Assembly: GCA_945788685.1 (NCBI GenBank)
Contig: CALZMZ010000008.1
Span: forward strand, 1-44,093
DNA: 44,093 nt
Reading direction: 5' to 3'
DNA from: Thermodesulfovibrionia bacterium
GTDB taxonomy: Bacteria; Nitrospirota; Thermodesulfovibrionia; UBA6902
The notes beneath the pieces are model-generated. The model saw nothing but the letters and a program-made list of their open reading frames with translations. It made no database searches and was not told the origin of the DNA. Shown piece by piece: positions 1-44,093 of this stretch (within the stretch, counting starts at the first letter, position 1; every line of letters starts with the position of its first letter). The position numbers and the translations under genes are program-made.

Positions 1-170
1 ACAATGGCCGTTGTCTTTTTTATAAAGTGAGCTTTGCCCATTGAATCTCCTGTGTCCATTTTCTCTTTTGCCTTATCTATAAAATTAATAGCTCCTTCAT
101 ATAGCATGTTTACTACCTGAATCCTGTCAGATTCGCTTACTTCCTTCGAATTGGTTGCTACATTCTCCAT
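1..170 (-). CDS. second FliS-like flagellar chaperone (partial, runs off left edge)
   Basis: The first 56 codons are visible; the gene continues beyond base 1. The N-terminus contains RIQVVNMLYEGAINFIDKAK and then a segment ending GKAHFIKKTTAIV. This aligns directly with the complete FliS at 4488-4886 (VQIVLMLYDGAINHLKRAK, then KGHHFSKATSIV). FliS binds the C-terminal D0 region of unpolymerised flagellin in the cytosol and prevents premature assembly. The start at 170 is supported by GGAGGATC just upstream of the ATG. The gene lies downstream of a glycosyltransferase gene on the same strand, but a 305-bp gap and a candidate sigma-54 site suggest its own promoter. A second FliS could serve a second flagellin or another export client; that is inference. 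Family assignment is firm, the specific role is not. Confidence 0.8.
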   Translation of the reverse strand, partial: MENVATNSKEVSESDRIQVVNMLYEGAINFIDKAKEKMDTGDSMGKAHFIKKTTAI

Positions 171-217
171 GTTGATCCTCCTTATATTTAGACTTGATCT
201 GTAATCGATATGTATTT

Positions 218-233
218 AGCAATATCTGTACCT
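218..233 (-). promoter_or_regulatory. candidate sigma-54 promoter for the second fliS
   Basis: On the minus strand AGGTAC-N5-TTGCT has GG and GC separated by exactly 10 nt, the -24/-12 geometry of sigma-54. It differs from TGGCAC-N5-TTGCW at two positions of the -24 box. It lies about 48 bases before the ATG at 170. It is weaker than the sites before flgF and fliK. The rest of the 305-bp gap 171-475 shows no gene or clear terminator. Confidence 0.4.
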
Positions 234-475
234 GTCTTTTTAAGCAAATATTCTTCAGGCAATTTAGTAATTCATGTGTATTGAGTTTCCTGAATAATTA
301 AGCGAAAATCTCTGTCGACTGATAATTGATGGAGCATGCTGCTATGGTAAAAACAGTCAGGAGCAGCAATGATGAAGAAATAACTTCCCTGCATGGAAAA
401 CTTTACCCGCTCATGCATGTATGACGTCCTGTCATAATATTCACAGTTTTCATTGATCGATATTCTCTGTCATTA

Positions 476-2689
476 TCAGCTCATATGTTTTACAGGGTTC
501 TTCTTTGCTGCAATCCGGTCAATCAATACATGAGCTCTCCTGTTCATCGGATCAAATATCAGAACTTTTTTCAGCACTGTTTCAGCCTGCTCTGACTTTC
601 CATTGTTAAAGAGAGCTTCAGAAAGGGAGGTAAGGGCGTCAAGGTTTGCAGGATGACATTGCAAAAACTCTTTTATCAGCTTTTCTACTGTATCAAACTG
701 TTCAAGTTCCATTCCCATCTTTATAACCGAATCAAGTACGTTTTTATTGTCCTGATCTATTCCAAAGGCCTCACACACCATACCAAAAGCCCTGTCCCTT
801 TCTCCCTGCTCCCAGCACGCAATGCTCTTAACATGGGTTTCCTTTATCATGTCTGCTTCAGTTTTCCGGGACAGCACGTTATTAAAAACATCTCTGACTT
901 TTTCAGCTGTTTTTTTCGCGTCAAATATGGTTTCTGCCCTTTTCAGGGCCAACTTCCCCAGATCATCCCGGACAGCGTTGTCGATTATCATTTCTTTCAT
1001 GGCTCGGTAAAGAGACAGGTGGTCATTGGGCTGGACCAGCATTCCCCCGTCTCCCACAACCTCAGGGATGGAACCGGAGTATGTTGATATAACAGGTGTA
1101 CCACATGCCATGCTTTCGATCAGTACCATTCCAAACTGTTCCTGCCATGACCTTGTAGATATGCTGGGAAGAACAAACATGTCAGAGATGTTATGCAGCT
1201 TATACATCTCCTCGTAGGGATATTCCTCAATAAATATGGTTGAACCGGAAATACCCACTGCCTCTGCCCTTTCACGGGCACCCTCCAGTTCAGGACCCCT
1301 GCCTACTATCAGGAACCTGATCCGCTTTTCATTCAGACTGCTATCACTGCAGATTCTGGATGCAGCATGGAGAAAATCATAAATGCCTTTTTCCCATACC
1401 ATTCTGCCGATAAACAGGACCACGAGGTCGTCCCGGTCAATTCCCATTTTTTTTCTTTCGGATTCAAGATTCTCCTCTACAGGTCTGAATACATTCAGGT
1501 CCACACCCATCGGTATTACATCTATTTTCTCTTCTGCAACGCCCTCGATCATCAGGGCCTCTTTTGCACGTTCTGTTACTGCTATAAAATGGTCTGCACC
1601 ATTTCGTACTGTATCCTTTATTTGATGTACTTCTTCATACTCTTCATAATTAAAAGGAATATTTTCCCATTCAAGACACACTACCTTGCATCCCGATCCC
1701 TGTTTGGCATGAACAGCCTGTGCTGAAAACTTATACGTAATGTCAGCAGTGAACACAAGGTCCTTGTCAGCCAGACTTTCTTCCAGTCCTTCCATCTCCA
1801 TTAAAAGTCCCTGTTGCTTAAAGGGCAGCTGTACTACCGGAAGTGTGATCCTGCTGATATCAAAATATGTCTGATTGGTTGTATAAGCTGTCATCTCAAA
1901 GCTTTCCCTCATCGGCTCATAATTCTGCATTTCCCATTTGTTCAGACTGGCACCTCTTACGATCGCGATCTTCTTGACTTCTTGCATATCTTTTTTTACA
2001 TGCTTTTCATCATGCCCATTTTTTTTGGCCTGAATAATATATTGAATGACATACAGATCCCGTATCTCTTCAGGGGTGAGTCCTGTCAGCTCTGCTCTGC
2101 CAAAAGATGTTTTTCCTGAGTAAGGATCATCGAGATGTTCGTATTCCGGGTTCATATTCAATGATAAGCCCGTTATTTCAAAACCGGCACTTCTTAAAAG
2201 GACCTCTATCTCTTTTCTTGTAAAAAACCTCAGATGTGTCTTGTCCAGAATACCGTGCTCTTCGTATATCCAGCGTCCATGAGCCAGCATGTTAATCACA
2301 CCATAGTAGCCAACATTAGGGATACTTGCCACAATACAGCCTGAGTCAGACAGAACTTCCCGGCACTTCTTAATAACTGCAAGAGGGTCCTTCAGGTGTT
2401 CCAGAACATCCGCAAATATTATGCAATCAAAGTATTCCTTTTTAAATTCAAGATCAAGATTCTCAATATCACCGCATATGACATGTGTCAGATTTTCTTC
2501 AGCTCTGTCACATACTCCCGGCGACAGTTCTATGCCGGTTACCTCTCTTGCCCCGTTCAGCAGTAGTCTCCTCCCGAGCAGACCTTCCCCGCACCCTACA
2601 TCAAGAATTCTTTCCGCATGTGCGGGAACAACTGCTCCCACCTCTCTTCGCTCCTGTCGGTAATACTCATCATTTCTGCCATCTGTCAT
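476..2689 (-). CDS. methyltransferase-glycosyltransferase-TPR protein, probable flagellin modification enzyme
   Basis: A 737-aa three-part protein. Residues about 1-210 are a class I SAM-dependent methyltransferase with motif I ILDVGCGEGLLGRRLL and FADVLEHL. Residues about 240-610 are a GT-B glycosyltransferase of the GT4 type: FIGRMVWEKGIYDFL in the nucleotide-sugar domain and EQFGMVLIE starting at 517, with the two glutamates (E517, E525) of the EX7E motif. Residues about 620-737 are helical and TPR-like (LDALTSLSEALFNNGKSEQA). No signal peptide or membrane segment is seen, so it should act in the cytosol before export. It lies between a fliS paralogue and a FliB-like gene, close to flagellin, so flagellin or another exported flagellar protein is the likely substrate (inference). 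A sigma-54-type site lies upstream. Surface glycan synthesis is an alternative role. Confidence 0.8.
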   Translation of the reverse strand: MTDGRNDEYYRQERREVGAVVPAHAERILDVGCGEGLLGRRLLLNGAREVTGIELSPGVCDRAEENLTHVICGDIENLDLEFKKEYFDCIIFADVLEHLKDPLAVIKKCREVLSDSGCIVASIPNVGYYGVINMLAHGRWIYEEHGILDKTHLRFFTRKEIEVLLRSAGFEITGLSLNMNPEYEHLDDPYSGKTSFGRAELTGLTPEEIRDLYVIQYIIQAKKNGHDEKHVKKDMQEVKKIAIVRGASLNKWEMQNYEPMRESFEMTAYTTNQTYFDISRITLPVVQLPFKQQGLLMEMEGLEESLADKDLVFTADITYKFSAQAVHAKQGSGCKVVCLEWENIPFNYEEYEEVHQIKDTVRNGADHFIAVTERAKEALMIEGVAEEKIDVIPMGVDLNVFRPVEENLESERKKMGIDRDDLVVLFIGRMVWEKGIYDFLHAASRICSDSSLNEKRIRFLIVGRGPELEGARERAEAVGISGSTIFIEEYPYEEMYKLHNISDMFVLPSISTRSWQEQFGMVLIESMACGTPVISTYSGSIPEVVGDGGMLVQPNDHLSLYRAMKEMIIDNAVRDDLGKLALKRAETIFDAKKTAEKVRDVFNNVLSRKTEADMIKETHVKSIACWEQGERDRAFGMVCEAFGIDQDNKNVLDSVIKMGMELEQFDTVEKLIKEFLQCHPANLDALTSLSEALFNNGKSEQAETVLKKVLIFDPMNRRAHVLIDRIAAKKNPVKHMS

Positions 2690-2761
2690 GTGTCATCTTC
2701 CTCCATCGGTCCTGAGCATCGATTATCTTTCCAGCATTACAATAATCACATCACTGACTCT

Positions 2762-2777
2762 TGCAACTACCCTGCCA
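2762..2777 (-). promoter_or_regulatory. candidate sigma-54 promoter for the glycosyltransferase gene
   Basis: TGGCAG-N5-TTGCA on the minus strand matches TGGCAC-N5-TTGCW with one substitution and has the required GG-N10-GC spacing. The predicted start of transcription falls about 60 nt before the ATG at 2689. The remainder of the 282-bp gap 2690-2971 shows no gene. Confidence 0.55.
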
Positions 2778-2971
2778 GAAATATTCACCTCCCATAACCT
2801 AATGCTATTAATTATATTTAATACCTTAACTGCCTTTATTTATTTATTATTTTAAATATCAAAAAATATGGGTTACAGCAGGGTACGTATTGATACACAT
2901 TGCATCAGACCTGATCCGTCAATATTATGACCTGGTCCGTCGGACATCCAATGCAGAATGATACGTGAGGT

Positions 2972-4201
2972 TTATAACTTCAGCAAAAAATGGTACAGGT
3001 TTGGATTTGACAGAATGTTCACCATTTGAGGAGATTTTAGATATTTTATTGATTTCCTGTGAAAAAAATTTTCCTCAACAAATTTTATCGCTTCCAGGAC
3101 ATCTGAGGAGGTAATTTCTTTCTTTTCATATAAGAGCCTGTCCAGCAACAACATGCGAAAAAAAGAGTAACAAAGAATAAGGTGGTTAATTCCATACATA
3201 CATCCTTTTTGCGTAAAGGTCCCCACACTCTGTAACTTATGAATCATGTATTTCTCGATGATACCTGAAAATTTCTGAAGCTCATGTAAATAGTCATCAT
3301 GATATACTTCCTGCAAACGATTTCTTATATTATCAATCACCTCTCTTGATGATAAAATACCTGTATCATGGCAGGGCCCTGTTCCCTTTTTTCCGCTTAT
3401 AAATATATCCATTGACATGACATGTGCAATATGAGACATGAGATTCATTTTTTCTCCATACTGGGACGGCAGCTGCTCACATTCATCAAGGAAAGACTGT
3501 TTATGGTCCATCAGGTATTCCCTGCTGCACATCAGATCAGTCTTCTCTGGCTTGCCAAGCTTATAGCTCTCATATATAGCATTCATCCATTTTCCGGCAA
3601 TGAACAGGTTATGTTCAGCATTAAATGAGTCCTGCAAAAAAAGAGATGAAAGTCCATCAATCAGGGAAAACACTCTTTCCCATTTAATAGTGTAATCATC
3701 ATAAAATGTAAGCAGGCCTGTACAATGTAAATTATTGTTCCATTCAATCCGGATTATCGAAATCTCTTCAGATGAAAGAAGCGACTTGAGTATTGATGGA
3801 CAGGCAAAACTTGTTTTAAGATGCATTCCACGAGGTGAATAACCGCTTACCTCAAGAGGGAAGTACTTGCAGGTGCGGCTCTTTGTTTCCGGTCCAAACG
3901 TGCTGTGAATGTAACACCTGTTATCTTCAAGCATAAATACACATCCATCTTTTCGAAGCTGGAGTTTATAAACAGTTTCTCCATCTTTCTGGATCTCTTC
4001 GGAAAATGATTCATATTCTTCAGGCAAATCAGAATTCTTCAGGATGTCTTTATGTTGAATATATTCCTCTTCACTTAACTCTATTGACCAGTCCTTACAG
4101 CACTTTCCGCACATTTCGCATGGAGAGCTTGAAAAATTTGATGGAAATAAAATAAATTGACCAACCGGAATACTTTTGTCTGTTGCCGTGGATTCTTTCA
4201 T
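2972..4201 (-). CDS. fliB: FliB-like flagellin lysine N-methylase (cysteine-cluster protein)
   Basis: A 409-aa protein with an N-terminal cysteine cluster: PCEMCGKCC gives C28, C31, C34 and C35, followed by C87, C96, C111 (RTCKYFPLE) and C134. This pattern is that of YkgJ/FliB proteins, where the cysteines hold a metal or Fe-S centre. FliB methylates lysines of flagellin in Salmonella. The length of about 400 aa fits FliB better than short YkgJ proteins. It lies between a glycosyltransferase gene and fliS, so a role in modifying flagellin is reasonable. The start is uncertain because no Shine-Dalgarno precedes the ATG at 4201. No sigma-54 or sigma-28 site was found in the 286-bp gap 4202-4487. 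A generic cysteine-cluster protein acting on another target remains possible. Confidence 0.7.
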   Translation of the reverse strand: MKESTATDKSIPVGQFILFPSNFSSSPCEMCGKCCKDWSIELSEEEYIQHKDILKNSDLPEEYESFSEEIQKDGETVYKLQLRKDGCVFMLEDNRCYIHSTFGPETKSRTCKYFPLEVSGYSPRGMHLKTSFACPSILKSLLSSEEISIIRIEWNNNLHCTGLLTFYDDYTIKWERVFSLIDGLSSLFLQDSFNAEHNLFIAGKWMNAIYESYKLGKPEKTDLMCSREYLMDHKQSFLDECEQLPSQYGEKMNLMSHIAHVMSMDIFISGKKGTGPCHDTGILSSREVIDNIRNRLQEVYHDDYLHELQKFSGIIEKYMIHKLQSVGTFTQKGCMYGINHLILCYSFFRMLLLDRLLYEKKEITSSDVLEAIKFVEENFFHRKSIKYLKSPQMVNILSNPNLYHFLLKL

Positions 4202-4487
4202 CTATTATTTATACAGGTTACTTAACATCATAGCAGCAATACATATCCGGCGTTTAATGCCATGCTTCATACACCTTTCTGAAGGTCTTTACTATTCGTA
4301 ACTGTAGCACAACAAATGGAATTAATAAACATAAGGTCATTAAACAGCTGATGTAACTCAAATCGACGTACGGCAACGCAGTAATTATTTCACTATAGTA
4401 CGCATGACAATACATCGATGGTTTTTATCTGGTACCTGATGAGCTTGAATGAAAATGCAGGGTGCGTACAAATTAGTTTGCAGTTTG

Positions 4488-4886
4488 TTAAAGGGACGTG
4501 CTTACTCCGGCATGCTGATTCTGTTTCATGCCATCCATCATCTCTTTCCATCCACTTCTGATTGTATCCAGAACTTTTTCTGCTTCTTCCAATGATTTAA
4601 TGTCATTATGTAGATTGGCATACAGAAGACGCTGCAATACATAGTCGTAAAGACGTCTCAGATTAACTGATATGTCACCGCCCTTTTCCATGTCAAGAAC
4701 ATTGGAAAGCTCACTGACAATGGAGGTCGCTTTTGAGAAATGATGTCCTTTGGAAATATTATCACCATTATTGATTTTGACCTTGGCTCTCTTCAGGTGA
4801 TTTATCGCCCCATCATATAACATGAGAACTATCTGCACATTATCCGTGGTTTCAATAACTGTTTTTTTATAAGCTGCGATATCCAT
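4488..4886 (-). CDS. fliS: flagellar export chaperone FliS
   Basis: A 132-aa protein, the normal FliS length, starting MDIAAYKKTVIETTDNVQIVLMLYDGAI. The LMLYDGAI segment followed by a lysine-rich helix is diagnostic. FliS binds the disordered C-terminus of flagellin in the cytosol and, in some bacteria, also contacts FliW. The gene lies 10 bp downstream of fliD in the usual flagellin-flaG-fliD-fliS order and is probably transcribed from the sigma-28 promoter before flagellin. A partial paralogue lies at 1-170. The flagellin encoded here lacks a normal C-terminus in its present frame, which would remove the main FliS binding site. Confidence 0.96.
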   Translation of the reverse strand: MDIAAYKKTVIETTDNVQIVLMLYDGAINHLKRAKVKINNGDNISKGHHFSKATSIVSELSNVLDMEKGGDISVNLRRLYDYVLQRLLYANLHNDIKSLEEAEKVLDTIRSGWKEMMDGMKQNQHAGVSTSL

Positions 4887-4896
4887 TAATACGTTT

Positions 4897-6267
4897 CTAT
4901 GCCTGCGTAGAGAATCCGGTCAGGTAACTCCCTATAGTGTTATAGCTTCCCACGAGCTGTTCCAGGGCAGAAAATTTTCTCACCATCTCATCTTCGGTTT
5001 TTTCAAGTCTGTACTCCATGTTTCTGATGGTAGTGGAAAGACTGTCAATTATGTCCTGCAATCCATCTTTTCTTAATTCAATTGATCCGTCAACTGTACT
5101 TGATATATCTGATATATATCCTGATAGCTTTACCGCAATCCCGTTTGTACTGTCTCCAAAGAGATCCGCTATATCATCAAGATTAGTTCCAAGTTTTGTC
5201 TCCAGAGTGGTTGAGTTGATTTGAAGGTCCCCGGTTTCATGATCTGTTGTAATTCCGATCTCTGCAAGTATACTAAGACTGCCCGAAAGTCCGGATACAC
5301 TGCTGGAAACGAAATTTCTCAAGTTATTCTGTATGGTTCGGGTTGTCCCCTCACCCAGAAAGATTCCACTTTCTTTAGAATCAGCGTCATAAAGTGAATT
5401 TGAAGTGATGAAAGTAGTAACATCGTTGTAAGCTGTAACAAACTCCTGAATCTGTTCTTTTATTGATTCATTATCTGCTGCTACAGTAACTGAAGTGGAA
5501 GCGTTTTCCTTTTTTAAAGTGAGCGTCACTCCGTTTATCACATCGCTGACCGAGTTTGAGCTTCTTGTTATCTGCAAACCGTCGACTGTAAAATCTGCAT
5601 CAGCAGCTGTCTTGTTCTCGGCAAATGCTGAAGCAGTAAAGTCAACAGTGCTGCCGGTGCCATCAAGCGTGGTGCCGGCATCGATTGTGATAGTATTTGC
5701 AGCACCTGTTCCATTTCCTGAAACAACCAATCGATAATTCGTTCCATCATTGACTACTGTTGCCGTAACTCCCGGGTTATTGACGTCATTATTAATCAGG
5801 TCCTTAAGACCGTCCAAAGTTGTGCCATCAGCAACTGTGAGACTGGTTTGAGTTGTCCCATACGTATACTGAAACACCTTGGCACTTCCACTGCCATTGA
5901 CAACATCAGTTGATGCAGTCAATCCTGTACCATTATGCACTTCCTTTTCTGCAGAAGCCAGCGATGTAATGGATACACTGTAATTCCCGACAGATGCTGT
6001 CCCCGTAGTTGAAGAATCAAGAACTGTCGAATCACCTTCAGAGCTGGTTTTCACAAAAAAGCTTGAAGTGGTTTTTAATTTATCAACTGAACTTTTAAGA
6101 TCTGATAACTTGGCAGAAAGCTCACTATATGTGCTTATCCTGCTGCTGTAATCAGTCTTTTTGGTTTCAAGTATCTCAATGGGCCGACGCCTGATCTCAA
6201 TGAGTTGAGATATTAATTCATTATAATCTATACCTGTATTAAGTCCGCCAACACTGAAACTGGACAT
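4897..6267 (-). CDS. fliD: flagellar filament cap protein FliD (HAP2)
   Basis: A 456-aa protein. The N-terminus MSSFSVGGLNTGIDYNELISQLIEI is the FliD N-domain, and the middle is a Ser/Thr/Gly/Asp-rich surface region. The C-terminus contains coiled-coil heptads (LEKTEDEMVRKFSALEQLVGSY) typical of the D0/D1 legs. The oligomeric cap sits at the tip of the filament and folds incoming flagellin. A strong AAGGAGGG precedes the ATG at 6267 and is contained in the last codons of flaG, whose stop is 1 bp away, so the two genes are translationally coupled. Confidence 0.96.
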   Translation of the reverse strand: MSSFSVGGLNTGIDYNELISQLIEIRRRPIEILETKKTDYSSRISTYSELSAKLSDLKSSVDKLKTTSSFFVKTSSEGDSTVLDSSTTGTASVGNYSVSITSLASAEKEVHNGTGLTASTDVVNGSGSAKVFQYTYGTTQTSLTVADGTTLDGLKDLINNDVNNPGVTATVVNDGTNYRLVVSGNGTGAANTITIDAGTTLDGTGSTVDFTASAFAENKTAADADFTVDGLQITRSSNSVSDVINGVTLTLKKENASTSVTVAADNESIKEQIQEFVTAYNDVTTFITSNSLYDADSKESGIFLGEGTTRTIQNNLRNFVSSSVSGLSGSLSILAEIGITTDHETGDLQINSTTLETKLGTNLDDIADLFGDSTNGIAVKLSGYISDISSTVDGSIELRKDGLQDIIDSLSTTIRNMEYRLEKTEDEMVRKFSALEQLVGSYNTIGSYLTGFSTQA

Positions 6268-6268
6268 A

Positions 6269-6634
6269 TTATCCCTCCTTGTCTATTAGGAGACCTTTTA
6301 AATCTTTTGCATTCTTTGAAAGCTCTACCAGCTCTTTTGGTGGAACCTGCCTGATTACCTCTTCTGTTTCACTGTCAACAATCTTCACTATCACCATATT
6401 AATATCGTCTTCTACTTCAAGTTGAATTTTCCGGTTGAATAACCGGGCAGTTCCGGCTACTCGTTCCATAGCCTCACTGATATCAACACTATCCTGCTTT
6501 TTGAGGTCTTCATTATTAACTACCTTTTCTTCCTCCTTAACTGCTTTTTCAGCCCTAACTTTACTTCGATTATCAGTTTGGGTTGCTGGCATCATCTCTA
6601 ACCCTGCCTTTTTATCGAAAATACCGTTAATCAT
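6269..6634 (-). CDS. flaG: FlaG-family flagellar protein
   Basis: A 121-aa protein with a charged N-terminal half and a C-terminal FlaG domain: VEDDINMVIVKIVDSETEEVIRQVPPKELVEL. FlaG proteins are small filament-associated factors that influence filament length or stability; their biochemical role is poorly defined. The start at 6634 follows GGAGGGAG. The gene lies between flagellin and fliD, the conserved position. The frameshifted flagellin frame reads past a hairpin at 6665-6695 and slightly into the flaG start. Confidence 0.92.
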   Translation of the reverse strand: MINGIFDKKAGLEMMPATQTDNRSKVRAEKAVKEEEKVVNNEDLKKQDSVDISEAMERVAGTARLFNRKIQLEVEDDINMVIVKIVDSETEEVIRQVPPKELVELSKNAKDLKGLLIDKEG

Positions 6635-7571
6635 TTTGTCTCACTCCCTCCAGAAATTTTATTATCAGGGGCAGAGCGTAAAACTCTGCCCCTGAAGTAA
6701 GCGTCTTACTTGACTTTACGACAGCAGCTGGAGAGCATACTGCGGGATTGTGTTTGCCTGAGAAAGAACGGCAACTCCAGCCTGCAGAATGATCTGACTT
6801 CTTGTGAGTTGTGAGATTTGCTGTCTCAATTGCAAAGTCAGCATCTGCAATTCTTGAGTTAGCAGCTGAAAGGTTCTCAGATGCGATCTCAAGGTTAGCA
6901 ATTGTACTTCCGAGCCTGTTCTGAACAGCACCGAGATTACCTCGCCTGGTGGAAACAGTTGATATTGCACTATCCAGTACAGTCAGCATTGACTGGGCAG
7001 CACCAACTGAATCGATACTTGATAACGCGTCTGTTGTCAGATTAAGAGCTGATGCATCAATATTTCCAAATGTGGTTGCAGAGATTTTAATTCTGTCATT
7101 GGTAGTGTTATTGATACCAACCTGAAGTGATACACCAGTTGCGCTCAGACTTCCATCCATAAGCTTCAGACCGTTAAAATCTGTTGTATCTGAAATTCTG
7201 TCTATTTCAGACTTAAGATCAGCAAACTCTGTCTGCAGAGCAGTCCTGTCAGAAGTTGAGAGCGTGCCAGTCGCAGACTGCTGTGAGAGCTCTCTCATCC
7301 TGGTAAGGATGTTATGGATCTCGTTCATGCCGCCTTCTGCAGTCTGCACAACAGATATACCATCCTGTGCATTTCTGACTGCCTGGTTAAGACTCCTGAC
7401 ATGAGCGGTCAACTTCATGGAAATAGCCATTCCAGCTGCATCATCCTTTGCAGAGTTGATCCTGAGACCTGAAGACAGTCTCGCAACTGAAGTTCCCAGC
7501 TGATTCTGTGTGGTCTTAACGTTTCTCTGAGAATTCAGAGACAGTAGGTTAGTGTTAACTATTAAACTCAT
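6627..7571 (-). CDS. fliC: flagellin, C-terminus frameshifted by a 7-bp duplication
   Basis: The filament subunit. The N-terminus MSLIVNTNLLSLNSQRNV and the LSSGLRINSAKDDAAGMAIS block are classic D0/D1 flagellin. The start at 7571 is set by AAGGAGGAAT and by homology; an upstream in-frame start at 7595 would add 8 residues. The C-terminal domain runs normally through SRIADADFAIETANLT, about residue 252, and then leaves frame. CTCACAA occurs twice in tandem (6802-6815). With one copy removed the frame continues RSQIILQAGVAVLSQANTIP and ends at 6716, giving a normal 282-aa flagellin. As it stands, the C-terminal D0 helix is replaced by about 60 unrelated residues read through a hairpin to 6627. 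It is either a pseudogene, a phase-variable OFF state or a sequence error. Expression: sigma-28 promoter 7740-7766. Confidence 0.9.
   Translation of the reverse strand: MSLIVNTNLLSLNSQRNVKTTQNQLGTSVARLSSGLRINSAKDDAAGMAISMKLTAHVRSLNQAVRNAQDGISVVQTAEGGMNEIHNILTRMRELSQQSATGTLSTSDRTALQTEFADLKSEIDRISDTTDFNGLKLMDGSLSATGVSLQVGINNTTNDRIKISATTFGNIDASALNLTTDALSSIDSVGAAQSMLTVLDSAISTVSTRRGNLGAVQNRLGSTIANLEIASENLSAANSRIADADFAIETANLTTHKKSDHSAGWSCRSFSGKHNPAVCSPAAVVKSSKTLTSGAEFYALPLIIKFLEGVRQND
6665..6695 (-). terminator. hairpin after flagellin
   Basis: A perfect 12-bp stem (TCAGGGGCAGAG pairing with CTCTGCCCCTGA) with a 7-nt loop lies 21 bp downstream of the normal flagellin stop at 6716. The downstream tract in the minus direction is AT-rich but has no clean U run. 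It probably attenuates transcription into flaG-fliD-fliS or stabilises flagellin mRNA. Confidence 0.6.
6802..6815 (-). repeat. 7-bp tandem duplication inside flagellin
   Basis: TTGTGAG TTGTGAG on the plus strand (CTCACAA CTCACAA in the gene). Removing one unit restores a canonical flagellin C-terminus. Copy-number change at such a unit would switch the reading frame. Confidence 0.9.
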
Positions 7572-7739
7572 TTTATTCCTCCTTGATTTAGTCACCAGAC
7601 CTTTTTGTCAAGCGACTCTTTTGGCTTCCTTGCCAGTATTTACAGGCTCATGCCTGCATTAAAAAACTCAGGGTTAGGTCATGTTGTCGGTTTTTGTTCC
7701 CTCCTTTCCTGACCGTTACCTATTTGATCTTTAGCTTAC
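7572..7739 (-). promoter_or_regulatory. flagellin mRNA leader with probable CsrA sites
   Basis: The leader of about 160 nt contains a hairpin with stem TGGC/GCCA and loop AAGGAA (7622-7635). The Shine-Dalgarno AAGGAGG lies at 7578-7584, about 46 nt away. CsrA prefers GGA in hairpin loops, and a dimer can bridge two sites at this distance. A further GGA cluster, CAGGAAAGGAGGGAAC, lies at 7696-7711. csrA and fliW are the next genes upstream. The layout resembles the B. subtilis hag leader, where CsrA blocks the ribosome and FliW relieves it. Confidence 0.6.
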
Positions 7740-7766
7740 TTATCGGCTTTTCATCGGAAATCTTTA
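7740..7766 (-). promoter_or_regulatory. sigma-28 (FliA) promoter of flagellin
   Basis: Minus-strand TAAA-N15-GCCGATAA is an exact match to the sigma-28 consensus in both boxes and in spacing. It lies about 170 bases before the flagellin ATG, and fliA is encoded in this window. The rest of the 426-bp gap 7572-7997 holds the leader and no gene. Confidence 0.9.
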
Positions 7767-7997
7767 GGAAAAAAGAAGCACTTCGGGGAAAAATAAAACC
7801 TTTATTTTTATTTCAAAAAGACAATATCACACTATACCATTATAGGCTTCTTAAAGCATAACTGATGTTATAACATGTCTTAAACATGCAAAAACAAGGA
7901 TCCAGATTAATACTGTAGCGGTTAAGAAACGCGGGTAATATTGCAAAGATTTACAATGCGGAATAAAAATAATGGATTGTCAGTGGAGAAACATCCC

Positions 7998-8408
7998 TTA
8001 TCCTATCTTCTCAAATGTCTTATCACTATTTTCAAGGACAACCTGCATGCCCTTTCTCGTCCCGGCATTAATCAGCAGGGGTCCCTGGAAATTAGCAATG
8101 ACATCCTCACCATCAACTCTCATAGTTACAAGCACGGCCAGATCATCACTGTTCTCCAATTGAAGAGATTTTTGCACTTTTTTATCAAGGTCTACATTAT
8201 AGCCTTCTGCTATTTCATCAGGTGGGACCACAATAAATGCAATATCAGGGTCGTCCACAGCCTGAAGCCATTTTAAAGGAGTGTCCTTATGATCGATAAG
8301 AATAAATTTTTTCATATCAGGCAATCCAATCAGTCCATCTGGAAAATGAACAATCTTATCCTGTTCAACTTCAAGTTCACCAAATCTGGATGTTATTAAT
8401 TTTATCAT
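7998..8408 (-). CDS. fliW: flagellar assembly factor FliW
   Basis: A 136-aa protein, normal FliW length, with ITSRFGELEVEQDKIVHFPDGLIGLPDMKKFILID at the N-terminus and VTMRVDGEDVIANFQGPLLINAGTRKGMQVVL near the C-terminus. FliW binds flagellin in the cytosol and, when free, binds CsrA and relieves repression of flagellin translation. It overlaps csrA by 4 bp, so both are made together. If the flagellin C-terminus is really altered, FliW partitioning could be disturbed, because FliW contacts the C-terminal region of flagellin in characterised systems. Confidence 0.96.
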   Translation of the reverse strand: MIKLITSRFGELEVEQDKIVHFPDGLIGLPDMKKFILIDHKDTPLKWLQAVDDPDIAFIVVPPDEIAEGYNVDLDKKVQKSLQLENSDDLAVLVTMRVDGEDVIANFQGPLLINAGTRKGMQVVLENSDKTFEKIG

Positions 8409-8635
8409 TTTAACCTCAATACACTGCGGATTTTATTAAATTGCTCAGTTAACGGATTCGATGACAACAGATTTTCTTTCATGATTCTGTCATACAGCTC
8501 TTTACGGTATATTTTTATACTTTCCGGCGCCGTAATCCCGAGTCTGACTGAGTTACCCTTGATCTCAACAATTGTTATTGTTATATCATCACCAAGATTA
8601 ATTGATTCGTCTGACTTCCTTGTCAATACCAGCAT
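8405..8635 (-). CDS. csrA: carbon storage / translational regulator CsrA
   Basis: A 76-aa protein with the typical start MLVLTRKSDESINLGDDITITIVEIKGNSVRLGITAP and the beta-strand motif RLGI(T)AP that contacts RNA. The somewhat longer C-terminal tail is typical of the FliW-linked CsrA subgroup. CsrA dimers bind GGA motifs in mRNA leaders; suitable sites lie in the flagellin leader at 7572-7739. Its stop overlaps the fliW start. It follows flgL by 70 bp on the same strand. Confidence 0.97.
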   Translation of the reverse strand: MLVLTRKSDESINLGDDITITIVEIKGNSVRLGITAPESIKIYRKELYDRIMKENLLSSNPLTEQFNKIRSVLRLK

Positions 8636-8705
8636 CCTGCCACTCCTAACATGTGAATAATAAGAATTACATTAAACAGATTCTATTCATATTTTCTGCA
8701 ATAAT

Positions 8706-9584
8706 TTATCGAATGAAATCAAGAAGTGATTTTGAAAACACCTCTGCACCGGCAGCCCTCAATGATTGAAGAGCCAGTTCCGTTTTTGAAATCTCACTTA
8801 CTGTGTTGGCAATATCTGCATCTTCAGTGTTGGAGAGAAGAGTCTGTATATTAAAGTCCCTGTTATCAAGGTTGAGCCTCTGGTCATCAAGATATCTCAA
8901 TTTCACTCCAAGTTCTGCTCTGACATCAGCAACTGTATCAAGGGAATTATCTATGGAATCAACAGCTCCCTGAATGCCTGTTTTATTACCGCTGATCAGA
9001 TCATTATAAAACTGATCAAGCATGCCCATAATACTTGTGGCTCCGTCCCCAAAAACAGAGTCTCCCGGGATATTGATTGGCATTGTTGAATTGCGGTCAA
9101 TCAGGACATTTATCTCTCCAGAGTCACCCTGGTAGTTAAACGATGCATCGAATGCATTGCCATTTGACTTAAAACCGGAAAATATATACCTGTTTCTGTA
9201 TTGACTGTTTGAAAGGCTGGCAATCTCATCTCTCATAATAAGTATTTCTTTGGCAAGCGCTGCTCTGTCATCAGCACTCAGCGTGTCAGTAGATCCCTGG
9301 ACGGCCAGTTCCTTTGATCTGGTCAGGGTAGTTGAAACAACAGACATGACCGAATCTGCAAAACTCAGGTGGGCATCAGCTTCGCCAATATTTTTCTTAA
9401 ACTGATTTAATTGATTCAATGTTACCTTATAGTCCATGCTGCGCCCCATAATCGATATATCTTCTGACGGACTGCTGATGTTTTTTCCGGTGGACAACCT
9501 GTTTGATAATTTGGAAAATATCCTCAGGTTATCATGAAGCGATCTCGCAAGCTGGTTAAATATTGAAATAGATGTAATTCTCAT
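8706..9584 (-). CDS. flgL: hook-filament junction protein FlgL (HAP3)
   Basis: A 292-aa flagellin-like protein. The N-terminus MRITSISIFNQLARSLHDNLRIFSKLSNRLSTGKNISSPSED corresponds to flagellin D0/D1. The C-terminus NTEDADIANTVSEISKTELALQSLRAAGAEVF is the complementary helix. FlgL links FlgK to the filament. Its start overlaps the flgK stop (ATGA), giving translational coupling. It is probably transcribed from the sigma-28 site before flgM. Confidence 0.96.
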   Translation of the reverse strand: MRITSISIFNQLARSLHDNLRIFSKLSNRLSTGKNISSPSEDISIMGRSMDYKVTLNQLNQFKKNIGEADAHLSFADSVMSVVSTTLTRSKELAVQGSTDTLSADDRAALAKEILIMRDEIASLSNSQYRNRYIFSGFKSNGNAFDASFNYQGDSGEINVLIDRNSTMPINIPGDSVFGDGATSIMGMLDQFYNDLISGNKTGIQGAVDSIDNSLDTVADVRAELGVKLRYLDDQRLNLDNRDFNIQTLLSNTEDADIANTVSEISKTELALQSLRAAGAEVFSKSLLDFIR

Positions 9585-11215
9585 AGGTTAATTATCGTCT
9601 CCAAAAGTTCATCTGTTACACGCATCATTCTCGCCCCTGCCTCATACGCTCTCTGAAACCGGATCAGATTGGCAGCTTCCTCATCAAGTGAAACACCTGA
9701 TATAGCGTCCCTCTTTTTTTCGAGTTCAAATCTTAAATTGTCATCATATGACAGGCTGTCGGATGCTGCTTTGCTCATTGTGCCGATAGTTGTAACTATA
9801 CCTTCATAATAATCTTCAAAAGTTGCTCCGCTCAGGTTAGTTATCAGGGTATCAGACAGACCGGCGATGCTAAATGCATTTTCATTATCACCGGGGCCGG
9901 ATACGGAAGTGGGATCTGACGCAGCTGCAGCGACCTGCAGGGTGTCTGTCAAAGCCACATCAAGGTTATTTATCAGTCCTCTCAGCGGACTTATAATGAA
10001 ACTGTCATCGGCAGCAATCGTTCCATCAATAGTAACATCTATCCCTTCAAAGCTTAATGTATCACCTGCTGAAAAACCTGCACCTGAAGAAACAAGCGCA
10101 TTGGTTCTACGATTATATATGTCATAACTGGATGGTGATGTAAAATTAATATCATATTCATCAAGAGTAAGAGCTGATATGTCGGTTATACTGGATGAGC
10201 TGATGTAACCTCCCAATGATTTTTCAAGATTATTAAGCGACAATGGACTGAAATAGTCATTTCCGGTTGATCCGTCAAGACCATATCCGGAATTATGAAG
10301 AAGGTTGGTTTCTTTTACAACCGAGGCCATCAGTTTCCTTAAGTTAACCAGTGAGGTTGTTTCAATATCATCCCGAACTGATAAATAGCCTCCTATTTTA
10401 CCGTTATTAAAGGAAGAGGTCATATCAATACCTCTCAAGAAAACTCTCTTTTTTCCCTCCTGATCAAGCTGAGTTGATAAGTCAAATGATTCGCCAGGAT
10501 TCACAATTCCTCTCCCATCTATAAGAACAGAAATCTGCCCGTCGGACAGTTCAAACCAGGAATAGTCTGTCAATTCTGCAAGCTCCTTAAGCAGTGTGTC
10601 CCGCTGATCTCTGAAAAAACTCGCTTTATCATCTTTGATACCGGCCTCGATAACGCTTATCTTGTCGTTTAATACAGTAATTTTTGATGTAATGGAGTTT
10701 ACATCCTGTATAACATTATCAATATCATTATTTATATATTTCATAGTATCCTGAATATCATTCTCCATTTGTTTGGCAGTCTGTATCAGGGTCCGGGTTT
10801 TTTGGAGCAGTGCTGTTCTTTCAGGCTGTCCTTCAGGATTATTGGAAACATCATGCCATGCATTAAAATAATCTTTCATAAAATTCGCCAGCCCAAGATC
10901 GCGGGCCTCATTAAAGATCTGTTCCACATTCTGAAGCCCCTGGTCTAATGCAAAAGATCTGCCGAAACTCTTGCTTTGACCGATAATCTGGAGATGGAGA
11001 AATTTGTCATAATGTCTCCTGATACCTGCAGACTGAACACCCCTTCCAATAAAATCACCCCTTACCTGAACTGGATTTGCAACTTCAAGAATGACCTCAT
11101 GGCGGCTGTATCCAGGGGTGTTGATGTTCGCTATATTATTACTGACTACGTTAAGAGCTGTCTGACTTGCAAAAATTGCAGATTTTGCTGAATCAAGTAT
11201 TCCAAATAGCGACAT
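9581..11215 (-). CDS. flgK: hook-filament junction protein FlgK (HAP1)
   Basis: A 544-aa protein starting MSLFGILDSAKSAIFASQTALNVVSNNIANINTPGYSRHEVIL, the rod/hook-type N-terminal signature of FlgK. The C-terminus VSLDEEAANLIRFQRAYEAGARMM is the conserved FlgK/FlgE helix. The middle is a variable D2/D3 region. The protein forms the first junction zone between hook and filament. The ATG directly follows the flgN stop codon (TAGATG). Confidence 0.97.
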   Translation of the reverse strand: MSLFGILDSAKSAIFASQTALNVVSNNIANINTPGYSRHEVILEVANPVQVRGDFIGRGVQSAGIRRHYDKFLHLQIIGQSKSFGRSFALDQGLQNVEQIFNEARDLGLANFMKDYFNAWHDVSNNPEGQPERTALLQKTRTLIQTAKQMENDIQDTMKYINNDIDNVIQDVNSITSKITVLNDKISVIEAGIKDDKASFFRDQRDTLLKELAELTDYSWFELSDGQISVLIDGRGIVNPGESFDLSTQLDQEGKKRVFLRGIDMTSSFNNGKIGGYLSVRDDIETTSLVNLRKLMASVVKETNLLHNSGYGLDGSTGNDYFSPLSLNNLEKSLGGYISSSSITDISALTLDEYDINFTSPSSYDIYNRRTNALVSSGAGFSAGDTLSFEGIDVTIDGTIAADDSFIISPLRGLINNLDVALTDTLQVAAAASDPTSVSGPGDNENAFSIAGLSDTLITNLSGATFEDYYEGIVTTIGTMSKAASDSLSYDDNLRFELEKKRDAISGVSLDEEAANLIRFQRAYEAGARMMRVTDELLETIINL

Positions 11216-11671
11216 CTATGTCTCCTTTGATAATAATACGCCGGTATTGGGTGGAATATTTTCTATTGAGAATGAATTAAAAAAACTGGATGATGTCCTG
11301 ACTTGCAGTAATGACCTGTCAATAAGCACGGTGTTAAACCTGTTCATTTCTTCTATGTTTTGTAAAAGTGACAATAACTGGGAACGCAGCCCGGGTATCA
11401 GTTTATTTTCTGTCAGTTCACCAAGCTTAACAAGAGTAATATCATTATCAATGCCATTATTATCAGCAAATTCTCCAATTAATCTCTGTCTCTCTTCTTC
11501 CAGCAGCCTCAATCTCATTACAACAGTGTCTTTTTCCTTGGAAATATGCTCAATCCTGTCGGCATCCATATTAACAAGACTCTGCCTCTCATCCTTAAGC
11601 AGATCAAGCAGTATGCTGTATGAATTTACCTGTTCCGTGAGTATGCTGGCAATGGCCTGATCAGATGTCAT
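11216..11671 (-). CDS. flgN: FlgN-type export chaperone
   Basis: A 151-aa mostly helical protein: an N-terminal heptad-rich coiled coil (ILLDLLKDERQSLVNMDADRIEHISKEKD) and a C-terminal region with LLSLLQNIEEMNRFNTVLIDRSL. This architecture and the flgM-flgN-flgK-flgL order identify FlgN, the cytosolic chaperone of FlgK and FlgL. The start at 11671 overlaps the expected flgM stop by ATGA, which also supports the real reading frame of flgM. Confidence 0.88.
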   Translation of the reverse strand: MTSDQAIASILTEQVNSYSILLDLLKDERQSLVNMDADRIEHISKEKDTVVMRLRLLEEERQRLIGEFADNNGIDNDITLVKLGELTENKLIPGLRSQLLSLLQNIEEMNRFNTVLIDRSLLQVRTSSSFFNSFSIENIPPNTGVLLSKET

Positions 11672-11906
11672 ATTTCTTCCAGAACTTTTTCTGCCACTTT
11701 TAAAGAGTCAACATTATACAAACCGGCGTCAATAACTTTCTGCAGCTCATCTACCCTGTCTGTTCTGATATCCGGAAGCTCATTAATGATTTTCTTGCAC
11801 TTTTTTCAACATCAGTACTTTTTCCGGCTGTTTCTTTTTTATTAAGATCATTGACTTTGCCATAGAGGTCCTGACCCTCGACCGGGTTATTTCCATGTAT
11901 CTTCAT
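11668..11906 (-). pseudogene. flgM: anti-sigma-28 factor FlgM, split by a one-base frameshift
   Basis: The first frame encodes MKIHGNNPVEGQDLYGKVNDLNKK from 11906 and ends at a stop at 11751. The second frame downstream encodes INELPDIRTDRVDELQ, then VIDAGLYNVDSLKVAEKVLE and stops at 11668. This is the canonical sigma-28-binding C-terminus of FlgM. Adding one A to the A6 run (plus-strand T6 at 11801-11806) joins the two into a 79-aa protein of normal length, ending in a 4-bp overlap with flgN. As read, the product lacks the sigma-28-binding helices. FlgM normally inhibits FliA until hook completion and is then exported. Sequence error, real loss or slippage at the A run are all possible. Confidence 0.85.
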
Positions 11907-11975
11907 TTTCCTACCCCTTTCCAAACACCTCGCACATAAACATATTGTGCAAACGTACAACTATTTATCATTATG

Positions 11976-12000
11976 GAAGTGTAACATCTCTTTACACTTC
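11976..12000. repeat. inverted repeat in the flgM leader
   Basis: A 9-bp perfect stem GAAGTGTAA / TTACACTTC with a 7-nt loop lies between the sigma-28 promoter and flgM. In the plus direction it is followed by TCTTTTTAG and so resembles a terminator for antisense or incoming plus-strand transcription; in the minus direction it would be a leader hairpin. Confidence 0.5.
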
Positions 12001-12008
12001 TCTTTTTA

Positions 12009-12035
12009 GTATCGGCATAAATTAATTTATCTTTA
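12009..12035 (-). promoter_or_regulatory. sigma-28 (FliA) promoter for flgM-flgN-flgK-flgL
   Basis: Minus-strand TAAA-N15-GCCGATAC matches the sigma-28 consensus except for the last base, with the exact 15-nt spacer. The -35 box overlaps the flgJ stop codon. It lies about 100 bases before the flgM ATG. Autogenous FliA/FlgM control through such a promoter is standard. Confidence 0.8.
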
Positions 12036-12392
12036 ATCATTATTAGTTTCTGTCTTGCGTTCTACTGATCCGGGCATTCTCTCCAGCCAGTTCAGAATAG
12101 ATTCCTGCAGCCCCATACCCCTGGTTGCAAAAAGCTTTGATATTTCCATATCAAACATGCTCATATATGTGTCATGTCCACTGCTCTTACTTTCGGAACC
12201 AATACTGTTTGCAGTCTCTCTCATTGTTTTGATCAGTTGATAAGCAAAAAGCGATTCCATTTCCTCGGCCACTTTTTTGTGTGCTTTGATTATCTCAGAA
12301 TTTTTATCAATTCCCGGTCTTGCCCTGTCCGTCTTTTGATCACTGGCTTTATCTGATTGCAACGTCGTGTTTAAAAGTGAATTAATGTTCAT
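12033..12392 (-). CDS. flgJ: FlgJ-type rod-binding protein (no muramidase domain)
   Basis: A 119-aa protein with the rod-binding domain of FlgJ: AEEMESLFAYQLIKTMRETANSI and MSMFDMEISKLFATRGMGLQESILNWL. The C-terminal muramidase domain of enterobacterial FlgJ is absent, as in many Desulfobacterota, Nitrospirota and Campylobacterota. It would act as a rod cap or assembly scaffold in the periplasm, with peptidoglycan cleavage supplied by another enzyme. Its ATG shares a base with the flgI stop (TAATG), so translation is coupled. Confidence 0.92.
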   Translation of the reverse strand: MNINSLLNTTLQSDKASDQKTDRARPGIDKNSEIIKAHKKVAEEMESLFAYQLIKTMRETANSIGSESKSSGHDTYMSMFDMEISKLFATRGMGLQESILNWLERMPGSVERKTETNND

Positions 12393-13534
12393 TATATAAT
12401 CTCAAGTTCCGCTTTAAGTGCACCCGATGCCTTTAGCGACTGAAGGATAGAGATCAGGTCACGCGGGGTAACGCCAAGTGTATTTAAAGCCTTGACGACC
12501 TCACCCAGAGTAATACCTGATATCTCTACTAATGATGCCTTCTGTTCTGTTACAGAAATCCCTGTCCGGGGCACAACTGTAGTCTGAGACCCTTCCGGTG
12601 AAAATGGTAAAGGCTGTGATACTTCCGGGCGTTCCCTGATTTCAATGGCAAGAGAACCATGAGCAATTGCTACAGGTGATATTTTGACCTGGCTGCCTAT
12701 TATGACCGTACCGGTCCTCTCGTTGATAATAACTTTCGCAATCATATCCATTTCTACATTCAGCTTTTCGATCATCGTGATGAATCTCACTATATTTCCG
12801 TCATACTGTTCAGGTATTTTCATAACAACTGACGACGGATCAACAGCTGATGCAAACAGGCCGTTTAATTCCGTATTGATCTTTCTGGATATATTGTCCG
12901 CAGTAGTAAAATCAGGCTTTCTTAAAAAAAGCCTGATGTCCTTGCCATTACCAAGACTGAACAATAGTTCTTTTTCTATCATGATCCCGTCAGGTATTTT
13001 CCCGGCTGTCGGATGGTTCTTCTGTGTAGAAGCGCCCTCTCCTTCAGCAGCAAATCCACCTATTGATATGGGGCCCTGGGCAAGGCCATACACCTTGCCG
13101 TCAGGTCCCTTTAGGGGGGTAAGCAGCAGTGTTCCTCCCTGTATACTTTTAGCATCACCTATTGTTGAAATCAGGGCATCGAGTTTCATGCCCGGTTTTG
13201 CAAAGGGAGGTAATGTAGACGTTACGATAACAGATGCAATACTCTTGGTAGTTAAATCAGAAGATGAGAGCGTTACCCCCATCCTGGTCAGCATGTTTAT
13301 TATTCCCTGCACAGCAGCCTTACCCTTATCACCCGTGGCGTCAAGACCCACAACAAGACCATACCCTATAAGCTTGTTTTCCCTTACACCTTCAAAACTG
13401 GCTATGTCCTTGATACGTTCAGCCTGAACTGCCGTAACGAGTGGCGCGTGACAGATAACGAGTAAAATAAAACTCAGAACTAAACAGATTCCATTGTTTC
13501 TGAGTTTATTTGTTATTACTGTTAAGTTATTCAT
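12392..13534 (-). CDS. flgI: flagellar P-ring protein FlgI
   Basis: A 380-aa secreted protein. Residues about 14-38 form a signal peptide, followed by ERIKDIASFEGVRENKLIGYGLVVGLDATGDKGK, the conserved FlgI start. The C-terminus VVKALNTLGVTPRDLISILQSLKASGALKAELEII is also diagnostic. It forms the periplasmic ring around the rod in peptidoglycan. The DNA of the signal-peptide region (13434-13468) is itself a degenerate 7-bp repeat array, and the upstream gap carries another, so the 5' end of the gene seems to have been remodelled by repeats. Confidence 0.97.
   Translation of the reverse strand: MNNLTVITNKLRNNGICLVLSFILLVICHAPLVTAVQAERIKDIASFEGVRENKLIGYGLVVGLDATGDKGKAAVQGIINMLTRMGVTLSSSDLTTKSIASVIVTSTLPPFAKPGMKLDALISTIGDAKSIQGGTLLLTPLKGPDGKVYGLAQGPISIGGFAAEGEGASTQKNHPTAGKIPDGIMIEKELLFSLGNGKDIRLFLRKPDFTTADNISRKINTELNGLFASAVDPSSVVMKIPEQYDGNIVRFITMIEKLNVEMDMIAKVIINERTGTVIIGSQVKISPVAIAHGSLAIEIRERPEVSQPLPFSPEGSQTTVVPRTGISVTEQKASLVEISGITLGEVVKALNTLGVTPRDLISILQSLKASGALKAELEII
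13434..13468. repeat. heptad repeat inside the flgI signal-peptide region
   Basis: Plus strand reads GTAACGA GTGGCGC GTGACAG ATAACGA GTAAAAT: five consecutive 7-mers with shared RTRACGA character. They encode roughly residues 23-34 of FlgI in the hydrophobic and cleavage region of the signal peptide. Confidence 0.55.
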
Positions 13535-13543
13535 ATTTGCTCC

Positions 13544-13585
13544 TTATCCATTATCAGTTACTCTTCACCCGTTACCTGTCACTGT
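13544..13585. repeat. heptad repeat array between flgH and flgI
   Basis: TTATCCA TTATCAG TTACTCT TCACCCG TTACCTG TCACTGT: six phased 7-mers sharing a TTA/TCA start. They occupy nearly the whole flgH-flgI gap and resemble the TTACCTC array at 37246. Confidence 0.6.
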
Positions 13586-13587
13586 CT

Positions 13588-14334
13588 TTAGAATGGCCAT
13601 ACCTTATCCAGACTCCTGACAAGCCATCCGGGTTTCTGCTTGTCCTGAATCACACCATCGCCAACATAAAAGACCTCTGCATCAGCTATCTTGTTGCTCA
13701 TTACCATGTTGTTCATTGAAATATCATCCGGTCTGACCATTCCTCTGAGCACAAGTATCTGCCGTTCCTCATTAATGGTAATTTCCTTTCTTGCTTCAAG
13801 CATGAGGTTGCCATTAGGCAGGACCTCCATTACTTTGGCAGTAATAGTAGCTATAAGTTCACCCTCTCTTGTTGTATCACCTTTACCTTTGAAATCTGAC
13901 CTGGCACTTCCCTGCACAGACGGATCAAATGAATCAGAACTTCCGAACGCATTCTTTATTACAGGTAAATTCTGAATGCCAAAATCACTTTGCATTCCAA
14001 ATAAATTTGTTAACTTATAATCACCGGATGAATCCCGGCTTGTTGAAGTATCTGCCGTCCCTGAGCCTGACAGACTCTCAATAATATTTATTGTTACAAG
14101 ATCATTCAACCTTCTGGCTTTTCTGTCTTCAAAGAGATTGGTCGAATCACTCCAGAGTGAATTGGCAACAGGGAGTGTCATCTGTTCCTCAATCTGATAC
14201 ACATATTTGGGCGGTGGAGGCGGCAGCTTTGAAGAAGGTGTTGAAGCGCATGCTGTAACAGATATAAAATATAATGACATTGCAATAAACCCGAGAGTTC
14301 TTGCATTATGTATATTTGTGATTGAAAATTTCAT
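13588..14334 (-). CDS. flgH: flagellar L-ring lipoprotein FlgH
   Basis: With the start at 14334 (MKFSITNIHNARTLGFIAMS) the protein has 248 aa and a lipoprotein signal ending SVTACAS, so the mature N-terminal cysteine would be lipidated in the outer membrane. Further in, NSLWSDSTNLFEDRKARRLNDLVTINIIES and ANLMLEARKEITINEERQILVLRGMVRPDDIS (shown here in part of the family pattern) identify FlgH. A longer frame starts at 14370 inside flgA, but the shorter start gives a proper signal peptide and lies 1 bp from the flgA stop. There is no obvious Shine-Dalgarno, so translation is probably coupled. Confidence 0.95.
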   Translation of the reverse strand: MKFSITNIHNARTLGFIAMSLYFISVTACASTPSSKLPPPPPKYVYQIEEQMTLPVANSLWSDSTNLFEDRKARRLNDLVTINIIESLSGSGTADTSTSRDSSGDYKLTNLFGMQSDFGIQNLPVIKNAFGSSDSFDPSVQGSARSDFKGKGDTTREGELIATITAKVMEVLPNGNLMLEARKEITINEERQILVLRGMVRPDDISMNNMVMSNKIADAEVFYVGDGVIQDKQKPGWLVRSLDKVWPF

Positions 14335-14335
14335 G

Positions 14336-15094
14336 TTACAGGTCAACCCGAACCGTTCTCTCATCAACAAGCACTCCGAATACTTCTTTTTTTGATGACA
14401 GATTTATTGCTCTGACAGATTTTCCGACATAACCTTTTTCCTTTGTTATGCCTGAAGCCGAAATACTAAAACGTTCATTCCCTATCAATAATTTGACTGC
14501 CTTACCTCTCTTGACTACCTGATGATGATTAATCATGTTTTCTACAAGCGGAATATTGGCCACAATAGATCTTTTTAATGACTTCCCTGCTATCATCCCG
14601 ATGTTTTTGACCGGGTTCCGTGGCAATCTGGAAATGTCTTTTTTTACAACGTAAAGATCCTCTTTATTGATAATATGCCCTTTCCTGAATGATCTTTTAC
14701 TCATTACAATCCATTCATATGCCTTTATATTGGCTTTTACCATTACACGATTGTCTTTTTCGAAATTCAAACGGAATACTGCCTTGCCTATAGGTCCTTT
14801 TTCCACAGTAATCGTTTCAGGAAGTTTATCATGCAATGCTCCAATGACCTTTACATCTCTGATCTCAACATTCTCCCAGGGATATTCATTCATTACATAC
14901 CGTTTTAATACGTCGTGTACATCCCAGGCCGAAGCTGAAGATATTGAACAGATGCTGAATACAGCAAGCAGTACACCGGCAATAAAAACCGGTAATGCTT
15001 TATTTCTGATTCGCATCTTCTGCATGGCCATGACCTTATGGGTATTACATCTGTTATTGTTATGTTCCGTCTGTTCAACGATAGTTTTGATCAT
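14336..15094 (-). CDS. flgA: FlgA, P-ring assembly chaperone
   Basis: A 252-aa protein with a signal peptide (ALPVFIAGVLLAVFSICSISSASA, about residues 33-56) and a C-terminal SAF-type domain: MSKRSFRKGHIINKEDL and GKAVKLLIGNERFSISASG, with VGKSVRAINLSSKKEVFGVL at the end. FlgA is periplasmic and helps FlgI form the P ring. The start is uncertain: the ATG at 15094 has only a weak AAGAGA. Internal ATGs about 20-25 codons later, one behind AAGG, would give a more typical signal peptide. Confidence 0.93.
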   Translation of the reverse strand: MIKTIVEQTEHNNNRCNTHKVMAMQKMRIRNKALPVFIAGVLLAVFSICSISSASAWDVHDVLKRYVMNEYPWENVEIRDVKVIGALHDKLPETITVEKGPIGKAVFRLNFEKDNRVMVKANIKAYEWIVMSKRSFRKGHIINKEDLYVVKKDISRLPRNPVKNIGMIAGKSLKRSIVANIPLVENMINHHQVVKRGKAVKLLIGNERFSISASGITKEKGYVGKSVRAINLSSKKEVFGVLVDERTVRVDL

Positions 15095-15096
15095 TA

Positions 15097-15885
15097 TTAT
15101 CTCTTGATATTGTTAGCCAATGCCAGCATTTCATCTGATGTCTGCACCACTTTTGAGCTAAGCTCATACGCTCTCTGACTGACAATCATGTTGACCATCT
15201 CTTCAACAACATTCACATTGCTCAGTTCCAGGAATCCCTGGTTCACTGTGCCAAATCCTTCTGCATTCGGAGTGCCTGCAGTTGCTTCACCTGATGCTTC
15301 ATTAGTGATAAAGAGGTTTTTACCTATGGATGTCAGCCCTCCGGGATTGGTAAACTGGGCCAGCTCTATCTGTCCCACCTCAACAGGTGACGTACTTCCT
15401 TCCTGCAATACAGATACCGTTCCATCGGTTGTTATGGTAATGTTCAGGGTATTTGCCGGAATTGTAATGGACGGCTCCATTGCATATCCATCAGAATTAA
15501 CAATATTACCTTCACTGTCAAGCTTGAAGGCTCCAGCTCTTGTATAGGCAACTTCACCTTCTGGTGTCAGAATCTGGAAAAACCCTTTACCTTCCACTAC
15601 CAGATCAAGGGGGTTCTCAGTAGAGACAAAGTCACCCTGCTTAAACATCTTCTGCACTGCTGCAGGCTTGACCCCAAGCCCAACCTGAATTCCGGTTGGA
15701 AGTGTCACACCATCTGCTGATGAAGCACCTGCTGATTTAAGACCCTGATACATCAATTCCTGAAAATCAGCCCTGCTCCTCTTAAAGCCGGTGGTATTAA
15801 CATTCGCCAGATTATTTGATATCACATCAATATTAAGCCGCTGTGCCTCCATCCCTGTTGCTGCGATAAACATTGATCTTTGCAT
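15097..15885 (-). CDS. flgG: distal rod protein FlgG
   Basis: A 262-aa protein, normal FlgG length. The N-terminus [41 protein letters not shown] and C-terminus [37 protein letters not shown] are intact. It forms the distal rod that crosses the periplasm. It ends 3 bp before flgA starts. Its complete C-terminal helix is a useful reference for the truncated end of FlgE at 37337. Confidence 0.97.
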
Positions 15886-15945
15886 TTAAACCTCCCTGTA
15901 CCGGCAATTCGTCATTCTTTTGACGCGACCGATCATTTTAATATG

Positions 15946-16653
15946 TTATCTTCCCATCTCGTTAATCGTTTTTGAAGTGGCCTCATCAAGAGCATGAATT
16001 ATTTTCTGATACGACTCAAATTCTCTCAGGGACGTAACCATCTGGACCATTTCCCTGATAACTTCCACATTTGATGACTCCAGATGACCCTGGATTATAT
16101 CCGGGACTAATTCCTGGCCCGGTTCTTTGGAAGTAAAATAACCTCCCTCTGATTTTTCAAGCCCGCTCCTGTCCTCAAAATCAACAATTTTAATATTGCC
16201 GGTTGATATCTCATCAACAAATATTTCTCCTGATGTACTGATTTCGATTTTACTACCCTCTATTGATATGGGCCCTCCATCTCCTAAAACCTTTATATTA
16301 TCCTGAGTTGAGAGAAACCCATCACTGCTTATCCTGAAATTACCGTTTCTGGTGTACCTGTCATCTTCAAGGGCAAAAAAGCCTTCCCCATTAATAGACA
16401 GGTCCAGTGCATTATCCGTTCTAAAAGGGGTACCACTGGTGTAATCCGTTGCCACCTGTGATAATTGACTCATTGATCTGCCGTCATCGGCAACACCGGA
16501 TGCATTATCAGCAGGAATCAGATAATCTTTAAATGATATTCTTTCTTTTTTGAATCCCGTGGTATTGGCATTGGCTATATTCTGTGCAAAAACATCCATG
16601 TGTTTCTGCTTTAATACCGCCCCTGATAATGCTATATACATTCCTTTATACAT
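15946..16653 (-). CDS. flgF: proximal rod protein FlgF
   Basis: A 235-aa flagellar basal-body rod family protein: MYKGMYIALSGAVLKQKHMDVFAQNIANANTTGFKKERISF and C-terminal EVIREMVQMVTSLREFESYQKIIHALDE. It is shorter than FlgG and precedes it, the usual FlgF position. A sigma-54-type promoter lies just upstream (16679-16694), so flgF is likely the first gene of a flgF-flgG-flgA-flgH-flgI-flgJ transcript. Confidence 0.93.
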   Translation of the reverse strand: MYKGMYIALSGAVLKQKHMDVFAQNIANANTTGFKKERISFKDYLIPADNASGVADDGRSMSQLSQVATDYTSGTPFRTDNALDLSINGEGFFALEDDRYTRNGNFRISSDGFLSTQDNIKVLGDGGPISIEGSKIEISTSGEIFVDEISTGNIKIVDFEDRSGLEKSEGGYFTSKEPGQELVPDIIQGHLESSNVEVIREMVQMVTSLREFESYQKIIHALDEATSKTINEMGR

Positions 16654-16678
16654 TTTTCATATCCTCTTATGAGTTAAA

Positions 16679-16694
16679 TGCAAGTTTTGTACCA
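16679..16694 (-). promoter_or_regulatory. sigma-54 promoter for flgF operon
   Basis: Minus-strand TGGTACAAAACTTGCA matches TGGCAC-N5-TTGCW with one mismatch and exact GG-N10-GC spacing. It ends 26 bases before the flgF ATG. This is a class II rod/hook promoter by position. Confidence 0.7.
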
Positions 16695-16832
16695 GATATT
16701 AAATAAAATAAATCTAAATCAATATGACTATAAAATGTATTGTTGTGGTAAGATGCCGTTGCTTTCTTTTCTTTCATTTTCACTCTTTATACATATAATG
16801 GGAAAAATGTTCCGCCCTGGAAAATAACTTCC

Positions 16833-16997
16833 CTAAATTCTGATATCAACTTTTCCATTACTTTTTTTATTCTCATCTTCTTTTTTCTTTGTTTTTTTTA
16901 ACTTCTGTTTCTGCTTTTTCCTCTGGTCTGCTTCCAACTCTCTCTCTTTCTTTACAACGGGTATGCTATATGTGCTTTTTAAACCTTCTATAGCCAT
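16833..16997 (-). CDS. small basic flagellar-locus protein, 54 aa
   Basis: A short frame starting MAIEGLKSTYSIPVVKKERE, continuing as a highly lysine-rich helix (LEADQRKKQKQKLKKTKKKE) and ending SNGKVDIRI. No Shine-Dalgarno of note precedes the ATG at 16997. It sits 50 bp after fliA on the same strand. The ordered layout, a short hydrophobic start, a charged helix and a beta-like VDIRI end, argues for a real protein rather than chance. I do not recognise a named family; a small protein at this position next to fliA would be consistent with a flagellar accessory role. Confidence 0.6.
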   Translation of the reverse strand: MAIEGLKSTYSIPVVKKERELEADQRKKQKQKLKKTKKKEDENKKSNGKVDIRI

Positions 16998-17046
16998 AAC
17001 GGGCCCTAATTCATATGCCTGCCTTTATGCGGAATATAAATATTCA

Positions 17047-17778
17047 TCACGTTGCCGGCTGCAGTTTGGTCCTGAGTTTTGAAAGTGCCTGACTATGAAT
17101 CTGGCAGACACGTGATTCAGTAATCCTCAGTACCTTGCCTATCTCCTGCATCGTCAATTCCTCATAGTAGTAAAGTGACAGCACGAATTTTTCCTTTTTC
17201 GGCAAAGACTCTATCAGGTCTGAAAGATTTTTCTTTGTATCTTTTTCCTCCAGAATGCTCAGGGGGCTTTTGGCTTTAGGGTCCGGAATGCACTCTGTTA
17301 TGTTCAGCTCACTGTCTGCATACTTTTTATTCCTGAAGTCTTCAAGCCGGATATGGTTGGAAGATGTGGCATATTGCAGTATCCTGAAATAATCGGTAAG
17401 AGGCATGTTCATGGATTTAGCAACTTCAACATCATCCGGGACCCTGCCGTGTTTTTTCTCTATTTTTGCTTTTGCCTTGTTGATATCGTCGATCTTTTTT
17501 CGCATGGATCTGGGTATCCATGCAGTCGCTCTAAGTTCATCGATCATGGATCCCTTGATCCTCAGTTCCGCGTAAGTCTTGAGCTTGACTTTACCCGGCT
17601 CAAAGCGGCTGAGTGCATCCATCAGACCCATCAGACCGACACTGATCAGGTCATCAATAGTCACATGAAGTGGAAGCTTCCATGAGAGTCTGAACGCGGT
17701 ATACTTGATGTAAGGAAGAAATTCCTTGATTATTTCTTCCCTTTCCTCTTCCCTTATTTCTGTTTTGTATTTTAGCAT
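17047..17778 (-). CDS. fliA: flagellar sigma-28 factor FliA
   Basis: A 243-aa sigma-70 family factor. Region 2 is at about residues 14-80 (LPYIKYTAFRLSWKLPLHVTIDDLISVGLMGLMDALSRFEP). Region 4 is near the end: LSLYYYEELTMQEIGKVLRITESRVCQIHSQALSKL, with the helix-turn-helix that reads the -35 box. The N-terminal region 1 is missing, as in FliA. It transcribes late genes; matching promoters lie before flagellin and flgM. Its start overlaps the end of flhG by 7 bp. Confidence 0.97.
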   Translation of the reverse strand: MLKYKTEIREEEREEIIKEFLPYIKYTAFRLSWKLPLHVTIDDLISVGLMGLMDALSRFEPGKVKLKTYAELRIKGSMIDELRATAWIPRSMRKKIDDINKAKAKIEKKHGRVPDDVEVAKSMNMPLTDYFRILQYATSSNHIRLEDFRNKKYADSELNITECIPDPKAKSPLSILEEKDTKKNLSDLIESLPKKEKFVLSLYYYEELTMQEIGKVLRITESRVCQIHSQALSKLRTKLQPAT

Positions 17779-18593
17779 TTTGCTTTCAGTAGACCTCCGA
17801 GAAAAAATTGAAGTGTTCCTTTAACATTGTTATTTTCCATACAATTGATCCTGTCAGATATCTTCATTATGCTGCCGGAAGCTGCACATTCAGGATAAAC
17901 ATCCAGTACTGCTCTCTGCTGCCTCACTGCCTTTGGAACTGAACTGTCCAGAGGAATAAACCCCATATAATCCAGTGAAATGCTGAGAAACTGTTCAGCT
18001 GCGGTTGAAAGCCGCCTGAATACATCGGTCGCTTCCTTTTCATCTTTGACTGAATTTACAAGCACCTTAAAATCCTTTTCCTGATATTTGGTAAAGAGCA
18101 CTTTAATCAGGGCATATGCATCTGTCATTGCCGTAGGTTCAGCTGATGTAACCACAATAATTTCCTGGGCAGCCATACAGAAAAAAGCCACATTTGATGA
18201 AATGCCTGATGATGTGTCTATGAGCAGATAGTCAATGTCTCCGTCATATGACTCAAATTCCTCTATCAACCTCAGTCTCTGAAATTCGTCAAGTTCCGTC
18301 AGTTCCTGTATACCTGAACTTGCCGGAAGGACCTGTATCCCTTCAGGCCCTTCAACTATAAGGTCCTTCAGCTTCTTCTCACCATTGAACAGATGCTTAA
18401 TGTTGTACTTAGTTGCTAAATTAAGAATTACATCAATATTGCTCAGACCCAGGTCAGCATCAAATACCATCACATTATTGTTCATCCTTTTGAGACCAAT
18501 GGCAAGATTTGCCGTAATATTGGTCTTTCCGACTCCTCCCTTTCCGCTTGCCACTGCTATGGTTCTTATTGTCCTGCCTTCCGTGATTTCCAT
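17772..18593 (-). CDS. flhG: MinD-like ATPase FlhG (FleN)
   Basis: A 273-aa ParA/MinD-family ATPase with deviant Walker A GKGGVGKTN at about residues 17-25 and IDYLLIDTSSGIS as Walker B/switch. FlhG limits flagellar number and regulates FlhF; it also interacts with FliM/FliN or the master regulator in polar flagellates. The N-terminus starts only about 9 residues before the ATPase fold, so the DQAxxLR element that stimulates FlhF GTPase in other FlhG proteins is not present in this start. ATG and the flhF stop share a base (TAATG). Confidence 0.94.
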   Translation of the reverse strand: MEITEGRTIRTIAVASGKGGVGKTNITANLAIGLKRMNNNVMVFDADLGLSNIDVILNLATKYNIKHLFNGEKKLKDLIVEGPEGIQVLPASSGIQELTELDEFQRLRLIEEFESYDGDIDYLLIDTSSGISSNVAFFCMAAQEIIVVTSAEPTAMTDAYALIKVLFTKYQEKDFKVLVNSVKDEKEATDVFRRLSTAAEQFLSISLDYMGFIPLDSSVPKAVRQQRAVLDVYPECAASGSIMKISDRINCMENNNVKGTLQFFLGGLLKAKC

Positions 18594-19666
18594 TATGCAC
18601 TCCCTGTTCTCAGTATAAGATTTGTTAGTTTTCTGCTGTCTACAAACTCGATATTACCCGGCACCCTCTGTCCTGTAGTGATATATGCGACCGGTTTCTG
18701 ATAAAGACTGCATAGGTTATAAATTGACCCCAGCTTTACAGCCTCATCAGTCTTTGTAAAAGCCACATAATCTATAGGGAGTGAATTGTAATACTTATAG
18801 GTATCCATAAGAAATTCACAATCACTTGAGGTACTCAAAAGAAGCTGTGTTTCCAGAGGGAGATTCATATCATAAAATGCCCTGAGATTATCAATATACT
18901 TCGTGTCCCTCGGGTTCTGCCCTGTTGTATCAACAAGCAGCATGTCCTTGTCGGAAAACCTGCTTATGCTTTTTCGGAATCCATCCCTGTCAGATACGAT
19001 ATCAAGAGGGATACCGATCATTCTTGAATATATCCGTATCTGCTCCGCAGCTCCAATTTTATACGTGTCAATGCTTATCATTGCAACTTTTTTACCTTCC
19101 CTTATTGCCATTGAAGCAAGCTTTGCCAGGGTAGTTGTCTTACCTGAGCCAGTAGGACCGATTAACATTATGATCCTCCTGTTCCGGTCACTGCTGAAAC
19201 TGCTCTGAATCAGCTGAGGAGACCGGGATTGCCTGACGATATTCAGATCATCAGACATTATAGACTCTACATCTGATACATCACCTGCCCTTTTAACAAG
19301 ACTCAGCGCATACTCATCTTTAATTGATTTTTCCCTGAGAAAGTCAAAAAGGCTTTTGCGTTCTCCATGAAGTTTCAACTCAAATCCGCTTTCCTTCATG
19401 GCCTCAATGTAATCTCTCATACTCCTGAGTTCGTTCCGCAGATCCATAAACTCATCAGGTACAGAATTAGACGGTGCAACCTGAGTTTCCGGGGTAAATG
19501 CAGCGCCAGTTTCAATGTCATAATCCATGGCTGCCGTGACCTCCACATATGGCCTGTTTCCTTTTCTGTCTTCAGATGACAGTATTACTGCATCACTGCC
19601 AAGCTCCTTCTTCACCTGTGCAAGGGCATCGCTGAAGTTCTTTGCCCTTATCTTTTTAATTTTCAT
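18593..19666 (-). CDS. flhF: SRP-type GTPase FlhF
   Basis: A 357-aa protein: N-terminal basic domain MKIKKIRAKNFSDALAQVKKELGSDAVILSSED, a middle N domain, and a C-terminal G domain. G1 is GPTGSGKTTT (about residue 169), G3 DTTGQNPRD and G4 TKTDEA. FlhF places the flagellum at the cell pole by recruiting early basal-body parts. Its first codons overlap flhA by 11 bp. Confidence 0.96.
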   Translation of the reverse strand: MKIKKIRAKNFSDALAQVKKELGSDAVILSSEDRKGNRPYVEVTAAMDYDIETGAAFTPETQVAPSNSVPDEFMDLRNELRSMRDYIEAMKESGFELKLHGERKSLFDFLREKSIKDEYALSLVKRAGDVSDVESIMSDDLNIVRQSRSPQLIQSSFSSDRNRRIIMLIGPTGSGKTTTLAKLASMAIREGKKVAMISIDTYKIGAAEQIRIYSRMIGIPLDIVSDRDGFRKSISRFSDKDMLLVDTTGQNPRDTKYIDNLRAFYDMNLPLETQLLLSTSSDCEFLMDTYKYYNSLPIDYVAFTKTDEAVKLGSIYNLCSLYQKPVAYITTGQRVPGNIEFVDSRKLTNLILRTGSA

Positions 19667-21686
19667 ACTTCACCATTCCTCTGATATCTAGATTAGTAGT
19701 GGATAAAATTTCTGAACTGGACAGTACAACAAATGATGAGCTGATCCTTTCAACAATCTTCTTAAGGTATTTCCGTATATTTGCTGAACAGAGAATGATC
19801 GGCTGCGCCCCTTTCAGCTTGCCTGAGGTCAAAACGTTTTCTACACTCTTTGCGATCCCGTTTATTACATCCGGGGTCACTCCACCCTCGTCAACCTGGG
19901 ACAGGATTTTCTCATATGCCGGGTCCAGGGTAAATACCGGAAGCCTGCCTTCATCATCAACATACAGCTTTGTTATTGTCCTTGAAAGTCCCTGCCTTAC
20001 ATACTCTGTCAGAATTTCCGGGTCCTTCACATTGGGCGAATAGTCAAGCAATGTTTCAAATATACTCATAATGTCCTTGATTGGCACTTTTTCTTTCAAC
20101 AGGTTTTGAAGCACACGCTGAATTGATCCAAGAGTCATGTTGGCAGGCACAAGCTCCTCAATAATTTTGGGATATGTTCTCGATACGTTGTCCAGCATAT
20201 TCTGGGTTTCGGTCCTGGTAAGCAGTTCCCAGGCATGGGCCCTTACAAGTTCAGTGATATGCGTGCCGATTACGGTCGAAGTATCAACTACCATATATCC
20301 TGCAAGCTGGGCGTTCTCAACTGCATCCTCTTCAATCCAGTAAGCAGGAAGACCAAAGGCCGGTTCCTTTGTCGGAATGCCGTCTATCTTTTCTGCATTG
20401 CCTGAAGCAACAGCCAGCCAGCTGCCCATCATTATCTCACCCCTGGAAACTTCCACTCCTCTTATGAGAAAACTGTACTGGTGCGGTCTTAATTGAAGGT
20501 TATCTTTAATATGTATGGGTGCCACGACAAAACCCAGTTCCGTGGCAAGCTGTCTTCTCATAGCCCTGATTTTTCCGAGAAGTTCACCATTGGATTCATC
20601 AACAAGAGGAATAAGGCCGTATCCTATTTCCAGGCTGAGCGGATCAAGTTCAAGATAAGATTCTATTGCCGGTTCTTCTGGAATATCTTCTGCAGCTTCG
20701 ACAACTGAATCATCATCAGCCGGCATCTTTGTAAGCACATATGCCAGTAGTCCGGCCAGTCCTGATATAAGGAAAAATGGTATGTGAGGCAGTCCGGGAA
20801 CAAGACCAAGCGCCATGAGCACTCCTGATACGGTTACAAGTGTTTTCGGGTTTATCAGGACCTGCCGGGAAATGTCCTTACCGATATCACTGTCCGTACC
20901 TGCCCTGCTGACAACAATACCTGCTGCAGTTGATATTAAAAGTGCGGGAATCTGTGAAACCAGACCATCACCGATGGTCAATATCGTATAGGTTGTCGCA
21001 GCATCGCCAACCGGCATTCCCTTCTGCAATGTGCCGATCACAAGTCCTCCAAGTATGTTGATCGCTGTTATAATCAGACCGGCAATTGCATCACCCCGGA
21101 CAAACTTGCTGGCACCGTCCATTGAACCATAGAAATCAGCCTCTTCCGCTATCTCTGATCTGCGCCTGCGTGCTTCCTCGTCATCGATCAGGCCTGTGTT
21201 CAGGTCCGCATCAATGGCCATCTGTTTTCCGGGCATTGCATCGAGAGTAAATCTGGCGGCAACTTCGGCTATTCTTCCGGAACCTTTGGTAATAACAACA
21301 AAATTTACTATTACAAGTATAAGAAATATGATTATGCCGACCGCATAATTTCCCCCGACTACAAAATTGCCGAAAGACTTGATGACCTGTCCCGCTGATT
21401 CAACTCCTTCGCTTCCATTCAGGAGAATGAGTCTTGTTGTGGCCACATTCAAAGCCAGACGATACAGGGTCGCCATCAAAAGTATTGAAGGCATTACTGA
21501 AAAATCAAGGGGTTTTCTTATATATATTGATGTGATCAGAATTGTTAATGAGAGAGAAATGGATAATGAAAGTAATATATCAAGGAAGAACGGAGGCATA
21601 GGCAGCAGCATCACGCCAATGACCGACACCATCATGATGGCAACAGCAACATCTTCTCTCTGTTTTAACATTAGCAGGTATTTCAT
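19656..21686 (-). CDS. flhA: flagellar type III export protein FlhA
   Basis: A 676-aa protein with about eight membrane segments in the first 320 residues and a cytoplasmic C-terminal domain that docks chaperone-substrate complexes. The FHIPEP signature is at about residues 145-165 (RFTLDAMPGKQMAIDADLNTG). It forms the nonameric ring of the export gate. It overlaps flhB by 4 bp (ATGA) within the export-gene series. Confidence 0.98.
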   Translation of the reverse strand: MKYLLMLKQREDVAVAIMMVSVIGVMLLPMPPFFLDILLSLSISLSLTILITSIYIRKPLDFSVMPSILLMATLYRLALNVATTRLILLNGSEGVESAGQVIKSFGNFVVGGNYAVGIIIFLILVIVNFVVITKGSGRIAEVAARFTLDAMPGKQMAIDADLNTGLIDDEEARRRRSEIAEEADFYGSMDGASKFVRGDAIAGLIITAINILGGLVIGTLQKGMPVGDAATTYTILTIGDGLVSQIPALLISTAAGIVVSRAGTDSDIGKDISRQVLINPKTLVTVSGVLMALGLVPGLPHIPFFLISGLAGLLAYVLTKMPADDDSVVEAAEDIPEEPAIESYLELDPLSLEIGYGLIPLVDESNGELLGKIRAMRRQLATELGFVVAPIHIKDNLQLRPHQYSFLIRGVEVSRGEIMMGSWLAVASGNAEKIDGIPTKEPAFGLPAYWIEEDAVENAQLAGYMVVDTSTVIGTHITELVRAHAWELLTRTETQNMLDNVSRTYPKIIEELVPANMTLGSIQRVLQNLLKEKVPIKDIMSIFETLLDYSPNVKDPEILTEYVRQGLSRTITKLYVDDEGRLPVFTLDPAYEKILSQVDEGGVTPDVINGIAKSVENVLTSGKLKGAQPIILCSANIRKYLKKIVERISSSFVVLSSSEILSTTNLDIRGMVKYEN

Positions 21687-22723
21687 ATTTTACCTTTCAA
21701 TTTATAGATGTAAGCGAGGATCTTTGCCACGGCAATATACAGGCTCTCAGGAACATGGGTGTTTAATTCCAGTTTAAAAAGAGACCGTGCAAGCGGTTTG
21801 TCTTCAACTATCGGAACATCATGTTTCCTTGCAATTTCACGGATCTTTTCAGCTACCACACCGGCTCCTTTAGCAACGATTTTAGGAGCAAACATCTCTT
21901 TGTCCTCATACTTGATGGCTATGGCAAGATGTGTAGGGTTGGTAATGACCACGGTTGCGTCAGGGACTTCCTGCATCATCCTCTTTCGTGCCATTTCCCT
22001 CTGCAGGCTCTTGATCCTTGACCTGACAATGGGATCACCTTCGGATTCCTTGCTTTCATCCTTAACTTCCTGTTTGGTCATTCTCTGGGACCGTTCAAAC
22101 TGCCATTTTTCAAGTGCATAACTTACGAATGCAACAGCGAGGTACAGTAAGAAGGCGATGGTAAAAGCTTCCAGCATAAGTTTTCCGGAAACTCTAATGA
22201 GTTCATTTATTTCCATTGCAGTAAGCATCGGTAAGACATCAAGATTTTTCCTGAGAACGAAATATACCACCCATCCGCCAACGGCAAATTTCAACAGACT
22301 TTTAATAAATTCAGTAAGGCCCTTCATTGAAAATATTTTCTGTAGTCCCTTGACAGGATTCAGTGCGTCGAGATTCATCTTGAGAGGCTTGAGTACGAAT
22401 CCACCCTGCGCAACTGTTGTAACAGTTGCCATCACTACAGAAACCAGGAAAAAAGGAACTACTACCTGGACCCCTTTTATGATCGCGACCTTTGAGACTT
22501 GAAGAGGATCATTTCCATACTGCATGCTGAGAATTTCTCCTGTCATTTCGCTCAGATTATTAAAAAAGTTCGCTCCCCCCAGATAAAAAACCAGTAATAT
22601 CCCTCCCATGACAGACATGGAAGTAAGGTCTTTGCTCCGGGCGACCTGTCCTTTTTCCCGCGCCTTTTCTTTTTTTCGCGGGGTCGCCTGTTCTGTTTTA
22701 TCCTGAAATCCCTGTTCTTCCAT
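21683..22723 (-). CDS. flhB: flagellar export switch protein FlhB
   Basis: A 346-aa protein: basic N-terminus (EQATPRKKEKAREKGQVARS), four membrane segments to about residue 205, then a cytoplasmic domain with the autocleavage motif NPTH at residues 262-265. Cleavage and contact with FliK switch export from rod/hook to filament substrates. fliK is at 39499-41034. The gene starts 20 bp after fliR. Confidence 0.98.
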   Translation of the reverse strand: MEEQGFQDKTEQATPRKKEKAREKGQVARSKDLTSMSVMGGILLVFYLGGANFFNNLSEMTGEILSMQYGNDPLQVSKVAIIKGVQVVVPFFLVSVVMATVTTVAQGGFVLKPLKMNLDALNPVKGLQKIFSMKGLTEFIKSLLKFAVGGWVVYFVLRKNLDVLPMLTAMEINELIRVSGKLMLEAFTIAFLLYLAVAFVSYALEKWQFERSQRMTKQEVKDESKESEGDPIVRSRIKSLQREMARKRMMQEVPDATVVITNPTHLAIAIKYEDKEMFAPKIVAKGAGVVAEKIREIARKHDVPIVEDKPLARSLFKLELNTHVPESLYIAVAKILAYIYKLKGKI

Positions 22724-22742
22724 AAAATTTATTTATTCCTTT

Positions 22743-23519
22743 TCATCCTTTTGCCAGAGAAACAATTTTTATCATTTCACTGCGCATGTCACTAAACTTG
22801 ACTCCCATTAAATACTCAAAAACCGGGATACTTAAAATAATTAACAGAAAGCCAAGGAATATATTTAATGGCATGGTCACAAAGAAGATATTCATTTGAG
22901 GCGCAGCCTTATATAAAAACCCTGTCATCAGATGGGAAATTAACAACCCTACTGTTACCGGTGCACAGATTTTCAATGCCAGCACAAACAGGCCGCTCAT
23001 CATTGATAAAACAACAGGAACGAGTGCCAGTACATTAACGTCACCGCCCGGAAGCATCTCAAAGCTTTTGACAAACACATAAATAAGATCATGATGGGCA
23101 TCAAAGATCAGAAAAAACAGCATCGCCATTATACCGTATACTTCAGCTATACTGGTTGACTGACCCATTTCAGGATTAAAAACCTGTGCTATGGACATTC
23201 CCATGGTATAGCTTATAAACTGTCCTGCCATATTGACCGCCATGAATATGAACCGTACGGTAAGTCCGAGGGCAAGTCCTATCAGCAGTTCCTTTATGAC
23301 AAGAAATGCAATCCTGTTCTCCGCAATCTCAAACTGAACAACCGGAGTGAGGAGAATAGAGATCATTACTGCCAGTCCCAGCCTGAACTGTTTCGGCATT
23401 TGCTTGCCGCCTATTACCGGGAGTACACTGACCAGAATGCTGGATCGCAGAAGTATAAACATAAAGTTGGGAATATACTGCGAAAATCCTTTAATCTCAT
23501 GTATCAATGCCTGGTCCAA
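22743..23519 (-). CDS. fliR: flagellar export gate protein FliR
   Basis: A 258-aa integral membrane protein with about six hydrophobic segments. Characteristic parts are LRSSILVSVLPVIGGKQMPKQFRLGLA and MAGQFISYTMGMSIAQVFNPEMG. With FliP and FliQ it forms the helical gate. It is followed by flhB after 20 bp and preceded by fliQ with a 51-bp gap. Confidence 0.96.
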   Translation of the reverse strand: MDQALIHEIKGFSQYIPNFMFILLRSSILVSVLPVIGGKQMPKQFRLGLAVMISILLTPVVQFEIAENRIAFLVIKELLIGLALGLTVRFIFMAVNMAGQFISYTMGMSIAQVFNPEMGQSTSIAEVYGIMAMLFFLIFDAHHDLIYVFVKSFEMLPGGDVNVLALVPVVLSMMSGLFVLALKICAPVTVGLLISHLMTGFLYKAAPQMNIFFVTMPLNIFLGFLLIILSIPVFEYLMGVKFSDMRSEMIKIVSLAKG

Positions 23520-23570
23520 TTTATGCTCCCTGTACGTTACCTGTATATTTCATTTCACATATATAAATGG

Positions 23571-23840
23571 TCATCGTATATACGAAGGTATCTGGTTTAT
23601 CAGGTTCGTAGTAAAGGTCATAAGTTTTTCCGCCATCCACGGCATAAGCAGGAAGAGACATGTAAAAACAGCCAGCATCTTGGGTACAAACGTCAGGGTA
23701 AATTCCTGGATCTGTGTTATCGTCTGAAAAAAGCCGACCAGCAGACCAACAACCAGCCCTACGACAAGGGCAGGACCTGCAACATATATGACCACTCTAA
23801 ACACTTCTGTTGATATTAATTTCACAAATTCCGTTGTCAT
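23571..23840 (-). CDS. fliQ: flagellar export gate protein FliQ
   Basis: An 89-aa protein, the normal FliQ length, when started at MTTEFVKLISTEVFRV (23840). A longer frame to 23879 lies inside fliP and is unlikely. Two membrane hairpin segments are visible (VVIYVAGPALVVGLVVGLLVGF and a second around AVFTCLFLLMPW) around the TQIQEFTLTFVPK core. The ATG overlaps the fliP stop (ATGA). Confidence 0.96.
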   Translation of the reverse strand: MTTEFVKLISTEVFRVVIYVAGPALVVGLVVGLLVGFFQTITQIQEFTLTFVPKMLAVFTCLFLLMPWMAEKLMTFTTNLINQIPSYIR

Positions 23841-24580
23841 GCAAAGCTCCTCATCATTGACCCGACTATAAGGTTCCATCCGTCAACCAGCACAAATAAG
23901 AGAAGCTTGAACGGAAGAGATATCATGATAGGCGGAAGCATCATCATACCCATACTGAGTAATATGCTTGCCACAACCATATCAATAATTAAAAAAGGCA
24001 GAAACAGTAAAAACCCGATCTCAAATGCTGTCTTAAGTTCGCTTATTGCAAATGCCGGGATCAGAATACTCATCTTCACCTCTTCAGGAGACGCAGGTTT
24101 CTCCTGCTTTGTCAAACCGACAAACAGCGCTATGTCCTTCTGTCTTGTCTGTTTAAGCATGAATTTCCTGAGCGGCGGAACTGCCTCCTCAACCGCTTCT
24201 CCAAATCTTATATCTTCTTCAATATAGGGAGTAATCGCACTCTCAGTAATAACATTGATGGTCGGAGACATAATAAAAAATGTGAGAAAGATTGAAAGAC
24301 CTATAATGACCATGTTAGGCGGTACCTGCTGTCCACCGAATGCATGTCTCAGAAATGACAGAACTACAACAATGCGTGTAAATGAGGTGAACATTATTAA
24401 TACCGCGGGTAAAAAAGACAGGAAACTGATAAGTAAAAATACTTCTATGACAGGGCTGTTAATTTCACTGAAGTCGATCGCTTCAGCCGGAGAAGTGAGC
24501 AATAACAGACCTGCCAGCACTGATATACCTGTAAGAAATGGCTTCAAGCTGTTTGATCCCGTGTCATGTATATCAATCAA
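23837..24580 (-). CDS. fliP: flagellar export gate protein FliP
   Basis: A 247-aa protein with a cleavable signal-like N-terminus (LLLLTSPAEA) and four later membrane segments. The FliP signatures FTSFTRIVVVLSFLRHAFGGQQVPPNMVIIGLSIFLTFF (in part) and SELKTAFEIGFLLFLPFLIIDMVVASILLSMGMMMLPP are clear. Five copies form the core of the export gate. It lies 3 bp after fliO. Confidence 0.97.
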   Translation of the reverse strand: MIDIHDTGSNSLKPFLTGISVLAGLLLLTSPAEAIDFSEINSPVIEVFLLISFLSFLPAVLIMFTSFTRIVVVLSFLRHAFGGQQVPPNMVIIGLSIFLTFFIMSPTINVITESAITPYIEEDIRFGEAVEEAVPPLRKFMLKQTRQKDIALFVGLTKQEKPASPEEVKMSILIPAFAISELKTAFEIGFLLFLPFLIIDMVVASILLSMGMMMLPPIMISLPFKLLLFVLVDGWNLIVGSMMRSFA

Positions 24581-24583
24581 CTT

Positions 24584-24886
24584 CTATTTCTCCTGCCTTT
24601 TGAATTTTTCCAGTCTGCTCTGAAAACCATCGACCTGTTCCAGTTGAAGCTCATCATCCTTAAACGTCTTTAAAAGCCTCACCTCATTGGTTGTAACTCC
24701 CAGTATCAGAACTTCTTTTCCTATCTTTAATGCAGCAACACCTTTCTTGGGACCTATGTTCTGATAACTTACAACACTCATCAGGTCCAGTCTGTTCTGT
24801 TTTTTTCGTACAAGGTACGCTGTCCCGAAAATCAGCAGGAGTACAAACGTAAGCGCTCCGGCCATCTGTATATAGGTGCCTGTCAT
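24584..24886 (-). CDS. fliO: FliO, export-gate assembly factor
   Basis: A 100-aa protein with one N-terminal membrane helix (MAGALTFVLLLIFGTAYLV), a basic stretch RKKQN and a FliO domain (PKKGVAALKIGKEVLILGVTTNEVRLLKTF). FliO scaffolds FliP oligomerisation. It overlaps fliN by 4 bp in the conserved fliN-fliO-fliP order. Confidence 0.92.
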   Translation of the reverse strand: MTGTYIQMAGALTFVLLLIFGTAYLVRKKQNRLDLMSVVSYQNIGPKKGVAALKIGKEVLILGVTTNEVRLLKTFKDDELQLEQVDGFQSRLEKFKRQEK

Positions 24887-25209
24887 TTGAGCTGGGTCAA
24901 CCTTTCTGAAGGACTTATGATGTCCGTAAGCCGTACGCCGAATTTTTCATTGACGACAACTACCTCGCCTCTGGCAATGAGTCTGTTATTTGCCAGGATT
25001 TCCATTGGCTCGCCTGCAAGTTTGTCCAGTTCTACTACTGAACCCTGTCCAAGCTGTAACAGCTCCTTTATCAGCATTCTTGTGGTTCCAAGCTGGACAG
25101 TAATCTCTACAGGTATATCAAGAAGAAACTCAACATCTCTTGATATATTGTTATGTGTTTCTTCTTTCAAATCTTCGAAATCAGGCTGTTGGACTTCCTG
25201 CTCTGCCAT
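24883..25209 (-). CDS. fliN: flagellar motor switch protein FliN
   Basis: A 108-aa protein with a short acidic N-terminus and a C-terminal SpoA domain: EFLLDIPVEITVQLGTTRMLIKELLQLGQGSVVELDKLAGEPMEILANNRLIARGEVVV in the family pattern. FliN forms the lower C-ring with FliM and binds FliH at the export apparatus. It starts behind AAAGGAGGG and lies 71 bp after fliM. Confidence 0.97.
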   Translation of the reverse strand: MAEQEVQQPDFEDLKEETHNNISRDVEFLLDIPVEITVQLGTTRMLIKELLQLGQGSVVELDKLAGEPMEILANNRLIARGEVVVVNEKFGVRLTDIISPSERLTQLK

Positions 25210-25280
25210 TGTTACCCTCCTTTAATAGTGCTGCTTTTTATTTATATATCCTTACCGTTATGTTCAGGTAATGGATCTGT

Positions 25281-26255
25281 TCATTCAATTTCTCTTGTTA
25301 ATTTAATGGCCTGGTTTCCTCTGCTGTTTCCGGGATGTCCCAGGAATTTAGGGAGCTCTTCAACTCTCAGGACAAGCTCATCACTGGAAGATTTTCCAAG
25401 GTTTAATATATTGCCGACCTCAAAATTCATAATGTCTTCAAATGTAAGATCCAGTCTGCCTATCTCGGCAGTCAGATGAACATATGTTTCCTGAAGGGCC
25501 TTTTTCATAATTTCTGTCCATCTCTGGTCTGTCTCAAGTTTATCCCCGTGTATTCCTGAAGACAGTTTTTCTTTTACCGGCTCTATCATGGAATAAGGAA
25601 TGCAGAAGAAGAGCCTTCCTGCAAAATCTTCGATCTCAATCAGCACTTCAACATTTATGACAATTTCAGCAGGTGTCACAATGGTGACAAACTGGGGATT
25701 GATCTCAGAACCTACAAATTCAGGCTTGATCGGCGTGATACCGCTCCAGGAGATTTCAAGATCACTCAGCGCCATATTAACGACCCTGCGGATAACCCGC
25801 TGCTCAATAGATGTAAATGCTCTTCCTTCTGATTTGATATGCTGTGCACTGGTGCCGCCGAAGAAAAACTCAACGAATGAAAAAACAAGAGGCGCTTCCA
25901 TTACCATTAAGGAATATCCCTTGAGAGGTTCCATTTTAAATATATTAATGCTCGATGGCACAGGGATGGTTTTTATAAAATCACCAAACTTGATTATCTC
26001 AACATTCTGAATACTGATATCGACAAATTTCATTATAAGATTGGAGATCGACGTCCTGAAAAGTCTGGCAAAACTTTCATTTGCCATTTCAAGTCCGGGC
26101 ATCCTGCCGCGTATGATGCGTTCCTGACTGGTAAAGTCATACGATCTGACCCCGTCCATTAACTGTTCTTTGGCATCTTCCGTATCAATTTCGCCGGAAG
26201 CTACGCCCTTTAGAAGGGCATCGACTTCATCCTGTGATAGTATCTTGTCTGTCAT
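25281..26255 (-). CDS. fliM: flagellar motor switch protein FliM
   Basis: A 324-aa protein. The N-terminal LSQDEVDALL at residues about 6-15 is the CheY-P binding peptide. A CheC-like middle domain follows, with the conserved GG..RFF-type region replaced by IRGRMPGLEMANESFARLFR, and a SpoA C-terminal domain (LRVEELPKFLGHPGNSRGNQAIKL). It receives CheY-P from the chemotaxis operon encoded on the other strand in this window. It overlaps fliL by 4 bp. Confidence 0.97.
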   Translation of the reverse strand: MTDKILSQDEVDALLKGVASGEIDTEDAKEQLMDGVRSYDFTSQERIIRGRMPGLEMANESFARLFRTSISNLIMKFVDISIQNVEIIKFGDFIKTIPVPSSINIFKMEPLKGYSLMVMEAPLVFSFVEFFFGGTSAQHIKSEGRAFTSIEQRVIRRVVNMALSDLEISWSGITPIKPEFVGSEINPQFVTIVTPAEIVINVEVLIEIEDFAGRLFFCIPYSMIEPVKEKLSSGIHGDKLETDQRWTEIMKKALQETYVHLTAEIGRLDLTFEDIMNFEVGNILNLGKSSSDELVLRVEELPKFLGHPGNSRGNQAIKLTREIE

Positions 26256-26743
26256 TGCATTACGAATTCTGAAAAATAAAGGTTCTTGATAACATCCTTA
26301 TCCAGACCCATTATCTGATTTGCCCTGAACAGAAGTTCATCTTTTAACTGGAATTTTCCCTCAGGGCTGGATATCGAATTCAGGGATTTACTGCTGACCA
26401 GCGTTATAATAGTGTCTCTCAGCTGAGGCGACTTCTGGCTTATCGCTTCCTGTAAGCTTTCATCTGAAATCTCAAACTGGATAGTCACTTTCAGATATCT
26501 GCCTCTGTCTGCAAGATTCAAAACGAACGGGTCAAGCGATATGACGCTGGTATTAACAGCCACTTCCTCTTTTTTGGTTTCTTCCTCCCCTCCTTTGCTT
26601 GCCAGCAGCTTAAATCCCAGAAGGCCTCCTGCTCCAAGAACAAGGCATGCTGCAGCAATAATAATAATGAGCGTTTTATTGCCCTTTTTCTTTGGTGCTC
26701 CTTCAGAGCCTTCAACTTCCATATCATCTTTTTCATCTGCCAT
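26252..26743 (-). CDS. fliL: flagellar basal body-associated protein FliL
   Basis: With the start at 26743 (MADEKDDMEVEGSEGAPKKK), behind CAGGAGGAG, the protein has 163 aa. A longer frame to 26824 lacks such a site. One membrane helix (TLIIIIAAACLVLGAGGLLGF) is followed by a periplasmic FliL domain (VISLDPFVLNLADRGRYLKVTIQFE). FliL surrounds the stator and supports torque. It is the first gene of the long fliL-to-fliA series. Confidence 0.94.
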   Translation of the reverse strand: MADEKDDMEVEGSEGAPKKKGNKTLIIIIAAACLVLGAGGLLGFKLLASKGGEEETKKEEVAVNTSVISLDPFVLNLADRGRYLKVTIQFEISDESLQEAISQKSPQLRDTIITLVSSKSLNSISSPEGKFQLKDELLFRANQIMGLDKDVIKNLYFSEFVMQ

Positions 26744-27059
26744 GTTTACTCCTCCTGATTGTTTATATCTATCTATGCCGGTTTCTGATATTGGCTGAAT
26801 ATATACAAATACCATGCCTGCCATAACTCATTGATAAATATTGTTTTCAAGCCGGCATATCCCGTCAAGAAACTGACTGTCCGGTGATATATTGGCTGCG
26901 AATATACGTTTTAACTTGTTCATCAGATGAATACGATAATGGTTTTTAAATAACTGCTCTAAAGTATTAAAGGTAATTGTCCGTAAATATAGCCTAGACA
27001 AAATGCTAGAGCTGTATTACCTGGGCATACAGCTTGTGACATAACAGGAGGGAGTATTC
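26744..27059. other. divergent intergenic region fliL / diguanylate cyclase
   Basis: This 316-bp gap must hold promoters for both directions. I found no GG-N10-GC sigma-54 site and no good sigma-28 site on either strand, and no small gene. Strong Shine-Dalgarno sequences are at both ends (CAGGAGGAG before fliL, CAGGAGGGAG before the cyclase). Confidence 0.5.
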
Positions 27060-28382
27060 ATGTCTGAAGCATTCAATTTAAATGTTACAAAGCAGGATTT
27101 TGAAGAAAAGGTTTCAGTAATAGCTGACGAGGTCCTTAGTATTCTTAAAGAGCTTCACCAGGAAAACAGACAGCAGATCAGCAGTAAACTTATAGCAGAA
27201 AAGATGATCTGGAGAGCATCTCTGAAGAACTTGTTTTCAGATACGGTAAAAAGCACATCTAATGACTGCATTGAATCAGACTACCTGAAGGAAATCTCGG
27301 ATGCATTACTTGACAGGTTAAAAGACCTGTTGCCTGCATCCATGACGGAGAAACTCAACGAACTCAAGGACACCATTCATAATAAAAATATCGCTAATAA
27401 CTCTCAGGATTGGCTGGAGTCCCCGGTCAATATTATTAAGAGACATATAAATTCCCTTACGTCAAGGAATCAGGAGCTGGAAGAATTTATGGTATTAGCA
27501 ATGCAGAACCTGTCTGAAACTGATGTTCAACTCTCAAGTGAGCTCTCATCCCAGAAAGACAAGTTCAGAGAAGACAGATGTTTTGCAGACCAGATCACTG
27601 AAAATATGAACACGATGTCATCTGACATTAATGTATCCGGTAATATCAGCACCATTAAATCAGTTTTAATAAAAAAAATAGTCAGCATTAATTCCCGTAT
27701 CAGTGAAAAAAGAGAGCATGATATGCTGAGATTAAAGGAAACCGAGAATACTCTGGAAGAAATGAGTACACGGCTGTTTGAAATAAAGCAGGAAGCTGAT
27801 GAAATTCGAAAAAGGTCCCAGCAGATTGAATTCGAGGCCATTACAGATGCACTGACAGGATTGCATAATCGTAAGGGATATAACCAGAAAATGTCAGAGA
27901 CGATTGCACATGTAAATAGATACAAGATAAAAGCATCCTTCATAATATGTGATATTGATTATTTCAAACAGATAAACGACAACTTCGGACACAAGGTCGG
28001 TGACCTTGCCTTAAAAAAACTTGCAGCGCTTCTCAGGGAACGCCTCAGGGTGAATGACTTTATTGCCCGGTACGGTGGAGAAGAATTTGCTGTTATATTA
28101 CCGCATACAGATATTGATGGGGCCGCTACAGCAGGAAATGGATTACGTGAATTCATTGATAATGCAGCTTTTTCATATAAAGGCACACAGATCCCCCTGA
28201 CAATCAGTCTTGGTGTCAGCGTATTCAGAAAGGGTGACGATCAATCCACTGTTTTCGAAAGAGCAGACCATGCTCTTTACCTGGCTAAAAAATCCGGCAG
28301 AAATACAGTCAGGACAGAAAACGACGTGATGAAAAGCGAAATGATACTGGATAAGTCTGTTGAGATAACTGAATCCAGTTAA
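27060..28382 (+). CDS. GGDEF diguanylate cyclase
   Basis: A 440-aa cytosolic protein. Residues about 1-250 are helical with heptad coiled-coil character and no recognised sensory domain. The GGDEF domain starts at about 262 (FEAITDALTGLHNRKGYNQ) and carries the active-site RYGGEEF. A product-inhibition I-site RVND lies five residues upstream of GGEEF. It should make c-di-GMP from GTP and be feedback-inhibited. It is encoded between the fliL and chemotaxis operons, so control of motility versus attachment is likely (inference). The N-terminal half may sense or dimerise; no membrane segment is seen. Confidence 0.93.
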   Translation: MSEAFNLNVTKQDFEEKVSVIADEVLSILKELHQENRQQISSKLIAEKMIWRASLKNLFSDTVKSTSNDCIESDYLKEISDALLDRLKDLLPASMTEKLNELKDTIHNKNIANNSQDWLESPVNIIKRHINSLTSRNQELEEFMVLAMQNLSETDVQLSSELSSQKDKFREDRCFADQITENMNTMSSDINVSGNISTIKSVLIKKIVSINSRISEKREHDMLRLKETENTLEEMSTRLFEIKQEADEIRKRSQQIEFEAITDALTGLHNRKGYNQKMSETIAHVNRYKIKASFIICDIDYFKQINDNFGHKVGDLALKKLAALLRERLRVNDFIARYGGEEFAVILPHTDIDGAATAGNGLREFIDNAAFSYKGTQIPLTISLGVSVFRKGDDQSTVFERADHALYLAKKSGRNTVRTENDVMKSEMILDKSVEITESS

Positions 28383-28401
28383 AAAATATCCTGAAAAAAG
28401 G

Positions 28402-28490
28402 TTTATGGTCATGGGTTATGGGTCATGGGTCATGGGTTATGGGGATCTATCACCTATCACCTATCACCAATAACCTGTATCATTACCCAC
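28402..28490. repeat. two heptad repeat arrays
   Basis: TYATGGG occurs five times in phase at 28409-28443 (TCATGGG, TTATGGG, TCATGGG, TCATGGG, TTATGGG), preceded by a degenerate copy. It is followed by TATCACC x3 and AATAACC at 28448-28475, then decayed 7-mers. The two arrays have different units but the same 7-bp period. Confidence 0.85.
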
Positions 28491-28511
28491 CTCAAGTAAT
28501 ATTACCTATCA

Positions 28512-28519
28512 ACCGATAA
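28512..28519 (+). promoter_or_regulatory. possible sigma-28 -10 box before the chemotaxis operon
   Basis: ACCGATAA differs from GCCGATAA by one base. The -35 is poor: TCAA with a 16-nt spacer. It lies about 105 bases before the first gene of the che operon. Position supports it, sequence only partly. A much weaker GG-N10-GC arrangement also occurs at 28537-28552. Confidence 0.3.
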
Positions 28520-28624
28520 TTATCTTAGGTTGTAACTGGTTTTCGGCATGCACTTTTCTGATGAACGGAAAAGAAGCATTAACAAAATGTCTGATTTGCC
28601 AGAGACCATTAATAAGAGGAGAAC

Positions 28625-30049
28625 ATGCATACAGCAACATTGCAGAAATTACTGAAGCATCTGAATGATGGCAATCCTGAAACCAGACGCACTGCTGCAG
28701 AAGATCTCGCAAAGGGTGACGAGAGAGCAATTTACCCTCTTATCAAGGCGCTCAGAGATGATAACCTGGGCGTACAGGACGCAGCCATGCGGTCACTTAT
28801 TGAGATAGGGAGTGAACCTGCGGCATACATGGTACTGCCCCTGCTCAGGGAAAACTCTCTACTGCGTAATACCGCATTAATAATTCTTAAGGAACTTGGC
28901 AAAATATCAGTACCACTTCTGTATATACTGCTTGATGATAAGGATGATGATATAAGAAAGTTTGCCATTGATCTCATTCATGATATTGCATACTGCAATT
29001 ATCCTGAGAAACTGGTTGAACTGCTGACCGGTGATCCGAATGCCAATGTACGTGCAGCAGCAGCAAAAACATTAGGCACACTGCAATACAAAAAGGCTGT
29101 CCCCCTGCTCATACATGCCTTAAAGGATGACGAGTGGGTCAGTTTCTCAGCGCTGGAGTCACTCACCACTTTTCATGATGAACAGGCAACAGATGCTGTT
29201 CTGGAACTTTTACAACACCCTTCAGATGCTCTCAGATTTGCAGCAATTGAGGCCTTTGGTAAAATGCGTTTGTCAAAGGCCACAGAACATCTGGTTACAC
29301 ATCTTTCCAGGTCCGAACAGTATGAGAAGCTTGCCACCGTCAAAAGTCTTGTAGAAATCGGTGCATTGCCTTCATCCCCTGACATTGCAGATGCATTAAT
29401 GGAAGTCCTCAAGGACGATGACATCGATAATAAGTTACTAGCCATCAAGGGACTGATATCAATCAAATATGAGAAAGCGATACATAATATAATCGACATT
29501 GCAGGCTCTCTTGATATTTCAGATCCGGGCGGTGAAGAAATATTTTATGCTATCAAAAAAATGCTTCAGAATTTTGGATGCAATAGCCAGATACTCAATA
29601 TTCTTGATGATCAGACGGTAAAGTACAGAGGCAAGGTAATAGCAATAGAACTTGTCGGAGACCTGAAGTGTCCCGGGGCCGTCCCTGTACTTATCAAATT
29701 ACTAAGCAGTGATCATAGGGATGTGAGAAGGTCAAGCATTGATTCGCTGGGCAAAATTGATAGTGAAGAATCAAGGGACCATCTGATAGCAGCGATAAGC
29801 GATCATGACAGTCACGTAAGAAAATCTGCCGTGTCATCCATCGGGCAAATAGGTGATTTGTCCGCATTTGAGCCGCTGGTGTCAATGCTGAAAAATGAGC
29901 AATACAGCGACATCATTGATGAATTCATAATTGCTCTCTTACATATTAATTCCGGATTACTTGTTGAACGTATTGATGAGTTTGATAAATCAATTCAGGA
30001 GCTGATCTCAAGGTATGCCGCCAGTCTCAATTCGGGGGTTTCATGCTGA
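28625..30049 (+). CDS. HEAT-repeat protein of the chemotaxis operon
   Basis: A 474-aa protein built almost entirely of HEAT/PBS-lyase-like helical repeats, about 14 units of roughly 31 residues. Examples are LNDGNPETRRTAAEDLAKGD, LTGDPNANVRAAAAKTLGTL and LSSDHRDVRRSSIDSLGKID. Such repeats bind proteins; no catalytic motif is present. The start is behind GAGGAG. It overlaps cheR by 7 bp, so it is co-translated with the receptor methyltransferase. A role in CheR binding or array organisation is plausible but unproved. Confidence 0.9.
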   Translation: MHTATLQKLLKHLNDGNPETRRTAAEDLAKGDERAIYPLIKALRDDNLGVQDAAMRSLIEIGSEPAAYMVLPLLRENSLLRNTALIILKELGKISVPLLYILLDDKDDDIRKFAIDLIHDIAYCNYPEKLVELLTGDPNANVRAAAAKTLGTLQYKKAVPLLIHALKDDEWVSFSALESLTTFHDEQATDAVLELLQHPSDALRFAAIEAFGKMRLSKATEHLVTHLSRSEQYEKLATVKSLVEIGALPSSPDIADALMEVLKDDDIDNKLLAIKGLISIKYEKAIHNIIDIAGSLDISDPGGEEIFYAIKKMLQNFGCNSQILNILDDQTVKYRGKVIAIELVGDLKCPGAVPVLIKLLSSDHRDVRRSSIDSLGKIDSEESRDHLIAAISDHDSHVRKSAVSSIGQIGDLSAFEPLVSMLKNEQYSDIIDEFIIALLHINSGLLVERIDEFDKSIQELISRYAASLNSGVSC

Positions 30050-30867
30050 ATATACCCCTCTCGGATACAACCTTTAAAAATATCAGGGATTACATATATG
30101 AGAAAAGCGGCATATATATTTCAGACACAAAAAAATATCTGATCGAAAACAGGCTGTCGAGAATACTTCACGAGAAAAAAATGAATAGTTTTGAAGAATA
30201 TTTAAAGACAGTGAAATTCAACTCAAACGGTAGTGAACTGTCCAGATTATTTGATGCAGTGACCACGAATGAGACATATTTTTTCAGAGAGGAGCATCAG
30301 CTCACAACGCTGATAGACCATATAATACCCTCTGTTATGCAAGGCAATAAAAATTCTCATAAGTTTAAAGTATGGTCAGCTGCATGTTCTACAGGTGAAG
30401 AACCATACACAATCGCGATGATGCTCATGGAAAAGCGGTTGACAACAAAGGACTTTGAAATTAAGGCATCAGATATAAGTGACGGAGTCCTTTCATCAGC
30501 AAAAAAGGCGGTGTATAATTCTTATTCTGTCAGAAATATCCCTGGTCATTATCTGAATAAATACTTTGATTCAAAAGGGGATAACTTCAACCTCAGCTCC
30601 CGTGTAAAAAGTTCTGTTAACTTCAGGAAGATAAACCTGATCGATGACAGGGGTATGAATTCAATAAGAGGTATGGATGTGATCTTCTGCAGAAATGTTC
30701 TCATATATTTTGATAATAAAGCCAAACAGAAGGTCGTTTCCAACCTGTATGACAGTCTGATTCCTGGAGGTTATTTAATTATAGGGTCCTCTGAAAGCCT
30801 TCACAATGTTACCAGGGCTTTCAGACCCAGCATATTAAACAAAGTGATTGTATATCAGAAGGTATAA
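30043..30867 (+). CDS. cheR: chemotaxis receptor methyltransferase CheR
   Basis: A 274-aa protein: N-terminal helical CheR domain (TTNETYFFREEHQLTTL) and a SAM-binding domain with KVWSAACSTGEEPYTIAM and MDVIFCRNVLIYFD. It methylates glutamates of chemoreceptors and counteracts CheB. No C-terminal pentapeptide-binding or TPR extension is seen. The start overlaps the HEAT-repeat gene. Confidence 0.97.
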   Translation: MLNIPLSDTTFKNIRDYIYEKSGIYISDTKKYLIENRLSRILHEKKMNSFEEYLKTVKFNSNGSELSRLFDAVTTNETYFFREEHQLTTLIDHIIPSVMQGNKNSHKFKVWSAACSTGEEPYTIAMMLMEKRLTTKDFEIKASDISDGVLSSAKKAVYNSYSVRNIPGHYLNKYFDSKGDNFNLSSRVKSSVNFRKINLIDDRGMNSIRGMDVIFCRNVLIYFDNKAKQKVVSNLYDSLIPGGYLIIGSSESLHNVTRAFRPSILNKVIVYQKV

Positions 30868-30915
30868 CATGGAAAAATCAAATAAACAAATAAACATAAG
30901 ATATGAGGTATCACC

Positions 30916-31296
30916 ATGAATATAATGGTAGTAGATGACTGCTCTACAACACGGAAGCTGCTCGGACACTATCTGAAGTCCAGGGGGTATTCTGTTGTTT
31001 TTGCCGAGAACGGACTTGATGCCGTTGAAAAACTCGGCACGAATACTGTTAACCTCGTCATGACAGATCTGAATATGCCGTATATGGATGGAATGGAGCT
31101 TGTCAAGACGTTACGGTCGGATCCAGCACACTCGGAATTACCGATATTAATGGTTACAACAGAAAATGACGAAATAGAAAAAGAAAAGGCCATGAGAAAT
31201 GGTGCGAACGGTTATATGATCAAACCGGTAACAGGCGATGCTATTGCTAATGAAATAAAATCCATAATTAAACAGTTTTTTACCAAGGGAGGATAA
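30916..31296 (+). CDS. single-domain response regulator (CheY-like)
   Basis: A 126-aa receiver domain: acidic pair in VVDDCSTTRKLL, phosphoacceptor D51 in MTDLNMPYMDG, switch T in MVTTENDE, and K in MIKPVTG. It is distinct from the second receiver, encoded 3 bp downstream. It could be a phosphate sink, an adaptation regulator or an alternative motor ligand. The neighbouring protein at 31300 resembles motor-binding CheY more closely. Confidence 0.93.
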   Translation: MNIMVVDDCSTTRKLLGHYLKSRGYSVVFAENGLDAVEKLGTNTVNLVMTDLNMPYMDGMELVKTLRSDPAHSELPILMVTTENDEIEKEKAMRNGANGYMIKPVTGDAIANEIKSIIKQFFTKGG

Positions 31297-31299
31297 CAC

Positions 31300-31707
31300 A
31301 TGTTAGATTTATCATTAAAGGTACTGGTAGTTGATGATTTCTCAACAATGAGAAGAATAGTAAAGAACCTCTTGAAACAGATCGGATATTCCGATATTGA
31401 GGAAGCTGAAGATGGAGTACAGGCCCTTTCCAAGCTGCAAAACGGAGGCTTTGGTCTTGTCGTAAGTGACTGGAACATGCCGAATATGGACGGACTTGAC
31501 ATGCTTAAGGCGATCCGGCATGACGCTGCAATAAAGGACATGCCGGTTTTAATGGTGACAGCTGAAGCAGAGAAAGAAAAAGTCATTACCGCCATACAGG
31601 CAGGGGTAAACAATTATGTTGTTAAACCTTTTACCGGAGAGATACTGAAAGAAAAGCTTGACAAGATTTTCGATAAAATAGCTTCAGATCAAAAGGTAAA
31701 TACCTAG
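31300..31707 (+). CDS. cheY: chemotaxis response regulator CheY
   Basis: A 135-aa receiver domain: [20 protein letters not shown], phosphoacceptor D57 in [11 protein letters not shown] in MVTAEAEKE and K in VVKPFTG. The [10 protein letters not shown] block and the same phosphoacceptor number as E. coli CheY mark it as the motor-binding CheY. Targets are the FliM peptide LSQDEVDALL and the CheZ domain encoded in this operon. A strong AAGGGAGGA precedes the ATG. Confidence 0.95.
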
Positions 31708-31724
31708 GGTTGTAATGGAGATAT

Positions 31725-33617
31725 ATGATGAACGATGAAATGGAAGAAATTATAGCCGAGTTCATTACTGAGGCGGAAGAGTCTCTGGACAGGATAGAGC
31801 CCTTATTTGTAGAACTCGAACAAAAAGGGGAAGACAAGGACCTGATTAATGATATCTTCAGATCCATGCACACGATCAAGGGAGCTGCAGGTTTTCTTGG
31901 TTATCAGTTAGTTGTTGATGTTGCTCACTCATCAGAGAACATAATGAAAAAACTCCGTGAAGGAGAAATAGCCCTTTCCAAAGAGTTAATGGATGTAATT
32001 CTAAAGTCCATAGACATGCTCAGGGTACTCCTTGAACATATCAGGGAGAAAGACGGGATTGAAGAAGATGTTTCTCCCCTGGTCAGTGAGCTGGAATCAG
32101 TGCTGTCAGATGCAGTTAATGGTCAGGGAGCTGCTGCTGATGGAGCGGAAGCTGATAATCAGACAGAACCCGGGCCGCAGGAAAAAACTGTTTCCGCTGA
32201 GAGTATTCAAGTTCAGAATGTAACTGAAGATGCGTGTCCTGCACCTGAGGCAGTCATTTCATCTGAGCAGGAAAGTCATCCTGAAGCCTCTGAAAGATCC
32301 AAAGTGGTACCGGAACCTGAAACAGCAACAGCAGAGGAGCCTCAGCAAAACGGCACAGCGGTGAAGAATGCACCTGCAGTTCCACCTAAAGACCATGGTC
32401 AAAAACTGAAAGAAAAATCTGCTCAAAATCTCCGGGTAGACGTAGAGAGAATCGATAAAGTAATGGATCTGGCAGGAGAAGTCGTGCTTGTAAGAAACAG
32501 GCTGTTGAATCTGTGTAACTATTTCGACCAGAAATACAATGATGATCCCCAGTCAGAATCATTGACTGAAACCGTATCATTTCTTGACCGCGTAACATCA
32601 GATATGCAGCTCGCGGTCATGAGAATCCGGATGCAGCCGATTAAAAAGGTCCTGGGAAAATTTCCACGGTTTGTACGGGACATGTCCGCTACTCTTAATA
32701 AGGATGTGGAACTGGTAATTACCGGTGAAGGGACCGAGGTTGATAAAACTGTAATTGAACATATAGGAGATCCATTAACACATATCCTCAGGAATTCAAT
32801 TGATCACGGCCTTGAACCCACTGAAGACAGAATAGCAAAAGGCAAGCCGTCAAAGGGAACGGTCAAAGTGGATATTTATCAAAAAGGCAATCAGGTAGTA
32901 ATAGAGGTTTCTGATGACGGCAAGGGAATGGATATCAACAAGCTGAAGAAAAAAGCCATAGATAAAGGTCTTATTACAAGGGATGAAGCAGCGAAAATGA
33001 CTGATGAAGCTGCTACAGACCTGATTTTCATGGCCGGATTTTCAACCAAGGAAGAGGCAACTGAACTTAGCGGCCGCGGGGTTGGAATGGATGTTGTAAA
33101 AAATAATATATCAATGTTAAACGGCTATGTCGAGATTTCAACAGAAAAAGATGCAGGGTCAACTTTCAGGATCTGCATCCCTCTGACGTTAGCAATAATC
33201 CAGGCATTAATGGTCGAGGTATCAGGTGAAAAATACGCAATACCACTGTCTCCCATAGAAGAAACATTACAGGTCTCACGCGATGAAATTGATAATGTTT
33301 CAGGTCAAAATGTAATTGTCATTCGTGACAGGGTCTGTCCCCTGTTTGAATTAAATGATCTTCTTCATACAGGAGGCAATGGTTCTGACCGTGCAGACAA
33401 CAAATATATTATTGTTATTTCCATGGGCGATAAAAAATACTGCATAGCTGTTGACAAACTGCTGGGTCAGGAAGAGGTTGTTATAAAGACCCTTGACGGG
33501 ATTGACACGTCAACCTCATTTGTCCTGGGCGCAACAATTACAGGTGATGGTAAAGTGGTTTTTATTCTTGACGTGACCGGAATTTCAAGGAACCTTGTGG
33601 AAATAACAAAAAGTTAA
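31725..33617 (+). CDS. cheA: chemotaxis histidine kinase CheA
   Basis: A 630-aa protein. The P1 Hpt domain carries phospho-accepting H49 in RSMHTIKGAAGFLG. Residues about 130-235 are a Glu/Ala/Pro-rich low-complexity linker with no recognisable P2 CheY-binding fold. P3 dimerisation follows (NLRVDVERIDKVMDLAGEVVLVRNRLL), then P4 kinase with HILRNSIDHGLE and DDGKGMDI, and a C-terminal CheW-like P5. It phosphorylates CheY and CheB at the receptor array. The missing P2 may lower specificity or rate of CheY binding. Confidence 0.97.
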   Translation: MMNDEMEEIIAEFITEAEESLDRIEPLFVELEQKGEDKDLINDIFRSMHTIKGAAGFLGYQLVVDVAHSSENIMKKLREGEIALSKELMDVILKSIDMLRVLLEHIREKDGIEEDVSPLVSELESVLSDAVNGQGAAADGAEADNQTEPGPQEKTVSAESIQVQNVTEDACPAPEAVISSEQESHPEASERSKVVPEPETATAEEPQQNGTAVKNAPAVPPKDHGQKLKEKSAQNLRVDVERIDKVMDLAGEVVLVRNRLLNLCNYFDQKYNDDPQSESLTETVSFLDRVTSDMQLAVMRIRMQPIKKVLGKFPRFVRDMSATLNKDVELVITGEGTEVDKTVIEHIGDPLTHILRNSIDHGLEPTEDRIAKGKPSKGTVKVDIYQKGNQVVIEVSDDGKGMDINKLKKKAIDKGLITRDEAAKMTDEAATDLIFMAGFSTKEEATELSGRGVGMDVVKNNISMLNGYVEISTEKDAGSTFRICIPLTLAIIQALMVEVSGEKYAIPLSPIEETLQVSRDEIDNVSGQNVIVIRDRVCPLFELNDLLHTGGNGSDRADNKYIIVISMGDKKYCIAVDKLLGQEEVVIKTLDGIDTSTSFVLGATITGDGKVVFILDVTGISRNLVEITKS

Positions 33618-33651
33618 ACAATAAGAAGAAGAATACATAAAGGAGTATTGC

Positions 33652-34890
33652 ATGGAACAGTACATTGGATTCAGAAACGGCTCAAGTGAATATATGATAC
33701 CTATTCTTAAAGTCCGTGAAATAATAAGAGCGCCTTCTGTAACTGCCCTGCCTCATTTACCTGAATATATAGAGGGGGTTACTAACCTGAGAGGTTCCAT
33801 TATTCCCATAATCAATCTTAAAAGCCTTCTTAATACCTGTACTGACGACTGCAAGGGAAGCACTGTCATTGTTATTTCAACAGGTCAAATAACCTTTGGA
33901 ATAGTTGTTGACGGTATAACCGGTGTTGTTAATGTAGATCCTTCCAGAATTGATCTGCCTGACGGTTTCTTCAGCGGAAATACTGAACACATCGAGGGGG
34001 TTGCAAAACTGGAGGACAAACTTATTGTCCTGCTTGATACACAAAAACTGCTCCCGATTGATGACCTTAGCCTGCTTGAAGAAGCCGTAGTCAAGGTAAC
34101 TGACCTGGGAGATGGCGAAAGTGTTGAGGTGATCAAGGAAATTGAAACAATAGGAGGCAAAATTACGGTAAAAGAGCTGCATGATGCCAAAGAATATCTT
34201 GACAGCAGGTTTGATAACAATGATCCGCAGCATAGTGTATTCAATAAAATGGTCGGCCTCCTGGATGCAATGGCCAGTCAGGAATATAATAAGATCGAAA
34301 CAATAATTAATGAACTCGTCAAGGATACAGACAGCGACATCTTTAAGGAAGTTGGAATGATCACAAGAAAATTACATGACTCAATTAATGAATTCAAGAA
34401 TTCGATTGATTCAGGATTGGACAGACTTACGACCGAGAGTGTACCAAATGCTGTAGACAAATTACAGTTTGTCATGAGCAGGACTGAAGAAGCTGCCAAC
34501 AAAACCATGTCCATTGTTGAAAGATATTTTGAGGAGGCTGATGATTTTTCAGGACATATTAAAAGTCTTTCCGGCCCGGAAGAATCCTTGAATTACCTGA
34601 AAACATTTAAAGAGGCCATGGATAATGACCTGACCGATATACTGACGGCCCAGCAGTTTCAGGACATTACCGGTCAGACGATCAAGAAGGTCATTGCTCT
34701 TGTCAATACGGTAGAAGTGGAGCTGGTCGGATTGATAAGCAATCATGGTATGCCCCTGAAAGTTGAGCATGCTGAAAAACAGAATAACGAGGAATTGAAA
34801 CAGGAGGAAGATCAGTGGGCCAGTGAAAAACCGCATGAAAAAGTCACTCAATCTGATGTGGAATCGCTCCTGAACGATTTTGGATTCTAA
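33652..34890 (+). CDS. CheW-CheZ fusion: array-tethered CheY-P phosphatase
   Basis: A 412-aa protein. Residues about 1-140 are a CheW domain (IGFRNGSSEYMIPILKVREI, VTNLRGSIIPIINLKSLL, KLIVLLDTQKLL). Residues about 165-412 are CheZ: a long helical bundle with AQQFQDITGQTIKKVIALVN, in which D338 and Q342 match catalytic D143 and Q147 of E. coli CheZ. The C-terminal tail QSDVESLLNDFGF matches the CheY-binding peptide QDQVDDLLDSLGF. The CheW part would hold the phosphatase in the receptor-CheA array. A separate cheW follows. The frame is continuous and both parts are complete, so the fusion is not an artefact of a missing stop. Confidence 0.9.
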   Translation: MEQYIGFRNGSSEYMIPILKVREIIRAPSVTALPHLPEYIEGVTNLRGSIIPIINLKSLLNTCTDDCKGSTVIVISTGQITFGIVVDGITGVVNVDPSRIDLPDGFFSGNTEHIEGVAKLEDKLIVLLDTQKLLPIDDLSLLEEAVVKVTDLGDGESVEVIKEIETIGGKITVKELHDAKEYLDSRFDNNDPQHSVFNKMVGLLDAMASQEYNKIETIINELVKDTDSDIFKEVGMITRKLHDSINEFKNSIDSGLDRLTTESVPNAVDKLQFVMSRTEEAANKTMSIVERYFEEADDFSGHIKSLSGPEESLNYLKTFKEAMDNDLTDILTAQQFQDITGQTIKKVIALVNTVEVELVGLISNHGMPLKVEHAEKQNNEELKQEEDQWASEKPHEKVTQSDVESLLNDFGF

Positions 34891-34940
34891 CGAGATGTAT
34901 CATGAGTTATTACATAAAGAGAAAATAATGGAGGTGTAAA

Positions 34941-35396
34941 ATGGAAAGTGCAACTGTAGGAGAAGATATATTACAGTTTGTAACATTCAATCTGAATAAT
35001 GAAGAGTATGCCGTGGACATACTGAGTGTCCAGGAAATAAACAGGATAACAGAAATAACAAAAGTTCCGAATTCAGAACATTATGTTGAAGGTGTCGTCA
35101 ACCTCAGGGGTAAGGTAATACCAATTATCAATCTTAGAAAGAAATTCGGCTTTGAAGAGAAAGACAGGGATGACAGCTCAAGAATTATCATTATGGAGAT
35201 ACAGAATATTACAAATGGTCTGGTCGTTGATTCAGTATCCGAAGTATTACGGATTCCTGCATCAATCATTGAGCCTACGCCTCCGATGTCTGCTGATCAG
35301 AACAGTCAATTTATCAGGGGCATAGCCAAGCTGGATGGCAGACTTATCATTCTGCTTGATATTGATAAGCTTATAGGTAAAGAAGTTGAGGCATGA
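34941..35396 (+). CDS. cheW: chemotaxis coupling protein CheW
   Basis: A 151-aa single CheW domain: LQFVTFNLNNEEYAVDILSVQEI, VEGVVNLRGKVIPIINLRKKFG and AKLDGRLIILLDIDKLI. It links receptors to CheA. The start follows TGGAGGTG. It is the stand-alone partner of the CheW-CheZ fusion 50 bp upstream. Confidence 0.97.
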   Translation: MESATVGEDILQFVTFNLNNEEYAVDILSVQEINRITEITKVPNSEHYVEGVVNLRGKVIPIINLRKKFGFEEKDRDDSSRIIIMEIQNITNGLVVDSVSEVLRIPASIIEPTPPMSADQNSQFIRGIAKLDGRLIILLDIDKLIGKEVEA

Positions 35397-35465
35397 TACA
35401 TCATGCATTATTACATGTATCAACAGGCTGTCTCTATAGATGCTCAGAAATAAAGGGAGATATAC

Positions 35466-36506
35466 ATGGTTAAAGTCCTGATTGTTGATGATTCAGCTTT
35501 CATGCGGAACACTCTCTCCAGCATGATTGCCTCTGATCCTGAACTTGAGGTGATCGGCATGGCAAAAGATGGTATAGAAGCAATCGACAAGGTCGCATCC
35601 CTGCAGCCCGACATAGTTACCATGGATGTAGAAATGCCAAGAATGGACGGGATTGAATCACTTAAACATATAATGTCAAAAACCCCCTTGCCCGTCTTAA
35701 TGGTAAGTTCATTAACTACTGAAGGTGCGGAAGCAACCCTTGATGCACTTGATCTCGGCGCTGTTGATTTTATACCAAAAAATCTCGCAGACCTTTCCAT
35801 CAATATTGTAAAGATAAAGAATGTATTAATAGATAAACTGAAAAAGATCGGCAAAAAAGGACTTGTCAAACAGAAATTAATTATACCCTCCCGGCCCCTG
35901 ACAATGCCTGCACCCATGCAATATACGTCTCACAGAAAGACAGGAATTGTGGCGATCGGCTCCTCAACAGGAGGTCCAAAAGCGCTGCAGACAATTATCT
36001 CAAACATACCGAAAGAGTTTCCTGTTCCTGTACTGATAGCACAGCATATGCCGCCTTCTTTTACAGGACCATTTGCTGATCGTCTGAATCAGATAAGTGC
36101 AGTACACGTAAAAGAAGCTGAAGACAATGAGCCGATTCAGAAAGGTACCGTATATATAGCTCCGGGCGGAGGTCATATGGGAGTAAAGAGGATCAAATTA
36201 ACGAAAACTGCCATAGCTTTAACACAGCATAAAGGAGAATATATTTATAAACCTTCTGCTGATTACCTGATGCTGTCAGTGACAGAATCCTTTTCAGGCC
36301 AGGTGCTCGGTGTCATTCTCACCGGTCTGGGTAATGACGGTACTCAGGGAATGAAAGAAATCAAGAACAAAGGCGGCAGGACAATTGCTGAAAGCGAAGA
36401 AAGCTGTGTTGTCTATGGAATGCCAAAATCCGTTGTTGAGGCAGGTGTCGCAGATAAAGTTGTAAGACTGGACGAGATAGCGGGCGAGATTGTCAATGCA
36501 GTATAA
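35466..36506 (+). CDS. cheB: receptor methylesterase / glutamine deamidase CheB
   Basis: A 346-aa protein. The receiver domain has D54 in VTMDVEMPRMDG. The methylesterase domain has catalytic S166 in GSSTGG, H194 in AQHMPP and the aspartate in GLGNDGTQG. It removes methyl groups added by CheR when phosphorylated by CheA. AAGGGAG precedes the ATG. It is the last gene of the che operon before a 258-bp gap of repeats. Confidence 0.97.
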   Translation: MVKVLIVDDSAFMRNTLSSMIASDPELEVIGMAKDGIEAIDKVASLQPDIVTMDVEMPRMDGIESLKHIMSKTPLPVLMVSSLTTEGAEATLDALDLGAVDFIPKNLADLSINIVKIKNVLIDKLKKIGKKGLVKQKLIIPSRPLTMPAPMQYTSHRKTGIVAIGSSTGGPKALQTIISNIPKEFPVPVLIAQHMPPSFTGPFADRLNQISAVHVKEAEDNEPIQKGTVYIAPGGGHMGVKRIKLTKTAIALTQHKGEYIYKPSADYLMLSVTESFSGQVLGVILTGLGNDGTQGMKEIKNKGGRTIAESEESCVVYGMPKSVVEAGVADKVVRLDEIAGEIVNAV

Positions 36507-36518
36507 ACTGATAAATTT

Positions 36519-36647
36519 CAAATAACAAGTTCCACATTACAAATAACATACAATTGCCCTAGATCCAGACTCAAATGAAGTATGGTTTTTGTTGTTTGGA
36601 ATTTAATATTTGTGATTTGTTTGTAATTTGGAACTTGTTATCTGGTG
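36519..36647. repeat. imperfect inverted repeat made of 7-mers
   Basis: The left arm 36519-36553 reads CAAATAA CAAGTTC CACATTA CAAATAA CATACAA. The right arm 36592-36647 is largely its reverse complement in 7-mers, including TGATTTG, TTTGTAA, TTTGGAA and CTTGTTA. It lies between cheB and the two-CW gene and could fold into a long hairpin or act as a weak terminator for cheB. Confidence 0.65.
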
Positions 36648-36658
36648 CTTAATCGTTC

Positions 36659-36686
36659 TAAAGGTTTCTGAAGAATGCTCCGATAC
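36659..36686 (+). promoter_or_regulatory. possible sigma-28 promoter for the two-CW gene
   Basis: TAAA-N16-TCCGATAC has a perfect -35 core, a -10 with two mismatches and a spacer one base longer than ideal. It lies about 78 bases before the ATG. Confidence 0.4.
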
Positions 36687-36764
36687 ATATATAAAAGGTA
36701 AATAAACTCTTATCAGTAGTATCTTCTTTTTTTGTTGTCTATTGATTGAGAAAGGAGTATTAAA

Positions 36765-37076
36765 ATGGCTAAACCAAATTGCTGGGACATAAAAAAATGC
36801 GGGAGACAGCCCGGCGGCGATAAAATCGGGGACCTTGGCATCTGCCCGGCTTCAACAGATGATACTGTGGACGGAGTTAACAACGGCAAAAACGGCGGAC
36901 GCATATGCTGGGCCATTGCCGGTACCTTCTGCGGAGGAAAAGTGCAGGGAGACTTTGCTCAAAAATCCGTATCCTGCATGTCCTGCGAAGTATTTAAGAG
37001 TATTAAATCTGAAGAGGGTCTTGACAGTTTCGTATTACTAAAACCCGGTCAGGTGTATCAAAGTTCTTCAAAGTAA
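36765..37076 (+). CDS. two-CW domain protein
   Basis: A 103-aa cysteine-rich protein. The first CW element is NCWDIKKCGRQPGG and the second is ICWAIAGTFCGG, followed by SVSCMSCEVFKS. At least eight cysteines are present, so metal or redox binding is likely. Two-CW modules occur as small proteins or at the N-terminus of signalling proteins in Nitrospirota and Desulfobacterota; the function is not established. Start behind AAAGGAG. Placement after the che operon with a possible sigma-28 site suggests a motility link. Confidence 0.82.
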   Translation: MAKPNCWDIKKCGRQPGGDKIGDLGICPASTDDTVDGVNNGKNGGRICWAIAGTFCGGKVQGDFAQKSVSCMSCEVFKSIKSEEGLDSFVLLKPGQVYQSSSK

Positions 37077-37103
37077 CAGCAATATCACAATAATTCATTT
37101 ATA

Positions 37104-37142
37104 AAAAAAGCAGGACAAGATAAACCCTTGCCCTGCTTTTTT
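37104..37142. terminator. bidirectional terminator
   Basis: AAAAAAGCAGGACAAG and CTTGCCCTGCTTTTTT form a 16-bp stem with one mismatch and a loop of about 7 nt. An A run precedes it and a T run follows, so it can work for the two-CW gene and for flgE from the other side. Confidence 0.85.
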
Positions 37143-37343
37143 AGCTTTCAGCTATCAGCCGTTAGCTGTAAGTCTTTTGTCTTATGTCTTTTGTCTTATG
37201 TCTTTTGTCTTATGTCTTTACTTTTTTCTCTTTTGCCGTCACTCGTTACCTCTTACCTCTTACCTCTTACCTCTTACCTCTTACCTCTTACCTCTTACCT
37301 CTTACCTCTTACCTCTTACCTCTTACCTCTTACCTCTTACCTC
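37143..37343. repeat. compound heptad repeat array ending inside flgE
   Basis: Continuous 7-bp periodicity. First AGCTTTC AGCTATC AGCCGTT AGCTGTA (37143-37170), then alternating GTCTTTT/GTCTTAT (37172-37213, three 14-bp units), then degenerate 7-mers, then TTACCTC x14, exact, at 37246-37343. The last array contains the flgE stop codon and replaces the expected 3' end of flgE. Confidence 0.92.
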
Positions 37344-38602
37344 TTTGAAATCATCCTTGAATTGGCCTGGAATCCTCTCTGGTGAAGAATCAGTTTAACA
37401 AACTCTTCTGCAAGGTCAACATTACTCTGCTCAAGTGTATTTGATAATACCGTACCTGTACCTGATGTTCCCGGTATACTGATAACAGGCTGCCCCGAGT
37501 TGGTTGATTCAGCAAACAGGTTTCTTCCCATCTTTGTAAGGGCATGCGGGGCCAGGAACTTGGCCAGCGCTACCTGTGCTACGCCCCTGGTCTGACCGTT
37601 TGTGAAGATACCGGTCATTGTACCGTCCTGCGATATGGTGATGCTTTTTAATGATCCTGAGGAATATCCGTCCTGGTTCTGGAACATGGTCGCTGACTGA
37701 CTTCCATACTGGACCGTACCGTCCTGTCCTGAACCGCCTTCAGTTATTGACGTACCAAAATCAAAACCAATCACCTGATTTGCTGCGGCACCGCCCGTGA
37801 AATTAAATCCACCTGGTCCCGGAGCTACAACTACCGGGTACGTCACAGCACTTTCATTATCCAGATATCCGTTATTATTAAAATCAATCGTACCCTGAGC
37901 CTGGACCTCGGTGCTTCCACTTGCGGTATCAGTGGCTCCGACTACCGCATACCACTGCCATGTGTTTCCTGTTGGTAACTCAACAGATTTTCTGAAATAT
38001 ACGTCCACAACATGACTGTTTCCCAGTGAGTCATAGACCGTAACTGAACTTGAGAAATTTGATGTATTATTTGGATTATTCACATCAAAGGCTCCAACAG
38101 GTATAGTTTCTCTTGAATCAAGGTTTGCAGCAATTGTCATAGCTGTGGTTTCTGTTGGTGAACTGTTTAATGAAGACAGGTTAATGTCGCCCAGACCGCT
38201 TGTTGCTGATCCGGACTGATTAAACAGATATCCCTGTAAACGCTGGTTGCTTGGATTTACAACAAACCCGTCTTTATTAATGCTAAACTGCCCTGCTCTT
38301 GAATAATAGGTGCCGGCGCTGTCTTCCATTATAAACATGCCGTCTCCATCAACCGCCAGGTCCAGTACGTTTGCCGTATTTTCAAATGTACCCTGGGTAA
38401 ATGACGGTGATACTGAGTTCATCCTGACACCACGTCCGATCTGGCCCTCTCCCACCTGCTGGGCAAGGATATCGGCAAAGGCGGCCCTGCTTGTTTTAAA
38501 TCCGGTCGTGTTCATGTTGGCAACATTGTCACCGATGACCGAAAGAGCAGTACCGCTTGCGTTCATTCCGCTGACTGCTGTAAATAATGATGTTAAAGCC
38601 AT
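37337..38602 (-). CDS. flgE: flagellar hook protein FlgE, C-terminus truncated
   Basis: A 421-aa hook subunit. The N-terminus is normal: MALTSLFTAVSGMNASGTALSVIGDNVANMNTTGFKTSRAAF. The C-terminus runs through QSNVDLAEEFVKLILHQRGFQANSRMI, then reads SKR and stops. Hook proteins usually continue about 12-16 residues with a TTDEMLQxLxNLKR-type helix; the FlgG here keeps the equivalent [17 protein letters not shown]. The stop codon lies in the first unit of a TTACCTC x14 array, and no remnant of the missing helix is visible beyond. The terminal D0 helices of hook subunits pack in the inner core, so the truncated protein may assemble poorly, unless another flgE exists. The start follows AAGGAGGAAT. 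Confidence 0.95.
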   Translation of the reverse strand: MALTSLFTAVSGMNASGTALSVIGDNVANMNTTGFKTSRAAFADILAQQVGEGQIGRGVRMNSVSPSFTQGTFENTANVLDLAVDGDGMFIMEDSAGTYYSRAGQFSINKDGFVVNPSNQRLQGYLFNQSGSATSGLGDINLSSLNSSPTETTAMTIAANLDSRETIPVGAFDVNNPNNTSNFSSSVTVYDSLGNSHVVDVYFRKSVELPTGNTWQWYAVVGATDTASGSTEVQAQGTIDFNNNGYLDNESAVTYPVVVAPGPGGFNFTGGAAANQVIGFDFGTSITEGGSGQDGTVQYGSQSATMFQNQDGYSSGSLKSITISQDGTMTGIFTNGQTRGVAQVALAKFLAPHALTKMGRNLFAESTNSGQPVISIPGTSGTGTVLSNTLEQSNVDLAEEFVKLILHQRGFQANSRMISKR

Positions 38603-38663
38603 TGCAATTCCTCCTTAATATATTGAGTTTCCTAAAACGTTACTGTAAATTTCCTGCAATGCC

Positions 38664-38687
38664 ATCAGCAGCTTTTCAGCTGCTGAT
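38664..38687. repeat. inverted repeat in flgD-flgE gap
   Basis: ATCAGCAGCT / AGCTGCTGAT forms a perfect 10-bp stem with a TTTC loop. No U run follows on the minus strand, so an mRNA processing or stabilising hairpin before flgE is more likely than a terminator. Confidence 0.5.
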
Positions 38688-38704
38688 CCATTACCTCCTT
38701 TCTG

Positions 38705-39352
38705 TTATAAACTTATTGACCTGATATCACTAAGGTTTATTTTCCTGTTCCCATCAATTGTAAGATATGTGAGTCCATCCTCAAAGGAAATTCCCGTTAC
38801 CAGCCCCTTTTCTATTGTTGAGGCATTTACTTCATTGCCTGATATGTCTTTTGCATCAATTCCAAACGTATACTGTCCTGCGGGCAGCTGATTTCCAATT
38901 ATGTCCTTACCGTCCCATCTGAATGAATTGACGCCTGCTGACTGCTGTCCCAGTTCTCTTGACCAGACCATTGCTCCGGTTGCATCATGGATCGACAGTA
39001 TTACGGATGATGCATCGCTGTCCAGATCAAATCCTACATCAGCATTGTCCTGCATATAAAAGGAATCTCCATTGGTCTCCACGGTCCTGTCTATCAGGTT
39101 TGCCACTGTGGCGTTCTGCATCGACTGCTGGTATGCCAGCACACCCCCCAGAGAGTCCTTGATATTGGTAAGCTCTTCGAGCGACGAAAATTCCGTCAAC
39201 TGGGACGTAAAATCCGCGCTGTCCATTGGATTCAGCGGGTCCTGGTGACTTAACTGCTTGATCAGCAGCGTCATAAAATCGTCCTTTCCAAGGACCTGTC
39301 CACCGGTGGCCTCCTTGATTGCACTTACACCTCCTATTGCTGATATATCCAT
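38705..39352 (-). CDS. flgD: hook-capping protein FlgD
   Basis: A 215-aa protein, normal length. The N-terminal signature GKDDFMTLLIKQLSHQDPLNPMDSADFTSQLTEFSSLEEL is diagnostic. A C-terminal FLgD Ig-like/Tudor part follows (VWSRELGQQSAGVNSFRWDGKDIIGNQLPAGQYTF). It caps the growing hook and is replaced by FlgK. It starts behind AAAGGAGGAG and precedes flgE. Confidence 0.96.
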   Translation of the reverse strand: MDISAIGGVSAIKEATGGQVLGKDDFMTLLIKQLSHQDPLNPMDSADFTSQLTEFSSLEELTNIKDSLGGVLAYQQSMQNATVANLIDRTVETNGDSFYMQDNADVGFDLDSDASSVILSIHDATGAMVWSRELGQQSAGVNSFRWDGKDIIGNQLPAGQYTFGIDAKDISGNEVNASTIEKGLVTGISFEDGLTYLTIDGNRKINLSDIRSISL

Positions 39353-39407
39353 GACTCCTCCTTTATTAGTAAGTTCTCGATGCTCAACATCGGGATTAAT
39401 CCGATCT

Positions 39408-39426
39408 CCCTCCCGTCAAGGGAGGG
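39408..39426. repeat. GC-rich hairpin in fliK-flgD gap
   Basis: CCCTCCC-GTCAA-GGGAGGG. A second small palindrome (GGATTAATCC, 39393-39402) lies beside it. It falls in the 146-bp gap between fliK and flgD and may modulate flgD-flgE expression. Confidence 0.5.
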
Positions 39427-39498
39427 GAACTACCTGGCAACTCTTCAGTGGGGTAGTCCATTATTGTCAATTTTTTTCCAATCATACTTTCGTAATAA

Positions 39499-41034
39499 TT
39501 ATGCAAAAACATTTATCAGTCCCTGATTCGAATAAACCGGTGCAGGCTTAAGATCGTAATTCCTTTCAAACCCGCTGTCCATCAAAAATTTCTTTTCAGG
39601 GTCATTTTTCTGGTCTTTAAGGGCAACAGAAAAGCCGCCGACACTGACCCCGTCTTTGTCCAGATGTTCAATAATATTCTGGATATTGCTTTCGAGAAAT
39701 TCCTTTACTACTTTTTCAGATGCATGTACATGTACATTCAGTATTCCCTTTTCCATACTTACATTGATTCTGAGCTTGCCGAATTCCTCATGATTGACTG
39801 TGACACCCAGTTTGCTTTTTCCCTTTGCCACATAAACGACCTGGTTTAACAGCTCGCTGAACCCGGCAGTTCTTGCAGCATTGCTTTGAGATAGCCCTAA
39901 TCCGGACTTGCTGTTTGCCATTGTCATTGCCTGGTTCTGCGCCACTTCAGCATTGTTTACTGCTGTGTTTGAATTAAATGATTCAAGTGAATTAACAGAT
40001 GAATCAGACAGGTTTGAAAGTGAGCTTCTTATTCCCGGGGCATTGGAGATACCCTGCATATTATTGAAAAAGAGAGTTTCCTGGAGAGGCTTAAAGTTAC
40101 GTAACTCCTCCAGGGCTTCGGGATCCATATTATTCATCTGCTGCTGGATCCTGCTCATATCAGCCTGATCAATGACCGTCTTTTTCGCATACCTGTCAGG
40201 GAGTTCCCTGTCAGTATCGATGTTGATATGTTTAGCAGTATTTTTATTAAGACCAGAATCTTCCGCCTGCTCATCTGTATCACTGTTTCCAGCGGCAGCA
40301 TTTTTATCTGATGGATCATGCTTTGATTCATTATTTTCAAATTCACCATTTTCAGCATCAGACTCTTCAACTGATATTTCATCCAGGAGCGCTTCTTTTA
40401 TATCTCCATTGGTCTCTTTATTAATATCAGTATTTTCGTTTGTCGCTTTGTTTTGTGATTTATCAGAAGCAATTACAGTTGCGGTATTCAGTTCCTCTGT
40501 TACCGTACCATTATTATTAATTGCAGACTTTGCAGAATCGGTTATTATTTCAGATATGATTTCGCCCGCTGAATCATGCACTGTTTTTCCATCCGGAATT
40601 ATTATTGTGTTTTCACCTGTTAGGACCTGATCCCCGTCTGTTGCATCAAGTTCATTATCATTGTCAGCCATATCCGATTGTGTATCTTCAGAATCTGCAC
40701 CCTTTCCTGTTTCCACATCTGATTTACTTTCCTCTGTGTCATTCCCATCCTGACCTTTATCATTATGAGACGCCTGCTGATCAGTTTTTACATCGTTGGT
40801 ATCATGTGTGGATTCTGTTGCGCTTTCTTTCTGTCCAGATTCCGGCGTGTTCTCTTCCGTCTTAACATCAGTACTGGTCAGAGTGTTGTCATCCCCAAAT
40901 CTGTCTGCATCATTAATAAGCTTTGAAAAACTGGAGCTCTCAGGCTTATCATATCCCTGTGATGAGAAATCAGGCTTATTGACCATGAACCCGTCAGGAT
41001 TGATGCCTGGAATTGATGAAGATAACATATTCAT
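39499..41034 (-). CDS. fliK: flagellar hook-length control protein FliK
   Basis: A 511-aa protein. Residues about 30-300 are a hydrophilic Asp/Glu/Ser/Thr/Asn-rich region expected to be extended, as in the ruler part of FliK. The C-terminal domain (about 390-490) contains KSKLGVTVNHEEFGKLRINVSMEKGILNVHVHASEKVVKEFLESNIQNIIEHL, the Flg_hook fold that contacts FlhB. The acidic low complexity made its identity depend on the C-terminus. The start may be two codons later (41028), which has AGGG at better spacing and leaves a longer leader after the sigma-54 promoter. Confidence 0.9.
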   Translation of the reverse strand: MNMLSSSIPGINPDGFMVNKPDFSSQGYDKPESSSFSKLINDADRFGDDNTLTSTDVKTEENTPESGQKESATESTHDTNDVKTDQQASHNDKGQDGNDTEESKSDVETGKGADSEDTQSDMADNDNELDATDGDQVLTGENTIIIPDGKTVHDSAGEIISEIITDSAKSAINNNGTVTEELNTATVIASDKSQNKATNENTDINKETNGDIKEALLDEISVEESDAENGEFENNESKHDPSDKNAAAGNSDTDEQAEDSGLNKNTAKHINIDTDRELPDRYAKKTVIDQADMSRIQQQMNNMDPEALEELRNFKPLQETLFFNNMQGISNAPGIRSSLSNLSDSSVNSLESFNSNTAVNNAEVAQNQAMTMANSKSGLGLSQSNAARTAGFSELLNQVVYVAKGKSKLGVTVNHEEFGKLRINVSMEKGILNVHVHASEKVVKEFLESNIQNIIEHLDKDGVSVGGFSVALKDQKNDPEKKFLMDSGFERNYDLKPAPVYSNQGLINVFA

Positions 41035-41046
41035 GACCCTGGATAG

Positions 41047-41062
41047 AGCAATTGGTATGCCA
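41047..41062 (-). promoter_or_regulatory. sigma-54 promoter for fliK-flgD-flgE
   Basis: Minus-strand TGGCATACCAATTGCT has one mismatch to TGGCAC-N5-TTGCW and exact GG-N10-GC spacing. The predicted transcript start is very close to the fliK ATG. The remaining part of the 485-bp gap 41035-41519 is AT-rich and shows no gene or other clear signal; the promoter for the plus-strand MNT/HEPN pair must also lie there. Confidence 0.65.
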
Positions 41063-41519
41063 GCAATTTTGCCCGGTGAATTTTCTTATACATTATTAAT
41101 AGGTGATTTCCCCTCTCAAGATTTTCAAACAGTAAAAACACTATTTATCAAGGCATTACTGCCTGTTATCGAAAATCTGTATTAGGCGATGATAATAAAT
41201 AGAGGCGCAGACACTACTTTTTATCAGGCGGTTAAGGGGAAAATATTTCAGAAAATATTTCTTTGACAGGAAACTTTTTCCAGTGGTGGTCAGTTACATA
41301 TGCAGATCTTTGAGTGTCCAGGATTACTAATCTATAAAACCACAATGAACTTCCCTTCCGCAGGCTTAAGAAATAAATTCCATCTCTCCCATTTATTTGA
41401 AGACTTCTAACTTGAAGTTATACAATTCATAGGGTAATATCTATTCTTCATTAAATATCTAAAATATTCACCTGGATCATGTAAAATATGAAATATAAAA
41501 TATATTATTATGGACTGAC

Positions 41520-41840
41520 ATGAATATAACAGAAAGACAGATTCTGGAATCATTCAAATTATCACTGCTTAAACGGCTGGCAGTGCACAAAGTAATTTTA
41601 TTTGGTTCGAGGGCTCGTGGAGATGCAGACGTATATTCCGATATGGATGTAGTGGTAGTTCTTGATCAATTATCAAGTGTTATAGATGTGGATTATGTTA
41701 GTGATTGTGCCTGGGAGGCTGGATTCGAACATGGCATTGTTGTGGTTCCTATTGTTTATTCAAGGGATGAATGGGAGAAAAGTCCTGAACGATATTCCCT
41801 GCTTGCAATGGCAGTTGAACAAGAAGGTGTCACAATTTGA
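41520..41840 (+). CDS. MNT-type nucleotidyltransferase, putative antitoxin
   Basis: A 106-aa minimal nucleotidyltransferase: FGSRARGDADVYSDMDVVVVLD holds GSxxxGxxxxxSDxDV with the metal-binding aspartates. Such proteins pair with HEPN proteins; in characterised MNT/HEPN modules the MNT partner adenylylates the HEPN toxin. The next gene is a HEPN protein overlapping by 4 bp, so this is a two-gene unit. It is unrelated to motility and marks the start of the accessory region. Confidence 0.9.
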   Translation: MNITERQILESFKLSLLKRLAVHKVILFGSRARGDADVYSDMDVVVVLDQLSSVIDVDYVSDCAWEAGFEHGIVVVPIVYSRDEWEKSPERYSLLAMAVEQEGVTI

Positions 41841-42247
41841 AAAGTGACGACATAAACACCCTTATAAAACATCGTCTTGATCAGGCGCAGACCGCACTTG
41901 ATGACGCAAAGTTTCTCTGTGAGGGTAAACGGAGTTCTCAGAGCATTGTCAACAGGGCATACTATGCAATGTTTTATGCAGCACTTGCACTATTACAGAA
42001 AATAGGAATGGTACCATCAAAACACACCGGTGTTATAAGCCTTTTTGATACGGAGTTTGTTATAAAAGGTATGTTCACAAAGGAACTTTCCAAAGATTTT
42101 CATAAATTGTTTGAAATGAGACAGGTCTCGGACTATAAATCCTCAGATGAAATTACAGAAAAACAGGCTGAAGATGCGATAAAGAGAGCAGTTTCATTTG
42201 TCGAGTCCATTATCAATTATATTGAGTCTGATAATTCATCGTCTTAA
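41837..42247 (+). CDS. HEPN-domain protein, putative toxin
   Basis: A 136-aa helical protein with AYYAMFYAALALLQKIGM, typical of HEPN. It starts at TTG (41837), overlapping the MNT stop as TTGA. HEPN RNases of the HepT type carry RX4-6H; here the equivalent place reads MRQVSDYKSS (R-X4-Y), so the canonical histidine is absent. It may be a non-nucleolytic HEPN of the MNT-associated class rather than an active RNase. A strong terminator follows. Confidence 0.85.
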   Translation: MKSDDINTLIKHRLDQAQTALDDAKFLCEGKRSSQSIVNRAYYAMFYAALALLQKIGMVPSKHTGVISLFDTEFVIKGMFTKELSKDFHKLFEMRQVSDYKSSDEITEKQAEDAIKRAVSFVESIINYIESDNSSS

Positions 42248-42257
42248 ACTGCGCTGA

Positions 42258-42298
42258 ACACTAAAAGCGTTTACAATGCCTGTAAACGCTTTTAGTGT
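42258..42298 (+). terminator. terminator after the MNT/HEPN pair
   Basis: ACACTAAAAGCGTTTAC pairs perfectly over 17 bp with GTAAACGCTTTTAGTGT around a 7-nt loop. No long U run follows (CTTACTC), but the stem is very stable. Confidence 0.75.
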
Positions 42299-42372
42299 CT
42301 TACTCAACTTAAACATTACATAAATATTTTCTTGTAAAGGGTGGGCAGGTCCTTTTTCATTAATGATACACA

Positions 42373-42537
42373 TTATAAATCCCTTACTGATGATCCCTCG
42401 CAGCTTGCCACTTTCATCATCTCCTCTATCTGATCTTTATAGCACTGCGAAGGATGAATGTCCGGAATCGCTACCTGGTCATTCCGGTAATCTGTAAGCC
42501 TGAATCCAGTCTTTTCATTACCTATAACCAAGTTCAT
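42373..42537 (-). CDS. small hypothetical protein
   Basis: A 54-aa frame from an ATG at 42537 (MNLVIGNEKTGFRLTDYRND, then QVAIPDIHPSQCYKDQIEEMMKVASCEG). A TTG start at 42579 would give 68 aa but overlaps the plus-strand frame. There is no Shine-Dalgarno. The composition looks protein-like, but no family is recognised and it could be a gene remnant. Confidence 0.35.
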   Translation of the reverse strand: MNLVIGNEKTGFRLTDYRNDQVAIPDIHPSQCYKDQIEEMMKVASCEGSSVRDL

Positions 42538-42627
42538 ATATTTAGCTGAAAGCTGACCGCTTTTATGTATCTCTGGCAAAACGATTTATATGAGCTTATA
42601 CTATGGAGAAAACCGGGGGGACATCAG

Positions 42628-43290
42628 ATGCTCAGATTTCAAAATTGTCCTGACAACATATTCATGGCAATCCTGACAGCAAGTATGGAGATGATGATAG
42701 ACCAGATCAGGGAGATACTGGCCGTTCACAGGAAGAATGAAGTCGGAGCCGTTCCCCTTGAATTTCTGATGCCTGACGCGGCAGGAGTATTTATGCCGGA
42801 GACTGCCATGACGACCTTGAAGAAAATGCTTCAGTACCATACCGGGCCTGGTTTGTATTACCTGAATGATTACCACTATCTTCTGCTTTATGACACACTG
42901 GATTATTTCTGTACTATACATAATGACATGGTCCGTACTGCTCCGAATGAGCGTGAAAAGAAAAAAGCGTCCAGGATAGCAGGAGTACATATAGAAAAGA
43001 TCAATTTTGATGACTTGATTGATATATATTATTTTGATATCGATTTTCTGATGGATAAGGATGTTGTGATGAACCTGGGGCATGACATGAGAAAGGGGCT
43101 GGGCATTCAGGATGAGACATTCGCCATATCACAGGAGTTGGCGCCTCATCCCGAAGAATTGAAAATCAGGGATAAGGAAGATGAACCATCGGTTCTTCTG
43201 GTTCAATCGATATTTTGGGGCCCGTCATCCAGGGTGTATCCTGATATGGACATTCCAGATCAGGAAATTATCGAAGTTGATCTTCAATAG
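42628..43290 (+). CDS. hypothetical protein
   Basis: A 220-aa protein from the ATG at 42628 (MLRFQNCPDNIFMAILTASM), which lies shortly after GGGGGGA; a longer frame begins at 42565 without a ribosome site. It is acidic and rich in aromatic residues (YLNDYHYLLLYDTLDYF, DDLIDIYYFDIDFLMDKDV), with no signal peptide or membrane segment. The C-terminal part contains an acidic tail (PDQEIIEVDLQ). I do not recognise a family. It converges on the integrase remnant. Confidence 0.6.
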   Translation: MLRFQNCPDNIFMAILTASMEMMIDQIREILAVHRKNEVGAVPLEFLMPDAAGVFMPETAMTTLKKMLQYHTGPGLYYLNDYHYLLLYDTLDYFCTIHNDMVRTAPNEREKKKASRIAGVHIEKINFDDLIDIYYFDIDFLMDKDVVMNLGHDMRKGLGIQDETFAISQELAPHPEELKIRDKEDEPSVLLVQSIFWGPSSRVYPDMDIPDQEIIEVDLQ

Positions 43291-43294
43291 GTTT

Positions 43295-43669
43295 TTAAGA
43301 TTTCTCATCGTCTTTATCAGTGTCATTAAGCAGATCATCCAGCGGACTCTCAGGTGCCCCGTTTAATTCTCTTATGACGTGAAGGTAAATCATGGTTGTT
43401 TCTATGTTTTTATGTCCTAACAGTTCCTGTATTACCCGGATATTAACGCCTTTCATTAATAAGTGAGTAGCAAATGAATGCCGAAGCGTATGTACTGAAG
43501 CATGCTTGGGTATTTCCGACTTTTTCAGTGTCCGCGCCATGGCATCCTGTATGGCCTTTTCACTTTTATGATGTCTTCTAATCTTTCCGCTACGGGGGTC
43601 TACAGAGAGACGGGATGAAGGAAACACGTATTGCCAGTGCCATTTACATAAGCGTTTAGCTTTTAGCAA
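43295..43669 (-). pseudogene. intI: integron-type integrase, C-terminal remnant
   Basis: The frame encodes [25 protein letters not shown], a hallmark of integron integrases (usually WxWQYVFPAxxLSxDPRSGxxRRHH). The catalytic [12 protein letters not shown], the histidine in LLGHKN and tyrosine in TTMIYLHVI follow. The N-terminal half with the first catalytic arginine is missing. The visible frame starts at a TTG and its first residues (LKAKRL) come from a repeat array, right after the end of the four-helix-bundle gene. It is a broken integrase, not a functional recombinase. No attI or attC sites were seen. Confidence 0.85.
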
Positions 43670-43681
43670 TTAGCTTTAAGC
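43654..43681. repeat. heptad array at the integrase break
   Basis: GTTTAGC TTTTAGC AATTAGC TTTAAGC on the plus strand; in another phase AGCTTTT, AGCAATT, AGCTTTA. It encodes the last residues of the four-helix-bundle protein and the first residues of the integrase remnant. The unit family AGCTNNN also occurs at 37143 and 44051. Confidence 0.75.
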
Positions 43682-44022
43682 TTTTTAAAAAATGATATCA
43701 ACATGCGTTTTACCTCAATAACCTCGTCCATTAGTAATTTATGGTCTGAACTTTTTATCAGTTCAAGATCATGACTCAGTAAAAGCTGATACTCAAGTTC
43801 GCTCGATGAAGCTATTGCGAACTCCATGAACCGTGCAAGTTCTGTATCCCTGCTCCTTCCACATCCTTCTGCAATATTTGTTGGTATTGATGCGCATGAC
43901 CGGCGCATCTGACTTGTTAAACCGTACATTTCTTCCCGTGGAAAACCTGATGTGAGTTTGTATATTTTTAAAGTCAACTTATGGCCACGCTCCCATACTT
44001 TAAGCTCACGGAAATCTTTCAT
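43663..44022 (-). CDS. four-helix-bundle protein (S23/IVP family)
   Basis: A 119-aa protein: [38 protein letters not shown] and [15 protein letters not shown] are typical of the S23 / intervening-sequence protein family, structurally like the Avd accessory protein of diversity-generating retroelements. AAAGGAGG precedes the ATG. Members occur as inserts in 23S rRNA genes and scattered in genomes; their function is unknown. Here the gene lies at the break of an integrase and is bordered on both sides by AGCTTNN heptad arrays, which suggests it came in as a unit. No reverse transcriptase is nearby. Confidence 0.92.
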
Positions 44023-44050
44023 CGGGTGCCTCCTTTAATATTTTATTTGG

Positions 44051-44085
44051 CTTACAGCTTACAGCTAAAAGCTTATAGCTTATAA
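44051..44085. repeat. heptad array upstream of the four-helix-bundle gene
   Basis: CTTACAG CTTACAG CTAAAAG CTTATAG CTTATAA: five phased 7-mers (AGCTTAC, AGCTAAA, AGCTTAT in another phase). Same orientation and family as the array at 43654-43681. Confidence 0.8.
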
Positions 44086-44093
44086 CAATGCCT

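Follow-up and report, generated by a model that had tools for sequence, protein, structure and literature searches.

Tandem repeats with a seven-base unit are widespread in bacteria. As cited in later papers (PMC4679880, PMC4692102), Mrazek and colleagues (2007) reported that heptanucleotide simple sequence repeats are over-represented relative to other periods and lie mostly outside genes, and polymerase slippage was proposed. The excess has been known since then, and a firm cause is lacking. TAACTGA direct repeats occur in Beggiatoaceae, Cyanobacteria, and Bacteroidetes, mostly just before start codons, and their overlap with the ends of upstream genes has already been described (PMC4679880). 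Quadruplex heptads (GGGNATC and GGGGA(C/T)T) are known from Xanthomonas and Nostoc (PMC4692102). In the intervening sequences (IVS) of 23S rRNA that carry an S23p/IVP ORF, a PF05635 gene lies between stem-forming terminal inverted repeats (PMC4990558).

Here we describe an exact heptad array at the 3' end of flgE, the hook protein gene, within a window of 44,093 nucleotides that is the start of contig C8 of a draft metagenome bin (G000; 2.6 Mb, 192 contigs, 84% complete). It was compared with Thermodesulfovibrionia (Nitrospirota) metagenome bins, of which G001 is the closest and G002 is a sister bin. G001 is a one-contig assembly that matches CP070632.1 (isolate bin97) by position and identity. 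On the flgE strand the array unit reads GAGGTAA, and the array covers the last 9 bases of the gene, stop codon included. Its 98 exact bases are not a product of chance. The inverted repeat beyond the second, degenerate tract (Table 1) was missed by a terminator scan because its stem lacks a short loop of the scanned type.

Table 1. Positions of the features discussed, numbered from the first base of the window
Feature	Positions	Strand	Details
Exact heptad array, (TTACCTC)x14.3	37246..37345	none	TRF: period 7, 14.3 copies, 100% match
Second, degenerate heptad tract, GTCTTTT/GTCTTAT	37172..37235		Separates the array from the flgE terminator; 7-bp register shared with the array
Inverted repeat AAAAAGCAGGGCAAGG...TTGTCCTGCTTTTT, probable flgE terminator	37108..37144	minus	Kept in G001 and G002
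flgE, hook protein	37337..38602	minus	421 aa, C-terminal 12 codons missing; ORF, Pfam, alignment of relatives
fliC	6627..7595	minus	Frameshifted near the C-terminus
Exact 7-bp tandem duplication CTCACAA/CTCACAA in fliC	6802..6815	minus	Single copy in G001
23S rRNA-intervening-sequence protein gene (PF05635/TIGR02436)	43663..44022	minus
Heptad tract, one side of the PF05635 gene	43651..43685		Inverted relative to the tract on the other side
Heptad tract, other side of the PF05635 gene	44050..44084
Inverted heptad-like arms, no gene	36519..36644		35 nt, 83% complementary, 56 nt loop

Far from being confined to flgE, the array is a member of a genome-wide family. Its unit recurs on four or more further contigs of G000, and at one of these sites (L148) it likewise covers a stop codon. 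More broadly, 733 kb of G000 contain 52 period-7 tracts versus 3 of period 6 and 13 of period 8, and 1.28 Mb of G001 contain 27 versus 2 and 3, respectively. The seven-base unit, its excess over other periods, and a mostly extragenic location are shared with the repeats of Mrazek and colleagues; relative to what the citing papers report of that work, the tracts here differ in having many units with a common core, a location at gene ends, and hairpin pairing. Units include GTAATTT, GTAAGAG, GTAAGAA, GTAATGG, GTGACGA, and GTTAGAA, among others, and 62 of 79 tracts contain a GTNA core (GT.A), versus 21% of background heptamers (P ~3e-27). The core was first spotted by eye on the G000 tracts and only afterwards ranked, when it came out on top of all cores tested. 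G001, a partly independent set, has it in 19 of 27 tracts.

Like the TAACTGA repeats, these units stop translation in all frames and overlap the ends of upstream genes, and TAACTGA itself fits GTNA when read on the other strand (GTTATCA). It is, however, one fixed unit, whereas here many units (TTACCTC at flgE) lie near stop codons, with an apparent loss of conserved sequence. Tracts are found at 3' ends rather than just upstream of starts, and are rare in divergent gaps (2 of 69 versus 190 of 980, P ~1e-4). The Xanthomonas and Nostoc heptads also form intergenic arrays whose length varies between relatives, but they are G-rich and quadruplex-forming and lack the GTNA core. The Helicobacter pylori heptad GTGATTA fits GTNA as well. 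GTNA orientation relative to the upstream gene is only weakly biased (26 versus 20), too weakly for selection for stop cassettes on the sense strand, and this candidate was rejected. Nor is there more than a slight general excess of 7-bp indels since the split from G001: 18 indels of 7 bp separate the two genomes, versus 15 of 6 bp and 10 of 8 bp.

In 17 of 1701 genes, versus 2.3 expected (P ~4e-10; genes were taken as long ORFs, with no trained gene finder), the stop is directly followed by a copy (at least 6 of 7 bases) of the final heptad of the coding sequence; a spacing of 6 gave no excess. Downstream of the flgE stop, the DNA of 25 family members has a lag-7 self-similarity of 0.344, compared with 0.263 +/- 0.009 after shuffling. 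This is the highest value of all lags, although the units differ between species. G001 likewise has heptads at gene ends. In several of the 17 genes the heptads form the last codons too. For example, a BatD-like protein ends in EVRGKR in G000, whereas its relatives stop after LERHK, and an outer-membrane efflux protein ends in ELRSKK in G000, GGRGKK in G001, and HKK in G002. Such spill into a gene end usually lengthens or changes a tail that is dispensable; at flgE, by contrast, conserved residues were lost.

The identity of FlgE is supported by Pfam matches to FlgE_D2, Flg_bb_rod, and LlgE_F_G_D1, and the rod/hook N- and C-terminal domains are both recognized. The complete C-terminal D0 helix is absent: Flg_bbr_C is matched over profile positions 2-34 of 46, compared with 2-46 in FlgG of the same window. 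The protein ends in ...GFQANSRMISKR (also ...LHQRGFQANSRMISKR), i.e., ...MISKR*, with the stop inside the array. Among 108 flgE loci from relatives (some genomes being counted twice), 101 extend beyond window residue 419 by exactly 14 residues, with an end of the TSDELMMELVNLKR type as in G001, and 6 extend by 12-17 residues or are truncated where their contig ends. The window's end, at +2 after residue 419, was found in none of the 108. Relative to its relatives, the gene has thus lost a net 12 codons (36 bp), in frame. At the DNA level, flgE of G001 has an intact end, no array at this site, the same terminator, and the same convergent neighbor gene.

The original observation, that FlgE runs into the array, stops there, and lacks a conserved C-terminal stretch that FlgG keeps, is therefore confirmed with corrections, and its interpretation is partly supported. 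The C-terminus is indeed missing, but through an in-frame loss of 12 codons and not a simple run into foreign DNA. A second, complete flgE, for which a genome search had been proposed, was not found in G000 (84% complete). Recent expansion of the array is supported by its exact repeats and by the array-free site in G001, although these give it no date. The final KR and TAA resemble a native end, AAG AGG TAA being that of G002. However, the array ends in KR* whichever frame it is entered in, so native remnant and array look alike, and the stop in the first repeat unit could well be native to flgE.

We consider it somewhat more probable than the alternatives combined that a heptad tract of the GTNA class expanded where flgE ends, and that the same or a linked slippage or deletion event removed the 36 bp encoding the final 12 residues of the helix of D0. 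The array may have originated from the gene's own stop-codon heptad (AAGAGGTAA) and grown by 7-bp slippage. As the unit carries TAA and seven is not a multiple of three, each copy would stop all frames, so growth downstream of the stop would be neutral. Such tracts could also eat into a gene end or extend it. This account accords with the array, the in-frame loss, the intact flgE of G001, and a genome-wide repeat family that favors gene ends. Weighing against it are the draft state of G000, with ~1.5% frameshifted orthologues, lesions in the same genes of G002, the low dN/dS of flgE, the slightness of the 7-bp indel excess, and the weak GTNA strand bias. If correct, the flgE case suggests that heptad repeats may do damage, at the cost of a conserved protein end, and that they offer genomes an easy route to changed C-termini.

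The main doubt is assembly error in a draft metagenome bin, which we regard as the less likely reading, though with appreciable weight. The true flgE would then be complete and followed by the array, and a short-read assembler would have dropped 36 bp at the repeat edge and created the fliC duplication. In its favor, identical 7-mers occur in several arrays of G000; an exact 22-bp tandem duplication (L213, near 10150) and a ~88-bp deletion (L210, near 500) each break another conserved gene of the bin, and G002 is damaged in the same two flagellar genes. However, the reading frame survives the deletion, and the codons that it brings together look native. Both flanks of the array are colinear with the one-contig G001, ruling out a wrong contig join; the join at the array is right because G001 has the intact end, the conserved terminator, and the same neighbor gene. 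G001 also shows heptads at gene ends and a similar rate of apparent frameshifts (2-3% of orthologues), so frameshift errors exist in both assemblies and G000 is not clearly worse.

What the loss means for the hook depends on the residues involved, which align to residues 391-402 of Salmonella FlgE. In the structure of the hook, the channel is lined by the C-terminal D0 helix, which spans residues 367-402 (PMC6769732), and the C-terminal export signal maps to residues 371-380 (PMC10936197). Because this signal is kept, the short FlgE is probably exported; it probably packs poorly in the hook tube, and flagellar function would be lost. Alternatively, the change is real but near-neutral and the short FlgE still builds a hook, which seems improbable. 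When export binding was tested by overexpression, Salmonella FlgE without residues 391-403 behaved like the wild type, but hook assembly was not measured there (PMC10936197). The remainder of flgE is under strong purifying selection relative to G001 (dN/dS 0.075), so function, if lost at all, was lost recently, and every other flagellar gene of the window has its full length. Against tolerance, the lost residues are present in all relatives examined, down to ~40% identity, and lie in the channel-lining helix.

That the flagellar locus as a whole is decaying in this lineage is, in our judgment, similarly improbable. It would account for lesions in both flgE and fliC, the only flagellin gene found in G000, whose 7-bp duplication shifts the frame ahead of the conserved C-terminus. 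Both genes are also hit in G002, where flgE has a frameshifting deletion of 86-bp scale close to the start and, toward the end, an exact duplication of 46 bp (L007/L198), and fliC has a C-terminal deletion with a frameshift (L299). Damage to two flagellar genes in two draft bins is either genuine decay or the result of faulty assembly of conserved DNA. However, ~40 other genes of the window, including all its other flagellar genes, are full length and colinear with G001; dN/dS is 0.04-0.14; and flgE and fliC are complete in both G001 and a further relative, G003.

Phase variation through changes in array length, which a long array of exact repeats at a gene for a surface structure and a 7-bp duplication in fliC might suggest, is very improbable and was rejected on frame logic: the stop falls in the first unit and TAA occurs in every frame, so unit gain or loss changes neither frame nor product and cannot switch FlgE on or off. 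Nor could the alternative array lengths for which the preliminary description proposed a test restore its C-terminus; this would take an allele with the missing 36 bp. The fliC unit has two copies only.

Heptad tracts elsewhere pair as hairpins. Among neighboring tracts within 1 kb, 19 pairs face inward, 7 face outward, and 3 point in the same direction (all minus, none plus-plus), and several pairs fold as strong stems. Four TIGR02436 genes were identified in G000 (PF05635 was matched in the three checked), and three of the four, that of the window included, sit between inverted heptad arms. In a sample of the phylum (window 43295-44084 and loci L308, L309, L310, L313, L315, and L322-L350), 18 of 23 testable PF05635 loci have inverted flanks, versus 3 of 296 small control genes, the criterion being a score above every one of 200 shuffles. 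Lag-7 self-similarity of the arms is 0.64, versus 0.21-0.31 at other lags; the arm sequences differ between lineages and the period of seven is constant.

A PF05635 gene between terminal inverted repeats is also the arrangement of the 23S rRNA IVS (PMC4990558), the nearest system found in a literature search, which returned no description of heptad-armed PF05635 genes. In contrast to the IVS, the copies here have arms of 7-bp units and lie between or inside protein genes: one between hisA and hisF, and that of the window in an integron integrase gene, which it seems to interrupt. The C-terminal half of the integrase gene (43295-43669) adjoins the PF05635 gene, and a putative N-terminal half lies beyond the window (L310), past the element and a run of N.

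The flgE tract has neither a PF05635 gene nor an inverted partner, and the locus folds weakly apart from the terminator, so a hairpin built from the tract was rejected there. For want of partner and gene, we assign the tract to the heptad family and not to a complete element.

More tentatively, and with rather less confidence than in the account of flgE itself, we suggest that heptad tracts may be the arms and remnants of small hairpin elements spreading in Nitrospirota, some of which enclose a PF05635 four-helix-bundle gene in their loop, whereas many lack one. Their units would spill into gene ends and rewrite or truncate C-termini, as in FlgE, and the protein would recognize the heptad stem. 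The 7-bp periodicity would then be a property of the element rather than the polymerase. The GTNA core, hairpin pairing, stop-codon location, and PF05635 link provide testable handles on the origin of heptads.

Other features were also noted. The gene-less arms in the window (ATTACAAATAAC / GTTTGTAATTTGG) lie between cheB and a two-CW-domain gene. At locus L145 (8340-8462), a 12-copy GAGGTAA array flanked by inverted heptads precedes a ribosome-binding site and start codon, and the predicted stem is strong (z -6.6). At 41520-42247, the window encodes a small nucleotidyltransferase with a weak MntA-like match below cut-off, followed by a possible HEPN-type partner ORF, absent from the searched stretch of G001.
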